Origin: Flexistipes sp.
Lineage (GTDB): Bacteria; Chrysiogenota; Deferribacteres; Deferribacterales; Flexistipitaceae
DNA: 64,000 nucleotides
Direction of reading: 5' to 3'
Assembly: GCF_036172515.1 (NCBI RefSeq)
Contig: NZ_JAXKVW010000004.1
Coordinates: 1-64,000, forward strand
The stretch's first letter is position 1. Each line of letters begins with the position of its first letter. The notes under the pieces were generated by a model, which saw only the letters and a program-made list of their open reading frames with translations, was not told the origin of the DNA and searched no databases. This document shows positions 1-64,000 of this stretch, piece after piece. A program made the position numbers and the translations under genes.

Positions 1-54
1 TCTTACTGCAGATTCTTTAAATTCTGCAGTATAACTCCTGCGTCTCGATGTCAT
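1..54 (-). CDS. IS3-family transposase OrfA, N-terminal fragment (runs off window)
   Basis: Only the first 18 codons are visible: MTSRRRSYTAEFKESAVR. The pattern RRxYTxEFKExAV is the typical beginning of the small helix-turn-helix protein (OrfA) of IS3-group elements, which binds the element ends and is normally joined to the DDE catalytic OrfB by programmed -1 frameshifting. The start is supported by an AGAGAGG ribosome site 7-8 bases upstream. Whether the remainder is intact is unknown. Confidence 0.65.
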   Translation of the reverse strand, partial: MTSRRRSYTAEFKESAVR

Positions 55-116
55 TTTGCACCTCTCTCTTATTTGTATAATAGGTGCTTAATTTTTTGTC
101 CATTATTTTTGTACCA
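1..116 (-). mobile_element. End of an IS3-family insertion sequence, cut by window edge
   Basis: Read on the reverse strand, a transposase start codon (position 54) is preceded by a good ribosome site (AGAGAGGTGC) and by an AT-rich end that begins near 116 as TGGTACAAAAATAATGGACA. A terminal sequence of this kind followed about 60 bp later by orfA is the usual layout of IS3-type elements. The rest of the element lies outside the window, so the second inverted repeat and target duplication cannot be checked; the boundary at 116 is a guess. Confidence 0.6.
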
Positions 117-122
117 CATCAC

Positions 123-224
123 CGTGATGCGTGATGCGTGATGGGTTATGGGTGGAGAGGCAGGGAGGTGGAGAAGTGGAGAAGCAAAGGTAAAGGTTAA
201 GGTTAAGGTTAAGGTTAAGGTTAA
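123..224. repeat. Short tandem repeats (TGATGCG and GGTTAA units)
   Basis: Two simple arrays lie next to the insertion sequence end: about three copies of a 7-mer (GTGATGC) at 123-144, and five exact copies of the hexamer GGTTAA at 195-224, preceded by a related GGTAAA. They have no coding capacity. Similar purine-rich hexamers (GGTAGA) recur at about 12607-12625. Slippage at such tracts makes them likely to vary in copy number between strains; no function is evident. Confidence 0.7.
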
Positions 225-338
225 GGGGAAGTAGATTGATTAACTTAGATGTTTAAGTGATATATTGGCTGGGTAGTGTATTGGTATATTTGCTATTGGC
301 GAACGCTGTTGGTACCTTAATTACCCTGCTAATGCTGC

Positions 339-434
339 CAAAGGCAGCCAGGCGAAGCCGAATTTAACGGGGTTCAACGTTTCCTGCCACGTAATCAAGA
401 TTATATGGCAGGATAAATACATCAACTACCTCAA
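339..434 (+). repeat. Dispersed repeat, family C, copy 1
   Basis: About 96 bp that recur, nearly identical and inverted, at 4822-4918. The shared core contains AGGCAGCCAGGCGAAGCCGA and an imperfect hairpin formed by TCCTGCCA and TGGCAGGA. The two copies bracket the four-gene group at 803-4806. No open reading frame or RNA gene is recognisable in it. Confidence 0.7.
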
Positions 435-572
435 CTGCTTTAAATACTTTTAAAAATCCCTACTTTAAGCACTTGTCCGCCTACGGGAGGACTGCCGCAT
501 ATAAATACATAAATCGTTGGAGAAAAGCAAATGTAGTTGAATTAGGTATGCTGTTGTGTTAATTTTAATAAT

Positions 573-723
573 AAAGATCTTTGAATAACTCAGGAAGCGC
601 GGCTTCAGCCGGGCAAAGCTTGGTTTGAAACTTGGTGTTGCCAAGCATGCGGGAATACCAAGGCACTTAATTATTAAGTCCCCTGGCCGAAAACTAAAAA
701 TAGCGAATTATTCAAAGCTCTTT
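573..723 (+). repeat. Palindromic element, family A, diverged copy
   Basis: Begins AAGATCTTTGAATAAC and ends ATTATTCAAAGCTCTTT, so its ends are inverted copies of each other. The left third (CAGGAAGCGCGGCTTCAGCC) matches the 131-bp elements at 40431 and 51634, while the middle has diverged. It lies just upstream of the HD-GYP gene. The 121-802 stretch holds only this, the family C repeat and the short tandem repeats; I see no gene there. Confidence 0.7.
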
Positions 724-802
724 AAATATGCGATTACTGTTTTTATAATTCCTGTTTACAAAGTGATGGATTTTTAGGTGTTTATTATTTTGAGGGTGCC
801 GT

Positions 803-2209
803 ATGAATGAAAATGTTACTGTTCTTGTTGTGGATGATGAGGATTATATCAGAGACAGTGTGAAAATAATTCTCGAAACGGAAGGTTTTCATGTTATTTG
901 CACAGACAACGGAAAAGATGCTTTGGATATTTTGTCCGCTCATTATGTGGATATAGTCCTGTCCGATATTCAGATGCCTGAAATGGACGGCATTACCCTT
1001 TTAAAAGAGGTTAAAAACAGATTTAAAGATGTTGAGATTCTGCTCGTTACAGGTTATCCCAGTCTGGACTCTGCTGTGGAAAGTGTCAAGATAGGTGCTT
1101 TTGATTATATAACAAAACCATTTAAAGTGGATAACCTTGTTAATAAAATTCAGAAGGCTCTGGACAGTAAGAAACTTAAACGGCAGGTTCTTGAGCTTAA
1201 GCAGATTGTTTCAATCTACGATTCCAGCAATTTTTTCTCGAAAACACTCAATCACGATGAAATACTCAGCCAGCTTCAGAGTGTGATAAAGAATGAATTG
1301 AAAATATCCAGTTTTTATATAAAACTTTTTACACGTCAGATTGAAAAGTCTCACAATTTTGATGAAGACTTTAAGAATTTTCTGAATGACAAATTCAGCT
1401 TCAAACGCTCTCTGATAGCTTTTTCTGAAAATGAATCAAAAACCGGACATTACAAAAAAAACGGTCAGGATATTAACTATATTATTCTGCCAATGTTTGG
1501 AACCGAGGGCCTATGGGGAATCTTTGCGGCATATAACACAGGTACCCATACTTTCAGGGATATTGATGTTAAGGTTCTTAATATCTATGTCAGTCAATGC
1601 TCCATGGCTTTGCAGAATTCACTGTCATACGAAGATTTATCCAAAGGATATGTGGAGACTGTTACTTCTTTATCCAAAGCGGTTGATGCCAAGGATCACT
1701 ATACACGGGGGCACTCTGAGAATGTGAAGAATTATTCGCTGATGATTGTGGATGAAATGGGTTTTAATGAAGAGTTCCGTGATCTTATGTTTTATGCAGG
1801 GCTTTTGCATGATATCGGAAAAATCGGTGTCTCAACAGATATTATAATAAAGCCTGACAAGTTGACAGATTATGAGTATGGAGAGATGAAAAAACATCCT
1901 ATTTTCGGTAAAGAGATTCTGGAACCTATTGAATTTCTCGGAGATGTTCCACAATATGTATTGTACCATCATGAAAAAATGGACGGTACGGGATATCCCT
2001 ATGGATTGGTTAAAGATGAAATACCTCTGGGATCCAGAATACTTCAGGTCTCTGACTCTTTTGATGCGATGACCACCGACAGAAGTTACAGACCGAAAAA
2101 GGAAATAACAGAAGCGGTGGAGGAGCTTGATGATTGTACGGGAACACAGTTTGACCCGGAAATTGTAAAAGCGTTCAAAAGCGCTTTGAAAGGAAACCAA
2201 ATTATATGA
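803..2209 (+). CDS. Response regulator with HD-GYP domain (c-di-GMP phosphodiesterase)
   Basis: Receiver domain at residues 1-120 with the acidic pocket D11/D12 and phospho-acceptor D55, followed by a GAF-like linker region (about 130-275) and a complete HD-GYP domain (about 285-465). The catalytic signature is present: a GHSENV stretch, the HD pair in LLHDIGKIG, HHEKMDGTGYP and the conserved distal histidines. HD-GYP proteins hydrolyse cyclic di-GMP, so phosphorylation by an unidentified histidine kinase probably controls local c-di-GMP turnover. The stop codon overlaps the mqnE start (ATGA), suggesting translational coupling with a menaquinone gene, which is an unusual partnership. Confidence 0.93.
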   Translation: MNENVTVLVVDDEDYIRDSVKIILETEGFHVICTDNGKDALDILSAHYVDIVLSDIQMPEMDGITLLKEVKNRFKDVEILLVTGYPSLDSAVESVKIGAFDYITKPFKVDNLVNKIQKALDSKKLKRQVLELKQIVSIYDSSNFFSKTLNHDEILSQLQSVIKNELKISSFYIKLFTRQIEKSHNFDEDFKNFLNDKFSFKRSLIAFSENESKTGHYKKNGQDINYIILPMFGTEGLWGIFAAYNTGTHTFRDIDVKVLNIYVSQCSMALQNSLSYEDLSKGYVETVTSLSKAVDAKDHYTRGHSENVKNYSLMIVDEMGFNEEFRDLMFYAGLLHDIGKIGVSTDIIIKPDKLTDYEYGEMKKHPIFGKEILEPIEFLGDVPQYVLYHHEKMDGTGYPYGLVKDEIPLGSRILQVSDSFDAMTTDRSYRPKKEITEAVEELDDCTGTQFDPEIVKAFKSALKGNQII

Positions 2210-3213
2210 GTACACTTTTTGATAAAGAACTGTTTGATCTTGCTGATGAGGCAATGCTAATAAAACGCCGGCTCTGGGGCGATGATGTTTTTTTTGTGGA
2301 TAATCTCCATGTGAATTATACGGATATATGTGTAAGCCACTGCAGGTTTTGTGCTTTTGCCAAAGATGAAGGGGACGATGATTCATATGAAATGGATATT
2401 CCCGGGATAATAGATTACATCGGCAGTAAAGGCGAATCCGTCAGTGAAATTCATATTGTGGGCGGATTGCATCCTTCAAAAACCTTCGATTTTTATGTTA
2501 ATATGCTGACAGAGATTAAAAGAAATTTCCCTGAAAAGACCATAAAGGCTTTCAGCGCTGTTGAAATTGACTATTTTGCCAAACTGGCCTCAATAAGTGT
2601 TGAAAAAGTTCTCTTAAAATTGAAAAATGCCGGACTGGAGATGATGCCGGGCGGCGGGGCTGAAATTTTTAATCCAGCTGTCAGAAAACAGATTTGCCCT
2701 GAAAAAATAAGTGGAGACAGATGGCTTGAAATTATGGAAACAGCACATAATAACGGAATAAAAACAAATGCCACAATGCTTTTTGGTCATCTGGAGAGTA
2801 AAGGGGACAGAATTGAGCATCTGGAAAAAATCAGGGATTTGCAGGAAAAGACAGGAGGATTTGTTGCTTTTATCCCTCTTGAGTTTCACCCTGAAAACAC
2901 GTTTCTTTCCCATAAACAACCACCCACGGGTATTGATGATTTAAAAACCATTGCAGTTTCAAGGATTGTGCTTGAGAACGTTCCTCATATTAAAGCCTAC
3001 TGGGTTATGCTTGGGGTGAAGCTTGCACAGGTAGCACTTTATTTCGGAGCGGATGATCTGGACGGAACCGTAATTAAAGAGAATATAACCTATGCTGCAG
3101 GCAAAAAAAGTGAAAGGACATTATCGTTGAATGAGCTTACTTCGATGATTAAAAGTGCAGGTTTCAATCCTGTGGAAAGGGATTCGTTTTACAATGCAGT
3201 CAAAAGATATTAA
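2206..3213 (+). CDS. mqnE: Aminofutalosine synthase MqnE
   Basis: Radical SAM enzyme of the futalosine route to menaquinone: it joins 3-[(1-carboxyvinyl)oxy]benzoate to S-adenosylmethionine to give aminofutalosine. The CX3CX2C cluster motif is C42, C46, C49 (CVSHCRFC), and the MMPGGGAEIF and NATMLFGH stretches are typical of MqnE rather than MqnC or CofH. Length (335 aa) is close to the family norm. It starts inside the stop of the preceding gene and its end overlaps the next gene by 20 bases. No other mqn gene is in the window. The family assignment is strong; MqnC is the main alternative. Confidence 0.88.
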   Translation: MSTLFDKELFDLADEAMLIKRRLWGDDVFFVDNLHVNYTDICVSHCRFCAFAKDEGDDDSYEMDIPGIIDYIGSKGESVSEIHIVGGLHPSKTFDFYVNMLTEIKRNFPEKTIKAFSAVEIDYFAKLASISVEKVLLKLKNAGLEMMPGGGAEIFNPAVRKQICPEKISGDRWLEIMETAHNNGIKTNATMLFGHLESKGDRIEHLEKIRDLQEKTGGFVAFIPLEFHPENTFLSHKQPPTGIDDLKTIAVSRIVLENVPHIKAYWVMLGVKLAQVALYFGADDLDGTVIKENITYAAGKKSERTLSLNELTSMIKSAGFNPVERDSFYNAVKRY

Positions 3214-4039
3214 TTCCCTTGTTTTTGTAAACCCATCTGTAAATATGTACAAAATCTCCCGGGCTGCCGCTGATTTTGGCAGCAATGTCGAATATATGTT
3301 TACGGGTGAATTGCCTGGAATCCGGGCGGATGAATTGTTTTATTTAGATGAAAACAGATGTCTTAGAACCAATCTTCCCGGTGTTAAGCAGAAAAGCAGG
3401 GATAAAAATGTGTATTCCTTTAAAAGCGGTTTTTTTAAACGGAATGTTATAAAAAGGCATATCAGTAATCTTTGTGACAAAAGTCTTTTTCCCAATGCGA
3501 ATTATGTGGATCTGCAGATGATGGCTGGACATACTGTAAAAGAACATCTGCCGGATCTGAAAGCCCCCGTTTTCGATGATTTTGGAGAAGTTACCAAAAA
3601 TATCAATCCTTCGAAATTGTATATAACCGGCTGGCTGCCTTACTTCACTTATAAAAATAAACTGGAAAAACTCTACCTCAGTGCTTTTAAAACGGATTTT
3701 GATGCCAAAAAATGTTTTGGCAGGGATTATGTGGTTTTCTTTTCCGATTACTACAGGGTGGAAATTTTTGCAAAAGACGATATCTTGTATACTGTCGGTA
3801 AGTTACATAAGCATATTTTGGACAAATTGAAAATAAAATTGCCTTTTTTAAAGAAATTTGAATTCGAGGAAATTTACAGAAGTGAAATATCAAGGAACTG
3901 TTATCCGTGGGCAATGAACGTTACAGCTGACAATCTTCTGATTATAAATGATTACAGCTATTTCGGCCTTTCGGCTCAGATGCCGGAAGACTGGTATCAT
4001 AAGGCAGGGAGGTATTTATGTACAGGGATACAGTTGTAA
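3194..4039 (+). CDS. Unrecognised protein between mqnE and a Memo-family gene
   Basis: About 281 residues from the ATG at 3194, which has GGAAAGGG some 12 bases upstream; an in-frame start at 3155 would overlap mqnE further and is less likely. I do not recognise a family. The protein is rich in Tyr, Phe and Lys, has no signal peptide or clear membrane segment, few cysteines, and a Tyr/Phe-rich C-terminal part. It overlaps mqnE by 20 bases and the Memo gene by 22, so all are almost certainly co-translated. Its place suggests a role tied to one of those neighbours, but nothing in the sequence shows which. Confidence 0.75.
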   Translation: MQSKDINSLVFVNPSVNMYKISRAAADFGSNVEYMFTGELPGIRADELFYLDENRCLRTNLPGVKQKSRDKNVYSFKSGFFKRNVIKRHISNLCDKSLFPNANYVDLQMMAGHTVKEHLPDLKAPVFDDFGEVTKNINPSKLYITGWLPYFTYKNKLEKLYLSAFKTDFDAKKCFGRDYVVFFSDYYRVEIFAKDDILYTVGKLHKHILDKLKIKLPFLKKFEFEEIYRSEISRNCYPWAMNVTADNLLIINDYSYFGLSAQMPEDWYHKAGRYLCTGIQL

Positions 4040-4806
4040 GCGGTCTTTTTTATCCTTCTGACAAAAATAAAATAATATCTTTTATTGAGTCAAATAAAGG
4101 CAGCGAAACGGCTCAGGAAGCAAAAATGATTATTGTACCTCATGCCGGTTATGTTTTTTCCGGTGCTACAGTTGTTAAAACAATTTCAAGGATTAAGCTG
4201 CCCAAAAATATAATTTTACTGGGACCGAACCATACAGGGGCGGGCGGCAGGATTGCCGTGTATCCCGGAGGTAAATGGAGCTGCCCGCTGGGTGATGTCC
4301 CCGTGAATGAAAATATGGTGGAAAAGCTCATGGACAAAGGTTTTGAGTCAGACCGGTTAGCCCATGTGAAGGAGCATTCCCTGGAAGTTCAGCTTCCTAT
4401 CTTAAAATATTTCAGGGACGACTTGAATATTGTCCCTATTGCTTTTAAAGGCTTAGGCTTTGAAGACTGCAGAAATGCGGGGAAAGTTTTGAAAGATTTG
4501 GTTAGTGAGACTGATTCAATGATAGTTGTAAGTTCGGATTTCAACCATTTCGAAGATCTTGAAACAACGAATGAGAAAGATTTTGATGCCATCAACCGCA
4601 TCCTTGATTTGGACAGCAAGGGGCTTTATGACACTGTTTTGAGCAAAAACATATCGATGTGCGGTATTATCCCCACCGTTGTTGCTTTGGAGTCACTTGA
4701 TAACAAAGAAAATCTGAAGGCTTCACTTGTGGAGCATACAACAAGTGCGGAGACGAGCGGTGATGCGTCGCAAGTTGTGGGTTATGCAGGGATAATTATA
4801 AGTTAG
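4018..4806 (+). CDS. Memo-family protein (AmmeMemoRadiSam system protein B)
   Basis: A 262-residue Memo-like protein, related to class III extradiol dioxygenases. Visible hallmarks are the early PHAGYVFSG stretch, LLGPNHTG, a histidine in EHSLEVQLPIL, and SSDFNHF. The start is supported by GGGAGG six bases upstream. In many bacteria Memo proteins are encoded with an AMMECR1 protein and a radical SAM protein; neither is adjacent here, although a radical SAM protein of another family is encoded at 24356. The biochemical role of the bacterial family is unsettled. Confidence 0.87.
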   Translation: MYRDTVVSGLFYPSDKNKIISFIESNKGSETAQEAKMIIVPHAGYVFSGATVVKTISRIKLPKNIILLGPNHTGAGGRIAVYPGGKWSCPLGDVPVNENMVEKLMDKGFESDRLAHVKEHSLEVQLPILKYFRDDLNIVPIAFKGLGFEDCRNAGKVLKDLVSETDSMIVVSSDFNHFEDLETTNEKDFDAINRILDLDSKGLYDTVLSKNISMCGIIPTVVALESLDNKENLKASLVEHTTSAETSGDASQVVGYAGIIIS

Positions 4807-4821
4807 ATGTATTTAGAGGTA

Positions 4822-4918
4822 GTTGAGGTTGTTGAGGTATTTATCCTGCCATATAAACTTGATTACGTGGCAGGAAACGTTGAACCCCGTTAAATTCGGC
4901 TTCGCCTGGCTGCCTTTG
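4822..4918 (-). repeat. Dispersed repeat, family C, copy 2 (inverted)
   Basis: Near-identical reverse complement of 339-434, with only scattered single-base differences. It occupies most of the gap between the Memo gene and galU. The TCCTGCCA/TGGCAGGA hairpin lies just after the stop of the Memo gene and could act as a weak terminator or a transcript end-stabiliser. Confidence 0.7.
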
Positions 4919-4920
4919 AC

Positions 4921-4950
4921 AGCTAGCACCAGCCAAAGGCTGGTAAATAT
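4921..4950 (-). repeat. Hairpin repeat, family B (ATATTTACCAG...CTGGTGCTAG), copy 1
   Basis: Short stem-loop CACCAGCC-AAA-GGCTGGT with fixed flanks (GCTAG on one side, AAATAT on the other). The same arrangement recurs at 42784-42814 and 62392-62423. It has the size and one-sided flanks of a REP-like repeat. Confidence 0.6.
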
Positions 4951-5005
4951 GTGTACATTCTTTAACAGGGTAAACATTGAACGTTGAACTGACTAAGGAG
5001 GAGTT

Positions 5006-5890
5006 ATGGAAGTAAGAAAAGCAGTGCTGCCTGTTGCTGGATTTGGGACCAGAATGCTTCCTGCTACCAAATCTGTGGCAAAAGAGATGATTACACTTAT
5101 TGACAAGCCGTTAATTCATTATGCTGTTTTAGAGGCTGTGGAATCAGGAATTGAGCAGATAATTTTTGTTACAAGTGCAGGCAAAAGCGAAATAGAAAAT
5201 TATTTTGATAAATCTCCGAATCTTGAGCTGGTTTTGGAAAACTCAGGTAAAAAAGAGCTGCTTGAAGAAGTAAGAAATATAAGCGATATGTGCGAATTTG
5301 TATCGGTAAGGCAGAAGGAACAGAAAGGGCTGGGACACGCCGTTTACTGTGCCCGGGACGTTGTTGGTGATGAGCCTTTTGCCGTGATTTTGCCCGATGA
5401 TATTATGAAATACAAAACGCCTGTTACAAAGCAGCTTATAGATAATTTTGAAGAAACCCATGCTCCTGTTGTTGCACTTTGCAAAGTGGAAAAGAAAGAT
5501 GCCCATAAATATGGGATTATCGAAATAGACAAAAAAGTAAAAGATAATTTTTATAAACTAAAGACAATGGTTGAAAAACCTAAAACAAATCCGCCTTCGG
5601 ATATGGCTATTATCGGCAGGTATATACTTACCAAAGAGATACTCGATGAAATTGGCAATACGAAATCCGGAGCACTGGGAGAAATCCAGCTGACGGACGC
5701 CATAAATGCTGTGGCGTCAAAAAATGCTGTATACGGTTACGAATATGAGGGCAGACGGTTTGACTGCGGTAATAAATCCGGTTATCTGGAGGCTGTTGTA
5801 AACTTTGCTCTGGAAAGGGAAGATATTTCCGCAGACTTTAAACAAATACTTGAAGCAGCCGGTTTTAAGGTGAATGATGGAAGACTTTGA
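5006..5890 (+). CDS. galU: UTP--glucose-1-phosphate uridylyltransferase
   Basis: Makes UDP-glucose from UTP and glucose-1-phosphate, a precursor for envelope polysaccharides and glycolipids. The N-terminus carries the nucleotidyltransferase signature AGFGTRMLPATKSVAKEM, followed by DKPLIHYAVLEA and later VEKP and FDCGNKSGYLEA, all standard for GalU. The 294-residue length is normal. AAGGAGGAG lies about five bases before the ATG. Its last 17 bases overlap the following Hsp20 gene, so the two are probably translationally coupled. Confidence 0.95.
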   Translation: MEVRKAVLPVAGFGTRMLPATKSVAKEMITLIDKPLIHYAVLEAVESGIEQIIFVTSAGKSEIENYFDKSPNLELVLENSGKKELLEEVRNISDMCEFVSVRQKEQKGLGHAVYCARDVVGDEPFAVILPDDIMKYKTPVTKQLIDNFEETHAPVVALCKVEKKDAHKYGIIEIDKKVKDNFYKLKTMVEKPKTNPPSDMAIIGRYILTKEILDEIGNTKSGALGEIQLTDAINAVASKNAVYGYEYEGRRFDCGNKSGYLEAVVNFALEREDISADFKQILEAAGFKVNDGRL

Positions 5891-6278
5891 TCCTGCAAAC
5901 AAAATTGTTTTGGTGCACGGAATTATCAGCGATAAAATAGGTAAATTAATCGACTATTCCGAAAAGATGAAGCGGAGCATCAGTGAAACCAGCATTCCCC
6001 TTATGGATATTATTGATACGGGAGAGAATCTCGAAATTTTTGCTGAACTTCCCGGAGTTAAGCTTGATGATTTTAATGTTTTACTGTATGAAGAATATCT
6101 TATTATCGAAGGGAGTAAAATTGCTGACAAACCTGACTGCAAGGTAACATTTTTCAGGATGGAGAGAACATTTACCCCTTTCAGAAGAATAGTCAGACTT
6201 CCCCATGAAGTGGATGAGAATGATATTTCTGCAAAACTGAAAGACGGCGTACTGATAATAAAAATAAAAAGGAAATGA
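5874..6278 (+). CDS. Hsp20/alpha-crystallin family small heat-shock protein
   Basis: 134 residues with an alpha-crystallin domain from about residue 43 to the end: ETSIPLMDIIDTGENLEIFA, ELPGVKLDDF and the closing LKDGVLIIKIKRK. These chaperones bind unfolding proteins and hold them for ATP-dependent refolding. The N-terminal arm is unusually charged and there is no I-x-I tail after the domain, which may affect oligomer size. It overlaps galU by 17 bases and is followed within a few bases by lon, giving a small protein-quality pair. Confidence 0.88.
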   Translation: MMEDFDPANKIVLVHGIISDKIGKLIDYSEKMKRSISETSIPLMDIIDTGENLEIFAELPGVKLDDFNVLLYEEYLIIEGSKIADKPDCKVTFFRMERTFTPFRRIVRLPHEVDENDISAKLKDGVLIIKIKRK

Positions 6279-6282
6279 TAAA

Positions 6283-8637
6283 TTGAAATCAGGGAGGGAA
6301 AAAGAAGTGGAAAATGTTAATGAAAATTTAGAAATTCCTGAGATACTTCCGTTACTGCCTGTCAGAGACATGGTGGTATTTCCATATATGGTTCTTCCTC
6401 TTTATGTCGGCAGAGATGCCAGTATTGCAGCAGTGGATGAAGCATTGAGCGGAGAGAGAATGATATTTCTTTCTTCTCAGAAAAACGCTGAAATTGAAGA
6501 GCCTGATGTTCAGGATATCTACAAAATAGGAACCGCTGCACTTATTTTGCGTATGCTGAAACTGCCTGACGGCAGAGTGAAAATACTTGTTCAGGGGCTA
6601 AAACGTGCAGAAATTGACAGTTATGCTCAGGAAGATCCTTTTTACAAGGTGAAACTCAATCTGATAGAGGAGAGTGAGCCGGAAGAAGGGTTAAAATCTG
6701 AAGCTCTTGTACGTCATGTGAAGGAACAGTTGTCCAAAGCCGTTAATCTTGGAAAACCGCTTTTGCCTGACCTGTTGGCTGTGATTGAAACAATCAATGA
6801 GCCGGGCAAATTGGCCGATATTATAGCGGCTAATCTTGGTTTGAAAGCTGAGGAATCTCAGGTGATTCTGGAAGAGATTGAAGCTGAAAAAAGGCTGGAG
6901 AAGGTTAATGAATTTTTAAACAGAGAAATTTCAATTCTCGAAGTCCAGCAGCAGATAATGAATGATGCCAAGGGTGAAATCGATAAAAGTCAGAGGGAAT
7001 ATTTTCTGAAAGAACAGATGAGGGCAATCAAGAAAGAACTCGGTGAAGAGGATGATATCAGTAAAGAGGTTGAAGAGCTTCAGGAAAAAATCAGAAAGGC
7101 TAAAATGCCCAAAAAAGTCAGGGAAGAAGCTGAAAAGCAGCTGGGCAGGTTTTCCCGAATGCATCCTGATTCCGCCGAAGCAACAGTTGTCCGGAGTTAT
7201 CTGGAGTGGCTGGTGGAACTCCCCTGGTCTAAATCCAGTAAGGATAATCTCAACATAAAGCATGCCAAAAAAATCCTGGATGAAGATCACTACGGGCTTG
7301 ATGAGGTAAAAGACAGAATACTTGATTTCCTTGCCGTCCGTAAACTTAATAAAAAAATGAAAAGCCCCATTCTATGTTTTGTTGGCCCTCCGGGAGTCGG
7401 TAAAACATCCCTGGGGAAGTCAATTGCCAGAGCTATGAACAGGGAGTTTTTTAGAATGTCACTCGGCGGAACCCGTGATGAAGCTGAAATAAGAGGGCAC
7501 AGAAGGACATACATAGGCGCTCTGCCCGGTAAAATAATCCAGGGGATAAAAAATACAGACAAAAACAATCCGGTTTTTATGCTTGATGAAATTGATAAGC
7601 TGGGTATGGATTTCAGAGGCGATCCTTCCTCCGCTCTGCTGGAAGTGCTTGATCCGGAACAGAACAGTTCTTTTGTGGATCACTATCTTGGAGTGCCTTT
7701 TGATTTGTCCCGTGTATTTTTTATTACCACAGCCAATTATCTTGATCCCATACCGCCTGCATTAAAGGATAGGATGGAGGTTATCAGGATACCGGGTTAT
7801 ACGGAGGATGAAAAAATAAAGATAGCCGAAAACTATCTTATTCCCAGACAAATAAAAGAAAACGGACTGGGTGAAAAGAAAGTTCAGTTTAGCAGGAAAG
7901 CAATATTTGAAATTATAGACGGCTACACCAGAGAGTCAGGTCTCAGGAATCTGGAAAGGACCATAGGAAAAATCTGCAGAAAGATTGCCAGAAAGGTTGC
8001 CGAAGGTGACGGAAAAGAAACATTCAGAATTACTCCTAAGACTGTTGAAAAATTTTTGGGTCCCAGAAAATTTGAGGATGAGGAAGAACTTAAAACAAAT
8101 GAAGTTGGTATAGTCACAGGTCTTGCATGGACGCCGTATGGCGGAGAGGTTTTATTTGTTGAGTGCAATAAGTACAAAGGCAAAGGGAATATGGTTGTTA
8201 CCGGTCAGCTGGGAGATATTATGAAAGAATCGGCAAAAGCCGCTTTTACAGCCGTTAAGTCTCTTGCTGAAAAATATGAAATTGATGAAAAAATGTTTTC
8301 CGATTATGATATACACATCCACGTACCTGCCGGAGCAATTCCGAAGGACGGTCCTTCCGCAGGAATAACAATGGCTACAGCAATTTTTTCCATATTTACA
8401 GGTAAAAAGGTGCGTAAAGATGTGGCAATGACCGGTGAAATCACCATTTCGGGCAAAGTGCTGCCTATAGGCGGACTGAAGGAGAAACTTCTTGCTGCAA
8501 AAAGAATAGGTGTGGCTAAGGTTATTATCCCGAAAAAGAATAAAAAGGACCTTGTGAACGTGCCGGCAAATGTTAAAAACAGCCTGGAAATAGTTGCTGT
8601 GGAAAAATTTGATGAAGTTCTGCAACATACTTTTTAA
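6283..8637 (+). CDS. lon: ATP-dependent protease Lon
   Basis: Full-length LonA: N-terminal substrate-binding domain (about 20-215), coiled-coil linker, AAA+ module with Walker A GPPGVGKT at residues 368-375 and Walker B FMLDEIDKLG, then the Ser-Lys protease domain with the nucleophile in KDGPSAG (S692) and the catalytic lysine in GGLKEK (about K735). Lon degrades damaged and regulatory proteins. The start is uncertain: TTG at 6283, or GTG at 6307, which is in frame and better placed behind AGGGAGG (6291-6297). It lies directly after hsp20, so heat-shock co-expression is likely. Confidence 0.95.
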   Translation: MKSGREKEVENVNENLEIPEILPLLPVRDMVVFPYMVLPLYVGRDASIAAVDEALSGERMIFLSSQKNAEIEEPDVQDIYKIGTAALILRMLKLPDGRVKILVQGLKRAEIDSYAQEDPFYKVKLNLIEESEPEEGLKSEALVRHVKEQLSKAVNLGKPLLPDLLAVIETINEPGKLADIIAANLGLKAEESQVILEEIEAEKRLEKVNEFLNREISILEVQQQIMNDAKGEIDKSQREYFLKEQMRAIKKELGEEDDISKEVEELQEKIRKAKMPKKVREEAEKQLGRFSRMHPDSAEATVVRSYLEWLVELPWSKSSKDNLNIKHAKKILDEDHYGLDEVKDRILDFLAVRKLNKKMKSPILCFVGPPGVGKTSLGKSIARAMNREFFRMSLGGTRDEAEIRGHRRTYIGALPGKIIQGIKNTDKNNPVFMLDEIDKLGMDFRGDPSSALLEVLDPEQNSSFVDHYLGVPFDLSRVFFITTANYLDPIPPALKDRMEVIRIPGYTEDEKIKIAENYLIPRQIKENGLGEKKVQFSRKAIFEIIDGYTRESGLRNLERTIGKICRKIARKVAEGDGKETFRITPKTVEKFLGPRKFEDEEELKTNEVGIVTGLAWTPYGGEVLFVECNKYKGKGNMVVTGQLGDIMKESAKAAFTAVKSLAEKYEIDEKMFSDYDIHIHVPAGAIPKDGPSAGITMATAIFSIFTGKKVRKDVAMTGEITISGKVLPIGGLKEKLLAAKRIGVAKVIIPKKNKKDLVNVPANVKNSLEIVAVEKFDEVLQHTF

Positions 8638-8659
8638 AGGATGCTGACGGAGTAATTCT

Positions 8660-9094
8660 ATAAAATTCAAAGATAAGCTTTTACTGATAGTAAGCTTAGA
8701 CAGGCCCCCACTTGTTATTTCCCTTTCTTCGGCAATAGGGGTTATGATCGGTGTGTCTCCTTATATAGGATTGCACACTGTTATGGCTGTGGGGGCGTCT
8801 TATATTTTCCGCCTTCCCCTGTACCCGCTGATTTTAGGAGCATATATTAATAATCCGCTTACACTGGTAATTATTTACGGATTTTGCTACAAGGTAGGCA
8901 AATTTTTTCTCCAAAGTGAAACCGATCTCTCAATAGACTGGCAAAACTTATCATATATGGATTTTTGGGTGAATCTGAAAGCTTTTTTCTGGCCGTTTTT
9001 TGTGGGGACACATATTATGGCTCTCTTTGCAGGAATCATTACGTTCTTTTTTATATACGCTGCCATTAAAATTTACAAAAAGAATTCAGATTGA
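8660..9094 (+). CDS. DUF2062 membrane protein with probable non-AUG start
   Basis: Small membrane protein with the conserved GVSPYIGLHT and NNPLT segments of the DUF2062 family and about three transmembrane helices. The first ATG in frame (8744) would cut away the conserved beginning, visible upstream in the same frame as SLDRPPLVISLSSAIGV. The frame is open back to a stop at about 8645 and contains no ATG, GTG or TTG; the best candidate is ATA at 8660, seven bases after CGGAG, with CTG at 8684 a second choice. Function of the family is not established. Confidence 0.7.
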   Translation: MKFKDKLLLIVSLDRPPLVISLSSAIGVMIGVSPYIGLHTVMAVGASYIFRLPLYPLILGAYINNPLTLVIIYGFCYKVGKFFLQSETDLSIDWQNLSYMDFWVNLKAFFWPFFVGTHIMALFAGIITFFFIYAAIKIYKKNSD

Positions 9095-9248
9095 TTCGAT
9101 TCCCATTTGTTATTCATGGTTATTCATTGGGAAAAACCTATCCGGTGAAATAACTAAATTTGATTATGGTATTCAAAACTTAACGCTTAATGCCAATATA
9201 CCAATACACCACTCAACAAATACACTACTCAAATATTTATTTACTTGA

Positions 9249-9378
9249 GGCCTTTGAATAAGTACCCCACCCAACCTCCCCTAAATTAGGGGAGGAGCTT
9301 TATTTCCCCTCCTATCAAAGAGTTAGGAGGGGATTAAGGGGTGGTAAAATTTATAATAATGCATTACTCAAAAGTCTC
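9249..9378. repeat. Palindromic element, family A-like, diverged
   Basis: Starts GGCCTTTGAATAAG and ends ATTACTCAAAAGTCTC, a degenerate version of the family A ends. The interior carries two nested inverted repeats (CTCCCCTAAATTAGGGGAG, and CCCCTCCTA with TAGGAGGGG). It fills the gap before tRNA-Val. The related element at 10579-10744 shares the AAGTACCCCA start and the CCCCTAA interior. Confidence 0.55.
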
Positions 9379-9418
9379 TACTTGTAAATTTATTGATAAT
9401 GCCAGGGTAAGTTTTTTA

Positions 9419-9447
9419 TTGCAAAAAGGGAAAGTTTTTTGTATATC
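9419..9447 (+). promoter_or_regulatory. Promoter for tRNA-Val
   Basis: TTGCAA (9419-9424), a 17-base spacer and TATATC (9442-9447) fit a vegetative sigma-70 promoter. The mature tRNA starts 13 bases after the -10 box, so transcription would begin just before the gene. Confidence 0.5.
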
Positions 9448-9459
9448 TGTTATTTAAGA

Positions 9460-9531
9460 AGGCGCGTAGCTCAGTGGGAGAGCATTGCCTTGACGTGGCA
9501 AGGGTCGGCGGTTCGATCCCGCCCGCGCCTA
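9460..9531 (+). tRNA. tRNA-Val(GAC)
   Basis: A complete cloverleaf can be drawn. The acceptor stem AGGCGCG pairs with CGCGCCT, the D arm is GCTC...GAGC, the anticodon stem TTGCC/GGCAA carries the loop TTGACGT with anticodon GAC, and the T arm is GGCGG-TTCGATC-CCGCC. The discriminator base is A and CCA is not encoded. The anticodon reads GUC and GUU, hence valine. Confidence 0.92.
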
Positions 9532-9578
9532 TTAAAATTTCATTTTTTTCCTTTCTGAAAGCTTTTTAAGGAGTATTT

Positions 9579-9617
9579 GTGACTTGTCTCATATTTCCTG
9601 GTGATTATTACCGATGA
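9579..9617 (+). CDS. Possible 12-residue leader peptide coupled to the EamA gene
   Basis: A GTG at 9579 lies six bases after a strong AAGGAG site and opens a 12-codon frame (MTCLIFPGDYYR). Its TGA stop overlaps the ATG of the transporter gene (ATGA at 9614-9617). The transporter itself has only a weak ribosome site, so ribosomes finishing this short frame could re-initiate there. This is inferred from layout alone; no homologue is known to me. Confidence 0.35.
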   Translation: MTCLIFPGDYYR

Positions 9618-10507
9618 ATCCTGCCGACAGAACAAAAGGCTTTGCTCTTGTCATGCTTGCCGCCGTATTGTGGGGAACCACAGGTACTTCTCAGGGGCTT
9701 GCACCTGCTGAAGTGAGTTCCTCCGTTATCGGGGCGCTCAGGATTTTGCTGGGAGGAATTGTTCTTTTTCTCTATGCATTTTATAAGGGAGGCTTCTCAA
9801 AGACTGAGAAATGGCCTTTTCTGATTACATCATTCGGTATTTTATCTGTTGCTGCCTACCAGCTTACTTTTTTTTACGGTGTGCGGTATGCCGGAGTTGC
9901 CATCGGAACTATGGTGGGTATCGGCAGCGGTCCCATATCGGCGGGTATTCTTGCTTTTCTCTTTTATAATGAAAAGCTCAGCAAAAAATGGATGATATCC
10001 ACACTTATCGGAATAATCGGTCTGGTATTGACGACTTATGGATCGAGGGGAAGCGGACTTAATTATAATGTGTTCGGCATTATACTTAGCATTGGAGCGG
10101 GTTTTTTTTACGCCTCCTATACCATGGTAAGTAAAAAGCTTCTGGAAACAAATGATGTAAATGCAGTCATGGCGGTATTGTTTCTGGGCGGAGCTTTGCT
10201 TCTGACACCGTTTTTATTTATTTATGATGTTGCTCCTCTTCTCAATCCAGGAGGAATTATTATCATTATACATTTAGGTGTAATTGCAACCGGTGTGTCG
10301 TATTTCTTTTTTGCAAGAGGATTAAAACTGATAAAAGTTTCAGAAACTGCGACACTGTCACTGGCTGAACCGCTTACTGCAACTCTACTCGGTATTCTTG
10401 TCCTGCATGAATCTCCTTCATTTTTAAGTTTTCTGGGTGTATTTTTTATTTTTGCCGGTTTGTGTGTGCTGTCGATACAAAGAAGACAGAGGACAGAGGA
10501 TAGATAA
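9614..10507 (+). CDS. EamA/DMT-family transporter
   Basis: 297 residues, ten predicted membrane helices in two repeated EamA units (about 10-140 and 155-290). The start of each unit is recognisable (AAVLWGTTGTSQGLAP and the later GAGFFYASYTMVSKKLL), as is the closing LAEPLTATLLGILVLHE. Members export amino acids and other metabolites; the substrate cannot be told from sequence. It stands alone after tRNA-Val, and its start may be coupled to a short upstream frame. Confidence 0.88.
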   Translation: MNPADRTKGFALVMLAAVLWGTTGTSQGLAPAEVSSSVIGALRILLGGIVLFLYAFYKGGFSKTEKWPFLITSFGILSVAAYQLTFFYGVRYAGVAIGTMVGIGSGPISAGILAFLFYNEKLSKKWMISTLIGIIGLVLTTYGSRGSGLNYNVFGIILSIGAGFFYASYTMVSKKLLETNDVNAVMAVLFLGGALLLTPFLFIYDVAPLLNPGGIIIIIHLGVIATGVSYFFFARGLKLIKVSETATLSLAEPLTATLLGILVLHESPSFLSFLGVFFIFAGLCVLSIQRRQRTEDR

Positions 10508-10578
10508 TTGAACGCAAGAAGAATATTTGTTCAAAATCTTAGCAGAATCTACGGCTTTTACAACCTCTACAATCTCGG

Positions 10579-10744
10579 GAGCTTTGAATAAGTACCCCAT
10601 CCTATCCTTCCCCTAAGATAGGGGAAGGGACTTTCTTCTCCCCCTGGATTAGGGGGAGATGCAGAGGGGGTACATTTTGTTTTTAAGCATAGTTCCGTAA
10701 ACCTGCAGGGCTAAAGCCCTGCTTCCAGAATTATTCAAAGCTTA
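10579..10744. repeat. Palindromic element, family A-like
   Basis: Begins GAGCTTTGAATAAG and ends ATTATTCAAAGCTTA, inverted copies of one another. The interior has two palindromes, CCTTCCCCTAAGATAGGGG and GCAGGGCTAAAGCCCTGC. The 10508-10806 gap holds this element followed by a degenerate run of CTACCTCTAA-like units (about 10745-10805), and no gene. Confidence 0.6.
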
Positions 10745-10806
10745 TTTCTACAACCTACAATTACCTCAAACTACTTCTAACTACCTCTAAATACCTCTAA
10801 CTACTT

Positions 10807-11433
10807 CTAGTCAAAAACCATCTTTGATTCCGATATTGCTTTTTTACTGCCTGTCCATATGTAGGCTAACAGCAAAGGTTGAGAAGAATCATTTGTGATT
10901 TTATGGGGTTTTCCAGGCTTATTAAGGACAATTGATTCCGGAGGGTAGACAGCCTGATCATTCTGTGAAAAATAACCGGATAAGTTCAGGTACGATTCTG
11001 TCAGAGCAGGATGTTCGTGATAATGATAAAGGGCCCCGGGAGCGAGTAACACAACCCCGACTGCGATATCAGAGGATTTTATGAGCCCCCGGGGGCCTAA
11101 AATTTCGCTGTAAGCATAATTTTCTTTCATCTCTTCCGGTAGTTTACCGTATCCATATTGCCAGTGTAAAATGGAAGTAAATTTTTGCAAATGAGTAACA
11201 ACATAGTTTGTTTTATGCTTCATACCATTATCGACTGCAATCTCAAAATATTTGCATACCGGTTTAACTGATGGATTTATCGCCACATTAACGGTATCCA
11301 AAGGGAGCTCTTTTGCCAGTAAATTGTCCACTTCCACCATATGTCTTTTTATTTCTTCACTGCCGCCGGATGATTTGATTTTGTACCATCTTTTAAGGGC
11401 GTGGAGAAATAAAAGTGTCCCTTGAGCCTGCAT
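10807..11433 (-). CDS. Cupin protein resembling DMSP lyase (DddL/DddQ type)
   Basis: 208 residues. The C-terminal half is a cupin: motif 1 is H139-x-H141-x4-E146-x6-G within YHEHPALTESYLNLSG, and motif 2 is PGKPHKITN with H177. Before the barrel, the ENYAYSEILGPRG stretch matches the pattern I know from DddQ/DddL lyases, which split dimethylsulfoniopropionate into dimethyl sulfide and acrylate using a metal held by these His, Glu and Tyr residues. The gene begins one base after the stop of an AcuI-type acrylyl-CoA reductase, the enzyme that disposes of acrylate, which strongly supports the assignment. No signal peptide is seen. Another small-substrate cupin lyase cannot be excluded. Confidence 0.68.
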   Translation of the reverse strand: MQAQGTLLFLHALKRWYKIKSSGGSEEIKRHMVEVDNLLAKELPLDTVNVAINPSVKPVCKYFEIAVDNGMKHKTNYVVTHLQKFTSILHWQYGYGKLPEEMKENYAYSEILGPRGLIKSSDIAVGVVLLAPGALYHYHEHPALTESYLNLSGYFSQNDQAVYPPESIVLNKPGKPHKITNDSSQPLLLAYIWTGSKKAISESKMVFD

Positions 11434-11434
11434 T

Positions 11435-12430
11435 TTACTTCCAGAGATTTATTAATGTTCTTCCTGTCAATTTCCCTTTGAGTATCAAATCTATGTTGTC
11501 GCTGACCTCTTCCAGACCGATTTCATTTGTCAGGGTTTCAAAGGAGTCGGGCTTCCACTCGTTTGCCAATTTGTCCCAAACAGGCAGTCTTCTGTCCATT
11601 GGCAGCTGTACAGAATCTATACCGATAAGTTTTACTCCTCTTAGTATAAACGGGAATACACTGGATGTGAATTCGGTGGATTGTGTTAAACCGCACGTGG
11701 TAACAGTTCCTGAGTATTTTGTGCTTTTTATTGCTGTGGCAAGGATATTACCGCCCACGGTATCCACAGCGCCCCCCCATACGCCTTTAAGCATCGGTTT
11801 TCCGCTTTGATCGTCAGCTTCTTCCCTGCTGATTACTCTTATAGCTCCGAGCTCTTTAAGAAAATCTTCTTTTTCTTTTTTACCCGTCACGGCTACGGGA
11901 TCATAGCCCGCCTGGGACAGTATTGCGATTGCCATTGAGCCGACACCGCCGGTTGAGCCTGTCACCAAAACTTCTCCATCTTCCGGTGTCGTATTGTTTT
12001 CAGCAAGGGCAAATACAGAAAGACCGGCGGTAAAACCCGCGGTGCCAAAAATCATACTTTCCCTCAGAGATAAACCTTCGGGGAGTTTTACAACCCATTC
12101 AGCAGGCACTCTGATAAATTGTCCAAAACCGCCGTCTGTTTCCATCCCAAGGTCGAATCCCGTTACTAAAACTTCATCCCCTTCTTTAAATGTTGAATCT
12201 TTTGAGTCCTGGATGATACCTGCAGCGTCAATTCCGGGGGTATGAGGAAAGTTTCTTGTGACACCCTTGTTCCCTATTGCTGATAGTGCATCTTTGAAGT
12301 TCAGCGAAGAATAGTGAACCTTGATGAGAACGTCTCCTTCAGGCAGCTCTTCAATAGATTTCTCTTTAATTTCCCTGATAAATTTGTCTTCCTGTTTGCT
12401 GATCACCATAGCTTTAAATTTTTCTGACAT
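11435..12430 (-). CDS. acuI: YhdH/AcuI-family acrylyl-CoA reductase (NADPH)
   Basis: 331-residue medium-chain reductase/dehydrogenase. The N-terminus reads GDVLIKVHYSSLNFKDAL and PHTPGIDAAG, the signature of the YhdH/AcuI subgroup, with the NADPH-binding glycine stretch VTGSTGGVGSMAIAIL. AcuI converts the toxic acrylyl-CoA to propionyl-CoA. The start is placed at the second ATG (12430), since AGGAGG directly abuts the first ATG at 12436 but lies six bases before the second. It is the first gene of a two-gene operon with the DMSP-lyase-like cupin. The subfamily is clear; the exact substrate is inferred from context. Confidence 0.82.
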   Translation of the reverse strand: MSEKFKAMVISKQEDKFIREIKEKSIEELPEGDVLIKVHYSSLNFKDALSAIGNKGVTRNFPHTPGIDAAGIIQDSKDSTFKEGDEVLVTGFDLGMETDGGFGQFIRVPAEWVVKLPEGLSLRESMIFGTAGFTAGLSVFALAENNTTPEDGEVLVTGSTGGVGSMAIAILSQAGYDPVAVTGKKEKEDFLKELGAIRVISREEADDQSGKPMLKGVWGGAVDTVGGNILATAIKSTKYSGTVTTCGLTQSTEFTSSVFPFILRGVKLIGIDSVQLPMDRRLPVWDKLANEWKPDSFETLTNEIGLEEVSDNIDLILKGKLTGRTLINLWK

Positions 12431-12496
12431 ATGCATCCTCCTGATATTTCTTGTCTCATCGTAAGTAATTATCTTATAAATTTAAAATATAATCTT

Positions 12497-12537
12497 ATTG
12501 TAACCTATTTCACTGTTTATTTGTCAATAAGAAATAT
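12497..12537 (-). promoter_or_regulatory. Candidate promoter of the acuI operon
   Basis: On the reverse strand TTGACA (12537-12532) is followed after 19 bases by TACAAT (12502-12497). The spacer is longer than ideal, which would fit an activator-dependent promoter. The rest of 12431-12775 holds AT-rich sequence and a GGTAGA hexamer run at about 12607-12625; no gene is seen there. Confidence 0.4.
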
Positions 12538-12775
12538 CTTGTTTCTCTCCCATTTTTTAAATAGCTATGCCGATTTAATAGAGAAATAGTGAATTGACAA
12601 GGTAAAGGTAGAGGTAGAGGTAGAGGAAAAGATTGAGTTTGAGGGAGTTGAAATGGATGAGTAGCTTATTGGAATAGTGGATGAGTGGTTTGGATTTTTA
12701 TGCAAGTAAATCTTTTGGAATTCAGTACGATATGTTAAAATTAAAATAAGAGATTAATTGCCTAAAGGGGCAGCG

Positions 12776-15049
12776 ATGAAGCGGGATGACGGTATTGAAA
12801 AAACAAAAAGAGAGCTTCAGGAAAGAGTTAAAGAACTTAACTGCCTTTATCATATTTCTGAATTAATAAATAAAAAGAGCTCAAATACTGAAGATACGTT
12901 GCAATCTGTAGTGGATTATTTACCAGAAGGCTGGCAGTACCCGGAATTGGCCTGTGCACGGCTTGTTGTAGGGGAAAAAGAATTTAAATCTGCAAATTTT
13001 AATACTACACAATGGAAACAGGAAGCGGATATTTTGGTTGAAAATCAACGGGTAGGTTGTTTGGAGATATTTTATTTGCAAAAAATGCCGGAGGCTGATG
13101 AAGGCCCTTTTCTAGTATACGAGCGTAAACTGCTTAATAATATTGCAGATATGCTCGGAAAATATATTGAGAGAAACCGGACTGTCAAATCTTTGCGGGA
13201 AAGAGAAAAAAATTTCAGACTCATCCTTAATTCCATAGGAGATGCTGTTATTGTAACAGATACAAAGGGTGCTATTGTTCAGATGAACCCTGTCGCCGAA
13301 TCTTTAACGGGTTGGACCTTATCGGAGGTTACTAATAAACCGTTTGATGAAGTCTTTAACATTGTGAACGCTTATAGCGGTAAAAAGGTTGAGAATCCGG
13401 TGAATAAAGTTTTGCAGACAGGTTCTGTGGTGGGTTTGGCTAATAATACCAAGTTAATTTCAAAAGACGGCTGTGAATATCAGATAGCTGATTCGGCTTC
13501 ACCTGTAGTGGATGAATCGGGGAACGTAAACGGTGTTGTTCTGGTATTCCGGGATGTAAGCGAAAGTTATAAAATGTGGGAAGATCTGATTGAGAGTGAA
13601 AACCGTTTCCGTCAGATTTATGAGCATTTACCAACCGGTGTTGTCAGAGTTTCTCTGGACTTTATAATAGAAAATGCAAATGAGGCTTATTGCAGTATGC
13701 TGGGCTATACGGAAGCTGAATTGATAGGTATGCATCTGAGGGAGATTACGCACCCTGAAGTGTTGGAAGAAAACCTGGAGAAGCAACGTTTGCTGGCTGA
13801 GGGTAAAATAGAACACTACAGAATGGAAAAGAAATTTATTCATAAGTCCGGACAAATTGTTTACGGTATTCTGGATGCCAATCTTATCAGGGATTCCTAC
13901 GGCAATCCGTCTTATTTTCTCGGTAGTGTCAATGATATCACCGAAAGAAAAGAAACTGAGGAAAAGCTGAGAAGAAGTGAAAAAAAGTTCAGGGATATTT
14001 TCAATAATTCTGCGGATTCAATATTTATTCACGATTTAAAGGGCAATATCCTTGAAATAAACGATGTAGCCTGTGAGCGTATGGGTTACAGCAGAGAAGA
14101 GATGTTGAAATTGTCGGTACTGGATATCGATTCACCGGATACCGTTCATCTTGCTTTTAAGAGAATCAGAAAAATAAAAGAAGATGGAGAATACACTTTT
14201 GAAGCGGTTCACAGAAGAAAAGACGGCTCTGTATTTCCGGTGGAGGTCAATTCCCGCTTTATAGAATACGGTAATGATACAGCAGTATTAAGCATAGTTA
14301 GGGATATTTCCGAGCGTAAAAAGATGGAAGAGGAGATGAACAAAGCTCAGAAACTTGAAAGTCTTGGAACACTGGCTGCCGGTATTGCTCATGATTTTAA
14401 CAACCTTTTTATGGCGCTGTTCGGTAATATTTCCTTAGCAAAAATGAAACTTCCCGCAAACCACCCTGCTATAGAATCTCTGAATTCTGCAGAAACGGCA
14501 ATGGATAGAGCTACCAGTCTTTCCAACAAACTTTTGACTTTTTCCAAAGGAGGCGAGCCGGTAAAAAAGGTTTTTAATGTGGGAGAACTTGTGAAAGAGC
14601 TGGTGGAGTTTGATCTGTCAGGCAGCAATGTGAGGGCAGAAATAGAAAAAGAAGATGATCTGTGGAAAGCTGAAGTGGATAAAAATCAGTTTCAACAGGT
14701 TGTTACAGGTATTGTGGTGAATGCAAAGGAAGCTATGCCACAAGGCGGAACATTAACGGTTAAAATGGAAAATGTCCCAATCAATGACAATTACGTTGCC
14801 GAGCTTGAGTCCGGGGATTATATTAAAATAAGTTTTTCAGATGAAGGAAAAGGGATTGAAAGGGAGAATCTTGATAAAATATTTGATCCTTTTTTTACCA
14901 CAAAAAAATTCGGTTCAGGGCTGGGACTCTCCACAGCATATTCTATTATGAAGAAACATCATGGTTGTATAAAAGTTGAATCGGAGCCGGGTAAAGGTTC
15001 TACATTTATCCTGTATCTGCCGGCTGCGGATTTTGATGATTGGGATTAA
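12776..15049 (+). CDS. Multi-PAS sensor histidine kinase
   Basis: 757 residues, cytoplasmic (no membrane helix). Order: coiled-coil start, GAF-like domain (about 15-135), three PAS domains (about 145-260, 270-385, 395-510), HisKA with phospho-histidine H539 in AAGIAHDFNNL, and HATPase_c with the G boxes DEGKGI and FGSGLGLST. The start at 12776 has AGGGG five bases upstream; a TTG at 12758 in the same frame is less likely. It is the first of five signalling genes in one direction. It has no receiver of its own, so the response regulators at 19585 or 20058 are candidate partners. Confidence 0.9.
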   Translation: MKRDDGIEKTKRELQERVKELNCLYHISELINKKSSNTEDTLQSVVDYLPEGWQYPELACARLVVGEKEFKSANFNTTQWKQEADILVENQRVGCLEIFYLQKMPEADEGPFLVYERKLLNNIADMLGKYIERNRTVKSLREREKNFRLILNSIGDAVIVTDTKGAIVQMNPVAESLTGWTLSEVTNKPFDEVFNIVNAYSGKKVENPVNKVLQTGSVVGLANNTKLISKDGCEYQIADSASPVVDESGNVNGVVLVFRDVSESYKMWEDLIESENRFRQIYEHLPTGVVRVSLDFIIENANEAYCSMLGYTEAELIGMHLREITHPEVLEENLEKQRLLAEGKIEHYRMEKKFIHKSGQIVYGILDANLIRDSYGNPSYFLGSVNDITERKETEEKLRRSEKKFRDIFNNSADSIFIHDLKGNILEINDVACERMGYSREEMLKLSVLDIDSPDTVHLAFKRIRKIKEDGEYTFEAVHRRKDGSVFPVEVNSRFIEYGNDTAVLSIVRDISERKKMEEEMNKAQKLESLGTLAAGIAHDFNNLFMALFGNISLAKMKLPANHPAIESLNSAETAMDRATSLSNKLLTFSKGGEPVKKVFNVGELVKELVEFDLSGSNVRAEIEKEDDLWKAEVDKNQFQQVVTGIVVNAKEAMPQGGTLTVKMENVPINDNYVAELESGDYIKISFSDEGKGIERENLDKIFDPFFTTKKFGSGLGLSTAYSIMKKHHGCIKVESEPGKGSTFILYLPAADFDDWD

Positions 15050-15292
15050 TTATGGGTAGTTGAGGTGGTTGAAAAGGTTGGGGATGGCTTGATGTGGACA
15101 TGCTACAGTTTTAGTAGTAAAGTAAGCAAAATATTTCAAAACAATTTCCACTTCACCAGTATACAAATCAACCAATACACCACTCAACAAATTAGCAAAG
15201 TCCCACTTTTAACCAAGTACTTAGATTTTTAAATGTCCGGGAAAAGGCATTTTACTCTAAAGCCTTACTTCCCGGATGCGGTGAGAGGAACT

Positions 15293-16966
15293 ATGAAGCG
15301 GATTTTATTGGCAGTAGATGATAAAAAAAATTTTTCTTCTATTAAAGAAATTTTGACAGACAGGTATGAGATATGTCCGTTTGATAGTCAAGCAACGGGT
15401 AAAGAATACGACCTTTGTATAACCGACAGCGACTTTTTATCAAAACATAAAGAAATATTGCAGCAATTAAGACGTAACGAGGAAAGCCAATACCTCCCCG
15501 TTTTGCTTGTAATAAATTTAAATGAAGCTGAGTTTTTGAGAAATGATATTAAAAAATATATTGATGAGGTTATAACAACCCCTCTTGATAAAGATGAACT
15601 GCTTTTCCGTGTAAGACGCATTCTGGAAATCAACAGCAAGGTTATTCATTCGGGAGAATTTTTTGACCGGAGCCACGGTTTAAGGGAAGCTATTGTTGAA
15701 TGTATGCCTCTGGCCGTTTACGGGCTGGATGATAAGGGTGTGGTTTTGTCGTGGAACAGAGCTGCTGAAAAAATGTTCGGCTGGCGTGCGGAGGAAGTTA
15801 TTGGGGAAACACTCCCTATTGTGCCTTCTGAAAAAGAAAATGAGTTCAGAACTCTTGTGAAACGCATTATTTCCGGTGAGTCGATAGTGGGAGTGGAACT
15901 CAGGCGCAGGAGAAAAGACGGTACAATATTTGACTGCAGGCTTTCCACAGCGCCTATAAGGGACGAAAAGAATAAAATTATCGGTATAATGGCAGCGATG
16001 GAGGATATTACCGAGGAAAAGAGAGCTGAGAAAGCTATACTGGAGAGTGAACAGAAATTCAGGGCGCTTTTTCACAGTATCAGGGATGCGATACTGATTG
16101 CAGATAATGACAGAAATATCATTGACTGCAATAAAGCTTTTACGGATATTTTCGGCTATTCTTTGGAGGAGATAAAAGGGGAGAAAACCTTTTATGTCTA
16201 TGAAAACATGCAGCAGTTTGAAGAGCTCGGTGAAGCTATTAAATCACACTATGGTGATAAGCCGTTTAATTATACGGTGAATTATAAAAGAAAGGACGGG
16301 TCAGTTTTTCCCGGTGAAACAGGTGTTTTTTATCTGAAGGATGCCCATAACAATGTGACGGGTTTTATCGGCTTAATCAGGGATGTGAGTGAGCGTATCA
16401 AAAGGGAGAAAAAACTAAAAGAGAGTGAAGAGCGTTTTCGTAATATTGTGGAAGGGGCACCCGATCCCATTTTTATACAAACGGATAAGAAATTTTCTTA
16501 TCTGAATCCGGCGGCATGCCGTTTATTTGGTATCAAGTCACCGGAGGAACTTATCGGAAAGCCTGTAATGGACAGATTTCATCCGGACTATCATGAGAAA
16601 GTTATTGAAAGAATACGTGCATTGAACGAAGGGCGCAAAACCGTTCACGAGCTGCTGGAGCTGCGGTTTATCAGAGTGGACGGCAGTGAAGTGTGGGTGG
16701 AGACAGCCGGTGAGCCTATTATATATGAGGGCAAACAAGGAGCACTGGTGTTTGTCAGGGATATTTCTCAAAGGAAAACAGCTGAGGATGAATTGAGAAA
16801 ACTGAAAGACAATCTGGAAAAACAAGTGGAAGAGAAAACAAAAGAGCTGCAGGAGAGGGTGGCTGAGCTTGAGCGTTTCCACGAGGCAACGGTAAACAGG
16901 GAGCTGCGTATGAAAGAATTGAGAGAAGAGATAAAAAGGCTGAAATGGGAAAATGATCGTAAATGA
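15293..16966 (+). CDS. Pseudo-receiver/PAS protein without kinase domain
   Basis: 557 residues from the ATG at 15293 (GAGAGGA upstream); an in-frame start at 15233 adds 20 residues and lacks a ribosome site. The first 120 residues resemble a receiver (ILLAVDD...DLCITDSD...PLDKDEL). Three PAS domains follow (about 140-260, 270-390, 395-515), then a C-terminal coiled coil that ends abruptly. There is no HisKA, HATPase, GGDEF or EAL domain, so it may signal by partnering another protein. Its last codons overlap the next kinase gene (ATGA), and that kinase carries a similar PAS-coiled-coil linker, which suggests the two proteins work together. Confidence 0.85.
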   Translation: MKRILLAVDDKKNFSSIKEILTDRYEICPFDSQATGKEYDLCITDSDFLSKHKEILQQLRRNEESQYLPVLLVINLNEAEFLRNDIKKYIDEVITTPLDKDELLFRVRRILEINSKVIHSGEFFDRSHGLREAIVECMPLAVYGLDDKGVVLSWNRAAEKMFGWRAEEVIGETLPIVPSEKENEFRTLVKRIISGESIVGVELRRRRKDGTIFDCRLSTAPIRDEKNKIIGIMAAMEDITEEKRAEKAILESEQKFRALFHSIRDAILIADNDRNIIDCNKAFTDIFGYSLEEIKGEKTFYVYENMQQFEELGEAIKSHYGDKPFNYTVNYKRKDGSVFPGETGVFYLKDAHNNVTGFIGLIRDVSERIKREKKLKESEERFRNIVEGAPDPIFIQTDKKFSYLNPAACRLFGIKSPEELIGKPVMDRFHPDYHEKVIERIRALNEGRKTVHELLELRFIRVDGSEVWVETAGEPIIYEGKQGALVFVRDISQRKTAEDELRKLKDNLEKQVEEKTKELQERVAELERFHEATVNRELRMKELREEIKRLKWENDRK

Positions 16967-19548
16967 AGTATAGAATACTTTTGATTTTACTGTTTTTGTT
17001 TGTTATTTCATTCGATTCTTTTGCCCATCAAGCTGAAATCGATAAGAAGAATACTTTAACATTCGATACCATTACGATAGGCTCAGAGCCTGATTATCCG
17101 CCCTACTGTATGATCGATGAAAACGGTAATGCAGTGGGTTTTTCCGTCGATCTTTTTAAAGCTGCTGCTGCAGCCGTTGACTTAAAGGTAAATATAAAAA
17201 TAGGCATATGGAGCAAAATAAAGCGTGATCTTGCTGAAGGAAAGCTGGATGCCCTGCCCCTTGTGGGAAGAACGCCGGAAAGGGAGAAGATATTTGATTT
17301 TACAATGCCTTATCTTTCCATGCACGGAGCTGTCTTTGTAAGGGAGGGAACCAAAGGCATAAATTCGGCAGAAGATCTTAAAAACAAAGAAATTGCGGTT
17401 ATGAAGGGGGATAACGCCGAGGAATTTGTCCGCCGGGAAAATATTTCCAATGAAATTTATACCACAAAGACTTTTGAAGAAGCCTTCAGAAATCTTGCCG
17501 CCGGGCAGTATGATGCAGTGATAACGCACAGGGTTATGGGGCTTCATCTGTTGGATAAAATGGGGCTGGACTCTGTAAAGCCGCTTGATTTTCAGATTCA
17601 GGAGTTCCGTCAGGATTTCTGTTTTGCCGTGCAGGAAGGAAACAGTACCCTTCTTTCCAGACTGAATGAAGGGCTTTCCATTATTATTGCAAACGATACC
17701 TATGAAAAGATACGCCTCAAATGGTTCGGACCGGCTGCAGAAGAAGGTGTAACGGCAAAAGATGTTGCCAGAATAGCCGTTTATGTTTTTATCCCGCTTT
17801 TTTTAATTATGTCGGTTATATGGATTATAGTTTTAAGAAAAGAGGTGAGAAGGCGCACGAAAAGTTTAAAAGAGGAGATATCCAGACATAAAAATACACT
17901 TGAACAGCTGCGAAAGCAGAAACTGCTGCTTAATGAAATGGAAAAAATTTCCAAAGTAGGCGGTTGGGAGTACGATGTTCAAACAGGCACCATAAACTGG
18001 ACGGAAGGTATGTACAATATATACGGCTTGAGGCGTGGGGAATATGACCCTTCCGATTACAAAAAGAATACTGATTTTTATTATCCGGAATATAAAAAAC
18101 AGATAATTCAAGCGTTTACCAATACGCTGGAAACAGGAAAACCTTATGAACTCCAGGCAAAGTTAGTATCGGCGGATAATGAGAAGAAATGGGTCAGGCT
18201 GAGAGGGCTTCCGGAAATTGATAATGGCAGGTTGGTGCGTGTTTATGGAAATCTTCTGGATGTAACGGAAATGAAGCTGATTAATGATGAAATTAAAGAA
18301 AGAGGAGAGCGTATAAACCTGCTTCTGAATTCAACTGCTGAAGGAATCTACGGTATCGACCTGGAGGGTAGATGCACGTTTTGTAACACTTCAGCTTTAG
18401 AGTTGCTGGGATTCGATAATAAAAATCAGGTAATCGGGAAAAATATGCATGAGCTTGCACACCATACCAGGGCGGACGGTTCTGAATATCCGGAGTCAGA
18501 GTGCAAGATTTTTCAGGCTTTTAAGGCCGGTAAAGGGACACACGCTGACGATGAAGTAATGTGGAAGTATGACGGAACAAATTTTCAGGTGGAATATTTT
18601 TCTTATCCAATCAGGCAGGATGGCGAAATTATCGGATGTGTGGTCACATTTTGGGATATAACGCAGCGTAAAGAGGCTGAGCAAGAGTTGAGAAATCTGA
18701 AAGATGATCTGGAAAGGCAGGTGGAGGAAAGAACTGCAGAACTGAAGGATAAAGTGGAGAAACTAAACAAGAGTCAGAAAGCTATGCTTTATATGGTGGA
18801 AGATTTAAACAGTATCACGGCTGAACTGCAGGAAGAAAGGAGAAAGCTTGAGTTATCCAACAAAGAGCTGGAGGCTTTTGCTTATTCGGTTTCACACGAT
18901 TTAAGGGCTCCGCTCAGGGCAATAAACGGTTTTTCTGGTTTTCTTATGGAAGATTACTGGGATAAACTTGATGAAGAGGGGAAGAGACAGCTTTCTGTAA
19001 TCAGGCAGAATGCTGAAAAGATGGATGCCTTGATTGCTGATATTTTGAATTTGTCACGTATATCAAGAGCAGAAATGAGTTTTGAAGAAGTAGATATGTA
19101 CACACTGGCAAAATCCAAATATGATGAAATTGCAACGGATGAAGAAAAACAGGAATTTGTATTCAATGTCAGTGAACTTCCGCCTGCCGTGGGCGATGAA
19201 AATCTGCTGGGGCAGCTGTGGCAGAATTTGATAGGCAATGCACTGAAGTACAGTTCAAAATCCGAAAATAAAAGAATTGAAATCGGGTGTCGCGAAAATA
19301 ATGATGAAGTCATATATTATATAAAAGACGAAGGAGCAGGATTTAACCCGAAATATAAAGATAAGTTGTTCGGTGTTTTCCAAAGATTGCATAAGGATAA
19401 TGAATTTGAGGGAACAGGTGTTGGCTTAGCCGTTGTGCAGAGGATAGTTCACAGGCACGGCGGCGAAATTTGGGCTGAAAGTGAAGTAAATAAGGGAGCT
19501 GCTTTCTATTTTTCCATGCGCCGTTCTGACAAATCGTCGAAGAGTTAA
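16963..19548 (+). CDS. Histidine kinase with periplasmic solute-binding sensor domain
   Basis: 861 residues. Signal peptide (residues 1-22, ending FAH), a type-3 solute-binding domain (about 30-255: ITIGSEPDYPPYCMIDENG), a membrane helix near 268-290, two PAS domains (about 325-430 and 445-560), a long coiled coil, HisKA with H645 in AYSVSHDLRAPLRAI, and HATPase_c ending in GVGLAVVQRIVHRHGG. Such fusions sense a small molecule, often an amino acid, in the periplasm. The kinase core resembles those that pair with Rcp1-type single-domain regulators, and one is encoded directly downstream. Confidence 0.92.
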   Translation: MKYRILLILLFLFVISFDSFAHQAEIDKKNTLTFDTITIGSEPDYPPYCMIDENGNAVGFSVDLFKAAAAAVDLKVNIKIGIWSKIKRDLAEGKLDALPLVGRTPEREKIFDFTMPYLSMHGAVFVREGTKGINSAEDLKNKEIAVMKGDNAEEFVRRENISNEIYTTKTFEEAFRNLAAGQYDAVITHRVMGLHLLDKMGLDSVKPLDFQIQEFRQDFCFAVQEGNSTLLSRLNEGLSIIIANDTYEKIRLKWFGPAAEEGVTAKDVARIAVYVFIPLFLIMSVIWIIVLRKEVRRRTKSLKEEISRHKNTLEQLRKQKLLLNEMEKISKVGGWEYDVQTGTINWTEGMYNIYGLRRGEYDPSDYKKNTDFYYPEYKKQIIQAFTNTLETGKPYELQAKLVSADNEKKWVRLRGLPEIDNGRLVRVYGNLLDVTEMKLINDEIKERGERINLLLNSTAEGIYGIDLEGRCTFCNTSALELLGFDNKNQVIGKNMHELAHHTRADGSEYPESECKIFQAFKAGKGTHADDEVMWKYDGTNFQVEYFSYPIRQDGEIIGCVVTFWDITQRKEAEQELRNLKDDLERQVEERTAELKDKVEKLNKSQKAMLYMVEDLNSITAELQEERRKLELSNKELEAFAYSVSHDLRAPLRAINGFSGFLMEDYWDKLDEEGKRQLSVIRQNAEKMDALIADILNLSRISRAEMSFEEVDMYTLAKSKYDEIATDEEKQEFVFNVSELPPAVGDENLLGQLWQNLIGNALKYSSKSENKRIEIGCRENNDEVIYYIKDEGAGFNPKYKDKLFGVFQRLHKDNEFEGTGVGLAVVQRIVHRHGGEIWAESEVNKGAAFYFSMRRSDKSSKS

Positions 19549-19584
19549 AGATTTTTGTTTTTTTAGTGTCACAAGGAGGCATAT

Positions 19585-20031
19585 ATGCAGAACATCAATG
19601 ATGTGGTGGAAATATTACTGGTTGAGGATAACCCCAATGACGTAGAGATGGCATTGAGAGCATTTAAAAAGAATAAGTTGGCTAACAGTATTTTTGTTGT
19701 TGAAGATGGAGAAGAAGCTCTCAATTTTATTTTTACAAAAGGTAAATTTGTCGAGAGAGCGGAGAAGAATCTCCCTAAAATAATTCTTCTTGATCTTAAA
19801 TTGCCCAAGGTGGACGGACTGGAAGTTTTAAGAGAGATTAAAGGGGACGAAAATACAAAGGTTATCCCGGTAGTTGTTCTCACATCCTCAAAAGAAGAAT
19901 CGGATATCGTGGAGAGCTATAAACTGGGAGTAAACAGCTATATTGTCAAACCTGTGGATTTTGATAAATTTGTTAATACAGTCAAGGACTTGGGATTTTA
20001 CTGGCTTCTGCTGAATCAGCGTCCTTATTAA
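19585..20031 (+). CDS. Rcp1-like single-domain response regulator
   Basis: 148-residue receiver without output domain. Acidic residues VEDNPND near the start, phospho-acceptor D70 in LLDLKLPK, and conserved T/S and K in VVLTSS and YIVKPVDF. The extended beta4-alpha4 region and the closing FYWLLLN are characteristic of regulators that serve phytochrome-type kinases such as cyanobacterial Rcp1. The start has AAGGAGG five to six bases upstream. It most likely receives phosphate from the solute-binding kinase encoded just before it. Confidence 0.92.
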
Positions 20032-20057
20032 TAAGCAAAATTGATTAGGAGAAATGA

Positions 20058-21980
20058 ATGGATATTAATCAACCTGTTAAAATCCTGTTTGCTGAAGATG
20101 TTCCAACAGATGTTGATATTGCTAAACGCAAACTGAAAAAAGAAGGATTGGATTTTACTTACAAAGTTGTGGATACGGAAGAAGATTTTCGCAGAGAGTT
20201 GGAAGAATTTGATCCGGATATAATAGTTTCCGACTATTCAATGCCTTCTTTTGACGGTATGACCGCACTGAATATTGCCAAAGCTACAGATAAATTTTTC
20301 CCCTTTGTAATTTTTACCGGCTCCATGAATGAAGAGACTGCTGTCGCCTGTATGAAAGCCGGAGCAGACGATTATGTGATAAAGGAGCATATTGCACGGC
20401 TGCCATTTGCTGTTAAAGAAGCTTTAAATAAAAAGCAGGCACTTGTGGAAAAAAAGAAGATGGAAAATTCTCTGATAGAGAGTGAAGAGAAATTCAGAAA
20501 CCTTTTTTATAACCATTCTGCTGTAAAGCTTATAATAGATCCGGAAACACTGGATATTTACGAGGCAAACAAGGCAGCTTCGGAATTTTACGGCTGGCCT
20601 ATTGAAAAACTGGAAAGTATGAAGGTCACGGATATTAATGATATCGGTGAAGAAGAAGTCAGAAAAAATATTACCAAAGTGGTGAAAGGGAGTAAAAATA
20701 ACTTCCAACTGAGACACTTTAAAGCCAATGGCGATATGGTTGATGTGGAGGTTTTCAGCAGTCACGTGCAAATTGGCGGTAAAGTTTATATTCATTCTAT
20801 CATTCATGATATTACCGAGCAGAAAAGGTTGGAAAATCAGCTGAGACAGTCACAGAAGATGGAGTCCATAGGCCGCCTGGCAGGAGGGATTGCCCATGAT
20901 TACAATAATATACTTACCGTAATTTTGAATTATTGTGAGCTTGCATTAATGGAGCTGGACCCTTCAAGTGAGTTGGCAGGTTATATAAAAGAAATCAAGA
21001 AAGCCGGAGAGCGCTCCAATGAAATCACCAGCCAGCTTTTAGCCTTTGCCAGAAAACAGTCCAGCAATCCGAAAGTCCTGGATTTAAATAATTCGATTGA
21101 TGAAATGATAAGTATGCTTCAGCGGCTTATTGGTGAAAGTATAGAGCTTATATGGCTGCCTGATTCCGGTGTGTGTCCGGTAAAAATGGATCCTTCGCAG
21201 CTGCACCAGATTCTGGCGAATTTATGTATAAATGCAAGAGATGCAATCGGTGATTCAGGTAAGATTACTATAGAAACAAATTGTGTATCAATTGATGAAA
21301 GCTACGCCAAAACAAATCCCGGTTTTCTGCCGGGGGAATTTGCAATGCTTGCTGTCAGTGACAACGGATGCGGAATGGATAAAAGCACGGTGGAGAATAT
21401 TTTTGAACCTTTCTTTACCACCAAAGGAGCCGGTGAAGGTACAGGACTGGGACTTTCAACGGTTTACGGTATTGTGAAGCAGAACGGAGGATTTGTTAAT
21501 GTTTACAGCGAAATAGGTGAGGGCACCACATTTAAGATTTACCTGAAATGTGAATCAGGAAGGGTGGAGAAAACAGAGGAAATACAAAAGGCTGCACCTT
21601 CTGAGAGTAAAGGGGAGACGGTACTGATTGTAGAAGATGAAGAGGCGATTCTGAGGATAGCCGAAAAGATGCTTGAAACTCTTGGTTATAATTTATTAAC
21701 TTCAAATAATCCTCTGGAAGCTTTGCAAATTGCGGAAGAATACAGGGGTGACATAGATATTGTGGTTACTGATGTGGTAATGCCGGATATGGACGGCAAA
21801 AAGATGTCGGATAAAATAACTAAACTTTACCCGAATGCAAAGGTTTTATTCATGTCGGGATATACGTCCAATGTAATCGGGCAGCACGGCTTATTTGAGG
21901 ATAACGTTAATTTTATTCAGAAGCCCTTCAAAATGAATGATTTGGAAATGAAAATAAGAGAAATTCTTGATGGGAGATAA
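20058..21980 (+). CDS. Hybrid histidine kinase: receiver-PAS-HisKA-HATPase-receiver
   Basis: 640 residues, soluble. N-terminal receiver (about 5-125, VSDYSMPSFDG), one PAS domain (about 145-255), HisKA with H280 in GGIAHDYNNILTV, HATPase_c with FTTKGAGEGTGLGLSTVYG, and a C-terminal receiver (about 520-640, VTDVVMPDMDG). Receivers at both ends allow phosphorelay input and output or feedback. It closes the signalling run that begins at 12776. No DNA-binding or c-di-GMP output domain exists anywhere in the run. Confidence 0.92.
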   Translation: MDINQPVKILFAEDVPTDVDIAKRKLKKEGLDFTYKVVDTEEDFRRELEEFDPDIIVSDYSMPSFDGMTALNIAKATDKFFPFVIFTGSMNEETAVACMKAGADDYVIKEHIARLPFAVKEALNKKQALVEKKKMENSLIESEEKFRNLFYNHSAVKLIIDPETLDIYEANKAASEFYGWPIEKLESMKVTDINDIGEEEVRKNITKVVKGSKNNFQLRHFKANGDMVDVEVFSSHVQIGGKVYIHSIIHDITEQKRLENQLRQSQKMESIGRLAGGIAHDYNNILTVILNYCELALMELDPSSELAGYIKEIKKAGERSNEITSQLLAFARKQSSNPKVLDLNNSIDEMISMLQRLIGESIELIWLPDSGVCPVKMDPSQLHQILANLCINARDAIGDSGKITIETNCVSIDESYAKTNPGFLPGEFAMLAVSDNGCGMDKSTVENIFEPFFTTKGAGEGTGLGLSTVYGIVKQNGGFVNVYSEIGEGTTFKIYLKCESGRVEKTEEIQKAAPSESKGETVLIVEDEEAILRIAEKMLETLGYNLLTSNNPLEALQIAEEYRGDIDIVVTDVVMPDMDGKKMSDKITKLYPNAKVLFMSGYTSNVIGQHGLFEDNVNFIQKPFKMNDLEMKIREILDGR

Positions 21981-22101
21981 TGAAACACCGGAAGGATTTT
22001 AGTTTTTAAAACTGGCAGTTTCGACGAGAAAATTGGTTATCACAATTTGTTATGTCATTTTTCCCCCGGAGCAGACGGGAAATGAATTTTAAGAGGTGGA
22101 T

Positions 22102-22719
22102 ATGGCGAATATCATTACAGCATCCCGCATTCCATTGCTTTTTCTTTATCTTTATCTGCTGTATTCACAAAACTCCACTTTGATTTTCACTGCCGTTTTA
22201 CTTATAATTTTGTTTATGGCTATGGATATGCTGGACGGGATGGCTGCAAGGAAACTTGGTCAGACCTCCCTTGTTGGCAGTGTGCTTGATATTGCTGTGG
22301 ACAGGATTTACGAATTGGTCTTGTGGTTCATTTTTGCCGATATGAATCTTATCTCGATTTTTATTCCGCTGGTTGTTGTCATACGAACGGTTTTAACAGA
22401 TGCCTTCAGAAGTCTGGGTGTTAAAGAAGGGACTGCACCGTTTAAGCAGCACAGTTTGTTTTGGGCAAAATTCCTTGTGGCATCACGGTGGATGAGGGCG
22501 GTATACGGAGTATCCAAAGTGGTTGCATTCAGCGGGCTTACGCTTGTTTTGGCTTTGAAAATGCAAAATTTTGGCCGGTCTGATGAACTTCTGCTGTACA
22601 ATGTGCATATTTTTTTCAGAGGTGTTTCTTGGTTTGCAGTATTTTTGTGTATAGTCAGGGGACTCCCCATTATTTTAAACGGTTTTAAGCTGGCATTTAA
22701 AATTGGTTCACCTGAATAA
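22102..22719 (+). CDS. CDP-alcohol phosphatidyltransferase family protein
   Basis: 206-residue membrane protein with the family signature DG-x2-AR-x8-G-x3-D-x3-D (LDGMAARKLGQ...GSVLDIAVDR, about residues 42-70) and roughly six helices. These enzymes transfer a phosphatidyl group from CDP-diacylglycerol to an alcohol such as glycerol-3-phosphate (PgsA-like) or inositol phosphate. The start at 22102 has AGAGG five bases upstream; the in-frame GTG at 22096 lies inside that site. A PAP2-type phosphatase follows, as would suit a two-step phospholipid head-group pathway. The alcohol is not identifiable. Confidence 0.83.
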   Translation: MANIITASRIPLLFLYLYLLYSQNSTLIFTAVLLIILFMAMDMLDGMAARKLGQTSLVGSVLDIAVDRIYELVLWFIFADMNLISIFIPLVVVIRTVLTDAFRSLGVKEGTAPFKQHSLFWAKFLVASRWMRAVYGVSKVVAFSGLTLVLALKMQNFGRSDELLLYNVHIFFRGVSWFAVFLCIVRGLPIILNGFKLAFKIGSPE

Positions 22720-22803
22720 ATTAAATTTATAAATATTTGGCTACTATCAGATTAGTAAATTTCGATTCATTTGAAAAAATGAATCAAAATTGGTTAAGGG
22801 GTA

Positions 22804-23376
22804 ATGCATATGGCTGCAGGTTTGATGATAATAACTGCGGGATTAGCCGGAGGTCTGCTTTACAAAGTGGGCTGTGTATATGAAATAGATAAAAAATTGT
22901 TTCTGAAAATAAATCAATCAAAAAAACTGGACAAGGCTGATTTTCTTTTTCAAATGTTTTATCCTTTGGGTACCAAGTGGTGGTTTACGGCTGTAATCTT
23001 GTTGTTTGCTTTTGCAGTTCCGTCCAAGGGAGTGTATTTGCTGGCATCCGCAATTGTGATGTCTTTGACGGAAAGGCTTGTTAAAATATACATTAAACGC
23101 CCCCGTCCTTTTTTAAGCTTAACAGGCGTTTTTCTCCGGCAGCGGAAAAGACCGTCTGACGGGAGTTTTCCAAGCGGCGATGCATGTCGTATATGGTTTC
23201 TGGCAGTGGCCGCTTTATTTGTTTCACATTTTAATTTTCTGGTGACTTCACTTGCTTTTATTTTGGCGCTTATAGTGAGCTTGGGCAGATTGAGGCTGGG
23301 TGTACACTATTTTTCAGATGTGTGGGCCGGGAGCCTTCTGGGGACTGCCTTTGGTATATTATGGCTTTCTTATTGA
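22804..23376 (+). CDS. PAP2-family membrane phosphatase with altered catalytic motif
   Basis: 190 residues, several membrane helices. The lipid-phosphatase motifs are visible: KIYIKRPRP (motif 1), FPSGDACR (motif 2) and GRLRLGVHYFSD (motif 3). Motif 2 is normally PSGH, whose histidine acts as the proton donor; here it is PSGD. Activity may be reduced or the substrate changed. The gene follows a CDP-alcohol phosphatidyltransferase by 84 bases, so dephosphorylation of a phosphatidyl-alcohol phosphate is a reasonable idea. ATG at 22804 or 22810 are both possible. Confidence 0.78.
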   Translation: MHMAAGLMIITAGLAGGLLYKVGCVYEIDKKLFLKINQSKKLDKADFLFQMFYPLGTKWWFTAVILLFAFAVPSKGVYLLASAIVMSLTERLVKIYIKRPRPFLSLTGVFLRQRKRPSDGSFPSGDACRIWFLAVAALFVSHFNFLVTSLAFILALIVSLGRLRLGVHYFSDVWAGSLLGTAFGILWLSY

Positions 23377-23504
23377 TGAATTTTAAATCCAAAACAACCA
23401 AACTTTAAATTAAATTAATTTTAAAAAATTTTGTATAAATGTTGAATATATCAATATGAGGAGATATTATATTAATATAGGTTAATTTAATCGAAGGGGG
23501 TTGT

Positions 23505-24290
23505 ATGTCCAGAATTATTTTTGACAATGGCACCCACAGGTGCATAGTTTTCGACGATATACTGAATGAAGGTGAAGTTGACATGGAGGACGTTCAGTCG
23601 AATCAGTTTCTCATTGTTAATGGGGATCAGGGACTTTTGTTTGATCCGGGAGGAGCCAAGGTTTTTCAACCGCTGCACAAAGAAATCTCCAAATTCATAT
23701 TTCCCAGAAAGGTTAAGAAAATTGTTATTTCGCACCAGGATCCGGACACCGGTGCCGGAATAAACTACTGGATGATTTTTTCAAATGCTGTGGCTTATGT
23801 ACCTCAGTTATGGGTCCGATTTATCCCTCACTTTTGCAGACAGAGCCTTGAAAAGGATTTTTTTACACCTATACCTGAGGAGGGGATGAGAATTAACTTG
23901 AATGATTCAGAATTTATACTTCTCCCTGCTCATTTTCTCCATTCCGCCGGGAATGTGCATATGTATGATACTACCTCAAAAATACTTTTTTCTGGTGATA
24001 TGGGAACATCGATTTTCCCTTTTACTGCTGAATTTGAACCTGTTGAAGATTTTGACGAGCATGTTAGGTTTATGGAAGGATTTCATAGAAGATATATAGC
24101 TTCCAATAAAGTGTGTAAATTGTGGGCTAATATGGTTAGAGATCTGGACATTGAAATGATTATTCCTCAACACGGGCGTAAATATTTTAAAGGTAAAGAG
24201 ATGGTTAACAGGTTCATCGATTGGGTGGACAATCTGCAGTGCGGCATCGATCTATTTGACCGAAATATATATACTATACCTTCTGAATAG
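23505..24290 (+). CDS. Di-iron metallo-beta-lactamase-fold protein (ODP-like)
   Basis: 261 residues resembling the beta-lactamase half of flavodiiron proteins without the flavodoxin part. Candidate metal ligands are the HQDPD motif, H in PAHFLHSAGN, D in FSGDMGTS and H in PQHGRKYF. The stretch LLFDPGG near residue 45 is also typical. Stand-alone proteins of this type include an oxygen-binding di-iron protein involved in oxygen sensing in anaerobes. The start has AAGGGGG a few bases upstream. Oxygen sensing is inference; no chemotaxis gene is nearby. Confidence 0.75.
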   Translation: MSRIIFDNGTHRCIVFDDILNEGEVDMEDVQSNQFLIVNGDQGLLFDPGGAKVFQPLHKEISKFIFPRKVKKIVISHQDPDTGAGINYWMIFSNAVAYVPQLWVRFIPHFCRQSLEKDFFTPIPEEGMRINLNDSEFILLPAHFLHSAGNVHMYDTTSKILFSGDMGTSIFPFTAEFEPVEDFDEHVRFMEGFHRRYIASNKVCKLWANMVRDLDIEMIIPQHGRKYFKGKEMVNRFIDWVDNLQCGIDLFDRNIYTIPSE

Positions 24291-24355
24291 AACTGCTCTT
24301 AGTTGTAAATATTGAGAAGGAAACATAGATGGGTTTTTAATAAACGGCATTGCCA

Positions 24356-25252
24356 ATGAATTACATAATGTTACATGAATCAGGAGAACTGCAAAAAATC
24401 AAAGATGATTTGTTAAAAGTCCTGGGGTGCTGTACCCTCTGTCCCCGCAAATGTAAAGTTAACCGTCTGAAAGATGAAATAGGTTACTGCGGTACCGGCA
24501 GGCAAGCAAAGGTTGCTTCATCTAATCCTCATTTTGGTGAAGAGCCTTCTTTGACAGGCAGATACGGCTCAGGAACGATCTTCTTCAGCTCCTGCAATTT
24601 GCTGTGCAGTTTCTGTCAGAACTATGAAATCAGTCATTTGAACTACGGGCGGGAAGTTTCTCCTTTGCAGCTGGCTTCAATGATGTTGGATCTGCAGAGT
24701 GCCGGCTGCCATAATATAAATTTTGTAACCCCCACACATGTTATTCCTCAAATAATCGAGGCTTTGATTCCGGCTGTTGAAAAGGGGCTGAATATTCCTC
24801 TGGTCTATAATTGCAGGGGTTATGAAAACCCTGAGACACTTGAGTTAATTGAAGGTGTTATAGATATTTATCTGCCCGATTTCAAATTCTGGGATAATGA
24901 AATAGCTATGAGATACTGCAATGCAGGTAATTACCGGGATTATGCTGCCAAAGCGGTAATTCAAATGCACAGACAGGTGGGTGATCTGCATATTAACGAA
25001 GAAAATATTGCTGTAAAAGGAGTTTTGGTGAGACATCTTATTATGCCGGAAGGGGCAGCAGGGACAGGCAATATTATGAAATTTTTGGCTGAGGAGGTAT
25101 CCACTGATGCGTATGTTAATCTTATGGATCAGTATTTTCCCTGTGGAGAAGCTGCGGGAGATAGTCTAATTGGAAGAAGAATCACTCCGGAGGAATTTAC
25201 CAAAGCTTATAAACAAACGTTGGCTGCAGGGATAAGAAGAATTTTAATTTGA
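24356..25252 (+). CDS. Radical SAM protein of the PflX/COG1313 type
   Basis: About 298 residues. An N-terminal Cys-rich stretch (CCTLCPRKCKVNR) precedes the radical SAM cluster motif in SSCNLLCSFCQNYEISH. The later GYENPETLE and YLPDFKFWD segments match the family often labelled pyruvate formate-lyase activating enzyme-like, whose true substrates are mostly unknown. No pyruvate formate-lyase gene lies near. No convincing ribosome site precedes the ATG at 24356, and an alternative start at 24368 is possible. A separate Memo gene lies 20 kb away. Confidence 0.83.
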   Translation: MNYIMLHESGELQKIKDDLLKVLGCCTLCPRKCKVNRLKDEIGYCGTGRQAKVASSNPHFGEEPSLTGRYGSGTIFFSSCNLLCSFCQNYEISHLNYGREVSPLQLASMMLDLQSAGCHNINFVTPTHVIPQIIEALIPAVEKGLNIPLVYNCRGYENPETLELIEGVIDIYLPDFKFWDNEIAMRYCNAGNYRDYAAKAVIQMHRQVGDLHINEENIAVKGVLVRHLIMPEGAAGTGNIMKFLAEEVSTDAYVNLMDQYFPCGEAAGDSLIGRRITPEEFTKAYKQTLAAGIRRILI

Positions 25253-25523
25253 CCTTAATATTTAAGTACTTGTTTGGAAATGTAACTTTTTTAGTGAAAT
25301 AGAGAAGTAGCGGGATGGAAAAATGATGAAATAGTATTTAGGTCCCATCCCAACAAACTTTATCTACCTCTAATACCAGGCGCACAAATCTTCAATCTAA
25401 TACAATCTTTAGTATCATAATTTTTATAGTGTCTTTCGTAAAATAACCAAGGTAAAATTTTGTGTGCGCGGCTGGCACCTCAAATACTTTTAATTACCTC
25501 AACTACCTCTAAATACCTCCAAC

Positions 25524-25964
25524 TTATTTAAAATATGACAGCAGATCCTTCTTTCCTTTTTTTGTAAGATCTGCTTTTACATTTTTTGCCAGAGAATCTC
25601 TGACATTGTCATCCAGCTGCTCAACAATACGGTTGTTTATAGTTTTTTCAGCAGCCAGATACCATTTTTTCGGTTTATGTTTGTTGATTATTTTGTTGAT
25701 TTCCTCGACAATTGTTTTGATAACATTTTTTTCGATTTCCTGTTCAAGGTTATGCGGTTCTCCGTAGCTTTTCACCACATTGCCTCCGCCCTGATCTCTT
25801 CCGAAACGTCCGGCTTGATCTGTAACTTTTTCGCTGAATTTAGTCCTTGCATCAACGTTCGCAAATTTTTTGATCATTTCCAGTCTCGGAGATTCCATGA
25901 TTTCTTCAATTACTTCATAAGCTTCGAAGTATCCTGCGTCCGTTACAATAATTATTTCGGACAT
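25524..25964 (-). CDS. Host-attachment/baeRF-like family protein
   Basis: 146 residues. Begins IIIVTDAGYFEAYEV, and the following FANVDARTKFSEKVTDQAGR and C-terminal LAAEKTINNRIVEQL...DLTKK patterns fit the 'protein required for attachment to host cells' family, distantly related to peptide release factor eRF1. The molecular role is unclear despite the name. AAGGAGG six bases upstream supports the ATG at 25964 rather than 25982. It stands alone; the 25253-25523 gap upstream of its stop contains only degenerate CTACCTC-type repeats. Confidence 0.7.
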   Translation of the reverse strand: MSEIIIVTDAGYFEAYEVIEEIMESPRLEMIKKFANVDARTKFSEKVTDQAGRFGRDQGGGNVVKSYGEPHNLEQEIEKNVIKTIVEEINKIINKHKPKKWYLAAEKTINNRIVEQLDDNVRDSLAKNVKADLTKKGKKDLLSYFK

Positions 25965-26155
25965 AGTGCCTCCTTTTGACAATTAACTGTTAAAGAACTG
26001 CTCCACACTTATATTATAATATGTTCTCCTTTCATTTGCCATATCATTTTCAATGAATTTACAATGCTATAAATAAAATATGGCTGAAAGATGTAAGTGA
26101 CGGATAAGTTGATTATTTAAGCAGACAGAATATGTGGGATTAGTATAATATATTT

Positions 26156-26699
26156 TCAGAGCAGCAGCTCAAATTTCTGGGCATAAACTTTTGTACCCCA
26201 TCCTTCATCTTCATGTTCACTAACAAGGGTGAAACCGAATTTTTCATAAAGATGCCGGGCAGCATTTAAGCCTCTGAACGTCCATAAATAAATTTTGGGA
26301 TAACGTTTTTGCTGGCAGAATGTAATAGCTTTTTCCATTAGCTTGCCGCCTGTTCCTTTACCTCTCAGAACACCTGACATAATAAACCAACGGAGATGTG
26401 CCCCTTTGCTTTCAGCGTCAATTCCGTCTATTGTTATTGAACCTTCGATGCGGCTGTTTGAGACAGCATTCCAGAATCCGTCTCTGTTTTCATCATAGCG
26501 GTCTATAAACTCGGCAAGCTCCCGGGCTATTTTTGACTCGAAGAAAACGCCGAAATCCCAGTTTTGGTAATAGTAACTTCCGTGCAGCTCTACAACTCTG
26601 CCTATAATCCCAGTTTTGGTAATAGTAACTTCCGTGCAGCTCTACAACTCTGCCTATAGATCCAGGGATATAGCCTTTTGTTATTCTTATTTCATGCAT
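26156..26699 (-). pseudogene. GNAT acetyltransferase gene broken by a 52-bp tandem duplication
   Basis: The reverse-strand frame from ATG 26699 reads GSIGRVVELHGSYYYQNWD, typical of the acetyltransferase domain of MarR-GNAT proteins. It then enters a second exact copy of 52 bases. Because 52 is not a multiple of three, the frame shifts and soon stops. If one copy is removed, the frame continues as NWDFGVFFESKIARELAEFI and runs without interruption through IEGSITIDGID, GVLRGKGTGGKLMEKAI (the acetyl-CoA loop) and NAARHLYEKFGF to the stop at 26156, about 164 residues. So a single slippage event probably inactivated, or reversibly switches off, an otherwise intact gene. Confidence 0.88.
26555..26658. 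repeat. Perfect 52-bp tandem duplication
   Basis: 26555-26606 and 26607-26658 are identical, each starting ATCCCAGTTTTGGTAATAG and ending CTCTGCCTATA. They lie within the GNAT gene and cause its frameshift. Identity of the copies indicates a recent event or an assembly artefact. Confidence 0.95.
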
Positions 26700-26869
26700 T
26701 TGGGTCTCCATAGGATGTTTTTATATATGATATTTTGTTTATCTATTTTACCATTTCTCTATCTCCCTATTTCTCTATTTTCCCCCTTCACCATCTCAAC
26801 AATAACGTTGCGCTATTGTCATAACTCTTAAAAAATGGGAGAGTAGCAGGAATAATATAAGAATATGTA

Positions 26870-28120
26870 TTAAGTAGTCCGGCCGCTGTCAACCCTTGTA
26901 AGAATAAGTGCTCCCGCTGCGAACAGTATGATTAAAGAAAGAATACTGTAACGGTTACTCCCGCTGAATAGAGCAACTAATCCCATCATAAAGGGACCCA
27001 ATACGGCTGCAAACTTTCCCAGCATATTGTAGAACCCGAAAAATTCTCCCGATTTATCATCAGGAATCAACCGGGCAAAAAAGCTCCTGCTTAATGCCTG
27101 TATACCTCCCTGAAAAAGCCCGACCAACACTGCTATTGTATAAAACTGCCAAATCTCCTGCATAAAAAATCCGAAAACTGTGATAAAACAGTATGCAATA
27201 ATTCCTGTGAGGAGGGCTTTTTTTACACCTATTCTGATCCCGATCCATCCGTAAATAAGTGCTGCCGGGAATGCCACAAACTGCACCAGCAGCAAAGCTT
27301 TAATGAGGGATTCAGAAGGAAAATTCATGCTTGCACCGTAATCCACTGCCATTTTTATGATTGTGTAAACGCCGTCTATATAGAACCAGTATGCTATAAG
27401 GAAAAGTACCACCTGCTTGTACTGCTTTATATGTATAAACGTATCTTTAAGCTGTTTCCACCCTGAGTGAAATGAGCCGATGAGGGATATATGAATTTCG
27501 TTTTTCGGTTCCTTAACAAAAAGAATTAAAGGAATAGTAAAAACAGCCCACCAGCAGGCAACGGATATAAATGCAATCCGAACAGCGGTTGTACTGTCAG
27601 GAATTCCGAAAAACGACGGTTTCAAATACATTAAAACATTTGTAAGAAATAAGATCCCACCACCGATGTAACCGAGGGCAAAACCCAGTGATGAAACGAC
27701 ATCCCTTTTTTTAATTGAAGCAACATCGGTAATAAGGGAATCGTAAAACAGATTGCCTCCGGCGAATCCAGCGTATGCTGTGAAATAAAAAAGGAGAGCC
27801 GGCAGCCACTCTCCTTCGGATACAGCGAAAAGAGAGAAGGTGTTTACTATTCCCAGAAATGCGAAACAGATGAGCATCTTCTTTTTCATACTCCCCTTAT
27901 CTGCAGCGGCTCCCAAAAATGGCGCAAGTACAGCTATTATGACTGCAGAAAGAGAGTTGGCTGTACCAAGATAGAATGTACTTTTCTGGAAACTGAGATT
28001 AACAGCCCAGAACTTTTTGAAAAATAACGGGAAAAACCCCGCCATAACGGTAGTGGCGAATGCACTGTTTGCCCAGTCGTAAAAAGCCCATCCCCAGATT
28101 GCCTTTTTCTCATCTTTCAT
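26870..28120 (-). CDS. UMF1-type MFS transporter (Atg22-like)
   Basis: 416 residues, about twelve membrane helices. The start WGWAFYDWANSAFATTVMAG is the hallmark of the UMF1/Atg22-like branch of the major facilitator superfamily; the loop LIPDDKSGEFFGFYNMLGKF near residue 330 is also conserved. Members are thought to export amino acids or similar solutes, but most are uncharacterised. It is transcribed alone on the reverse strand and diverges from the gene at 28353. Confidence 0.88.
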   Translation of the reverse strand: MKDEKKAIWGWAFYDWANSAFATTVMAGFFPLFFKKFWAVNLSFQKSTFYLGTANSLSAVIIAVLAPFLGAAADKGSMKKKMLICFAFLGIVNTFSLFAVSEGEWLPALLFYFTAYAGFAGGNLFYDSLITDVASIKKRDVVSSLGFALGYIGGGILFLTNVLMYLKPSFFGIPDSTTAVRIAFISVACWWAVFTIPLILFVKEPKNEIHISLIGSFHSGWKQLKDTFIHIKQYKQVVLFLIAYWFYIDGVYTIIKMAVDYGASMNFPSESLIKALLLVQFVAFPAALIYGWIGIRIGVKKALLTGIIAYCFITVFGFFMQEIWQFYTIAVLVGLFQGGIQALSRSFFARLIPDDKSGEFFGFYNMLGKFAAVLGPFMMGLVALFSGSNRYSILSLIILFAAGALILTRVDSGRTT

Positions 28121-28302
28121 TCCGCAGATTCCTGTTTACTGTAAAATTTTGATTACGGTATATGTATCTTTATGTTAATTCACAAATGACAATCTGTCTA
28201 TGCATTTGCAATAGGTGTCTTGAAACATTGAGTAAAGGAAAGGAGGAAAATTTAAATAAACTGAATATATTTTTTTCAAAAGAGCATATTGTTATTTTTT
28301 TG

Positions 28303-28311
28303 TGGTATAAT
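28303..28311 (+). promoter_or_regulatory. Extended -10 promoter for the 28353 gene
   Basis: TGGTATAAT at 28303-28311 is a perfect -10 box (TATAAT) with the TGn extension. No good -35 box is visible 16-18 bases upstream, as is common for extended -10 promoters. It lies about 42 bases before the start codon. Confidence 0.5.
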
Positions 28312-28352
28312 TATATAAAAATGAGTTTTAAACTGTTTGAGAGGGTATCTTT

Positions 28353-28823
28353 ATGCCATTAAAGGATTACCAGCAAAAGATTCTGGATTTGCTGAAAGAC
28401 AAAGAGCTTGCACTTTCTGAACTTTACAAGGAGATTTCGGAGAAATTTTATCAAAATGAGGAATTCTGGAGCAGCTTGTCAGAGGAAAAGCTGTACAGGC
28501 TCCAACAGATTGAAGAGTTGTGTGACCAGGCTAAACAGGAAAAAATGGGCTTTGATGAAAAAAAGACCAAAACGTACACTTTGTATACGTTTATGGAGAG
28601 CATTCAGGATATAAAAGATCAGCTGCGGAATAATGAATTAAATGAAATTAAAGCCCTTTCACTTTGCCATGACCTTGAAAATTCTATATTGGAACGTCGT
28701 GTTTATGAATATTTTATCCCTTATAATGATAAACAAAAAAAGGTACTTGATAAACTGAAAATTGATATCAATGATTTTTTAAAAAATATCCAGGCACAAA
28801 AAAATAAGATTGTCAGTGGTTAA
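28353..28823 (+). CDS. Helical protein, possibly ferritin-like without metal ligands
   Basis: 156 residues, almost entirely predicted helix. Two segments have the rhythm of rubrerythrin/ferritin-like proteins: ELALSELYKEISEKF followed by EFWSSLSEEKLYRLQQIEEL, and a later DLENSILERRVYEYF. In real di-iron proteins the W-x2-L-x2-EE is followed by HA; here that position is LYR, so the metal site is probably missing. The family is uncertain. It precedes a block of metal-related and exported proteins. A weak hairpin (AAGTAT...ATACTTTTTT, 28829-28853) follows the stop. Confidence 0.5.
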   Translation: MPLKDYQQKILDLLKDKELALSELYKEISEKFYQNEEFWSSLSEEKLYRLQQIEELCDQAKQEKMGFDEKKTKTYTLYTFMESIQDIKDQLRNNELNEIKALSLCHDLENSILERRVYEYFIPYNDKQKKVLDKLKIDINDFLKNIQAQKNKIVSG

Positions 28824-28960
28824 TCGCTAAAGTATCTTGCAGAAATACTTTTTTGTTTATCGACATTATATAGAGACTTTTTCTTCTTCAATCAAAGATT
28901 TTTTATTCACAACCATATCAAATTATTTATAAACCTAAAAACAGTACCATTCATTATACT

Positions 28961-28976
28961 TGTAGAATATTCTACA
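28961..28976. promoter_or_regulatory. Perfect 16-bp palindrome, candidate operator
   Basis: TGTAGAATATTCTACA is a perfect inverted repeat directly after a TATACT box (28955-28960). Its core TAGAA-TA-TTCTA matches the core TAGAA-GC-TTCTA of the palindrome in the FTR1 promoter at 30620-30635. A dimeric repressor shared by the two loci would explain both. Confidence 0.5.
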
Positions 28977-29060
28977 TTCATGAGAAAATCTTTCACACCT
29001 GATAAAAGCAGAAAATATAGTTTTCATTGTATATCAATATATTAAGATAAGTTCATATTT

Positions 29061-29076
29061 TGGCATGTTCTGTGCT
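29061..29076 (+). promoter_or_regulatory. Sigma-54-type promoter of the 29113 gene
   Basis: TGGCATGTTCTGTGCT has GG and GC exactly ten bases apart and the TGGCA -24 box of RpoN promoters; transcription would start about 25 bases before the ATG. The paralogous gene at 40755 has the same kind of site (40701-40716), which makes chance less likely. Confidence 0.6.
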
Positions 29077-29112
29077 TTATAGATTACTAAATAATTTTAT
29101 AGGAGAAACTAT

Positions 29113-29565
29113 ATGAAAAAAACAGCAATCATTTTAGGAATCCTGGCACTTGGTGTCAGCGTTGCGATAGCTTATGGCCCCGGTATGCCAAGAGGCTATC
29201 AAGGTGGAATGCACGGTTACGAACATCCCGGAGGAATGATGGGTGGATATTATGGTCAACCCCAAGGCGCACCGGCCTACGGAAGAGGTGTTATGCCGGG
29301 CTACAATTGCCAGGGACCTTACACCTATGGCAATCAGCAAAGTGGACAAATTGGTAAAGATGAAGCGAAAGGTAAAGTAACCAGCTTTATGAAGAATAAC
29401 CTCAAAGGGTTCAAAATTGTAGATCAGGAACAAGTTTCGGTAGCAAGAAGATCTATTCATGAATTTACAGTAGAAGATGATAATGGAAATCGTTTTCTGC
29501 TCAGGGTTAACCCGTTTGGTTATGTTATGGGGCCTTTCCCTGCAGGAAATTTTAGGCAGCAGTAG
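29113..29565 (+). CDS. Exported Gly/Met/Tyr/Pro-rich protein, paralogue of 40755
   Basis: 150 residues. Signal peptide MKKTAIILGILALGVSVAIA, then about 60 residues rich in Gly, Met, Tyr and Pro (HPGGMMGGYYG), then a folded domain of about 75 residues: a helix with AKGKVTSFMKNNLKGFKI, two beta-like strands and the closing NPFGYVMGPF. The same plan, with NPWGNVMGPF, is found in the protein at 40755. The helix-strand pattern recalls PepSY domains, which is only a guess. The Met/His-rich arm could bind metal. The gene has its own sigma-54-like promoter and lies 1.1 kb before the iron operon. Confidence 0.75.
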   Translation: MKKTAIILGILALGVSVAIAYGPGMPRGYQGGMHGYEHPGGMMGGYYGQPQGAPAYGRGVMPGYNCQGPYTYGNQQSGQIGKDEAKGKVTSFMKNNLKGFKIVDQEQVSVARRSIHEFTVEDDNGNRFLLRVNPFGYVMGPFPAGNFRQQ

Positions 29566-29631
29566 AAGAGGGCTTTGATCTATTTCTGCTTGCTTCAAAT
29601 ATTAAAAGAAAAATTTACAGGAGGTAATTTT

Positions 29632-30423
29632 ATGAGTTTAATAAGAAAAATACTTTATACAGCAACAGCAGCTATGACACTGTTTATTGTCGCGGCTTGT
29701 GGCGGTGGTTCCGGTTCTTCAGGTGATTCAACACAGAATTTAGGGACAAATGATGGCACACAAAGCTCAAGCGGTTCTTTGTCAGGTGTGGTTATTGACG
29801 GTTATTGGCAAGGTGCTGAGGTGTTTATGGACTTCAATGGTAATTTTGAACATGATGAAAATGAGCCTTTGGTTACTACTGATGCATATGGTCAATACAA
29901 ATTTGAGAATCTGGACAATGACTCATTCGGTCATCCGGTTGTGGCAAAAGGTACAGCGGGAGTTACTTTTGATGACGGCTTGGGACAGTATTTAACGGAT
30001 AATATTACCATGGTTTCTCTCGATAATGATTCAATGAGGGTAGTGTCACCTTTTACCTCTCTTCACTGGTACTATATGAATAATGACAATATGACTTTCG
30101 AAGAAGCTCGAAATAAAGTGATGGAAGAGTTTGGATTACCATCCCATCAGGCGATATTTGAAGATTTTGTAGAAAAAAGCTATGACAATCCTTCTTACCA
30201 AAATATGGTAGATACTTCATTGAGAATGGGAGAATATATGGGTTATTACTTCTCTTCAGACAACAGCACCAACATGAGAGAAGAGATGATGAACGGTTTC
30301 ACTTATATGCACCAAAATGTAGGCTGGGACAATTTTACTGATGACAATTTTCAACCCGGAATGGGAATGATGCGTGATAATTTTCCTATCAACGGTATGC
30401 CGGGAATGGGAATGAGTAACTAG
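29632..30423 (+). CDS. Predicted lipoprotein with Asp/Asn/Met-rich C-terminal half
   Basis: 263 residues from ATG 29632, which has ACAGGAGGT upstream; an in-frame TTG at 29575 is rejected. A lipoprotein signal ends in VAAC with acylated C23, followed by a Gly/Ser linker. Residues about 45-110 look like a surface-protein beta-sandwich (SGVVIDGYWQGAEVFMDFNG...DENEPLVTTDAYGQYKF), the pattern of Cna-B/SdrD-type repeats. The rest is helical and rich in Met, Asn and Asp, ending GMPGMGMSN. No family was recognised for the second half. It follows the exported protein at 29113 by 66 bases, probably in one transcript, and a clear terminator follows. Confidence 0.75.
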   Translation: MSLIRKILYTATAAMTLFIVAACGGGSGSSGDSTQNLGTNDGTQSSSGSLSGVVIDGYWQGAEVFMDFNGNFEHDENEPLVTTDAYGQYKFENLDNDSFGHPVVAKGTAGVTFDDGLGQYLTDNITMVSLDNDSMRVVSPFTSLHWYYMNNDNMTFEEARNKVMEEFGLPSHQAIFEDFVEKSYDNPSYQNMVDTSLRMGEYMGYYFSSDNSTNMREEMMNGFTYMHQNVGWDNFTDDNFQPGMGMMRDNFPINGMPGMGMSN

Positions 30424-30455
30424 TACCCACTCAATTATTCATAAACAATTTCTCA

Positions 30456-30488
30456 AAAGAGGGTAAGTGATGCTTGCCCTCTTTGTTT
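30456..30488 (+). terminator. Rho-independent-type terminator after the lipoprotein gene
   Basis: Stem AAAGAGGG (30456-30463) with CCCTCTTT (30477-30484), extended inward by AAG/CTT, then TGTTTAT. It separates the 29113-30423 genes from the iron operon. Confidence 0.7.
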
Positions 30489-30598
30489 ATCAGCCGACAA
30501 TATCCTTCCGAAAAACTTAAAGTCATATCATTTTCTAATGCTGTATCTCTATGATAAATATGGTTAAAACAAAAAGTTAGAAAAAACTAAGTTTTTTC

Positions 30599-30635
30599 TT
30601 GACACCCTTGGGTTTAGATGTTAGAAGCTTCTAAC
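30599..30635 (+). promoter_or_regulatory. Promoter with overlapping operator, iron-uptake operon
   Basis: TTGACA (30599-30604) is followed at 17 bases by TAGAAG (30622-30627), a modest -10 box. The -10 lies within the perfect 16-bp palindrome GTTAGAAGCTTCTAAC (30620-30635), so a bound dimer would block RNA polymerase. The half-sites TAGAA/TTCTA match the palindrome at 28961. A Fur-type box (GATAATGATAATCATTATC) is not evident. Confidence 0.6.
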
Positions 30636-30681
30636 TTAAATGCATACAAGTTACGTAGGGATTTAATTGCAGGAGGTTTGT

Positions 30682-31884
30682 ATGATTGTAAAAAGCAAAA
30701 TATTTTTAGCGGTGTTAACAGCATTATTTTTCGTTGTCTCATTTTCTACTGCAGAAGCAGCCGGGTCATGGAATGATGTGACATCTGAAATCAAGGAATA
30801 TGTGGATAATGGTTTGGAAGAATACAATAAGGGTAATGTTAAGGCAGCAAAGCAAAATATTACTGATGCATATTTCAGGGTTTTTGAGGAAGAGGAGATG
30901 GAGCAGGCTATTCAGGCAAATATCGGTGGGCAGACTGCTTTTAAAGTCGAATATATGTTCGGCGAAATTAAAAAGCTTATGGATAAAGGTGCATCTCAGC
31001 AGGAAGTGGCGGAAATGGCCGGGTTGTTGATAAAGGACTTAAACACTTATTCAGCTCAGCTTAATGAGCTTGCTCCCAGAAAAGAGCAGAGTCCGTTCCA
31101 AAAGCTGCTGTATTCACTCCTTATAATTCTCAGGGAGGGTTTTGAAGCAATTCTTATTATAAGTGCAATTCTTGCCTATCTAATAAAATCCGGAAATAAG
31201 GAGAAAACCAAAATTGTCTACAACAGCACAGCCGCTGCGATAGGTGCCAGTATAGTAACCGCCTTTTTGTTTGAATATGTGCTGGATATCAGCGGCTTAG
31301 GACAGGAACTTCTGGAAGGTATAACGATGCTGCTGGCAACTGCAGTTCTGTTCTTCGTAAGTTACTGGCTTATAAGCAAAGTGGAAGCAAAAAAGTGGCA
31401 GAAATATATAGAGGGTAAAGTTGAGAACTCTCTTAAAACCGGCAACCTGTGGGCTCTTTGGTTTGCCGTGTTTTTGGCCGTATACAGAGAGGGAGCAGAA
31501 ACAGTGCTGTTTTATCAGGCTTTGGTAGCCGATACCGATCCGTCTGCTTACGGAATGATTGCACTTGGCTTCCTGATTGGCTGTGCAGGGTTAGTTGTAA
31601 TGTTTCTTGTGATTGAAAGAACCAGTTTGAAACTGCCTCTCAAACCATTTTTTCTGGGTACGAGCGCTCTTCTCTATTATCTGGCATTTGTCTTTGCCGG
31701 TCAGGGTGTTCGTGAGCTTCAGGAATCTGGAGTTATAGGGGCAACAGCGTTAAACGGTTTTCCGACAATAGGGTGGCTGGGTGTTTATCCCACCTATCAG
31801 ACTGTAATTTTGCAGTCGATAATAATTGCGGCAGGCATATTTGCTGTCATGTACAACTTTATACCAAAAAGAGCAAAGGCCTGA
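30682..31884 (+). CDS. FTR1-family iron permease
   Basis: About 400 residues. Signal peptide and a periplasmic helical domain (about 25-140) precede seven membrane helices. Both iron-binding REGxE-type motifs are present: REGFEAILI in the first core helix and REGAETVLF in the second. FTR1 permeases move ferric or ferrous iron across the inner membrane. The start is ATG 30682 behind AGGAGGT; the in-frame TTG at 30667 is upstream of that site. It is the first gene of a six-gene operon with P19, DUF2318 and an FtsX-type ABC system, the same order as the P19 locus of Campylobacter. Confidence 0.93.
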   Translation: MIVKSKIFLAVLTALFFVVSFSTAEAAGSWNDVTSEIKEYVDNGLEEYNKGNVKAAKQNITDAYFRVFEEEEMEQAIQANIGGQTAFKVEYMFGEIKKLMDKGASQQEVAEMAGLLIKDLNTYSAQLNELAPRKEQSPFQKLLYSLLIILREGFEAILIISAILAYLIKSGNKEKTKIVYNSTAAAIGASIVTAFLFEYVLDISGLGQELLEGITMLLATAVLFFVSYWLISKVEAKKWQKYIEGKVENSLKTGNLWALWFAVFLAVYREGAETVLFYQALVADTDPSAYGMIALGFLIGCAGLVVMFLVIERTSLKLPLKPFFLGTSALLYYLAFVFAGQGVRELQESGVIGATALNGFPTIGWLGVYPTYQTVILQSIIIAAGIFAVMYNFIPKRAKA

Positions 31885-31921
31885 AAAGGCTTGTTCAATA
31901 AAAAATTAACGGAGGTTTAAC

Positions 31922-32467
31922 ATGAGCATCAAAAAAACATTTTTAACATTAGCTGTTGCAGCATTTGCTGTAATGGTGAGTTACTCAAATTCCTACGCAT
32001 TTAAGGAATATCCTGCGGGTGAGCCTAAAGAGGTAAACAAAATGCAAGTTGCCGCTGTATATTTTCAGGCAGCAGAGATGGAGCCTGCCGGTAAATCCGG
32101 ATTATCAGCGGCAGAATCGGATATTCACCTTGAAGCGGATGTTACCGCACTGATGAAAAATCCATACGGTTTTCCATTTGGCTCCTTTGTGCCTTATTTG
32201 AAAGTTGAGTATAAACTGGAAAATCTGGACAATGGAAAAACACAGGAAGGCACATTTATGCCGATGATAGCAAGTGACGGACCTCATTACGGAGCCAATG
32301 TCAAGATGATGGGCTTAGGCAATTATAAGCTGACTTATTTCATATATTCACCTGAAAAGCAGGGGCTTGTGTTGCATGCAGATAAAATCACAGGGGTTGA
32401 TAAGACACGCTTTTGGAAAAAGCCGATTGTTCTTGAGTGGGAATTTACTTACACAGGTAAGTTCTAA
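31922..32467 (+). CDS. P19/Tp34-family periplasmic iron-binding protein
   Basis: 181 residues with a signal peptide ending NSYA-F. The mature start FKEYPAGEPKEVNKMQVAAV and then AAEMEP match the beginning of P19/Tp34 (FtrA/FetP-like) proteins, which bind copper and iron through Met, Glu and His residues and hand iron to the FTR1 permease. Later HLEADVTAL and DGPHYGANV carry the other conserved histidines. ACGGAGG lies six to seven bases before the ATG. A strong hairpin follows the gene inside the operon, probably to favour a higher level of this protein. Confidence 0.9.
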   Translation: MSIKKTFLTLAVAAFAVMVSYSNSYAFKEYPAGEPKEVNKMQVAAVYFQAAEMEPAGKSGLSAAESDIHLEADVTALMKNPYGFPFGSFVPYLKVEYKLENLDNGKTQEGTFMPMIASDGPHYGANVKMMGLGNYKLTYFIYSPEKQGLVLHADKITGVDKTRFWKKPIVLEWEFTYTGKF

Positions 32468-32474
32468 AATTTTT

Positions 32475-32506
32475 TCAGGCAGGGGGGACTCCCCTCCCCT
32501 GCCTGA
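32475..32506 (+). terminator. Intra-operon hairpin after the P19 gene
   Basis: Perfect 11-bp stem TCAGGCAGGGG/CCCCTGCCTGA with a 10-base loop. Only a weak T-run follows, so it more likely acts as partial terminator or as a 3' stabiliser for the FTR1-P19 part of the transcript. Confidence 0.6.
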
Positions 32507-32565
32507 TTTAATAGTTTTTATAGATGAGACCGAGGAAAATATCTTTTGTTACAGGAAGGTTGTAG

Positions 32566-33834
32566 ATGATTAAAGGAATGGCACTGACTATTTTATCCGG
32601 GATGGATGCAGTAATTCTTATCGGATTTTTGGTTGGTTATTTGAAACACACTAAAATAAAGAATGCCGGGAAAGCAGTTTTCTACGCTCTAACAGCTGGT
32701 TTACTGTTCAGTTTTTCTCTTGTTTATACATTAAAGCATTTAAGTATTGAAAAAGAGACAGAAGTCTTTTTTACTTTTACCGGATTTCTGTTGACGGTAA
32801 TAATAATATTATGGGCTGTTTATCAGAAATACGGTGTAAGTGAAAACGGGCAAACAAATGATAATTTTATTCAGAAAGTTTTAATATTTGCTTACTGCCT
32901 TTATCTTGGGGTGTTATACGAAACCCACATATTCAGAGTTCCTTCAAAAATTTCTTTAGATACAATGCAGACATCCGGATTTGATACCAAACAGTTTCTC
33001 ATATACTGCGGAGTAATCACGGGCATTCTGCTGCTAATATTGTTTTTGTTTGCACTTATCAATTTTCTCCGGAGATCACCAAATGATCTGAGCAGACGCT
33101 TATTGTTGACTGTAAATTTTATATATCTTGGCAAACTTTCCATAATGGCTGTATACGGGTTGATTTTTGTTGGGATTCTACCTTCAACCCCTTCTCTTAT
33201 CAGTGGTGTGGCACCTTTCTACAATAATATCGGTCTGTTTTCATACTTTTTTCTGTTTGCCACGGGAGTGATCTTAATTTTGAATTTGTTTATAAAAACA
33301 GGTGATCATATTGGTTATGAAGGTCTGAACAGAGCTGAAATCCGTAAAATCAAGGCACGGAAAAAGAAGAGAGTTTTCTGGATAAAATTTCCGGCAACTC
33401 TGGCAGGTGTTTTTATTTTAATACTTTCAGCGAATTATATTTCCATGAACCGCACTGTCAGCTTAGTACCCGCTGTACCTTTAAAGCCTGTGGATGGCGT
33501 ATTTGAAATAGATAAAGAAAAAGTTAATGACGGAAAACTGCATAGATTCTCCTATGAAACGAAGGAAGATGTTATCATTAAATTTTTTATAATAAGAAAA
33601 ACTGAAGATGCATACGGGGTAGTTTATGATGCCTGTGATATATGCGGTGCTGCAGGTTATTATCAGCAGGAAAACAATGTAATCTGCAGACGTTGTGATG
33701 TGCTTATGAACAAAGCAACAATAGGCTTTCCCGGCGGTTGTAATCCCATACCTATTAATTTTCGGGTAGAGAACGGAAAAATATATATAACCAAAAAAGA
33801 ACTGCTTAAAAAAGAAGACATTTTCAGGGGTTAG
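32566..33834 (+). CDS. DUF2318 membrane protein of the P19 iron system
   Basis: 422 residues. About eight membrane helices in the first 300 residues, then a C-terminal DUF2318 domain facing the periplasm with two cysteine pairs: CDICGAAGYYQ and CRRCDVLMNKATI, followed by GGCNPIPI. In P19 loci this protein (equivalent to Cj1660 or FtrD-type proteins) is thought to pass electrons so that iron is kept in the right redox state. The start ATG 32566 is preceded by AGGAAGG. Next gene begins 11 bases later. Confidence 0.87.
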   Translation: MIKGMALTILSGMDAVILIGFLVGYLKHTKIKNAGKAVFYALTAGLLFSFSLVYTLKHLSIEKETEVFFTFTGFLLTVIIILWAVYQKYGVSENGQTNDNFIQKVLIFAYCLYLGVLYETHIFRVPSKISLDTMQTSGFDTKQFLIYCGVITGILLLILFLFALINFLRRSPNDLSRRLLLTVNFIYLGKLSIMAVYGLIFVGILPSTPSLISGVAPFYNNIGLFSYFFLFATGVILILNLFIKTGDHIGYEGLNRAEIRKIKARKKKRVFWIKFPATLAGVFILILSANYISMNRTVSLVPAVPLKPVDGVFEIDKEKVNDGKLHRFSYETKEDVIIKFFIIRKTEDAYGVVYDACDICGAAGYYQQENNVICRRCDVLMNKATIGFPGGCNPIPINFRVENGKIYITKKELLKKEDIFRG

Positions 33835-33845
33835 GAGAGAGTCGG

Positions 33846-35138
33846 ATGTTTCTGAGACTTATTAAACGTACTTTTACAAAAGGTTTTAAATCAAAGATAT
33901 TGGCTGTTGCCGCCATTATGCTCGGCACCTCTATGGCTACAGCAATGCTGGGTATATCGATGGATATCGGTGACAAAATGAACAGGGAGTTAAAGTCATA
34001 CGGCTCAAATATCGTTGTAAAACCTGAATCGGCATACATACCTGCTGAAATTAAAGGTGTGGAAATAGGAGGGAAAAAAGGCAGCAGAAAATTTTTAACA
34101 GAAGAGGACGCTTTGAAAATAAAAATGATTTTCTGGCGTCACAACATTGTGGATTTGGCCCCTTATCTCAAAGTGCAGGCTGAGGTTAAAGGGGAGAAAA
34201 CTGCTGTTAATGGCACCTGGTTTGACGATGAAAAAAGGATTCCTACAGGGGAAAAATACAAGCTGGGGATAAAAGATTTAAAGTCGTGGTGGGAAATAAA
34301 GGGTGAATGGATACAAAGTGGTAAGAAAAAGAATCTCGCTATGGTGGGAGAGGAATTTGCATCTGAAAACAATATCGGTAAAGGAGACTTGATACAACTT
34401 AAATTTAAAAAAGACGGTAAAGACATAGTAAAAGAAGTGAAAGTCAAGGGCATTATCAGCAGCGGTGATGAAGCGGAATATCAAATCTTTGTCCCCTTAA
34501 AATTTCTGCAATCTGCTCTGAATAGGGGGAATAAAATTGAAAAGATTGAAGTGAGTGCTCTGACTTCGCCGGTTAACGACTTAGCCCGAAAAGCGGGCAA
34601 TAATCCTGAGAGCCTGACAGCAGAGGAGTTTGAAACGTGGTATTGTACGGCATATGCTAATTCTATAGCTTATCAGATAGAGGAAGTTATTCCGGGTGCG
34701 GTGGCAGAACAGGTGCGGCAGATTTCAGAGTCAGAAAGCAAAATACTTGGTAAAATAAATCTTCTCATGGTTCTTGTTACAGTTGCTGCCCTGATAAGTT
34801 CTTCACTCGGAATTTCCAGCATTATGACGACAAAAGTTCTGGAGAGAAAGCAGGAGATAGGGCTTATGAAGGCAATAGGTGCGGAGGATACGAATATTGT
34901 GATGTTCTTTCTGGCTGAGATAGTTATTTTTGCCTTGGCAGGGGGGTTCCTTGGATTCTTTTTGGGAAGTGCGTTTGCCAATATTATAGGGATAAAAGTT
35001 TTCGGTATCCCTGTTGCTATGAAACTACTGCTGGCGCCATTTGTTATTATACTGGCTGTTATTGTCGCTCTGGTGGGAAGTATCTCTCCATTGAAAATAG
35101 TTTTAAAGCTGGATCCGGCTGAAGTTTTGCACGGATAG
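33846..35138 (+). CDS. FtsX/MacB-type ABC permease, first of a pair
   Basis: 430 residues. One N-terminal membrane helix, a large periplasmic MacB-like domain (about 45-290), then three helices at the C-terminus containing the FtsX motif MTTKVLERKQEIGLMKAIGA. Such permeases do not usually import but transmit mechanical force between cytoplasm and periplasm. It forms a tripartite unit with the next two genes. The start is at 33846 with AGGAGA upstream. Confidence 0.9.
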   Translation: MFLRLIKRTFTKGFKSKILAVAAIMLGTSMATAMLGISMDIGDKMNRELKSYGSNIVVKPESAYIPAEIKGVEIGGKKGSRKFLTEEDALKIKMIFWRHNIVDLAPYLKVQAEVKGEKTAVNGTWFDDEKRIPTGEKYKLGIKDLKSWWEIKGEWIQSGKKKNLAMVGEEFASENNIGKGDLIQLKFKKDGKDIVKEVKVKGIISSGDEAEYQIFVPLKFLQSALNRGNKIEKIEVSALTSPVNDLARKAGNNPESLTAEEFETWYCTAYANSIAYQIEEVIPGAVAEQVRQISESESKILGKINLLMVLVTVAALISSSLGISSIMTTKVLERKQEIGLMKAIGAEDTNIVMFFLAEIVIFALAGGFLGFFLGSAFANIIGIKVFGIPVAMKLLLAPFVIILAVIVALVGSISPLKIVLKLDPAEVLHG

Positions 35139-35149
35139 GAGTATAAGTT

Positions 35150-36298
35150 ATGAAGAATGTCCGAATGTTTTTACGATTGATTATACACGCTATCAGAGAA
35201 AGAAAATCGAGGACTTTAATAATTTTCTTCGCCATTTCAGTAGGTATCGGAATAATATCGGCATTGTCCAGTGTTTATTATGACATAAACACCAAAATGG
35301 CAAAAGAACTGAGGGCTTACGGCGCCAACATATCTGTTAAAGCGGCAGAGGGGGACAAATTCAGTATTGGAAAAATTGACAATATCAAAAAAATTCTCGG
35401 AGAAGAGTCTGTCGTCGGTGTCAGACCGGATCTGTACGGCGTAGCAGATGTACAATCCAACAACTCCGTTCTTAAAAGTAAAATGCCCGTTGTTGTGGTG
35501 GGGACATGGTTTGATCAAATAGATGAAGTAAACCCTTACTGGAAGATCACAGGCTCTATACCTGTTGAAAAAGGCGCAGGTGAGGCTGTTTTGGGAGAAA
35601 CTGTGGCTGAGAAGCTGAATTACGGAATCGGGGATAAAATAAAATTAACTTCCGGCAAACTGTCAAAGAAGTTTATCGTTGGTGCTGTGATAAAAACAGG
35701 AGGGGACCCGGATAACAGGATATTCCTGGATATTGAAGATGCCTGGAAAATTTTCGAAAACAAAGGTTATGTTAATACGGCAAGACTGAGTGTTATTACT
35801 GCCGATAAGAATCCTGAGTCTCTCATAGCTTCTGTTAATAAAAATGTTTCGGGAATTGAAGCCGGTTCCATTAAACGGATAGCCAGCTCTGAAGGAAAAA
35901 TTCTGAGCAAAATAAAATCTGTTATGTATCTTGTTGTACTTGTCATACTTGCATCCACTGTACTGTGTGTTTCCACAACTATGATGACTATTATTGCAGA
36001 GAGAAAGAAGGAAATAGCGCTTAAAAAAGCACTTGGGGCATCTAATATGATCGTTATCAGCGAATTTTTGACAGAAGCTTTTGTTTTAGGGCTCACCGGT
36101 GGTATAGCCGGATATATATTTGGATATCTCTGTGCCCAGGTAATCGGTCAGAGTGTTTTTGACTCCTATATATCATTCAGGATAGTGGTTGTTTTTGCGA
36201 CCGTTATGTTATCGGCAATTGTGGCAGGCGCGTCTGCAATGTTTCCGCTTAAAAGGGTTATAAACGTTGATCCGTCAGTCGTTTTGAAAGGAGAATAA
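35150..36298 (+). CDS. FtsX/MacB-type ABC permease, second of a pair
   Basis: 382 residues with the same plan as its neighbour: N-terminal helix, periplasmic domain (about 45-260) and three C-terminal helices, with MTIIAERKKEIALKKALGAS as the FtsX signature. The first and second permeases share features such as ELRAYGANI/ELKSYGSNI near residue 50, so they look like an ancient duplication forming a heterodimer. GGAG lies upstream and the gap to the previous gene is 11 bases. Confidence 0.9.
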   Translation: MKNVRMFLRLIIHAIRERKSRTLIIFFAISVGIGIISALSSVYYDINTKMAKELRAYGANISVKAAEGDKFSIGKIDNIKKILGEESVVGVRPDLYGVADVQSNNSVLKSKMPVVVVGTWFDQIDEVNPYWKITGSIPVEKGAGEAVLGETVAEKLNYGIGDKIKLTSGKLSKKFIVGAVIKTGGDPDNRIFLDIEDAWKIFENKGYVNTARLSVITADKNPESLIASVNKNVSGIEAGSIKRIASSEGKILSKIKSVMYLVVLVILASTVLCVSTTMMTIIAERKKEIALKKALGASNMIVISEFLTEAFVLGLTGGIAGYIFGYLCAQVIGQSVFDSYISFRIVVVFATVMLSAIVAGASAMFPLKRVINVDPSVVLKGE

Positions 36299-36319
36299 TA
36301 TAATTAAGAGAGGTTTGAA

Positions 36320-37003
36320 ATGGGTCTTATAAAACTGGAAAATGTATCGAAAATTTATAACGACAGGGTGAAAGCCCTGGATGATGTCAGTCTGGAGATA
36401 ATGAAGGGCGACTGGGTGTCTATTATGGGGCCTTCGGGCTCCGGTAAAAGTACTATGTTAAATATTGTCGGATGTATGGATACTCCTACAAAAGGGGGGG
36501 TTCAAATAGACGGAATCGATATTACAAATCTTAATAAAAAAGATTTGACGGCAATCCGAAGGGATAAGATCGGACTGATTTTTCAGCAGTTTCATCTTGT
36601 CCCTTATCTTACAGCCGTTGAAAATGTGATGCTTGCCCAATATTACCATAGTATTTCTGATGAAGATGAAGCTTTGCAGGCACTGGCAAAGGTGGGTCTG
36701 CAGGACAGGGCACAACACTTTCCGTCCCAGCTTTCCGGCGGTGAGCAGCAGAGGGTATGTATAGCAAGAGCTCTTATAAATTACCCAAAACTGATTTTAG
36801 CTGATGAGCCCACCGGAAACCTCGATGAGGAAAATGAAAATATGGTGATGGATTTGCTAAGTTCTCTTCACAAGCAGGGTCATACGATTGTTGTAGTAAC
36901 CCATGATTTAAATGTGTGCAAGAGGGCTGAAAGGGAGATAAATATGCAGCATGGTAAAATATTGGGCGAAATGGAGTGTGAAATGGTGTGCAAAACCGGA
37001 TAA
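36320..37003 (+). CDS. ABC transporter ATPase of the P19 iron locus
   Basis: 227 residues of the LolD/MacB ATPase type. Walker A GPSGSGKST, Q-loop FQQFHLVPYLTAVENV, signature LSGGEQQR, Walker B LILADEPTGNLDE and H-loop VTHD are all intact. It powers the FtsX pair encoded upstream and is the last gene of the six-gene operon. No clear terminator follows before the kinase gene at 37065. Confidence 0.93.
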   Translation: MGLIKLENVSKIYNDRVKALDDVSLEIMKGDWVSIMGPSGSGKSTMLNIVGCMDTPTKGGVQIDGIDITNLNKKDLTAIRRDKIGLIFQQFHLVPYLTAVENVMLAQYYHSISDEDEALQALAKVGLQDRAQHFPSQLSGGEQQRVCIARALINYPKLILADEPTGNLDEENENMVMDLLSSLHKQGHTIVVVTHDLNVCKRAEREINMQHGKILGEMECEMVCKTG

Positions 37004-37064
37004 ATTTGTTTACAGCTATTTTTTATATATTTTATTTTAGAGAAAAATAGTATATTAACGACTT

Positions 37065-38474
37065 ATGAACAATTCTGAGAATTTATTGTTTTACATCACA
37101 TATCTATTTTACGGTTTAGCTTTTTTTACCCTTGCGGTTTCAATTTTTTCAAAAAATCTTAAGATAAGTAAGCTTTATCTTGCCAAAATTTTGTGGTTGC
37201 TGGGTCTATTTGGATTGAGTCATGCAGTACATGAATGGCTGGAACTTTATTTGAAAATTGCCGATAGTCCGGTGGAGAGTAGTAAACTGCTGAAATTATT
37301 TCAAATTTCAAATTTGTCTCTTTCCTATTTATTAATCCTATTTTTTGGAATCTTTTTATTAAAACATCTTTATCCAAAAATAAAAAAAATTCTTAATATT
37401 CTTGCTGTAATTGCCCCGGCATTTGTTATTGTTTTAATAGTTGCATATATTAATAAAAATTTTCTCTCCTCTTTTTATGAAATACTGGATTATGTTGTGA
37501 GAAATTTTTTAGGTTTTCCCAGCGGTCTTATTGCAGGCCTTGCCATTATAATCTATGCCGCAAGTTTAAAAAACATTAGTTCAAAAGGGAGTAAAAACTT
37601 CTATTTTTCAGGCTTATGGCTAATATTGTATGCAGTTTCCACAGGACTTATTCCTACCGACATGCATGTAACTTTTTTCTCAGTAAATATTATCATAGTT
37701 CGCGCATTAACAGCTTTCGGTCTGTTGTTTTTTCTTATCAAAGCACTCAGAACATTCGATATTGAGCAGTACAATATTATTGAAAAACAGATAAACTCGA
37801 TAGCTGAAGCAGAAAAAATGGCATCACTGGGTAAACTTGCAGCGGGTATTGCCCATGAAGTTAATACTCCTCTGACAAAAGCATCCCTTAATATTGAGCT
37901 GATGAAAAATAATCTTGAGAAAGACAATTACAAAGATCATACGCTATACAGAAGAATAGATAATATAGAAAAAAATATCGACAATGCTTCAAAGATTGCT
38001 AAAGAACTTTTATACTTTTCAAGAACACAGGATGAAGAATTTCAAAGGGTTCCCCTGAAGGAAATTGTTGAAAATGCTTTAAGCCTTTTACAATCAAACA
38101 TGTCAAAAGTCGAAGTAAAAATTTCTGTAAGTAAAAATTTATACATAGATTGTATCCCATGGAAAATCGAAGAGGTGTTTGTAAACAATATAATGAATTC
38201 ACTTGAAGCTATTGAGTACAAAGGATGGATAAAAATTGCCGCTCAAAAGGCTCAGGCAGAAATAAAAGTACTGTTTGAAGACAGTGGAGAGGGAATATCG
38301 GATGAAATTGCCGGGAAATTATTCGAGCCTTTTTTTACTACCAAAAAGCCGGGCAAGGGAACGGGACTTGGTCTCTACATATGTTATGATATTATGCAAA
38401 AGCACAATGGAGAAATAAAAGTTGAAAAAAGGATGGATAAAAATATAATTGTTTTAGTATTTCCGGAGAATTAA
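37065..38474 (+). CDS. Membrane-bound sensor histidine kinase
   Basis: 469 residues. The first 235 are a multi-helix membrane domain (about seven helices) with no recognised ligand domain; a short coil leads to HisKA with H264 in [15 protein letters not shown] and a HATPase_c domain ending [15 protein letters not shown]. The gene ends two bases before its response regulator, so the pair is certainly co-expressed. Position between the iron operon and a haem protein gene suggests control of one or both, but this is inference. Confidence 0.9.
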
Positions 38475-38476
38475 CA

Positions 38477-39115
38477 TTGAAAAAGATACTTATCGTTGAT
38501 GATGATGAAGAGCTTTTGGAATATTTGAAAGAAGCTGTTGAGCTTGAGGATATAGGTGTTTCATGCACCAATTCTCCTTATAAAGCTCTGGATCTGACCA
38601 ATAGTTCAAGCTATGACCTTGTTTTGCTTGACTACATGATGCCTGATATGGACGGCATAGACCTGTGTTCTAAAATCAGGGAAAAAGCACCCGGTATAAA
38701 AATTATTTTAATGACAGCTTTTGCCACAGTGGATAACGCCGTCAAAGCGATGAAAAAAGGTGCGGATGATTATATTCCCAAGCCTTTTAAAATAAATGAG
38801 CTGATTAATATTCTTAAGATTAATCTTGAAAAGCTGGAATTTTCCAAATGTTTCGATAATTCTGAGATGGATGAAGTCTTCGGTGTTCTTTCAAATTCTA
38901 TAAGAAGAAAAATAATGTTTATTCTTAAAGATACCGGCAGCATGAAATTTATGGATATAAACAAAAAATTGGGTATTGAAGATCATACAAAAACAAACTT
39001 TCATTTGAAACAGCTGAGAAAAACGAACTTTATAGAACAATCGCCGGAAAAAACCTATTCTTTAACCGCCAAAGGGAAGCGCTTTTTGAACTGTATCGAA
39101 TCGTTTTCCAAATGA
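38477..39115 (+). CDS. Response regulator with ArsR/MarR-like winged-helix output
   Basis: 212 residues starting at TTG, with GGAGA nine bases upstream. Receiver (1-120) with phospho-acceptor D52 (LLDYMMPDMDG), conserved T and K. The C-terminal part (about 130-205) is not OmpR, NarL or Fis type: FGVLSNSIRRKIMFIL, MKFMDINKKLGI and FHLKQLRKTNFIEQ give a winged helix like ArsR/MarR regulators. That combination is uncommon. Its likely kinase is encoded immediately before it. A palindrome (39121-39140) just after its stop may be a target. Confidence 0.87.
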   Translation: MKKILIVDDDEELLEYLKEAVELEDIGVSCTNSPYKALDLTNSSSYDLVLLDYMMPDMDGIDLCSKIREKAPGIKIILMTAFATVDNAVKAMKKGADDYIPKPFKINELINILKINLEKLEFSKCFDNSEMDEVFGVLSNSIRRKIMFILKDTGSMKFMDINKKLGIEDHTKTNFHLKQLRKTNFIEQSPEKTYSLTAKGKRFLNCIESFSK

Positions 39116-39120
39116 TTTTT

Positions 39121-39140
39121 ATGTGAAGTTTAATTCACAT
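39121..39140. promoter_or_regulatory. Inverted repeat upstream of the haem-protein gene
   Basis: ATGTGAAGTTTAATTCACAT: 7-base arms ATGTGAA/TTCACAT separated by six bases. The half-sites look like those of CRP/FNR-family sites, but TGTGA and TCACA are eight rather than six apart. It lies about 95 bases before the gene at 39236 and could bind such a regulator or the upstream winged-helix response regulator. Confidence 0.4.
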
Positions 39141-39235
39141 AATTTCACAATCCCGTGCATAATATTTATCTGGATGTGATTCTTCTTAGATAATATTCTT
39201 ACAATTACAGTATCTAAAAAGAACAGGAGGAAAGT

Positions 39236-40348
39236 ATGAGAAAATTTTTATTCTCGTTCATTGCTGTATTTGCAATGATGTTTGGTGTTTTATCAGTAAG
39301 TTTTGCTGCCGATACGATGGTGGCAGAGAAGGTTGATTCGCCGCCGGTTCTGGACGGTCAGGTGGATAATATGTGGATGGATGTACAACCTCTGATTGTT
39401 AAAACCGTTGTGGCTGACTATGATGCAGGCAATGACCATTACAAGGACAAATGGTGGGATGCATATGAAGGAGAAGAAAAAACAGTAAAGCTTCGTTCAG
39501 TTTATACGGACGATAAAATTTATTTTCTTTTTCAGTGGAATGATCAGGAAGACAGCCGTGACAGACAGTCGTGGTACTATAACAAAAAAGAAAGTAAATG
39601 GATGCAGAAGCCCAAATATGTTCCGGATGCTAACGGCTTGCCGCCTGCATATGAAGACAAGTTTACAATGTTCTGGAATATTTCCATTGAAAATTTTGAA
39701 TCAAACGGTTGCTCAACACTTTGCCACGGCGTAAAAATGAGAACCAATAATGACGGAGAAACAGCCGATATATGGCACTGGAAGAGAGACAGGGGCGGAC
39801 CTGTCGGCATTATTGATGACAAATGGCTGAATAACGATGAAAACGGCAGGCATGGCGATCCCGGCAAAAGTACCTATTCTTACAATTCTCAGGAATTTGA
39901 GTATGAAGGCAAAACTGTGAAAGCACCTAAATATTGGATACCAGGCAGAGAAGATTATCACTGGATTCTTAAGTCTGAAATTGAAAACGGGACAGCAAAG
40001 AAAATAGTCAAAATGGATAAATACGGCAATCTTGTGGACGAAGCAGGGAATACTCTCAGTACAGGGGATTTCTACTTTGGCAGTCCAAGGGTGATTCCGA
40101 GTCTTGCCCCGGTAAGAATGGGTGAAGGCAGTCGTGCAGACATTAGAGAAGCTCATAACTTCGAAGACGGAATGTGGACACTTGAAATAGTTAGAGACAG
40201 AAACACAGGTGATGAAGAGCATGATGTACAGTTTACAGAAGCAGGGAAACCTTACCTGTTTTCATTAGCAATAATGGATAATGAAGCGATAGCTCATTCT
40301 ACACCAGGCGGACTCTTGGGAACAGCCTATAAACTTATTCTGAAATAA
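39236..40348 (+). CDS. Exported haem-binding protein, ethylbenzene-dehydrogenase-related
   Basis: 370 residues with a signal peptide ending SFAA-D. The opening PPVLDGQVDNMW, the VYTDDKIYFLFQWNDQEDSR stretch and the closing LFSLAIMDNEAIAHS match the EB_dh family, which comprises haem-binding gamma subunits of DMSO-reductase-family enzymes and related monohaem or dihaem cytochromes. A possible covalent haem site is C159-x3-C163-H164 (CSTLCH), an unusual spacing. Genes for a molybdenum partner are not in the window. AGGAGG lies upstream and a strong terminator follows, so it is transcribed alone. Confidence 0.8.
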   Translation: MRKFLFSFIAVFAMMFGVLSVSFAADTMVAEKVDSPPVLDGQVDNMWMDVQPLIVKTVVADYDAGNDHYKDKWWDAYEGEEKTVKLRSVYTDDKIYFLFQWNDQEDSRDRQSWYYNKKESKWMQKPKYVPDANGLPPAYEDKFTMFWNISIENFESNGCSTLCHGVKMRTNNDGETADIWHWKRDRGGPVGIIDDKWLNNDENGRHGDPGKSTYSYNSQEFEYEGKTVKAPKYWIPGREDYHWILKSEIENGTAKKIVKMDKYGNLVDEAGNTLSTGDFYFGSPRVIPSLAPVRMGEGSRADIREAHNFEDGMWTLEIVRDRNTGDEEHDVQFTEAGKPYLFSLAIMDNEAIAHSTPGGLLGTAYKLILK

Positions 40349-40358
40349 GTCCCAAATA

Positions 40359-40389
40359 AAATGCACCCTCGGAAAAAGAGGGTGCATTT
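40359..40389. terminator. Strong hairpin terminator after the haem-protein gene
   Basis: Perfect 12-bp stem AAATGCACCCTC/GAGGGTGCATTT with a 7-base loop, about ten bases after the stop. It has A-rich and T-containing flanks and could work in both directions. Confidence 0.8.
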
Positions 40390-40430
40390 CTTACCTATTT
40401 AAATAACTCACACAACTAATTTCACATACT

Positions 40431-40561
40431 AAGACCTTTGAATAACTCAGGAAGCGCGGCTTTAGCCGGGCAAGCGTTCTTTTGAAATTCAGTATTCACA
40501 GGCCTGCGGGACTAAAGTCCCACTTCCTAAAACATGGAAAAACAAATTATTCAAAGGTCTT
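40431..40561 (+). repeat. 131-bp palindromic element, family A
   Basis: Ends are perfect 15-bp inverted repeats AAGACCTTTGAATAA. Inside are two smaller palindromes, GGCTTTAGCC and GGACTAAAGTCC, flanked by AGGAAG and CTTCCT. The reverse complement of 51634-51764 is identical over all 131 bases. It has no coding capacity. The 40349-40754 gap holds this, the preceding terminator and a sigma-54-type promoter. Confidence 0.9.
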
Positions 40562-40700
40562 ATACTTTTTTTGCAGCCACCTTTCTATAGCAAGCCGATG
40601 TGCATTAATTGCACAATACGGGCAATATTTTCACATGTCGAATTTGTGTGTTTTTTAATATTGCGCTGTTTTATAAGTAAGTTATCGGATTACATTTTTA

Positions 40701-40716
40701 TGGCACATTTACTGCT
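40701..40716 (+). promoter_or_regulatory. Sigma-54-type promoter of the 40755 gene
   Basis: TGGCACATTTACTGCT: perfect -24 box TGGCAC, and GG-N10-GC spacing to the -12 box. Transcription would start roughly 25 bases before the start codon. It matches the site before the paralogous gene at 29113. Confidence 0.65.
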
Positions 40717-40754
40717 CTTATATATGTATTACAAAATCAAAAGGAGGAAACATT

Positions 40755-41150
40755 ATGAAAAAGTTACTTATTTTAGCAGCAATCACAGTTTTTGGAGCAT
40801 CACTGGCTTTGGCTCATGGTAATGGTTACGGCAGAGGTTATGGAATGGGACCCGGAATGATGGGGCAAGGATACGGACAGGGGTATGGTCCGGGGAATTG
40901 TATGGGTAATGGTTTTCAGGGTGCCGCTGAACAGCTGAGTGAAGACGGTGCCAAGGAAGTTGTACAAAAAATAGTTGCAGCGAATTTCAAAGGGTTTAAG
41001 GTTGAAAAAGTTGAACAGTTCCGCATGCCTATGGGAATAATGTATGAAGTGGAAGTAGTTGACGGAAAGAATAACAGGTTGGAGTTTCATGTGAATCCAT
41101 GGGGCAATGTGATGGGACCTTTTACCGATGGCTACAGAAATCAGAACTAA
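40755..41150 (+). CDS. Exported Gly/Met/Tyr-rich protein, paralogue of 29113
   Basis: 131 residues. Signal peptide ending ALA-H, then about 35 residues of Gly/Tyr/Met repeats (GYGMGPGMMGQGYGQGYG), then a 75-residue domain with AKEVVQKIVAANFKGFKV, a strand pair and NPWGNVMGPF. The domain aligns with that at 29113, with the N-terminal low-complexity arm varying in length. Gene product is likely periplasmic. AAAGGAGGAAA precedes the ATG. It is followed by a terminator and a small membrane protein with a similar Gly/Tyr/Met start. Confidence 0.75.
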   Translation: MKKLLILAAITVFGASLALAHGNGYGRGYGMGPGMMGQGYGQGYGPGNCMGNGFQGAAEQLSEDGAKEVVQKIVAANFKGFKVEKVEQFRMPMGIMYEVEVVDGKNNRLEFHVNPWGNVMGPFTDGYRNQN

Positions 41151-41151
41151 A

Positions 41152-41179
41152 GAAAGGCGTTAATCGCCTTTCTTTTTTT
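41152..41179 (+). terminator. Rho-independent terminator
   Basis: Stem GAAAGGCG/CGCCTTTC with a 5-base loop, followed by seven T residues, directly after the stop of the 40755 gene. A typical strong terminator. Confidence 0.9.
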
Positions 41180-41217
41180 GTTGAGTTACATATCTTATAT
41201 TAACAAGGAGGTAAATT

Positions 41218-41451
41218 ATGCACGGTTATAACGGATACGGTTTCGGTATGGGATATGGAATGGGTTTTGGATGGATAATCTGGATTATAGTTATAATTTT
41301 GCTAATTTTTTTATTGGTAAAAGTTTTTGGCAGTCAAAACAATTCCACAGGCAGAGATGAAAACAGGGCTCTTGAAATACTTAAGGAGCGGTACGCAAAG
41401 GGTGAAATTGACAAACAGGAATTTGAGGAAAAGAAGAAAGATTTAAAATGA
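41218..41451 (+). CDS. Small membrane protein with Gly/Tyr/Met head and SHOCT tail
   Basis: 77 residues: a head MHGYNGYGFGMGYGMGFG, one membrane helix (about 19-38), and a C-terminal SHOCT-type motif (ALEILKERYAKGEIDKQEFE), a short helical module often found at protein ends. The head is like the arms of the two exported proteins of this region, so the three may interact. AAGGAGGT lies six to seven bases upstream. Confidence 0.8.
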   Translation: MHGYNGYGFGMGYGMGFGWIIWIIVIILLIFLLVKVFGSQNNSTGRDENRALEILKERYAKGEIDKQEFEEKKKDLK

Positions 41452-41617
41452 CATTTTTTTGAAAGAAAAATGTGGTAAAACAAAATATATAAAATTTAGT
41501 ATTTGGTTTATCACTGAATTATGTGGCAGGCTATGGCAAATGTAAAAAAGATATGCAGAACTATACAAAATTTTATTATTGCGGCAAAAATCAACAGTAC
41601 GCGAAGGGGATTTATTA

Positions 41618-42628
41618 ATGTCTTACAGGCGTCTTGAAATTACAAAATGTGGCGGGCCGGAGGTACTCAGGATAGTTGAAGAAACATCATTGCCTGAACC
41701 GGCAAAAGATGAAGTCAGAGTAAAAGTATTGGCCACTGGGGCTGCATTTACAGACATTATGATTCGCGAAGGAATGTACCCTGAAATCAAACAAAAACCA
41801 CCCTTTACGATAGGCTATGATATGGTTGGTGTCGTGGATAAAATTGGCGAAGGGGTTGAAAAATTCAAGTCAGGCCAAAGGGTTGCCGATTTGATGGTCA
41901 TCGGTGCATGTTCCGAATATGTATGTGTGTCGGCTGATCGATTGACATTGGTTCCTGATGAATTGGATGCAGGCGAGGCTGTAAGCCTTGTTTTGTCATA
42001 CGTTACAGCTTATCAAATGCTGAACAGAATCGCTGAGGTAAAATCCGGTCAGAGAGTACTGATTCACGGAGCCGGCGGTGCAGTTGGTACAGCCATGATT
42101 CAACTGAGCGTGTTGAAGGATTTGGAAATTTATGGGACTGCTTCAAAATCAAAACATGAACTTGTTTCTAGTTTAGGGGCGGTGCCGATTGATTACCAAA
42201 ATGAGGACTATTCAGATAGGTTGCGAAGTCTTGCAAACAAAGGGATAGATGCTGTATTTGATCCCATTGGCGGCGACAACCTGAAGCGATCATTTAGTGT
42301 GTTGGGGCACAGTGGAAAACTTGTCAGCTATGGTTTCTATGATTCAGTACTGGGTAAAGGTGGGAATATACCGCTGGATTTTTTGCGGCTTAAGTTATGG
42401 AATATATTTCCCAATCATCGTTCCACATCATTCTATTCTATCGGGGCTACACGAAAGAATCATCCTGATTGGTTCTCTGAAGATTTGACCACGTTGTTTG
42501 GTTTGCTTAAAGATGGACGAATTAGTCCGGTCATCGGGTTAAGGGTGCCTATGAATAAAGCAACAGAAGCGTATGAGCTTATTGAAAAGGCGAATGTGAA
42601 TGGAAAAGTAATAATTGAAGTTGCTTAA
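41618..42628 (+). CDS. Zinc-independent medium-chain oxidoreductase (quinone-reductase type)
   Basis: 336 residues of the MDR superfamily. GroES-like N-terminal part with GAAFTDIMIREGMYPE and PFTIGYDMVGVVDKIG, Rossmann motif IHGAGGAVGTAMIQLS, and VFDPIGGDNLKRSF, resembling NADPH:quinone reductases or VAT-1-like proteins. Structural-zinc cysteines are absent. The start at 41618 has GAAGGGG upstream; an earlier in-frame TTG (41579) does not. It stands alone at the border of the accessory segment. The substrate is unknown. Confidence 0.82.
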   Translation: MSYRRLEITKCGGPEVLRIVEETSLPEPAKDEVRVKVLATGAAFTDIMIREGMYPEIKQKPPFTIGYDMVGVVDKIGEGVEKFKSGQRVADLMVIGACSEYVCVSADRLTLVPDELDAGEAVSLVLSYVTAYQMLNRIAEVKSGQRVLIHGAGGAVGTAMIQLSVLKDLEIYGTASKSKHELVSSLGAVPIDYQNEDYSDRLRSLANKGIDAVFDPIGGDNLKRSFSVLGHSGKLVSYGFYDSVLGKGGNIPLDFLRLKLWNIFPNHRSTSFYSIGATRKNHPDWFSEDLTTLFGLLKDGRISPVIGLRVPMNKATEAYELIEKANVNGKVIIEVA

Positions 42629-42783
42629 TCAGCCGCCCAACAAATCGTTCCATTGCCGCTTTAAAACTTGATCGTTAAAAAAACCGATATCAATTATAAT
42701 GTGTTCCACTAGCATCGGTCAATGACCGATTGGCAGCTATGTAAATAGCTAAATTTGACGAAGTCAATCAATTTGTGTATACA

Positions 42784-42814
42784 ATATATTTACCAGTCCT
42801 TTGGCTGGTGCTAG
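42784..42814 (+). repeat. Hairpin repeat, family B, copy 2
   Basis: ATATATTTACCAGTCC-TTTGGCTGGTGCTAG: an imperfect stem with the same flanks as 4921-4950 and 62392-62423. The 42629-42840 gap holds this and a small palindrome CGGTCAATGACCG, and no gene. Confidence 0.6.
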
Positions 42815-42840
42815 TGGCAAGGCAGCTCGGTCATTCCAGT

Positions 42841-43020
42841 CATCAGATGATATTCAAGACATACGGCAGGATAATCAAATAGATTAACGGTGAGAAGAAC
42901 GAACTGGACAAATTTATATACGCATAGAAACCAAATTATCACAATTTTATCACAGTGGGTTTTTGGAAAAAATTAAGTTATTGGTAATACAGAAGAAAAG
43001 GAACGGAGAGGGAGGGATTC
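42841..43020 (-). repeat. Direct repeat with tRNA-Ser 3' end (left attachment-like site)
   Basis: 180 bp that match 45784-45962 at roughly 85-90% identity by eye and in the same orientation. The last 16 bases, GGAGAGGGAGGGATTC, are the complement of the 3' end of tRNA-Ser (acceptor strand and T-arm up to the T-loop); identity to the tRNA stops there. A partial tRNA end breaking in the T-loop is the usual mark of integrase-mediated insertion. Confidence 0.75.
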
Positions 43021-43064
43021 TTTCCCTCTCGCTTTATGAAAGGGTCTTCATATCTACGGAATAT

Positions 43065-43205
43065 CTAAAGAGCCACAAACACCAAGCCGCCAAGAAAAAG
43101 CCAAGGCTCATAGTTCCCGTTTGGATCATTTGCCCATTTGTAACCAAAATATGCACAAAGGATTAGTACCAGTATCTCAATTATACCAATCACAATTTTG
43201 ATCAA
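43065..43205 (-). CDS. 46-residue membrane protein, cassette-like
   Basis: Starts at TTG 43205, eight bases after AAAGGAA, and ends at TAG 43065. One membrane helix (MIKIVIGIIEILVLILCAYF) is followed by GYKWANDPNGNYEPWLFLGG and a second hydrophobic stretch. I have seen the W-x-x-xP-x-GNYEP pattern in short mobile-gene-associated proteins but cannot name a function. The start lies 20 bases after the GTTATGT core site that ends the neighbouring attC, where the next gene of an integron cassette array would begin. No attC of its own is visible downstream; the segment ends at the tRNA-like repeat. Confidence 0.6.
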   Translation of the reverse strand: MIKIVIGIIEILVLILCAYFGYKWANDPNGNYEPWLFLGGLVFVAL

Positions 43206-43224
43206 TGGTTCGATTCCTTTTTAC

Positions 43225-43322
43225 ACATAACGCGAAAGTAACCGGCGCCGGAGCGAAGTGAAGCGAAGGGTACCGTAAAAGCGGCACGCTTTTACGGCGT
43301 CCGGTTGACTGAATGGTTATGT
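43225..43322 (-). other. Integron attC recombination site
   Basis: In the direction of the 43317 gene it starts ACATAAC (R'', holding the gene's TAA stop) and ends GTTATGT (R'), perfect 7-base inverse complements. Inside, GTCAACCGGACGCCG faces CGGCGCCGGTTAC. These pair fully except for two unpaired bases, which on the recombined (here plus) strand are a T and a G in the arm next to the gene stop. Two such extrahelical bases are the diagnostic feature of folded attC sites. The centre contains a further 10-bp hairpin CCGTAAAAGC/GCTTTTACGG. The length, 98 bp, is within the attC range. No integron integrase gene is in the window. Confidence 0.8.
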
Positions 43323-43691
43323 TTTTTGCCGGGACTGTAGGTCTGCCAAGACATTATCAATGGCCTCGATTAACGGTTTCTTGACCTGCTCCGGCTCCTT
43401 TTCTGCCCACTCTTTTCTCAGCAAATTCAGAGCTTGCCGTGTGGTTGATGCATATTCGTTGTATTTACCCAGCTCGTTAATGTACGCGATTTGACTCACC
43501 AGCTTTAAAGGGCCCGCTTCGTCGGTTCCTCGGCTCACTGACTTTAGGAGAGCATGATAGATATCAAACCGCTCTTTTTCCTGCTCTCGCTCACGTATCC
43601 CCAGATATCGTTTAGCGGAAAATGCTATCGATACCAGCGAGACAACTAACGCTATTACTGTTGCAATGGCAGCAAGATCCTGAAGTTCCAT
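43317..43691 (-). CDS. Integron-cassette gene: small membrane-anchored protein of unknown function
   Basis: 124 residues. One N-terminal membrane helix (about residues 7-27, AAIATVIALVVSLVSIAFSA), then a charged helical cytoplasmic part. No family recognised. The gene is G+C-richer than its neighbours, its stop lies in the attC R'' box, and its start is 15 bases after another GTTATGT core (43712-43706). It therefore has the exact layout of a mobile gene cassette. Its cargo function is unknown; such one-helix proteins occur among phage-defence or stress cassettes, but nothing here proves that. Confidence 0.75.
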   Translation of the reverse strand: MELQDLAAIATVIALVVSLVSIAFSAKRYLGIREREQEKERFDIYHALLKSVSRGTDEAGPLKLVSQIAYINELGKYNEYASTTRQALNLLRKEWAEKEPEQVKKPLIEAIDNVLADLQSRQKT

Positions 43692-43705
43692 TCAATACCT
43701 TCTAA

Positions 43706-43712
43706 ACATAAC
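43706..43712 (-). other. Cassette boundary core site GTTATGT
   Basis: Same 7-mer as the end of the attC at 43225, placed just before the cassette gene. No attC-like stem is visible on its far side (43713-43894), so the cassette may have been inserted at a secondary site rather than in an array. Confidence 0.6.
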
Positions 43713-43948
43713 AAGTTATTATACAGTTCTGTATATCCTTCATTTTTTTATGATAGCTTGGCAATTCACTCATATCAAGTAAAACTTCTCAGCTGTATAA
43801 CACGGCAATCTTAAAATTATGCTGAAAGTTCTTCCGGCACTTCTCAAAAAATATGATAGTATGTTTTGAAGAAACTATGCATTTATAGATTCATTTGACC
43901 GATATTTTAAAAAATGGTAAATTTGTTAATGGGCGATTGGTTATCAAT

Positions 43949-44392
43949 ATGATTTCAAAAAAAGATTTATCAGAACAGGATATACGGACAAAATATATTA
44001 CTCCCGCCATTAATAAAGCCGGGTGGGATAAAATGACCCAGTTAAGTGAGGATGTTTACTTAACCGAAGGTAAAATATTTGTCCGTGGCAATATGTTTGC
44101 CAGAGGCAAACGAAAAAGGGCTGATTATGTTCTTTATTACAAGCCAAACATCCCCGTTGCAATAATCGAAGCCAAAGATAATAATCATACAGTCAGACAT
44201 GGCATTCAGCAGGCACTGGGTTACCGGGAATTTTTGCCGGATGTGCCTTGTGTTTACAGTTCAAACGGTGATGCATTCTTTGAACATGATTTAACATCGT
44301 CCAACGGTGTATTAGAAAGAGAAATACCGCTTGATGAGTTTCCCTCTCCCGAAGAACTTTGGAAAAAATGGGGACAGGTAAATAATACTTAA
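43949..44392 (+). pseudogene. Type I restriction HsdR, N-terminal nuclease domain only
   Basis: 147 residues from ATG 43949. The opening KKDLSEQDIRTKYITPAI and NKAGWD, the nuclease core with D59 (RADYVLYY) and E74-A-K76 (IIEAKD), and the closing FPSPEELWKKW match the N-terminal domain of HsdR. Complete HsdR has 750 or more residues with helicase motors after this point; here a stop occurs within a short tandem repeat (AATAATACTT twice, 44385-44404). hsdM and hsdS are absent. It is most likely a remnant, though the PD-(D/E)xK residues are intact, so a small stand-alone nuclease is conceivable. Confidence 0.75.
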
Positions 44393-44498
44393 TAATACTT
44401 GACATGGTAGTATTAAGTGCTAAGATTTAAGTATTAAGAGGGGAGGGATAAGTTTTTATAGTTATTGAGAGGAGAAAAGCAAAAACTGAGGGGTTGAA

Positions 44499-45383
44499 AT
44501 GGCAAGGACTAAGCGATTTAAAATTAACGGCGATGTTGGATATTATCATGTGATTTCCCGGACAGTGGGCGGAGAGTTTTTGTTGGGTGATGTTGAAAAA
44601 GAAAAGCTTCTTTCTGTTATAAAGCAGTTCAACTCATTGTATTTTGTAAACATTATCGGTTATTGTATTATGGACAACCACTTTCACCTTCTTGTAAAAA
44701 CTTTATCAGTGGAAGATATCGATAATGTAGAACTTAAAGAGCGATTATCCCGCCACAATAAAAATATACCGGATGAAATCACGGAATCTGAAATAATAAA
44801 ATATAAAGAAAAGCTGACTGACATATCTGAGTATGTAAAATCAATAAAAATGACGTTTTCCAGATGGTACAACAAAAAGAACAACCGAAAGGGTTATTTC
44901 TGGGGAGACAGATTTAAGAGTGTACTGGTGGAAAGCGGAGAAAGTCTTTTGAACATGCTTGCCTACATTGATTTAAACCCTGTGCGTGCAAATATCTGCA
45001 GTAAACCTGAAGAATACAGATGGTGCAGTTTCTCAGACAGATTGGCAAAGTCAAACGATGATTTCCTGAGTTTTGAAGGCACTGAGATTGATAGAATTGA
45101 AGACTATATATCGTTTATATACGGTGTGGGCAAAGTTGAGAGGAAAAGTTATAAAGGTGCAGAAAAAGGGAAAATCTCGGAAGATTCCCGACCGGAAATA
45201 AGTTTATGGCAGCACAGGATCAGATATTTTTCCGATACACTTGTTATTGGTTCAAAGGGTTTCATAGAATATGCATACAAAACATTTGAGGATAAAATAA
45301 CGAAAAAGGAACGGAGAGCGCACAAAATTCCCATTGATCTGCCGCACAATTTATATTCCATCCGGCGGCTGAATAGTATTTGA
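44499..45383 (+). CDS. REP-associated tyrosine transposase (RAYT, HUH family)
   Basis: 294 residues. HUH motif H61-F-H63 in MDNHFHLLV, catalytic Tyr Y156 in LAYIDLNPVRA, and the early YYHVISRTVGGEFLL and later GYFWGDRFKSVL segments typify the Y1/IS200-like proteins called RAYTs. These single-strand nucleases are linked to REP/BIME palindromes in other bacteria. Directly downstream are two strong hairpins (45427-45475 and 45511-45538), and small palindromic elements are scattered over the window. GAGGGG lies six bases before the ATG. No IS200 end sequences were recognised. Confidence 0.87.
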   Translation: MARTKRFKINGDVGYYHVISRTVGGEFLLGDVEKEKLLSVIKQFNSLYFVNIIGYCIMDNHFHLLVKTLSVEDIDNVELKERLSRHNKNIPDEITESEIIKYKEKLTDISEYVKSIKMTFSRWYNKKNNRKGYFWGDRFKSVLVESGESLLNMLAYIDLNPVRANICSKPEEYRWCSFSDRLAKSNDDFLSFEGTEIDRIEDYISFIYGVGKVERKSYKGAEKGKISEDSRPEISLWQHRIRYFSDTLVIGSKGFIEYAYKTFEDKITKKERRAHKIPIDLPHNLYSIRRLNSI

Positions 45384-45426
45384 GTTGTTTTATGTTTGAT
45401 TGGCAGGAGATCCCTCGGCTTTGCTT

Positions 45427-45475
45427 GCCCTGTTGAATAATAGCTTTGCTATTTGCCTTCGGCATTCAACAGGGC
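45427..45475. repeat. Large hairpin downstream of the RAYT gene
   Basis: GCCCTGTTGAAT pairs with ATTCAACAGGGC (12 bp). The loop region carries AATAGCTTTGCTATT and GCCTTCGGC, two further small hairpins. A multi-armed foldback like this next to a RAYT gene is a possible recognition structure. Confidence 0.65.
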
Positions 45476-45510
45476 GAGGGATGACATTTCGCGATAGGGC
45501 GCTACATTGT

Positions 45511-45538
45511 GTCACCTCTCCGCTTCGGTCGAGGTGAC
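45511..45538. repeat. REP-like hairpin, copy 1
   Basis: GTCACCTC-TCCGCTTCGGTC-GAGGTGAC: 8-bp stem with a 12-base loop. The same sequence apart from its first two to three bases recurs at 50438-50462. Confidence 0.7.
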
Positions 45539-45600
45539 AAGAATGTTGGTTGTCGAATCTATGATAGCTGATGAGGAAAAATCTCGGATATCGGTTGTCA

Positions 45601-45719
45601 CAAGTACCCCCTATGCATCTCCCCCTAAGTCAGGGGGAGAGACCAGTTCCGAACACTTATAGATTTAAGAGCTCGGGCAGGATGGGGTAATTATGTTGGC
45701 TCAATTATTCAAAGCTCTA
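45601..45719. repeat. Palindromic element, family A-like, diverged
   Basis: Begins CAAGTACCCCCTATGCATC and ends CAATTATTCAAAGCTCT. The interior palindrome CTCCCCCTAAGTCAGGGGGAG matches that of 10579-10744 in part. The whole 45384-45945 gap is hairpins and repeats with no gene. Confidence 0.55.
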
Positions 45720-45783
45720 TTGTCGCTGTTTGATGATCAGTTCACTCTGCCCCGGTTGAGATGAATATTGCAAAAAACACAGC

Positions 45784-45962
45784 CATCAGATGATATTCAA
45801 GACATACGGCAGGATAATCAAACAAATTAACGGTGAGAAGAACGAACTGGATAAATTTATATACGCATAAAAACCGTTTAGAACAATTTTAGCACAATGG
45901 ATTTTGCCGAAAAATTAAGTTGTTGGTAATACAGAAGAAAAAAAACGGAGAGGGAGGGATTC
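45784..45962 (-). repeat. Direct repeat with tRNA-Ser 3' end (right, tRNA-proximal copy)
   Basis: 179 bp matching 42841-43020. Here the last 17 bases belong to the intact tRNA-Ser gene. The shared 162 bp beyond the tRNA suggest tandem integration of related elements rather than a simple att duplication. Confidence 0.75.
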
Positions 45963-46033
45963 GAACCCTCGGTACGCGTTAACGTACACACGATTTCCAA
46001 TCGTGCTCCTTCGGCCAACTCGGACACCTCTCC
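45946..46033 (-). tRNA. tRNA-Ser(GGA)
   Basis: 88-base class II tRNA. Acceptor stem GGAGAGG/CCTCTCC, D arm, anticodon stem CACGA/TCGTG with loop TTGGAAA (anticodon GGA), a long variable arm (GTGTACGTTAACGCGTAC region) as expected for serine, T arm GAGGG-TTCGAAT-CCCTC, discriminator G. CCA is not encoded. Its 3' end serves as the attachment-like site for the accessory segment to its left. Confidence 0.95.
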
Positions 46034-46050
46034 TGAATTGACAAGGATGT

Positions 46051-46079
46051 CTTATATCAACTTAATAATAAATTGTAAA
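46051..46079 (-). promoter_or_regulatory. Promoter of tRNA-Ser
   Basis: Reverse strand TTTACA (46079-46074), 17-base spacer, TATAAG (46056-46051); start of transcription expected about ten bases before the tRNA. Close to the sigma-70 consensus in sequence and spacing. Confidence 0.6.
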
Positions 46080-46117
46080 GAATAAAAATCTGGGATTGTA
46101 TTAATTGCTGCAGATGG

Positions 46118-47068
46118 TTAAAGCCAGCCTTTCTTTTTGAATATGAATATAGGCAGTATTGCGGAAGCAAGCATCAGTCCTAATGAGAAGGGATAGCCTA
46201 ATAACCAGTCCAACTCCGGCATAAACTCGAAGTTCATCCCGTAAATACTTGCGATAAGGGTAGGGGGCAGGAAGATAACGGAAACCACGGTGAAAATTTT
46301 CACCACTTTGTTTTGCTCTATTCCCAGAAGTCCCAAAAAAATGTTGTGTATATAGTCAAGCCGGTCAAAATTGTATTTCGTATATTCAATCAAAGAGTTA
46401 ACATCTTTTATCATTATTTTCAGATTATTCAGTAAAGACTGGGGAACTTTCGGGGATTTCAACATGGAAGATATTATGCGCTGTTTATCGATCAAACTGT
46501 CTCTTATCATCGTGTTCATATCTTCAAAACGGGAAATTATCTCCAAAATATCTTCATTATCTGTTTCATCTGAGAAAAGTTGCTTTCTGAGTGTAGTAAC
46601 CGATCTGGACAAATTCTCAATAATATCCGCATCTATATCAATTCGTGATTCAAGTATGTAACCGAATACATCATAGCCGCTGATGAACAGGTTTGGTGCT
46701 GATAAAAGTTTCTTTTCACAGTCGTTAAATGTCTTGAATTCCCTGTATCTGATTGTAATAAGCATATGGTCTTTCAGGATGAAACTGATACTTTCATTAT
46801 ATGAATGTTTATCTTCCGAAATCATAAAGAAACTGTTTATCGTAATATCATCTTCATCTTCCCAAAAACGTGAACTTACCTCAATTTCCTGAGATTCCTG
46901 ACGGGTGGGAAATTCAAGGTTGTATTCACTTTCTATTATTTTGAAATCATTCTGTGAAGGGAATGTTATATCTATCCATAGTATATCTTCTTTAGCCGGA
47001 AGTATTTCAAAAGAGTCCTGAGTGTACAGACTAATTTTGCCCTTTTTCTTAAGGTAAAATTTGATCAT
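46118..47068 (-). CDS. corA: CorA-family magnesium/cobalt transporter
   Basis: About 316 residues from ATG 47068 (AAGGGG upstream); a start at 47122 would add 18 residues without a ribosome site. A large cytoplasmic alpha/beta funnel domain precedes two C-terminal membrane helices. Between them lies the diagnostic IYGMNF motif, followed by MPELDW, which forms the outer mouth of the pore. A basic tail (KKKGW) ends the protein. CorA forms homopentameric channels for Mg2+ (and Co2+ or Ni2+). It is transcribed alone. Confidence 0.92.
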   Translation of the reverse strand: MIKFYLKKKGKISLYTQDSFEILPAKEDILWIDITFPSQNDFKIIESEYNLEFPTRQESQEIEVSSRFWEDEDDITINSFFMISEDKHSYNESISFILKDHMLITIRYREFKTFNDCEKKLLSAPNLFISGYDVFGYILESRIDIDADIIENLSRSVTTLRKQLFSDETDNEDILEIISRFEDMNTMIRDSLIDKQRIISSMLKSPKVPQSLLNNLKIMIKDVNSLIEYTKYNFDRLDYIHNIFLGLLGIEQNKVVKIFTVVSVIFLPPTLIASIYGMNFEFMPELDWLLGYPFSLGLMLASAILPIFIFKKKGWL

Positions 47069-47325
47069 GTTCCCCTTCCAATGTTTAATTAAACTATTCT
47101 CTATAACTAATTCCAGAGTCAATAAAAGTCAATGAGTTTGTATTTTTTGTGTATAGGAAATTTCAGTATATTATTTCTATTTTTATGATATACTAAGATA
47201 TTACCCCGCTTGACATTTGTACAAAATATGATAAGTTTAAATTTACATTAGAAAATATTCATGTTGAAAAAAGTTATGTAGAAGTTATTTTTGTTTAGTA
47301 AGATAAAATTTAAAATGGAGCTGAT

Positions 47326-48531
47326 ATGGACGACAAGGTTAAAATTAAAATCAAAAATGTTTCCAAGATTTTCGGCGATCATCCTGAAGAAGCTCTTAAG
47401 TTACTGGATGACGGCTACGACAAAGACACAATTATGGAAGAAACAAAACAGGCTGTGGGTGTTGCTAAGGCTTCATTCAATGTCTATGAAGGTGAAATTG
47501 TTGTTGTTATGGGGCTTTCTGGCAGTGGAAAATCAACACTTGTAAGATGTATAAACAGGCTTATTGAACCCACTGCAGGCGAGATTTATGTGGATGATAT
47601 CAATGTCTTAAAGCTTGATGAGAAAGAGCTGAGGCAATTCAGACAAAAATATACTGGAATGGTTTTCCAGCATTTTGCTCTTTTCCCCCACTGGACGGTG
47701 TTGAGAAATACATCGTACGGTCTGGAGATTCAGGACGTTGACAAGGCTGAAAGAGAAGAAAAAGCAATGAAAGCGCTTGAAATGGTTGGATTGAAAGGCT
47801 GGGAAGATAACCTGCCGGAGCAGCTTTCAGGTGGTATGCAGCAGAGAGTTGGTCTTGCCAGAGCATTGGCACTTGATCCGGAAGTACTGCTTATGGATGA
47901 GGCATTCAGCGCTCTCGATCCTTTGATCAGAACTGATATGCAGGACGAGCTTATTAATCTGCAGGAAAAGATGCAGAAAACTATTCTTTTTATCAGTCAT
48001 GATCTTGATGAGGCTTTGAGACTCGGTGACAGGATCGTACTTATGAAAGACGGTGGTGTTGTTCAGATCGGTACTCCGGAAGAAATTCTTACCAATCCTG
48101 CCGATGAATATGTCAGAAGATTTGTGGAGGATGTTGATTCCACAAAGGTTTTAACTGCCGAATCCGTCATGAAAAAAACAGAAGCAGTTGGTTATCTGAA
48201 AAGTGACGGTCCGAAAGCTGCTCTGAGAAAAATGCGGAAAAGCAATATTGCAAGTCTTTTTGTTGTCGATGAAAAACATAAGGTGGTTGGTATTGTGAAT
48301 GTTGGTGACGTTGCCAAAAATGTAAATAAAGGAATGGATACTATACGTGATATACTTGATAAAGATATTATTAAAGTAAAACTCGATACTCCTGCTCACG
48401 ACCTTTTCGACCTTATAAAGGGGTCTAAATATCCGCTTGCTGTGGTCAATGATGATGACCATTTGAAAGGAGTCGTGGTCAGAGGTTCGCTTATATCGAT
48501 GTTGTCCAGAGAGGAGGTAATTGATGAGTAA
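47326..48531 (+). CDS. proV: Glycine betaine/proline ABC transporter, ATP-binding subunit
   Basis: 401 residues. ABC domain with Walker A GLSGSGKST, signature LSGGMQQR, Walker B VLLMDEAFSALDP and H-loop ISHD, then two C-terminal CBS domains (about 280-400) that sense ionic strength in this family (ProV/OpuAA). The N-terminal NVSKIFGDHPEEALKLLDDG is also typical. The end overlaps proW by eight bases. The system imports betaine as osmoprotectant, which suits a saline habitat. Confidence 0.95.
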   Translation: MDDKVKIKIKNVSKIFGDHPEEALKLLDDGYDKDTIMEETKQAVGVAKASFNVYEGEIVVVMGLSGSGKSTLVRCINRLIEPTAGEIYVDDINVLKLDEKELRQFRQKYTGMVFQHFALFPHWTVLRNTSYGLEIQDVDKAEREEKAMKALEMVGLKGWEDNLPEQLSGGMQQRVGLARALALDPEVLLMDEAFSALDPLIRTDMQDELINLQEKMQKTILFISHDLDEALRLGDRIVLMKDGGVVQIGTPEEILTNPADEYVRRFVEDVDSTKVLTAESVMKKTEAVGYLKSDGPKAALRKMRKSNIASLFVVDEKHKVVGIVNVGDVAKNVNKGMDTIRDILDKDIIKVKLDTPAHDLFDLIKGSKYPLAVVNDDDHLKGVVVRGSLISMLSREEVIDE

Positions 48532-49351
48532 TATTCCAAGGGTACCGTTAGGTGACTGGATAGAAGCTTTTATAACTTTTTTGGTTGATAATCTGTCTGT
48601 GCTTACGCAGGCTTTCTCTACTGTAACTGAACAGGGGCTGGACTGGCTGGAATCTGCTTTTCTATTTTTACCGCCATGGCTGTTTATAATTGTTGCCAGT
48701 GCCCTTACTTACTGGGCAACAAAAAGGAAAGGTGTTACGCTTTTTGCACTGATAGGGCTTTTGCTGATCTGGAATTTGGATTTGTGGCGCGCATCTATAA
48801 GCACATTGTCACTTGTTATCGTTGCTACATTTTTTTCAATATTCGCAGGAGTCCCTATAGGTATATTGGCAGCACTTTATCAGAAAGTATATAAAATAGT
48901 TACGCCAATTCTGGATTTTATGCAGACACTGCCTGCTTTTGTATATCTTATTCCCGCTATTTCTTTTTTCGGTCTGGGGAAAGTACCTGCGATATTTGCT
49001 ACAGTTATTTTCTCCATTCCTCCTACGATACGTTTAACAGCTCTTGGAATCCGTCAGGTTCCGAAAGATCTCGTTGAATGTTCGGAAGCTTTTGGTTCCA
49101 ATAAGAAGCAGCGTTTGGTTCAATTGCAGCTTCCTATTGCCAAATCGACAATAATGGCAGGGGTCAACCAGACGATTATGCTCGCTCTTTCAATGGTTGT
49201 TATTGCAGCTATGATTGGTGCAGCCGGACTTGGTGGCGAAGTTTGGCGTGGTATACAGAGACTTTGGGTAGGCAGAAGTTTTGAAGCCGGTATAGGTATT
49301 GTTATTATCGCTATAATACTTGATCGTATCACACAAAGTGTGGCGAAATAG
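48524..49351 (+). CDS. proW: Glycine betaine/proline ABC transporter, permease
   Basis: 275 residues. Starts at ATG 48524, with GAGGAGG seven bases upstream inside proV. After an N-terminal amphipathic part come six to seven helices. The permease loop EAFGSNKKQRLVQLQLPIAKS is the cytoplasmic coupling (EAA) motif that docks with the ATPase. Fits the ProW/OpuAB family in length and order. Confidence 0.94.
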   Translation: MSNIPRVPLGDWIEAFITFLVDNLSVLTQAFSTVTEQGLDWLESAFLFLPPWLFIIVASALTYWATKRKGVTLFALIGLLLIWNLDLWRASISTLSLVIVATFFSIFAGVPIGILAALYQKVYKIVTPILDFMQTLPAFVYLIPAISFFGLGKVPAIFATVIFSIPPTIRLTALGIRQVPKDLVECSEAFGSNKKQRLVQLQLPIAKSTIMAGVNQTIMLALSMVVIAAMIGAAGLGGEVWRGIQRLWVGRSFEAGIGIVIIAIILDRITQSVAK

Positions 49352-49378
49352 AAGCACAAAAATAAAAAGGAGGTCAAA

Positions 49379-50251
49379 ATGAAAAAATTGACTAAAATTA
49401 TTGCTGTAATGCTGACAATGTTAATTTTGTCTGCAACTGCAGTTATGGCTAAGCAAGAGAAAGTTACCATTCCTTATGTGGAATGGGCAAGGTGTGTGGC
49501 AATTACACATGTTGCAGGTGGTATCCTTGAAGACTTAGGATATGATGTTCAGCTCAGATCCGTTGCAAACGCTGCAATGTGGGCATCAGTAAATACTGGC
49601 GATTCCGATGCACTTATGTGTGCCTGGCTACCTCTCACTCATGGTGACCTTTATAAGAAATACCAGGATGGCATTGAGAATGCCCAGACAAACTATGAGG
49701 GAGCAGTTACAGGTCTTGTAGTACCTTCCTATGTTAAAGCTGACAGTATTTCAGAACTTGCAGATTATAAAGAGAAGTTCAACGGTGAAATCATAGGTAT
49801 TGATCCCGGTGCAGGTATGTCCAAGGCGATTGACAAGGCTATTAAAAATGATACATCAAATCTCGGCGAGTTTAGGTATGTGACCGGCAGTGGTGCTATT
49901 ATGATGGCAAGCCTTGACAGAGCAATCAAAAATAACGAATGGATCGTTGTTCCTCTTTGGAAACCTCATTGGGCATTCGGTGCTTATGATCTGAAAGTTC
50001 TGAAAGATAAAAACGGTATTTTCAGTGAATCTGAAACAATTGACACCATTGTACGTAAAGATTTGAAAGAGGATGACAAGCTTCTGTACAGTTTTTTCAG
50101 CAACTTTGACTGGACAAAGTTAGATCTCAGTCCTGTTTTACTTGATAACAAGAACCAGATGGCTCCTTCAAAGAGTGCCGAGAAATTTATCGAGAATAAC
50201 AAAGAGAAGATCAACAAGCTGTTAGAACCTGTTAAAGAAGCAGCTAAGTAA
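49379..50251 (+). CDS. proX: Glycine betaine/proline ABC transporter, substrate-binding protein
   Basis: 290 residues with a signal peptide ending VMA-K. Mature protein begins VTIPYVEWARCVAITHVA; tryptophans and tyrosines in YVEW, AAMWASV, CAWLPLTHGD and PLWKPHWAF are the aromatic-box residues that hold quaternary ammonium groups in ProX/OpuAC. AAGGAGGT precedes the start. Completes the proVWX operon, and a strong terminator follows. Confidence 0.94.
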   Translation: MKKLTKIIAVMLTMLILSATAVMAKQEKVTIPYVEWARCVAITHVAGGILEDLGYDVQLRSVANAAMWASVNTGDSDALMCAWLPLTHGDLYKKYQDGIENAQTNYEGAVTGLVVPSYVKADSISELADYKEKFNGEIIGIDPGAGMSKAIDKAIKNDTSNLGEFRYVTGSGAIMMASLDRAIKNNEWIVVPLWKPHWAFGAYDLKVLKDKNGIFSESETIDTIVRKDLKEDDKLLYSFFSNFDWTKLDLSPVLLDNKNQMAPSKSAEKFIENNKEKINKLLEPVKEAAK

Positions 50252-50259
50252 GTAATGTT

Positions 50260-50294
50260 AATCCTGCCACTAACTTTTAGTGGCAGGATTTTTC
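50260..50294 (+). terminator. Terminator of the proVWX operon
   Basis: Perfect 14-bp stem AATCCTGCCACTAA/TTAGTGGCAGGATT with a 3-base loop, followed by TTTC, nine bases after the proX stop. Confidence 0.9.
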
Positions 50295-50437
50295 ATTTCT
50301 GTAATACCTACCACATTATACAAACAAATAACTTATATAACCTATAAAACATCTATGAACCTTATAACCTTACTACCACACACATAAAACTGTAGATTAT
50401 AAGCAGAGACGCAGAAATTATTAGCATATAGATGGAG

Positions 50438-50462
50438 ACCTCTCCGCTTCGGTCGAGGTGAC
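50438..50462. repeat. REP-like hairpin, copy 2
   Basis: ACCTC-TCCGCTTCGGTC-GAGGTGAC, same as 45513-45538. Beyond the terminator, the 50295-50596 gap holds this, a second small inverted repeat (GCACAACATCCGCGTTGTGC, 50471-50490) and AT-rich sequence; no gene. Confidence 0.65.
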
Positions 50463-50596
50463 AATTTTTTGCACAACATCCGCGTTGTGCGGCTAAATAG
50501 AATGTAAACATAAGGCATTCTTTCGAGCGCACACTTAAAGCGTTTAGTGCGCGGTTATCACCTCAACTATCTCTCCATCTCCCTATCTCATAAGTC

Positions 50597-51553
50597 TTAC
50601 TTTTGCAAAAGCGGGTGATGACATTTGTAGTTAATGCTTCCATTTATCTCAGGTTTTTTGGTTTCACATATATTTGTCATATGATTGCATCTGTCGTGAA
50701 ATACGCATCTGTTATCATCTTCAGCGGTATTGGATTTAATTGTGCCCGGAATGGAAAAAAGGAAATCTTCTTTTTTGTTAATATCAGGGATGCAGCTTTT
50801 CAGAGCATAGGTATACGGATGCCTTATTATATTTGATTTAAGATCAGAAGCACTTATCTTTTCCATTAACTCGCCGGCATATAAAATTAAAATGTTGTCA
50901 CATATTGTCTGTAGCAGAGACAGATCATGGGAGATGAATATAATTGAGATTGATTTTTGTTTATTCAGTTTAAGCAGTAAATCTATTATCTGAGCCTGAA
51001 TTGTAACATCCAGAGCAGTTGTGGGTTCGTCTGCAATAAGAATTTCGGGATTTGTTGAAAGGGCGAGTGCTATCATAACTCTTTGGTTCATTCCGCCGCT
51101 TAAATTATGCGGATAACTTTTCATGCGTTCCTCAGGATGATCTATTTCAACTTCCGAAAGCAGTTTGACAGCCTCTTTTTCAGCTTCTTTCTTATTCATA
51201 CCCTTATTAAATGTTATAAGAGTTTCAATAAGTTGGTAACCTACTGTAAATACCGGATTTAGTGAAGCGGAAGGGTTCTGGAATATCATTGAGAAAAAGC
51301 GGCCGCGATACTTTTTCAAATGGGAAAGACTGGAATATTTTTCACCTTTTATACTGATTGTGCCGTCTGTTTTTATGAGAGGCTCCTTTATCAGCCCCAT
51401 CAATGTTTTTGAAAGGACTGTCTTTCCCGAGCCTGATTCTCCTGCAATTCCAAGGATCTCACCTTTTTTAAGTTCCAGTGAAATATCTCTTAAGATATAA
51501 GTTCTTGGTTGGGAATGCTTTAGTTCTACAAAGAGGTTATTTGCCTGAATCAT
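50597..51553 (-). CDS. Oligopeptide/dipeptide ABC transporter ATPase (OppD/DppD type), orphan
   Basis: 318 residues. Walker [14 protein letters not shown]-loop [15 protein letters not shown], signature [10 protein letters not shown], Walker [14 protein letters not shown] and H-loop ISHD are intact. The C-terminal extension ([10 protein letters not shown]...[10 protein letters not shown]...C) has the Cys cluster of the oligo_HPY domain. OppD-type ATPases normally lie with OppF, two permeases and a binding protein, none of which are here. It may serve a system encoded elsewhere. Confidence 0.87.
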
Positions 51554-51633
51554 GTGAAAATAATATTTGAAAAATTTTACTTTGTCTATAAAATTATATT
51601 AAAGAGCTTTGAGTAATTTAAAAAACAAAAAAT

Positions 51634-51764
51634 AAGACCTTTGAATAATTTGTTTTTCCATGTTTTAGGAAGTGGGACTTTAGTCCCGCAGGCCTGTGAA
51701 TACTGAATTTCAAAAGAACGCTTGCCCGGCTAAAGCCGCGCTTCCTGAGTTATTCAAAGGTCTT
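51634..51764 (-). repeat. 131-bp palindromic element, family A, identical inverted copy
   Basis: The exact reverse complement of 40431-40561, including both 15-bp ends. It lies between the divergent oligopeptide ATPase and the dnaG-rpoD group. Perfect identity in non-coding DNA indicates a recent move or ongoing gene conversion. Confidence 0.92.
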
Positions 51765-51793
51765 AAAATAATATTCGGTGATTTTTATATTAT

Positions 51794-52363
51794 ATGCAAA
51801 AATTAATTTTTTTAAACGACTGGTTCTTTAATGAAAAACTGCTGTACGATAGTTTTGAGCCGTTGACAAACCGTTTTGATGTGGAAATATCTAAATCTTC
51901 TGATTTCTTGAATATAGGAGAAAATGATATTATTGCAGGGTGGGGCAGCGGTTGCCTGGATATCCTGGAAGCTATGAATAAAAGCGACTTGAATAATATT
52001 AAAATTTTAATTTCACCATACCTCGATTACGATTATTTTGTTTACAACAGCAGCGATAAATCAGGTGAATTTGAAGCGACGTATCGAAAAAAAACAGGTA
52101 TACTGGAAGATGAATATATTGATACTGAGAGGGACATAACCAAAAATCGCGGCAAAGTTGTATATCCTGATAAAAATCGATGGTTCACAAATACATACGT
52201 TTTTATCGGGGATTCTGACCGTCTTGTGCTTTTTAAGTACCATCTGTATTTTGCAGAAATGTATAACGGATGCTCTTTTCACCTTATTGAAAACGCTGGG
52301 TTTGCCCCTTTTTACAAAAGTGGTGATTTCCTGGATATTCTGGAGGCTAATGCACCCTTATGA
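51794..52363 (+). CDS. Alpha/beta-hydrolase-like protein, probably degenerate
   Basis: 189 residues. The order IIAGWGSGCLDILEA (a nucleophile-elbow-like turn), YVFIGDSDRLV (a position where the acid loop usually lies) and LIENAGFAPF at the end recall BioH/BioG-type esterases. The expected catalytic His of the last motif (GHxPF) is Phe here. So it may be a non-enzymatic relative, or the resemblance is superficial. Its stop overlaps the dnaG start by four bases, and it is the first gene of the dnaG-rpoD group. Confidence 0.5.
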   Translation: MQKLIFLNDWFFNEKLLYDSFEPLTNRFDVEISKSSDFLNIGENDIIAGWGSGCLDILEAMNKSDLNNIKILISPYLDYDYFVYNSSDKSGEFEATYRKKTGILEDEYIDTERDITKNRGKVVYPDKNRWFTNTYVFIGDSDRLVLFKYHLYFAEMYNGCSFHLIENAGFAPFYKSGDFLDILEANAPL

Positions 52364-54081
52364 CAAGATCAGAAGGTTTGCTGGAAGAAATTTTGGAAAG
52401 GGTGGATATTGCTGAGTATATTTCCCAATTTGTCGATTTGAAGAAAACGGGCAGCAGCTTTAAAGGGTTATGCCCTTTTCATGATGAAAGAACCCCTTCA
52501 TTCTCTGTAACACCTGAGAAAAAACTTTACCACTGTTTTGGATGCGGTGCAGCCGGCAATGTCGTTGGATTTGCAATGAAATATCATAACCTGGATTTTG
52601 TGGATGCAATGAAAATGCTGTGTGAGCGTTACAATATCGTATTCGAGCAGCGAGAGCGCCCGAGACATTACAATGAGATACTTGAAATTCATAAAGAGCT
52701 TCTTGTCCGTTCCAAGCAGGATTTAATCGGTAATACCGGCAGGCATGCTTTGGAGTATATGCTGAAAAGAGGTTTTGACAGGCAGATACTGGATGAGTTT
52801 GATATCGGTTTTTTCCCGGAAAATTTTGACATATCGTTTTTAAGGAAAAAATATTCCAAAAATTCACTTGCAGCTACAGGTCTTTTTTACGAATATTCCG
52901 GGCGGTTGAAATTTAAGTTTGCTGGCCGGCTGAGTTTCCCCATTAAAGATACTATGGGGAATGTTATTGCCTTCAGCGGACGGTCACTGAAAGATGATGT
53001 GAAACCGAAATATATAAATTCGCCCACGACAGATGTTTTTGAAAAACGCAAATTTCTCTACAACATGGACGGTGCTAAATCTAAGATGAAAGAGGAAAAA
53101 ACGGGAATTGTTGTAGAAGGTTATATCGACGTAATGCGGTGCAGTCAGGCAGGTATCAAAAATACCGTTTCTCCTATGGGAACATCCTTTACTAAAGAGC
53201 AGGCAGCGCTTCTTAAACGTTACTGCGATGATGTCATACTCGTGTTTGACGGAGATTTTGCAGGAAAAAAAGCAGCTTACAGATCACTGGAAACGTTTAT
53301 AGATATAAATTTTTTCCCACAGGTTGTTTTTCTGCCGGAGGAGGATGATCCTGATTCTTTGATAAAAGAAAAAGGTGTTTCTGCTTTTTTGGAAAAGCTT
53401 GAAAGCAGAAAAGATTTGTTTGTCACTTATATAAACAATTTGTCAAAGTATGCAGATTCATACCAGAAAAAGCTCAAAATCATAGAAAGGATTAAATCAC
53501 TCCTGATCAAAGTTAAAAACCCGTATTTAAAAGATGAGTATTTTGCCCAGACAGCAAAGATTTTTGGTTTAAATGAAGAAACTTTACGCAAAGATATTGA
53601 ATTTTCTTCACATAAGAATACTTTTAATACAATTGAAAAAAGAGGTGGTAAATTAAATTATTTTTGTGAGGAAAATTTTCTCGCCTCCTTATTTAGTCTT
53701 TCAGAAGATGTTATCGATTCTTTGTTGGAAGATATGAATGAAGAATATTTCAGTGATGAAAATTTTAGAAAGATTTATAAAAAAATTATTGATGTTTTGA
53801 AAAATGGTGATATTATGCATGTTCTGCTCAATGATGAAGAGATAGGGGAGATTGCCTCGAACATCTTAATCACGGACTTTGGGGATGAAGATCCTTATGC
53901 CGTGGCTCTTAAAAACAAAAATAAGTTAAGGTTTAATTATCTGGAAAGGATGAAAAAAATTAAAATCAATGAACTTAGTCAGTTCAAAAACGATCCTGTT
54001 AAATCTGAAGAAATACTTGAAAAACTCAATAAAATATTAACCGAAATTAAAGAACTCAGATCGTCAGTTTTGGAGGTTTAA
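52360..54081 (+). CDS. dnaG: DNA primase
   Basis: 573 residues. CHC2 zinc domain at the N-terminus (CPFHDERTPSFSV...YHCFGCGAAG), catalytic core with the Toprim acidic residues (VVEGYIDVM, VFDGDFAGKKA) and a C-terminal helicase-binding region. Makes RNA primers at replication forks. Starts inside the stop of the preceding gene and is followed six bases later by rpoD, as in many bacterial macromolecular-synthesis operons, but without rpsU. Confidence 0.95.
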   Translation: MTRSEGLLEEILERVDIAEYISQFVDLKKTGSSFKGLCPFHDERTPSFSVTPEKKLYHCFGCGAAGNVVGFAMKYHNLDFVDAMKMLCERYNIVFEQRERPRHYNEILEIHKELLVRSKQDLIGNTGRHALEYMLKRGFDRQILDEFDIGFFPENFDISFLRKKYSKNSLAATGLFYEYSGRLKFKFAGRLSFPIKDTMGNVIAFSGRSLKDDVKPKYINSPTTDVFEKRKFLYNMDGAKSKMKEEKTGIVVEGYIDVMRCSQAGIKNTVSPMGTSFTKEQAALLKRYCDDVILVFDGDFAGKKAAYRSLETFIDINFFPQVVFLPEEDDPDSLIKEKGVSAFLEKLESRKDLFVTYINNLSKYADSYQKKLKIIERIKSLLIKVKNPYLKDEYFAQTAKIFGLNEETLRKDIEFSSHKNTFNTIEKRGGKLNYFCEENFLASLFSLSEDVIDSLLEDMNEEYFSDENFRKIYKKIIDVLKNGDIMHVLLNDEEIGEIASNILITDFGDEDPYAVALKNKNKLRFNYLERMKKIKINELSQFKNDPVKSEEILEKLNKILTEIKELRSSVLEV

Positions 54082-54087
54082 ACGTCT

Positions 54088-55890
54088 ATGCCTAAGAAAA
54101 TAAAAATACCCGAAGTTAAGCAACTCATCTCCATGGGCAAAGAGAAAGGCTTTGTTACCTTTGATGAGATAAACGAACTGTTGTCCGAAGATATTATTTC
54201 TACGGAACTTATTGATGATGTTTTGATGCTTCTTGCTCAATTAAAAATCGATGTTCTTGACAATAACAACAAGAAAAACTCATTACTGTCTCACAGCAAT
54301 ATTGAAGAAGAAAGCTCTGAAAGCGGTGAGGAAGAAGTGAGTGTTGAAGCAGCTATCAGTACCGATGATCCTGTGAGGCTTTATCTGCGTGAAATGGGTA
54401 ACATACCCCTTTTAAGCAGAGAAGAAGAAATAGATGTGGCTAAAGAAATAGAAGAGGGGCAGCGAAAGGTTATTAAAAGTGTACTTTCTTTTCCCACAAC
54501 GGCCAAGCAGATTATGGAAATAGCTGAAAATATAAAAATGGGCGAGATGAAATTAAAGGACATTATTGATGTGGATGATGATCTGGACACTGAATCTGAT
54601 GAAATCGTCGATTATGAAGAGCTTGATGAAGAAGAAATTAAAGTATTAAAAGATGAAAGGGAAATCAAAATAAAAGAGGATTTCCTGGGTGTCCTGGAAG
54701 ATATTGTTGCACAGCTCAAAGAAAACATTGCTCTGACTAAAAAGATAAAGCAAAGCGATATGAGCATTGACAATATCCTCACTTATAAGCAGCAGATACA
54801 GGACTCTGTTTCCGATATTGCCGAAAAGCTTTTGGAGATAAAGGTTAATTATAACAGTATCTGCAAGATAGCTCAGAACATCAAAAAAATGTATGAAGAT
54901 ATTTCCAATGCCGAAGAGGATTTGGTCAAGATATTTAAAATCATAAAACTGGATACTTTCGAACTTCATTACGATCCTGAGCGGGATATGGTATTGGTAA
55001 ATGAAAAGATAGAAAGCACAGGCCTTCCTGCAAAAGACAGAAATATGCTCAGTAAAAAATTCACCAATGCATATGACAAAATTTGTAATCAATATCATAA
55101 AATAGGTCTGGATAAGAGCGAAATGCAGCTGGTATATGAAAGTCTTCTTGAGGGCGAATATGAAACGGAACTGGCAAAATCAAAGCTTATTGAGGCCAAC
55201 CTGAGGCTGGTGGTAAGTATTGCTAAAAAGTATACCAACCGTGGTCTTCAGTTTCTGGATCTTATTCAGGAGGGCAATATAGGGCTTATGAAAGCCGTTG
55301 AGAAGTTTGAGTATCAGAGAGGTTATAAGTTTTCAACCTATGCCACATGGTGGATAAGACAGGCTATAACACGTGCGATTGCCGACCAGGCTAAAACAAT
55401 AAGAATTCCAGTACATATGATAGAAACGATAAACAAGATGATAAAAATGTCCAGACAATTACAAGTTGAAACAGGAAGAGAGCCGACACCTGATGAAATT
55501 TCCGAAAAGATGGACATACCTGTGGAAAAAGTTAAAAAAGTTCTCAAAATAGCCAAAGAACCCGTTTCACTTGAGACACCTATAGGTGAGGATGAAGACA
55601 GCAACTTAGGGGATTTTATAGAGGACAAGAAGGCTCTGAACCCCACAGACGAAGTTACCTATTTAAAATTGCGGGAACATACTCAACACATTTTGGACAC
55701 TCTCTCGCCAAGGGAAGCCAGTGTGCTGAGACTGAGATTCGGGATAGACTGTGCTTCAGACCATACTTTGGAAGAAGTGGGGAAAAAGTTCAACGTAACC
55801 AGAGAGCGTATCAGACAGATTGAAGCAAAAGCACTCAGAAAGCTGAGGCATCCGACCAGAAGCAGAATTCTCAGAACCTTTTCAGAATAG
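54088..55890 (+). CDS. rpoD: RNA polymerase primary sigma factor
   Basis: 600 residues. Region 1.1 (about 1-75), an acidic linker, region 1.2 ([20 protein letters not shown]), a non-conserved insert, regions 2-3 ([20 protein letters not shown] and [17 protein letters not shown]), and region 4 with the -35-binding helix-turn-helix ([20 protein letters not shown]). This is the housekeeping sigma of the cell. GGAGG lies upstream and a good terminator follows. Confidence 0.96.
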
Positions 55891-55893
55891 ATT

Positions 55894-55922
55894 AAAATCC
55901 GCCGTTTGGCGGATTTTTTTTG
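55894..55922 (+). terminator. Terminator of the dnaG-rpoD operon
   Basis: Stem AAAATCCGCC/GGCGGATTTT with loop GTTT, followed by a T-run, directly after the rpoD stop. A typical rho-independent terminator. The remaining 55923-56155 is AT-rich with no gene. Confidence 0.92.
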
Positions 55923-56155
55923 TTATAAAGGACTTTCTTTTCAAATATTGATTTGGCTAAAAGAGTGAAGTAGTGAGAAAGGGAAATAGAGAAGTAGACA
56001 AATTGGGCAGGGGAGCAGCAGAAAAGTTCTTGAAAATTAGTGTTAAAATTTGGTAGTTTAATAGCCTGATACATACTCATTTAACGTTGTTTCTGAATGA
56101 TTGTTTTTAAGTACCTGTATTTACTTTTTGAACTAAATTAAAAAAGGAGAAAACA

Positions 56156-56866
56156 TTGGACACCAAGATTATTGTTGCGCTTGATTTTCCGGATTATTCA
56201 AAAGCTGCAGATCTTGTGACGGATCTCTCTGGTACCGTGGATTTTTATAAAGTGGGACTGGAATCTTTTATAAGCTGCGGAGAAAAACTGATACATTTTC
56301 TGAAATCCAACGGCAAAAAAGTTTTTCTGGATCTCAAGTTTCACGATATACCCAACACCGTTGCCTCTGCAAGCCTTGCATGTCTTAAGTATGATATTGA
56401 TATGCTCAATGTTCATGCCCAGGGGGGCAGTCAGATGATGAGTATCGTAAGCTCCGAAATAGAGAATTATTGCAGCAGACATAATTTGCAAAAGCCTTAT
56501 CTGATAGCAGTGACTCTGTTAACTTCATTAAGCGACGATCATTTAAAAGAATATAAAATTAATGCGAAAAACACGCTGGAATATGTGGTTGATCTGGCGA
56601 AAATTACACAGAGAAACGGCTTTGACGGTGTGGTCGCTTCAGCCAGAGAGGTTTCTGCTATTAAAAATACTTTGGGGAATTATTTTTTAACTGTTACTCC
56701 CGGCATCAGACCGGCATGGGCAGCGAAGAACGATCAACAGCGTGTTGTGACACCTTCTGAAGCAAGCAAGCTTGGCTGTGATTATATAGTTATAGGAAGA
56801 CCTATTACTGCAAGTAAAAAACCTTATGAAGCTGCGGAAAAAATATTGGAGGAATTAAATGACTGA
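56156..56866 (+). CDS. pyrF: Orotidine-5'-phosphate decarboxylase
   Basis: 236 residues, last step of UMP synthesis. Starts at TTG, six bases after AAGGAG. IIVALDFPD at the beginning, the catalytic DLKFHDIPNT motif (Lys and Asp pairs), TPGIRPAW and VIGRPIT at the phosphate site identify the PyrF group 1 family. Its stop overlaps the pyrE start by eight bases. Confidence 0.95.
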   Translation: MDTKIIVALDFPDYSKAADLVTDLSGTVDFYKVGLESFISCGEKLIHFLKSNGKKVFLDLKFHDIPNTVASASLACLKYDIDMLNVHAQGGSQMMSIVSSEIENYCSRHNLQKPYLIAVTLLTSLSDDHLKEYKINAKNTLEYVVDLAKITQRNGFDGVVASAREVSAIKNTLGNYFLTVTPGIRPAWAAKNDQQRVVTPSEASKLGCDYIVIGRPITASKKPYEAAEKILEELND

Positions 56867-57434
56867 CAAGGAAATTATCGAGATCTACAAAAAACACGAT
56901 GCACTGCTAAAAGGGCATTTTCTGCTTTCATCCGGACTGCACAGCGACATGTATCTCCAGTCGGCACTTGTCATGCAGTATCCGGTTATTGCCGAAAGTA
57001 TAATAAACGAATTGGTGAAGAAAGTTTATTATATGAATTTTACAACGGTTGTCAGCCCGGCAATCGGAGGAATAAGGTTCGGATATGAGCTGGCAAGGTT
57101 ATTGAAAAAACGCTCTGTTTTTACTGAAAGGACAAACGGACAGATGAGTTTCAGAAGAGGTTTTTCATTGCAGGAAGGTGAGTCAGTTCTTGTGGCCGAA
57201 GATGTTGTTACAACCGGAAAATCCACAAAAGAATGTATAAAAGTTGTAGAAGATACCGGTGCAAAAGTTGTGGGTGTTACTTCCCTGATCGACAGAAGCG
57301 GTGGAGATGTGGATTTCGGAGTTCCTTTTATCCCGTTAATAACAGTGGAAGTCAACACATACGAGCCGGGAGAATGCCCTTTATGTAAAGAAGGTATCCC
57401 TTTGACAAAACCAGGGAGCAGGGAATTTGTCTGA
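56859..57434 (+). CDS. pyrE: Orotate phosphoribosyltransferase
   Basis: 191 residues. Transfers phosphoribose from PRPP to orotate. The PRPP-binding motif VLVAEDVVTTGKST is intact, as are SSGLHSDMY and GGIRFGYELAR. The C-terminal CPLCKEG stretch is a known variant tail. Coupled to pyrF; together they give the last two steps of UMP synthesis. Confidence 0.94.
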   Translation: MTDKEIIEIYKKHDALLKGHFLLSSGLHSDMYLQSALVMQYPVIAESIINELVKKVYYMNFTTVVSPAIGGIRFGYELARLLKKRSVFTERTNGQMSFRRGFSLQEGESVLVAEDVVTTGKSTKECIKVVEDTGAKVVGVTSLIDRSGGDVDFGVPFIPLITVEVNTYEPGECPLCKEGIPLTKPGSREFV

Positions 57435-57666
57435 TTTTTACACTAACTACCTCTAACGACCTTTAATTACTTCTCTTATTACGCATCTTGAGTTATGTTT
57501 ATAAATGCGTAAGTTTTGGAAAGATAGTAGAATTTTTTAATTTAATCAGCTGTTTTTATGTTATATTTAAATGTAAGGTTTAGGTTTAGAAGGAATATTA
57601 ATGAAAAAGAAGATTGTTACAAATGCTTATTTGTAATTTTATCATTGCGAATGAAAAGGTGCTTTG

Positions 57667-59154
57667 ATGTACAGAATTCTTTATGCTGAAGACAATTTTG
57701 AGAACTACAAACTTGTGGAGTTTGTTCTTAAAAAAAATGGGTTCGATGTGAAAAACGCAGTGGACGGTTTGGATGTTATAGATAAAGTAGAGAGCTATAA
57801 ACCTCATTTGATCATTATGGATATAGATCTTCCCAATCTTATGGGCTACGAGGTGACCTCCTGGTTAAAATCGAAAGAGGAGTATAAAGATATTCCCGTG
57901 GTTGCTCTTACAGCGGATTATTCAGGTAATTATGAAGTTGTTTCGAGGATATCCGGATGCGCTGCATATTATTCAAAACCGGTTGATCCTGTTTCTTTTG
58001 CCAGAGAAATCAAAAAATTTATAGAAACAGGTCAAAAAAACCCCGATACAAAACCTTTATCAGAGCAAATGTCAAAATCCCTTGAAAACAAAGCAAGGCA
58101 GGTACATGACCTTAATAAGCAGTTAAAAGAGTATGAAAATAGGTTCTCAGGCATACTGTCTAAACTTTCGGATATTATTGTAATAACTGACAGAGATTTT
58201 AATATCACTTATTATAACAGCAGTGCTATTGAAAAGGAAGCTTTCAGAGAACGTTACATATCCGGGATGAATTTTTTTGAATTATTCAGCTGCGTTGGTA
58301 TGAATACTGAAGAATTAGGAAAAAAGCTGGAAGAAAATGGAAAACTGTCAAATATCGATATAGAGCTCCAATCTGTGGGCGGAACCGGCAGTTTTTTCCT
58401 GGCAAATTTTGACATGACAGATGATGAGGTTGTGATTTCACTGAGAGAGGTAAGCAGTGATGTGAAAAATTTTAATACTATGGATCAAGTGGATAAAATG
58501 GCAGGTTTGGGGGTGATTACATCCGGCATCATACATGAGATTAATAATCCTTTGACAGCTATTAAAACATATTTGGAAGTTTTAAAGATGAAAACAAACG
58601 ATGAAACTTTGAAAGGTGTGGTTGAAAAAATTGACACGGGATTTCAAACTATAGAGAAATTAACGAACAGTCTTTTGGAGTTTGCAAAACCTTCCAGAGA
58701 AAAACCTTATCCTATAAATATCAACAATATTGTTAAAGAGGTAATGAGTTTCAGTGAATATGAAATCAGGCGGGGTAATGTTAAAATAAATTTTGATATG
58801 CAGGATGATATCCCTGTTTTTAAAGGCACTAAATCACAAATTGAGCAGGTTGTTTTAAATTTGCTTATAAATGCAAATCATGCTGTCTCTAAAAGTGAAA
58901 ACCCCGAAATCACCATTAAAACTTATGAGGAAGACAGTTGTACAGTTTTTGAGGTTTCAGACAACGGACCGGGAATAAGAGAAGATATAAAAAATAGAAT
59001 TTTTGAGCCTTTTTTTACCACAAAGGGCAAAGACAAAGCAACCGGGCTCGGATTAACAATGGTTAAGCAAATCGTGGAGAGACACAATGGAACTCTTGAC
59101 TTTACTTCTGACGATAAAGGGACTAATTTTATTATAAAGTTTGAAAAGGAATAG
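57667..59154 (+). CDS. Receiver-PAS-histidine kinase
   Basis: 495 residues from ATG 57667 (AAAAGGTG upstream; in-frame TTG at 57664 is less likely). Receiver of CheY type (about 1-118, IIMDIDLPNLMG), coiled coil, PAS domain (about 160-265), HisKA with H290 in SGIIHEINNPLTAIKTY, and HATPase_c with FTTKGKDKATGLGL. The N-terminal receiver means it may be an intermediate in a phosphorelay. A GGDEF cyclase gene follows after 42 bases. Confidence 0.92.
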   Translation: MYRILYAEDNFENYKLVEFVLKKNGFDVKNAVDGLDVIDKVESYKPHLIIMDIDLPNLMGYEVTSWLKSKEEYKDIPVVALTADYSGNYEVVSRISGCAAYYSKPVDPVSFAREIKKFIETGQKNPDTKPLSEQMSKSLENKARQVHDLNKQLKEYENRFSGILSKLSDIIVITDRDFNITYYNSSAIEKEAFRERYISGMNFFELFSCVGMNTEELGKKLEENGKLSNIDIELQSVGGTGSFFLANFDMTDDEVVISLREVSSDVKNFNTMDQVDKMAGLGVITSGIIHEINNPLTAIKTYLEVLKMKTNDETLKGVVEKIDTGFQTIEKLTNSLLEFAKPSREKPYPININNIVKEVMSFSEYEIRRGNVKINFDMQDDIPVFKGTKSQIEQVVLNLLINANHAVSKSENPEITIKTYEEDSCTVFEVSDNGPGIREDIKNRIFEPFFTTKGKDKATGLGLTMVKQIVERHNGTLDFTSDDKGTNFIIKFEKE

Positions 59155-59196
59155 TTTAGATAAATAATAACAGACACAAATTAAGAGTATTAATCT

Positions 59197-60525
59197 ATGA
59201 ACAAAATTTTTCTTCTGTGTTTTCATGATAAAAAATACCTTCAGGGTTTATTTAAAGATTTTTCCTGCGATTATGCTTTAGATAAATATGAGGCTTACAG
59301 CAAATTAATTGCAAAAAATTACAATGCCGTATTTATTTCTGAAAAATTTCTTTATAGCAACAAATTTTGTATTTCGATTTTTGTTAAGGAAATATGTTCG
59401 TTAAAACCGCCTTTGATTGTGATTTCAGAAAATTATTATTTTCTGCCGGATTTGATAAGTGTTCCGGAGAGTGATTTGCCTAAAGTTCTGAACAGTTTTA
59501 CAGAAGAATTGCTGGAACCCGTCAAACATAATGAATCTGATGTTTTTCAGAACCTTGTTGTCCATATGGAGGAGCTGTTTTTAAATAAATATTTCCATGA
59601 AATGATCCTTAAAGGTTTGGAAAGTCTGGATCAGTGTTTTTTAAAGATTATAGAAGTAGTTGATATCGTTCTGCTGCCGGAATTGTTTGTGATAGGCAGA
59701 GTCACAAAAGATAAAACAGAATATTTTGTATCCCCTAATAACAGGCTGTCAAAAGATATAATAGATGAAATACTTGTAGAGAATAAACTGACTGAAGGTA
59801 AATTAGTTTTAAGAAATGAATTTAAAATAAAAGAAAAACACATCGATATTTCAGAGTTGGATTTTTTTATAAAGAAGAACATTTTGGCGGATGAAACCAT
59901 ATTTACTGTAATAGGTATTAAAAGGCCGGCAGCCGATGAAAATGTCAAAATCATGGCAGAGGCGCTGCAAAACCAGATAAAATCCACAATTTTTTATATA
60001 TCATCACTTATAAAACAGCAGAAAATGTATATTACAGATTATTTGACAGATATTTATAATCGCAGGTTTTTTGATGAAACGGTAAAAAAAGAGCTTCAAA
60101 GAAGCAAAAGACACAGGGAAAGCTTTGTGGTGATTTTTTTCGATATTGACAGTTTTAAGGATATTAATGATAAGTATGGGCACAGTGCCGGGGATCATAT
60201 TTTGGTTTCACTTACCTCTTATGTCCATTCACTGATAAGAGATTCAGATATTTTTGCAAGATTAGGCGGGGAAGAATTTGGGATTCTGCTTCCTGAGACC
60301 GAAGCGGATGGAGGGCGTTTTTTGGCTGAAAAAATCAGAAGAGAGGTTGCAGTAAAAGCCTTTGCTTTTGAATCCTCAAAAATAATCCTTACAATATCAG
60401 CCGGTGTGCTCACAGTGAAAAATTTTGAAGATGCTGATTATGATATCATTTATAAAATGTGTGATAATGCAATGTATGAAGCTAAAAGGCTTGGGAAAAA
60501 CAGATTGGTGGTAAGTGAAATATGA
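59197..60525 (+). CDS. GGDEF diguanylate cyclase
   Basis: 442 residues. The C-terminal 165 residues are a GGDEF domain with the active-site form GGEEF (RLGGEEFGILLPE), the metal-binding FFDIDSFKDIND, and the YKMCDNAMYEAKRLGKNR end. The I-site (RxxD) is not obvious. The first 105 residues look like a worn receiver domain and the middle (about 110-270) is of no known type. It would make cyclic di-GMP, opposing the HD-GYP protein at 803. It overlaps rlmN by four bases. Confidence 0.9.
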   Translation: MNKIFLLCFHDKKYLQGLFKDFSCDYALDKYEAYSKLIAKNYNAVFISEKFLYSNKFCISIFVKEICSLKPPLIVISENYYFLPDLISVPESDLPKVLNSFTEELLEPVKHNESDVFQNLVVHMEELFLNKYFHEMILKGLESLDQCFLKIIEVVDIVLLPELFVIGRVTKDKTEYFVSPNNRLSKDIIDEILVENKLTEGKLVLRNEFKIKEKHIDISELDFFIKKNILADETIFTVIGIKRPAADENVKIMAEALQNQIKSTIFYISSLIKQQKMYITDYLTDIYNRRFFDETVKKELQRSKRHRESFVVIFFDIDSFKDINDKYGHSAGDHILVSLTSYVHSLIRDSDIFARLGGEEFGILLPETEADGGRFLAEKIRREVAVKAFAFESSKIILTISAGVLTVKNFEDADYDIIYKMCDNAMYEAKRLGKNRLVVSEI

Positions 60526-61562
60526 AATTTCTGGATGATTTAAGCAGGCATAACCTCGAGTACGAAATGACTGAATTGGGAGAAAAACCTTTCAGAGGCA
60601 GGCAGCTTTACAAGTGGATGTACTCAAAAGGGGTTTTTGATTTGCAGGAAATGACCGATCTGTCTAAACAGCTTCGTCAAAAACTCGGACAGAAATATGG
60701 TTTTCGGAAAATAGACGTTATTGAAAACATACAGTCGAAAAAAGACGGATCTACAAAACTGCTTTTGGAGCTTGATGATAGCAACCGGATAGAAACTGTA
60801 ATTTTAAGAGACGGTGAAAGACTTACGGGATGTGTATCCACACAGGTCGGATGCAGAATGGGGTGTTCCTTTTGCAGTACCGCCAAAATAGGACTTATAA
60901 GAAATTTAAAAATAGGGGAGATTGTTAGGCAGATAATTATTATGAACAGACTTCTCTCTGAAAAGAATGAAAAGCTTTCAAATATTGTATTTATGGGAAT
61001 GGGGGAGCCTCTTGATAATCTTGATAACCTCAATGAAGCCATAAAAATAATACTTGATGAAAACGGACTTAATTTTTCTCACAGAAAAGTAACTGTTTCC
61101 ACATGCGGGATGGCTGATGAACTAAATAAAATGTATGAAGAGCTGGATTCTCCTGTAAACCTTGCTGTTTCACTTAATTTTACGGACAACGAGACTCGGC
61201 AAAAATATATGCCGGTCAGTAGAAAATATCCTGTTGAGGCTTTAATCAGCACTTTAAGAAACCTTCCTTTGCAGAAAAGAAAGCGCATAACTATTGAATA
61301 TGTGCTGTTGAAAAATATAAATGATAGTCAAATGGATGCAAAATATCTGGTTGAGGTCTTAAGAGGGCTGCCGGTTAAGATAAATCTTATCGTGTATAAT
61401 GATTCCGATATAGGTTTTAATTCAGCTGCGGATGAAAATGTTTTAGCATTTCAGAAGGTTTTGCTGGATAAGGGTTTCTCCGCTTTTATCAGGAAGAGTC
61501 TGGGAAGTGATATTGAAGGCGCTTGCGGACAATTATACGCCAGATACAACAAGAAAATTTAA
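60522..61562 (+). CDS. rlmN: Dual-specificity rRNA/tRNA methyltransferase RlmN
   Basis: 346 residues. Radical SAM enzyme that adds a methyl group at C2 of A2503 of 23S rRNA and of A37 of some tRNAs. CX3CX2C cluster in GCRMGCSFCST, FMGMGEPLDN, and the second catalytic Cys near the end in DIEGACGQL. The early KPFRGRQLYKWMYSKGV is also typical. Starts within the stop of the preceding gene. Confidence 0.95.
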   Translation: MKFLDDLSRHNLEYEMTELGEKPFRGRQLYKWMYSKGVFDLQEMTDLSKQLRQKLGQKYGFRKIDVIENIQSKKDGSTKLLLELDDSNRIETVILRDGERLTGCVSTQVGCRMGCSFCSTAKIGLIRNLKIGEIVRQIIIMNRLLSEKNEKLSNIVFMGMGEPLDNLDNLNEAIKIILDENGLNFSHRKVTVSTCGMADELNKMYEELDSPVNLAVSLNFTDNETRQKYMPVSRKYPVEALISTLRNLPLQKRKRITIEYVLLKNINDSQMDAKYLVEVLRGLPVKINLIVYNDSDIGFNSAADENVLAFQKVLLDKGFSAFIRKSLGSDIEGACGQLYARYNKKI

Positions 61563-61591
61563 CTCTCCTTACTTAGCGCTAAATTTACCGG

Positions 61592-61921
61592 TCAGTGTTT
61601 CAGAATATCAAGTATTCTTTCCAACTCAGATCTGACTACGCTGATAATATTGTCTTCTGCCGGATTCTGCTTTTTTGACCTTAGATTATCTTCATCCAGC
61701 CTTCTTTTGGCTCCCTCTATTGTCATTTTTTCAGTATAAAGCAGCTCTTTTATCTGTTCCAAAGTTTTAAGGTGATCTTTTGTGTAGTACCTGTGATTTG
61801 AACCGAATTTAACCGGTCTAAGCTGCCTGAACTCCTTTTCCCAAAAACGAATAATAGACGGCTTCAGACCAGTGATATCGCAAACTTCACCAATTTTATA
61901 ATAAAGCTTGGCTTTATGCAT
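61592..61921 (-). CDS. MerR-family regulator
   Basis: 109 residues. N-terminal winged helix of MerR type: YYKIGEVCDITGLKPSIIRF followed by WEKEF and HRYYTKDHLKTLEQI, then a short coiled coil. Such small MerR proteins next to ihfA/himA are common in Deltaproteobacteria and relatives. No effector-binding domain, so its signal is unknown. It overlaps the ihfA stop by eight bases. Confidence 0.9.
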   Translation of the reverse strand: MHKAKLYYKIGEVCDITGLKPSIIRFWEKEFRQLRPVKFGSNHRYYTKDHLKTLEQIKELLYTEKMTIEGAKRRLDEDNLRSKKQNPAEDNIISVVRSELERILDILKH

Positions 61922-62189
61922 TTACCTCTTCTTTAAATATCTGGCTGGGTCTGAAAACGACGACCGTTCTTGGTTCAATAACGGTTTCCACACCGGTTTT
62001 GGGGTTCCTGCCGATCCTTCTGCCTCTCACTTTGACGTCAAAATTTCCGAATCCTGAAATTTTAACGTTGTTTTTGTTAAGAATTTCATCTTTCATAATT
62101 TCAAAAACACTGTCCACAACATCAGATATGTCTTTTTTTGTAATACCTAAAGATTCGTAAATGTTTTCAACTATATCCGCTTTTGTCAT
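61914..62189 (-). CDS. ihfA: Integration host factor alpha / HU-family DNA-bending protein
   Basis: 91 residues from ATG 62189, which has AGGGGGT upstream; longer starts are not supported. The IHF/HU fold is clear: MTKADIVENIYESLGITKKD, VKISGFGNFDVKVR and the DNA-inserting arm GRNPKTGVE. The arm and the ARG-rich loop fit IHF-alpha better than HU. Such proteins bend DNA and are needed by sigma-54 promoters and site-specific recombinases, both of which leave traces in this window. Confidence 0.9.
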   Translation of the reverse strand: MTKADIVENIYESLGITKKDISDVVDSVFEIMKDEILNKNNVKISGFGNFDVKVRGRRIGRNPKTGVETVIEPRTVVVFRPSQIFKEEVNA

Positions 62190-62391
62190 AATACACCCCC
62201 TGCTTATTGTAATTTTATCTAAATATTTCTTTATCGTCAATAGTTTTCACTAATTATCAATAATTAAACATGCAAATTATTGCTTACTGATAAAACTTCC
62301 TAAAAACGGCCGAAATTATGCATTACTAATTCAAGTTTCGCACTTCGTTTTGTCTAGCATTCGCTTCTGGCGAATATATAGAATGTTAAAC

Positions 62392-62423
62392 ATATTTACC
62401 AGTCTAAAAGACTGGTGCTAGCC
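62392..62423 (+). repeat. Hairpin repeat, family B, copy 3
   Basis: ATATTTACCAGTC-TAAAA-GACTGGTGCTAGCC, same plan as at 4921 and 42784. The stem bases differ between copies but remain paired (GTC/GAC here, GCC/GGC at 4921), so the structure has been kept. Confidence 0.65.
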
Positions 62424-62424
62424 A

Positions 62425-62545
62425 TAGGCATCCTTGCGAAACCCTGTGGAAACAGGGTTGTGGCAATCTCAGAATAAGAAAAGTAGAGAGATTGCTTCGT
62501 CGTTTTCACTCCTCGCAAAGACGTGAAAACAGTGTAATTGCGAAA
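62425..62545. repeat. Inverted-repeat region with TTGCGAGG/GCAATCTC-like motifs
   Basis: GGCAATCTC (62462-62470) faces GAGATTGC (62488-62495), flanked by TTGCTTCGTCGTTTTCACTC and CTCGCAAAGACG. An AACCCTGTGGAAACAGGGTT hairpin (62439-62458) lies at the left. Similar GCAATCTC/CTTCGTCG repeats are common in several environmental bacterial genomes. The 62190-62567 gap holds this and the family B hairpin, and no gene. Confidence 0.5.
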
Positions 62546-62567
62546 CTTGGTTTACTAATATAAATTT

Positions 62568-63386
62568 TTATTTTATCTCTTCTGCAAATTCTTTAGCTTT
62601 ATTTATACTTTCAAAGCCTTCGATTTTAACATTATATTCTTCATTCATAATATTTTCTTTTTTTATAAAAAATTTACCTTCCCTTTCTTTGGCAAAATTT
62701 ACTGCTTCGCCTTTATCTGCAAATGTTGCAATTGTTTTAACTTTGATATCGCCTATCTTGATATCAGAATTTACATCTGCCACATACACGCGCCACAGTT
62801 GTTTTTCCGTCTGTAACTGTAAGGTTTTTGATACTTTTACACCAAAAGTTTCACTTAATTTTTGCACTTTATCTATTTTGTTTTTATCCAGTCCTTTTAC
62901 TATAATAACATAAGATTTTGTATTTTGCTGTTCTTTTTTATTTTTTATCGGTTTTATTGAGGATGAAGGCATGTCTGCCCTTGTACTATCTTTTGAAGAA
63001 CTGGATTTTTTTGCCGCATTTGTTTTAACAGATTTTTGTTCTTTATCGTTTATTTCCCTACTATCATTATCAATGGTAACTGGTATAACCTCTTTTTTTA
63101 CAATTTGTTCTTTGACCGGGGGACTTTTTCTGGCTATTTCTGTTCGGTCACTTGTCTGAATCTTGCTGTCCATTACGGATATTGTTGTCAGTAAGCTGTA
63201 CTGGCTCAATGCAAACAGAATCAGCAAAAATAGCAGTACCGGCAAGTAAACTTTTGGGTTTGTGTATAAATTAATAAAAAACTTTTTGAACAGAGCCTTT
63301 TTATCTGAAATTTCTGTTTCATTCTCAATCCTGTATATCTCTGAAAAACTTTTATCAAAATATTTAAGGAGATTTATGTCAATCAT
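62568..63386 (-). CDS. Single-pass membrane protein with SPOR-like C-terminus
   Basis: 272 residues from ATG 63386. A cytoplasmic start (about 40 residues), one membrane helix (about 48-66), a long Lys/Ser-rich linker, and a C-terminal part with SYVIIVKGLDKNKIDKVQ, LWRVYVADV and GEAVNFAKEREGKFF. The last part has the beta-alpha-beta pattern of SPOR repeats, which bind denuded peptidoglycan at division sites. The SPOR assignment is by pattern and not certain. Only a weak ribosome site is seen. Confidence 0.6.
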   Translation of the reverse strand: MIDINLLKYFDKSFSEIYRIENETEISDKKALFKKFFINLYTNPKVYLPVLLFLLILFALSQYSLLTTISVMDSKIQTSDRTEIARKSPPVKEQIVKKEVIPVTIDNDSREINDKEQKSVKTNAAKKSSSSKDSTRADMPSSSIKPIKNKKEQQNTKSYVIIVKGLDKNKIDKVQKLSETFGVKVSKTLQLQTEKQLWRVYVADVNSDIKIGDIKVKTIATFADKGEAVNFAKEREGKFFIKKENIMNEEYNVKIEGFESINKAKEFAEEIK

Positions 63387-63397
63387 AGTAATAAAAA

Positions 63398-63425
63398 GCC
63401 TCTGTATAAGCAATTATACAGAGGC
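63398..63425 (-). terminator. Terminator of the elongation factor G gene
   Basis: 12-bp stem GCCTCTGTATAA/TTATACAGAGGC with a 4-base loop; on the reverse strand it is followed by TTTTTAT. It lies 12 bases after the fusA stop and directly before the membrane protein gene. Confidence 0.88.
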
Positions 63426-63436
63426 ACGAATATTTA

Positions 63437-64000
63437 TTATTGCTGTTCAACTTTAGACTGCTCTTTAACTTTTTCCACCACATGCGACGGCGCCTCTTCA
63501 TAGTGGGAAAATTCAATTGTAAACATTCCCCTGCCGCCTGTCATACTTCTTAGGTCAGGTGCATATTTTAAAATTTCACCCATAGGCACCTGAGCTGTAA
63601 TATGCTGACCTGTGGTTTGTGGCTCAACATTCTGGACACGCCCCCTTCGGGAGTTAAGATCTCCTATTACTGTACCCACAGTTTCTTCCGGAACGAAAAT
63701 ATCCATATTTACAATGGGTTCCAGAAGTACTGGTTTGGCTTCCATTGCAACCTTTTTGAATGCCATTGATGCTGCAATTTTAAAAGCCATTTCTGATGAG
63801 TCCACAGAATGATAAGATCCGTCGTACAAGGTGACTTTAAAATCAATAAGGGGATACCCGGCCAGTACACCTTCCAGCGCAGCTTCCCTGATACCTTTTT
63901 CAACAGCCGGAATATAGCCTTTCGGAATAACGCCGCCCACAATTTTATCAATAAATTCTATGCCTCCGCCCCTTTCATTGGGTTCCATTTCAATCCAGAC
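63437..64000 (-). CDS. fusA: Elongation factor G, C-terminal part (runs off window)
   Basis: The visible 187 codons cover the end of domain IV and domain V of EF-G: EPNERGGGIEFIDKIVGGVI, PKGYIPAVEKG, LYDGSYHSVDSSEMAFK, EPIVNMDIFVPEETVG, and MTGGRGMFTIEFSHYEEAP. The frame is open to the window edge, so the GTPase domain lies beyond. EF-G moves tRNAs and mRNA through the ribosome. The sequence leans to the second EF-G type found with fusA1 in some phyla; which one cannot be decided here. Confidence 0.93.
   Translation of the reverse strand, partial: VWIEMEPNERGGGIEFIDKIVGGVIPKGYIPAVEKGIREAALEGVLAGYPLIDFKVTLYDGSYHSVDSSEMAFKIAASMAFKKVAMEAKPVLLEPIVNMDIFVPEETVGTVIGDLNSRRGRVQNVEPQTTGQHITAQVPMGEILKYAPDLRSMTGGRGMFTIEFSHYEEAPSHVVEKVKEQSKVEQQ

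Follow-up and report, generated by a model that had tools for sequence, protein, structure and literature searches.

The 64,000-nucleotide stretch of DNA analyzed here (the window), from a genome whose genus is taken as Flexistipes, holds a gene at 43317-43691 (minus strand) that an earlier note had described as a solo integron gene cassette, lying between two GTTATGT words with no integrase beside it. This locus raises two questions: whether the site next to the gene is a true attC recombination site, and how a cassette came to stand in this genome on its own.

The site at 43225-43322 (minus strand) is a genuine attC. It opens with the R'' box ACATAAC (43322-43316), which contains the stop codon of the cargo gene (TAA, 43317-43319), and it ends with the R' box GTTATGT (43225-43231). 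The plus strand, corresponding to the attC bottom strand, folds into 7 bp of R, a 5-nt spacer, 3 bp, a bulged G, 6 bp, a bulged T, and 5 bp, with a folding energy of −22.6 kcal/mol (z = −3.4), against −20.8 for the other strand. The recombined strand thus carries the two extrahelical bases, and R'' the stop codon, as first described. A structural scan for R''/R' complementarity, spacers, and bulged L arms found this site as its single match in the 64 kb, and 40 shuffled windows yielded no site with R at 7/7 and an L score of at least 9. We also constructed a covariance model (R1) from 34 aligned attCs, taken from behind intact intI genes of Gammaproteobacteria and of two genomes from the window's phylum, with the window site kept out of the training set. 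The window attC scored 55.2 bits (E value = 5e-12), on par with attCs adjoining intact intI genes, and the window contained no second match at an E value of ≤10. Model R1 found a total of about 110 sites in the searched loci, nearly all of them in intI-bearing genomes, and it had no match in 41 of the 51 genomes of the phylum, which indicates that it is specific. The covariance-model check that had been proposed for 43225-43322 therefore favored a cassette, as did the conserved boundary at GTTATGT. Rfam has no attC family and gave no matches at 43225-43322, and an exact IUPAC attC pattern, which is too strict, matched nowhere in seven genomes.

From crossover to crossover, the cassette extends over 43231-43711 (minus strand), as read from the sequence with the boundary set by the leader homology described below. 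The gene lies between two GTTATGT words on the minus strand, one at 43706-43712 and the other closing the attC at 43225-43231, and it is followed directly by the attC, with G|TT at either end, as in a cassette. The G+C content is 0.48 for the cassette, 0.47 for the gene, and 0.54 for the attC, versus 0.385 for the window. The cargo protein (124 amino acids) has one N-terminal hydrophobic helix, and its function is unassigned, as the note had it: searches of Pfam, NCBIfam, and PADLOC gave no family match, comparison with PHROGs gave only weak matches on the helix, either holin-like or unknown, and the predicted structure, with a pLDDT of 59, was of too low quality for a structural search. Its only close relative, at 66% identity, is encoded at 4467-4835 of locus L009, in a Cellvibrionaceae metagenome-assembled genome. 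That gene is preceded by an attC (4379-4450, R1 score of 42.5 bits) ending in GTTATGT and followed by a second attC-like site starting with ACATAAC, the latter recognized by eye only; through it, the unit is found in different arrays and genomes. The two genes differ at 48, 16, and 81 first, second, and third codon positions, respectively (dN = 0.30, dS saturated), indicating that the cargo protein is under purifying selection. The relationship suggests a flow of cassettes between Gammaproteobacteria-like and Flexistipes-like hosts.

The DNA upstream of the cassette (43713-43874, about 160 bp) recurs before cassettes at five further loci in the genus. Within it we delimited an attI-like leader at 43708-43818 (minus strand; core ATAACTTGTTAT at 43708-43719), which resembles the DNA that precedes an intact intI in another genome of the same phylum (G002). 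Further copies lie at 25390 and 27999 on contig C16 of the window's own genome (G000), at 442886 and 1897664 in G015, which is taken as F. sinusarabici, and at 4360 on contig C63 of G016, where a weaker copy lies at 61979. The leader copies agree up to ...ATAATAACTTGTT (one copy reads ACAACATATTGTT), and homology stops at GTT in six copies, which in the window is the junction G|TTATGT (43706-43712, minus strand). Past that point the six sequences diverge: GTTATGTTTAG, GTTATGCCCAA, GTTGTACCGG, GTTATACGCC, GTTAGGCCGT, and GTTAGGATTT. Agreement up to GTT followed by divergence is how an attI would look after G|TT crossover with different cassettes, and the leader has what marks an attI: a place beside intI (here a stub only), conservation up to the crossover G, and varying cassettes behind. 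A Pc-like promoter, TTGATA-17-TATCAT (43750-43778, minus strand), reads into the cassette, and the other leaders have related hexamers with a spacing of 17 to 18. The palindrome TATACAGAACTGTATA (43720-43735, minus strand) is conserved in most leader copies and is possibly an operator or an integrase-binding site.

Divergently from the cassette, at 43819-43869 (plus strand), lie the 16 codons MLKVLPALLKKYDSMF*. This stub is 80% identical over 15 codons to a longer remnant at 27920-28045 of contig C16 (C16b), and the same protein start stands on the divergent strand of four leaders (MLKVLPALLKKYDSMF* in the window, MLKVPPALLKKYDRLLVNSDVPPLEYGSYKKWLRYYLDSCKN in C16b, and LKAPAALLKKYDRQLVNSDAHS and MLKIPSALLKKYDRLLVNKNS in the 443k and 1898k leaders of F. 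sinusarabici). Remnant C16b aligns Met to Met with the intact 432-amino-acid IntI of G002 (C4:191629-192930), which scores over the family cut-off, with 31% identity over 45 amino acids and 32.3 bits, compared with at most 21.6 bits in 300 shuffles. We thus read the 16-codon stub as intI, an identity that depends on C16b and on a single intact relative, with 31% identity. N-terminally extended IntIs of Gammaproteobacteria were also tried as matches to the stub and were rejected (best score of 22.7 bits, with shuffles reaching 23.1), so that the G002 IntI alone matched clearly. In G002, an attC lies 2.3 kb from intI, and the intI start is preceded, at a distance of 126 bp, by TTATACAGAAACTTCATAATAAGTTGTTAGG, a 30-bp motif that matches the leader end; among 20,000 random 153-bp stretches, its score was reached only by this place in G002 and by the window leader itself. 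The window therefore shares with this complete integron its layout, the 30-bp motif ending at GTT, and, through C16b, the N-terminal IntI extension, but it retains only 16 codons where G002 has an intI over the family cut-off. The stubs at separate loci break at different codons, so each locus seems to have lost intI independently.

No IntI over the family cut-off was found in any of the three genomes of the genus (G000, G015, and G016). Genome G000 is 99.8% complete, and its Xer-like matches, all under the cut-off, skip positions 193-237 of TIGR02249, the IntI-specific part; a complete integron, with a functional intI, is thus not what this genome carries. Contig C16 has four further R1 attC matches, three of them strong (E value below 0.01). 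It thereby qualifies as a cluster of attC sites lacking integron-integrase (CALIN; at least two attCs without intI), and the window, with one strong attC, does not. The description of the cassette as solo accordingly holds for the single strong attC in the window and for the lack of an intI over the cut-off; it does not hold for the surroundings, which include a conserved leader, a promoter, and an intI stub, nor for the genus, in which the leader also precedes other cassettes in the same genome and in two others. The genome search that had been recommended turned up no intI over the cut-off and did turn up the four further attC matches on C16.

One orthologous attI lies between matching flanks in G015 (443k) and G016 (C63:4360) but carries different cassettes in the two, showing that cassettes changed within the genus, where the integron platform probably worked; the flanking gene is absent from G000. 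The analysis turned up no empty attI. The chromosome of F. sinusarabici MAS10T (2,526,590 bp) is its sole replicon (PMC3236037). In synteny with that species, the whole of 41683-45513 is absent and the dehydrogenase gene at its edge is truncated, which probably reflects a deletion there; the insertion event is therefore invisible by synteny.

The locus is very probably the remnant of a chromosomal integron, one of several in the genus, in the order decayed intI, Pc, attI, cassette, and attC. Seen directly are the attC, the cassette boundaries, the conserved leader, the intI remnant, and the lack in the genome of an intI over the cut-off. An IntI with an N-terminal extension, of the G002 type, would have integrated a circular cassette by attI × attC recombination, with the folded attC bottom strand as substrate and a crossover at 43712/43711, between G and TT. 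The cargo gene would then be expressed from Pc in the leader, and the later loss of intI down to about 16 codons would have left the cassette fixed. The attC still appears undamaged, as does the attI core, and an IntI in trans could in principle recombine them. This past action of IntI, the function of the promoter, and the possible action of a homologous IntI are what we infer from sequence. It is unlikely that the genus still uses its stranded attI platforms, with a recombinase in trans, either an IntI supplied by mobile elements or by other strains or else a tyrosine recombinase that is not IntI, swapping cassettes at several attI copies in each genome; if it did, the system would be a dispersed integron that lacks an integrase of its own.

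Off-target insertion of a lone cassette by an IntI from elsewhere, at a secondary (attG-type GTT) site and without an attI, would accord with a genome without an intI over the cut-off and a window with one strong attC, and such insertion is one proposed origin of integrase-less cassettes (PMC8618304). An off-target site would, however, have no such leader as a neighbor, whereas here the 160 bp upstream are common to five other cassette loci, come with a promoter and intI stubs, and resemble the DNA beside an intact intI; the leader largely refutes this origin, and we hold it to be quite improbable. It is slightly less probable still that the leader is not attI and represents a promoter element, mobile or repeated in the genus, with cassettes behind it by happenstance. 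There are several copies per genome, and near 1155.6 kb in G015 a partial leader without the attI core precedes a gene without a recognized attC, so a portion of the leader may function as an ordinary promoter. All full copies, however, end their homology at the crossover GTT, their divergent strand keeps the intI start, and the stubs break at different points, which speaks against one mobile unit copied as such. A chance palindrome with two GTTATGT words is already refuted, since the covariance model, the shuffled windows, and the cargo relative in another attC array weigh against it, whereas GTTATGT is only mildly enriched in the window (12 observed versus 7.2 ± 2.5 expected). The word alone is uninformative, and it is the whole site that is special. 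Three GTTATGT words at 35766-36209 were rejected as candidate sites; they lie inside a coding sequence, by our own reading an apparent permease-type gene.

The integron remnant at this locus is of a kind already known, and intI loss as an origin of integrase-less cassettes is a published proposal (PMC8618304). It shares with IntI-dependent cassettes the R and L box architecture, the bottom-strand bulges, the stop codon in R'', the G|TT ends, and the score range, and it differs in having no integrase in the genome and in a host genus outside the phyla listed as integron bearing, among which Chrysiogenetota are included and Deferribacterota are not (PMC8618304). CALINs, proposed to be degraded integrons (PMC9024848, PMC8618304), likewise have attC without intI, and intI loss is one proposed origin for them; their default threshold is two attCs, compared with one well-formed site here, and they are normally recorded without attI, Pc, or an intI stub, all three of which are recognizable at this locus. 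With an attG secondary-site insertion, it shares a single cassette outside a complete integron, but the receiving site here is instead a conserved attI-like leader. New are the host genus, whose phylum is absent from that list (later lists may differ), and a recognizable attI family of which a genome has several stranded copies; attI sites other than those of class 1 have been poorly described (PMC9024848). The locus offers a sequence-level case of one proposed route, in which intI is lost and attI, Pc, and cassettes are kept, and it adds a genus of thermophilic anaerobes to the bacteria with integron remnants. Counts of attI-like leaders could reveal dead integrons that are called only CALIN, or are overlooked, in searches for attC and intI.

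Possible further traces of the integron lie near the cassette. Directly past the window attC, a frame of 46 codons starting with TTG (43065-43205, minus strand), recognized by reading frame and spacing only, is stopped by TAG and cut at 43028 by a repeat of the 3' end of a tRNA-Ser gene; it had no relatives in plasmids and is probably a second, broken cassette. The repeat is a 192-bp direct repeat (42837-43028 versus 45780-45970, 88% identity) whose sequence takes in the final 25 nt of the tRNA-Ser(GGA) gene (45946-46033), and it looks like an attachment-site duplication on either side of a small island in which the integron remnant lies. Beyond the repeat, the zinc-type dehydrogenase gene (41579-42628, plus strand) stands between a decayed second leader (41514-41574, plus strand; leader HMM score of 14.5 bits, E value = 8e-4 in the window) and, past its stop, a decayed attC (42635-42680, plus strand; 12.4 bits with filters off, E value = 0.04 for 2.5 kb), an arrangement suggestive of an older fossil cassette.

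Directly behind the intI stub lies an orphan HSDR_N-type open reading frame (43895-44392) comprising the N terminus only of a type I restriction R subunit, followed by a Y1/REP-associated tyrosine transposase gene (44499-45383) beside a hairpin element (45408-45475) that recurs at L090 14810-14889 (84%). Just past the last cassette of three arrays (L092:10042-10149, L090:13372-13477, and L094 at about 6210-6310) lies the motif GGTGCCATAxATTAxCxGTAGTTTCTACTT, possibly a conserved array end. Cassettes at the F. sinusarabici 443k locus include defense-type genes (L092:5853-6701 and 7500-8525), with an Argonaute-associated nuclease (Aga_Nuclease, E value = 2e-78) and a metallo-beta-lactamase-fold protein like the candidate defense family PDC-M48B. 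The first 1898k cassette (L091:10002-10739) encodes an arsenite methyltransferase relative that, at 223 bits, falls short of the NF008823 cut-off (263). In G013, a recombinase tried as an integron-integrase was rejected, passing the XerA model NF040815 and failing the IntI model TIGR02249; this XerA-type tyrosine recombinase (L018:5718-6554, minus strand) lies cassette-like between an attC (6582-6668) and a weaker one (4577-4642) and could be mistaken for IntI. In G012, an SMR-type multidrug efflux gene is an attC cassette (L096:4253-4597, minus strand), and both of its attC sites are present with the same scores in G014.
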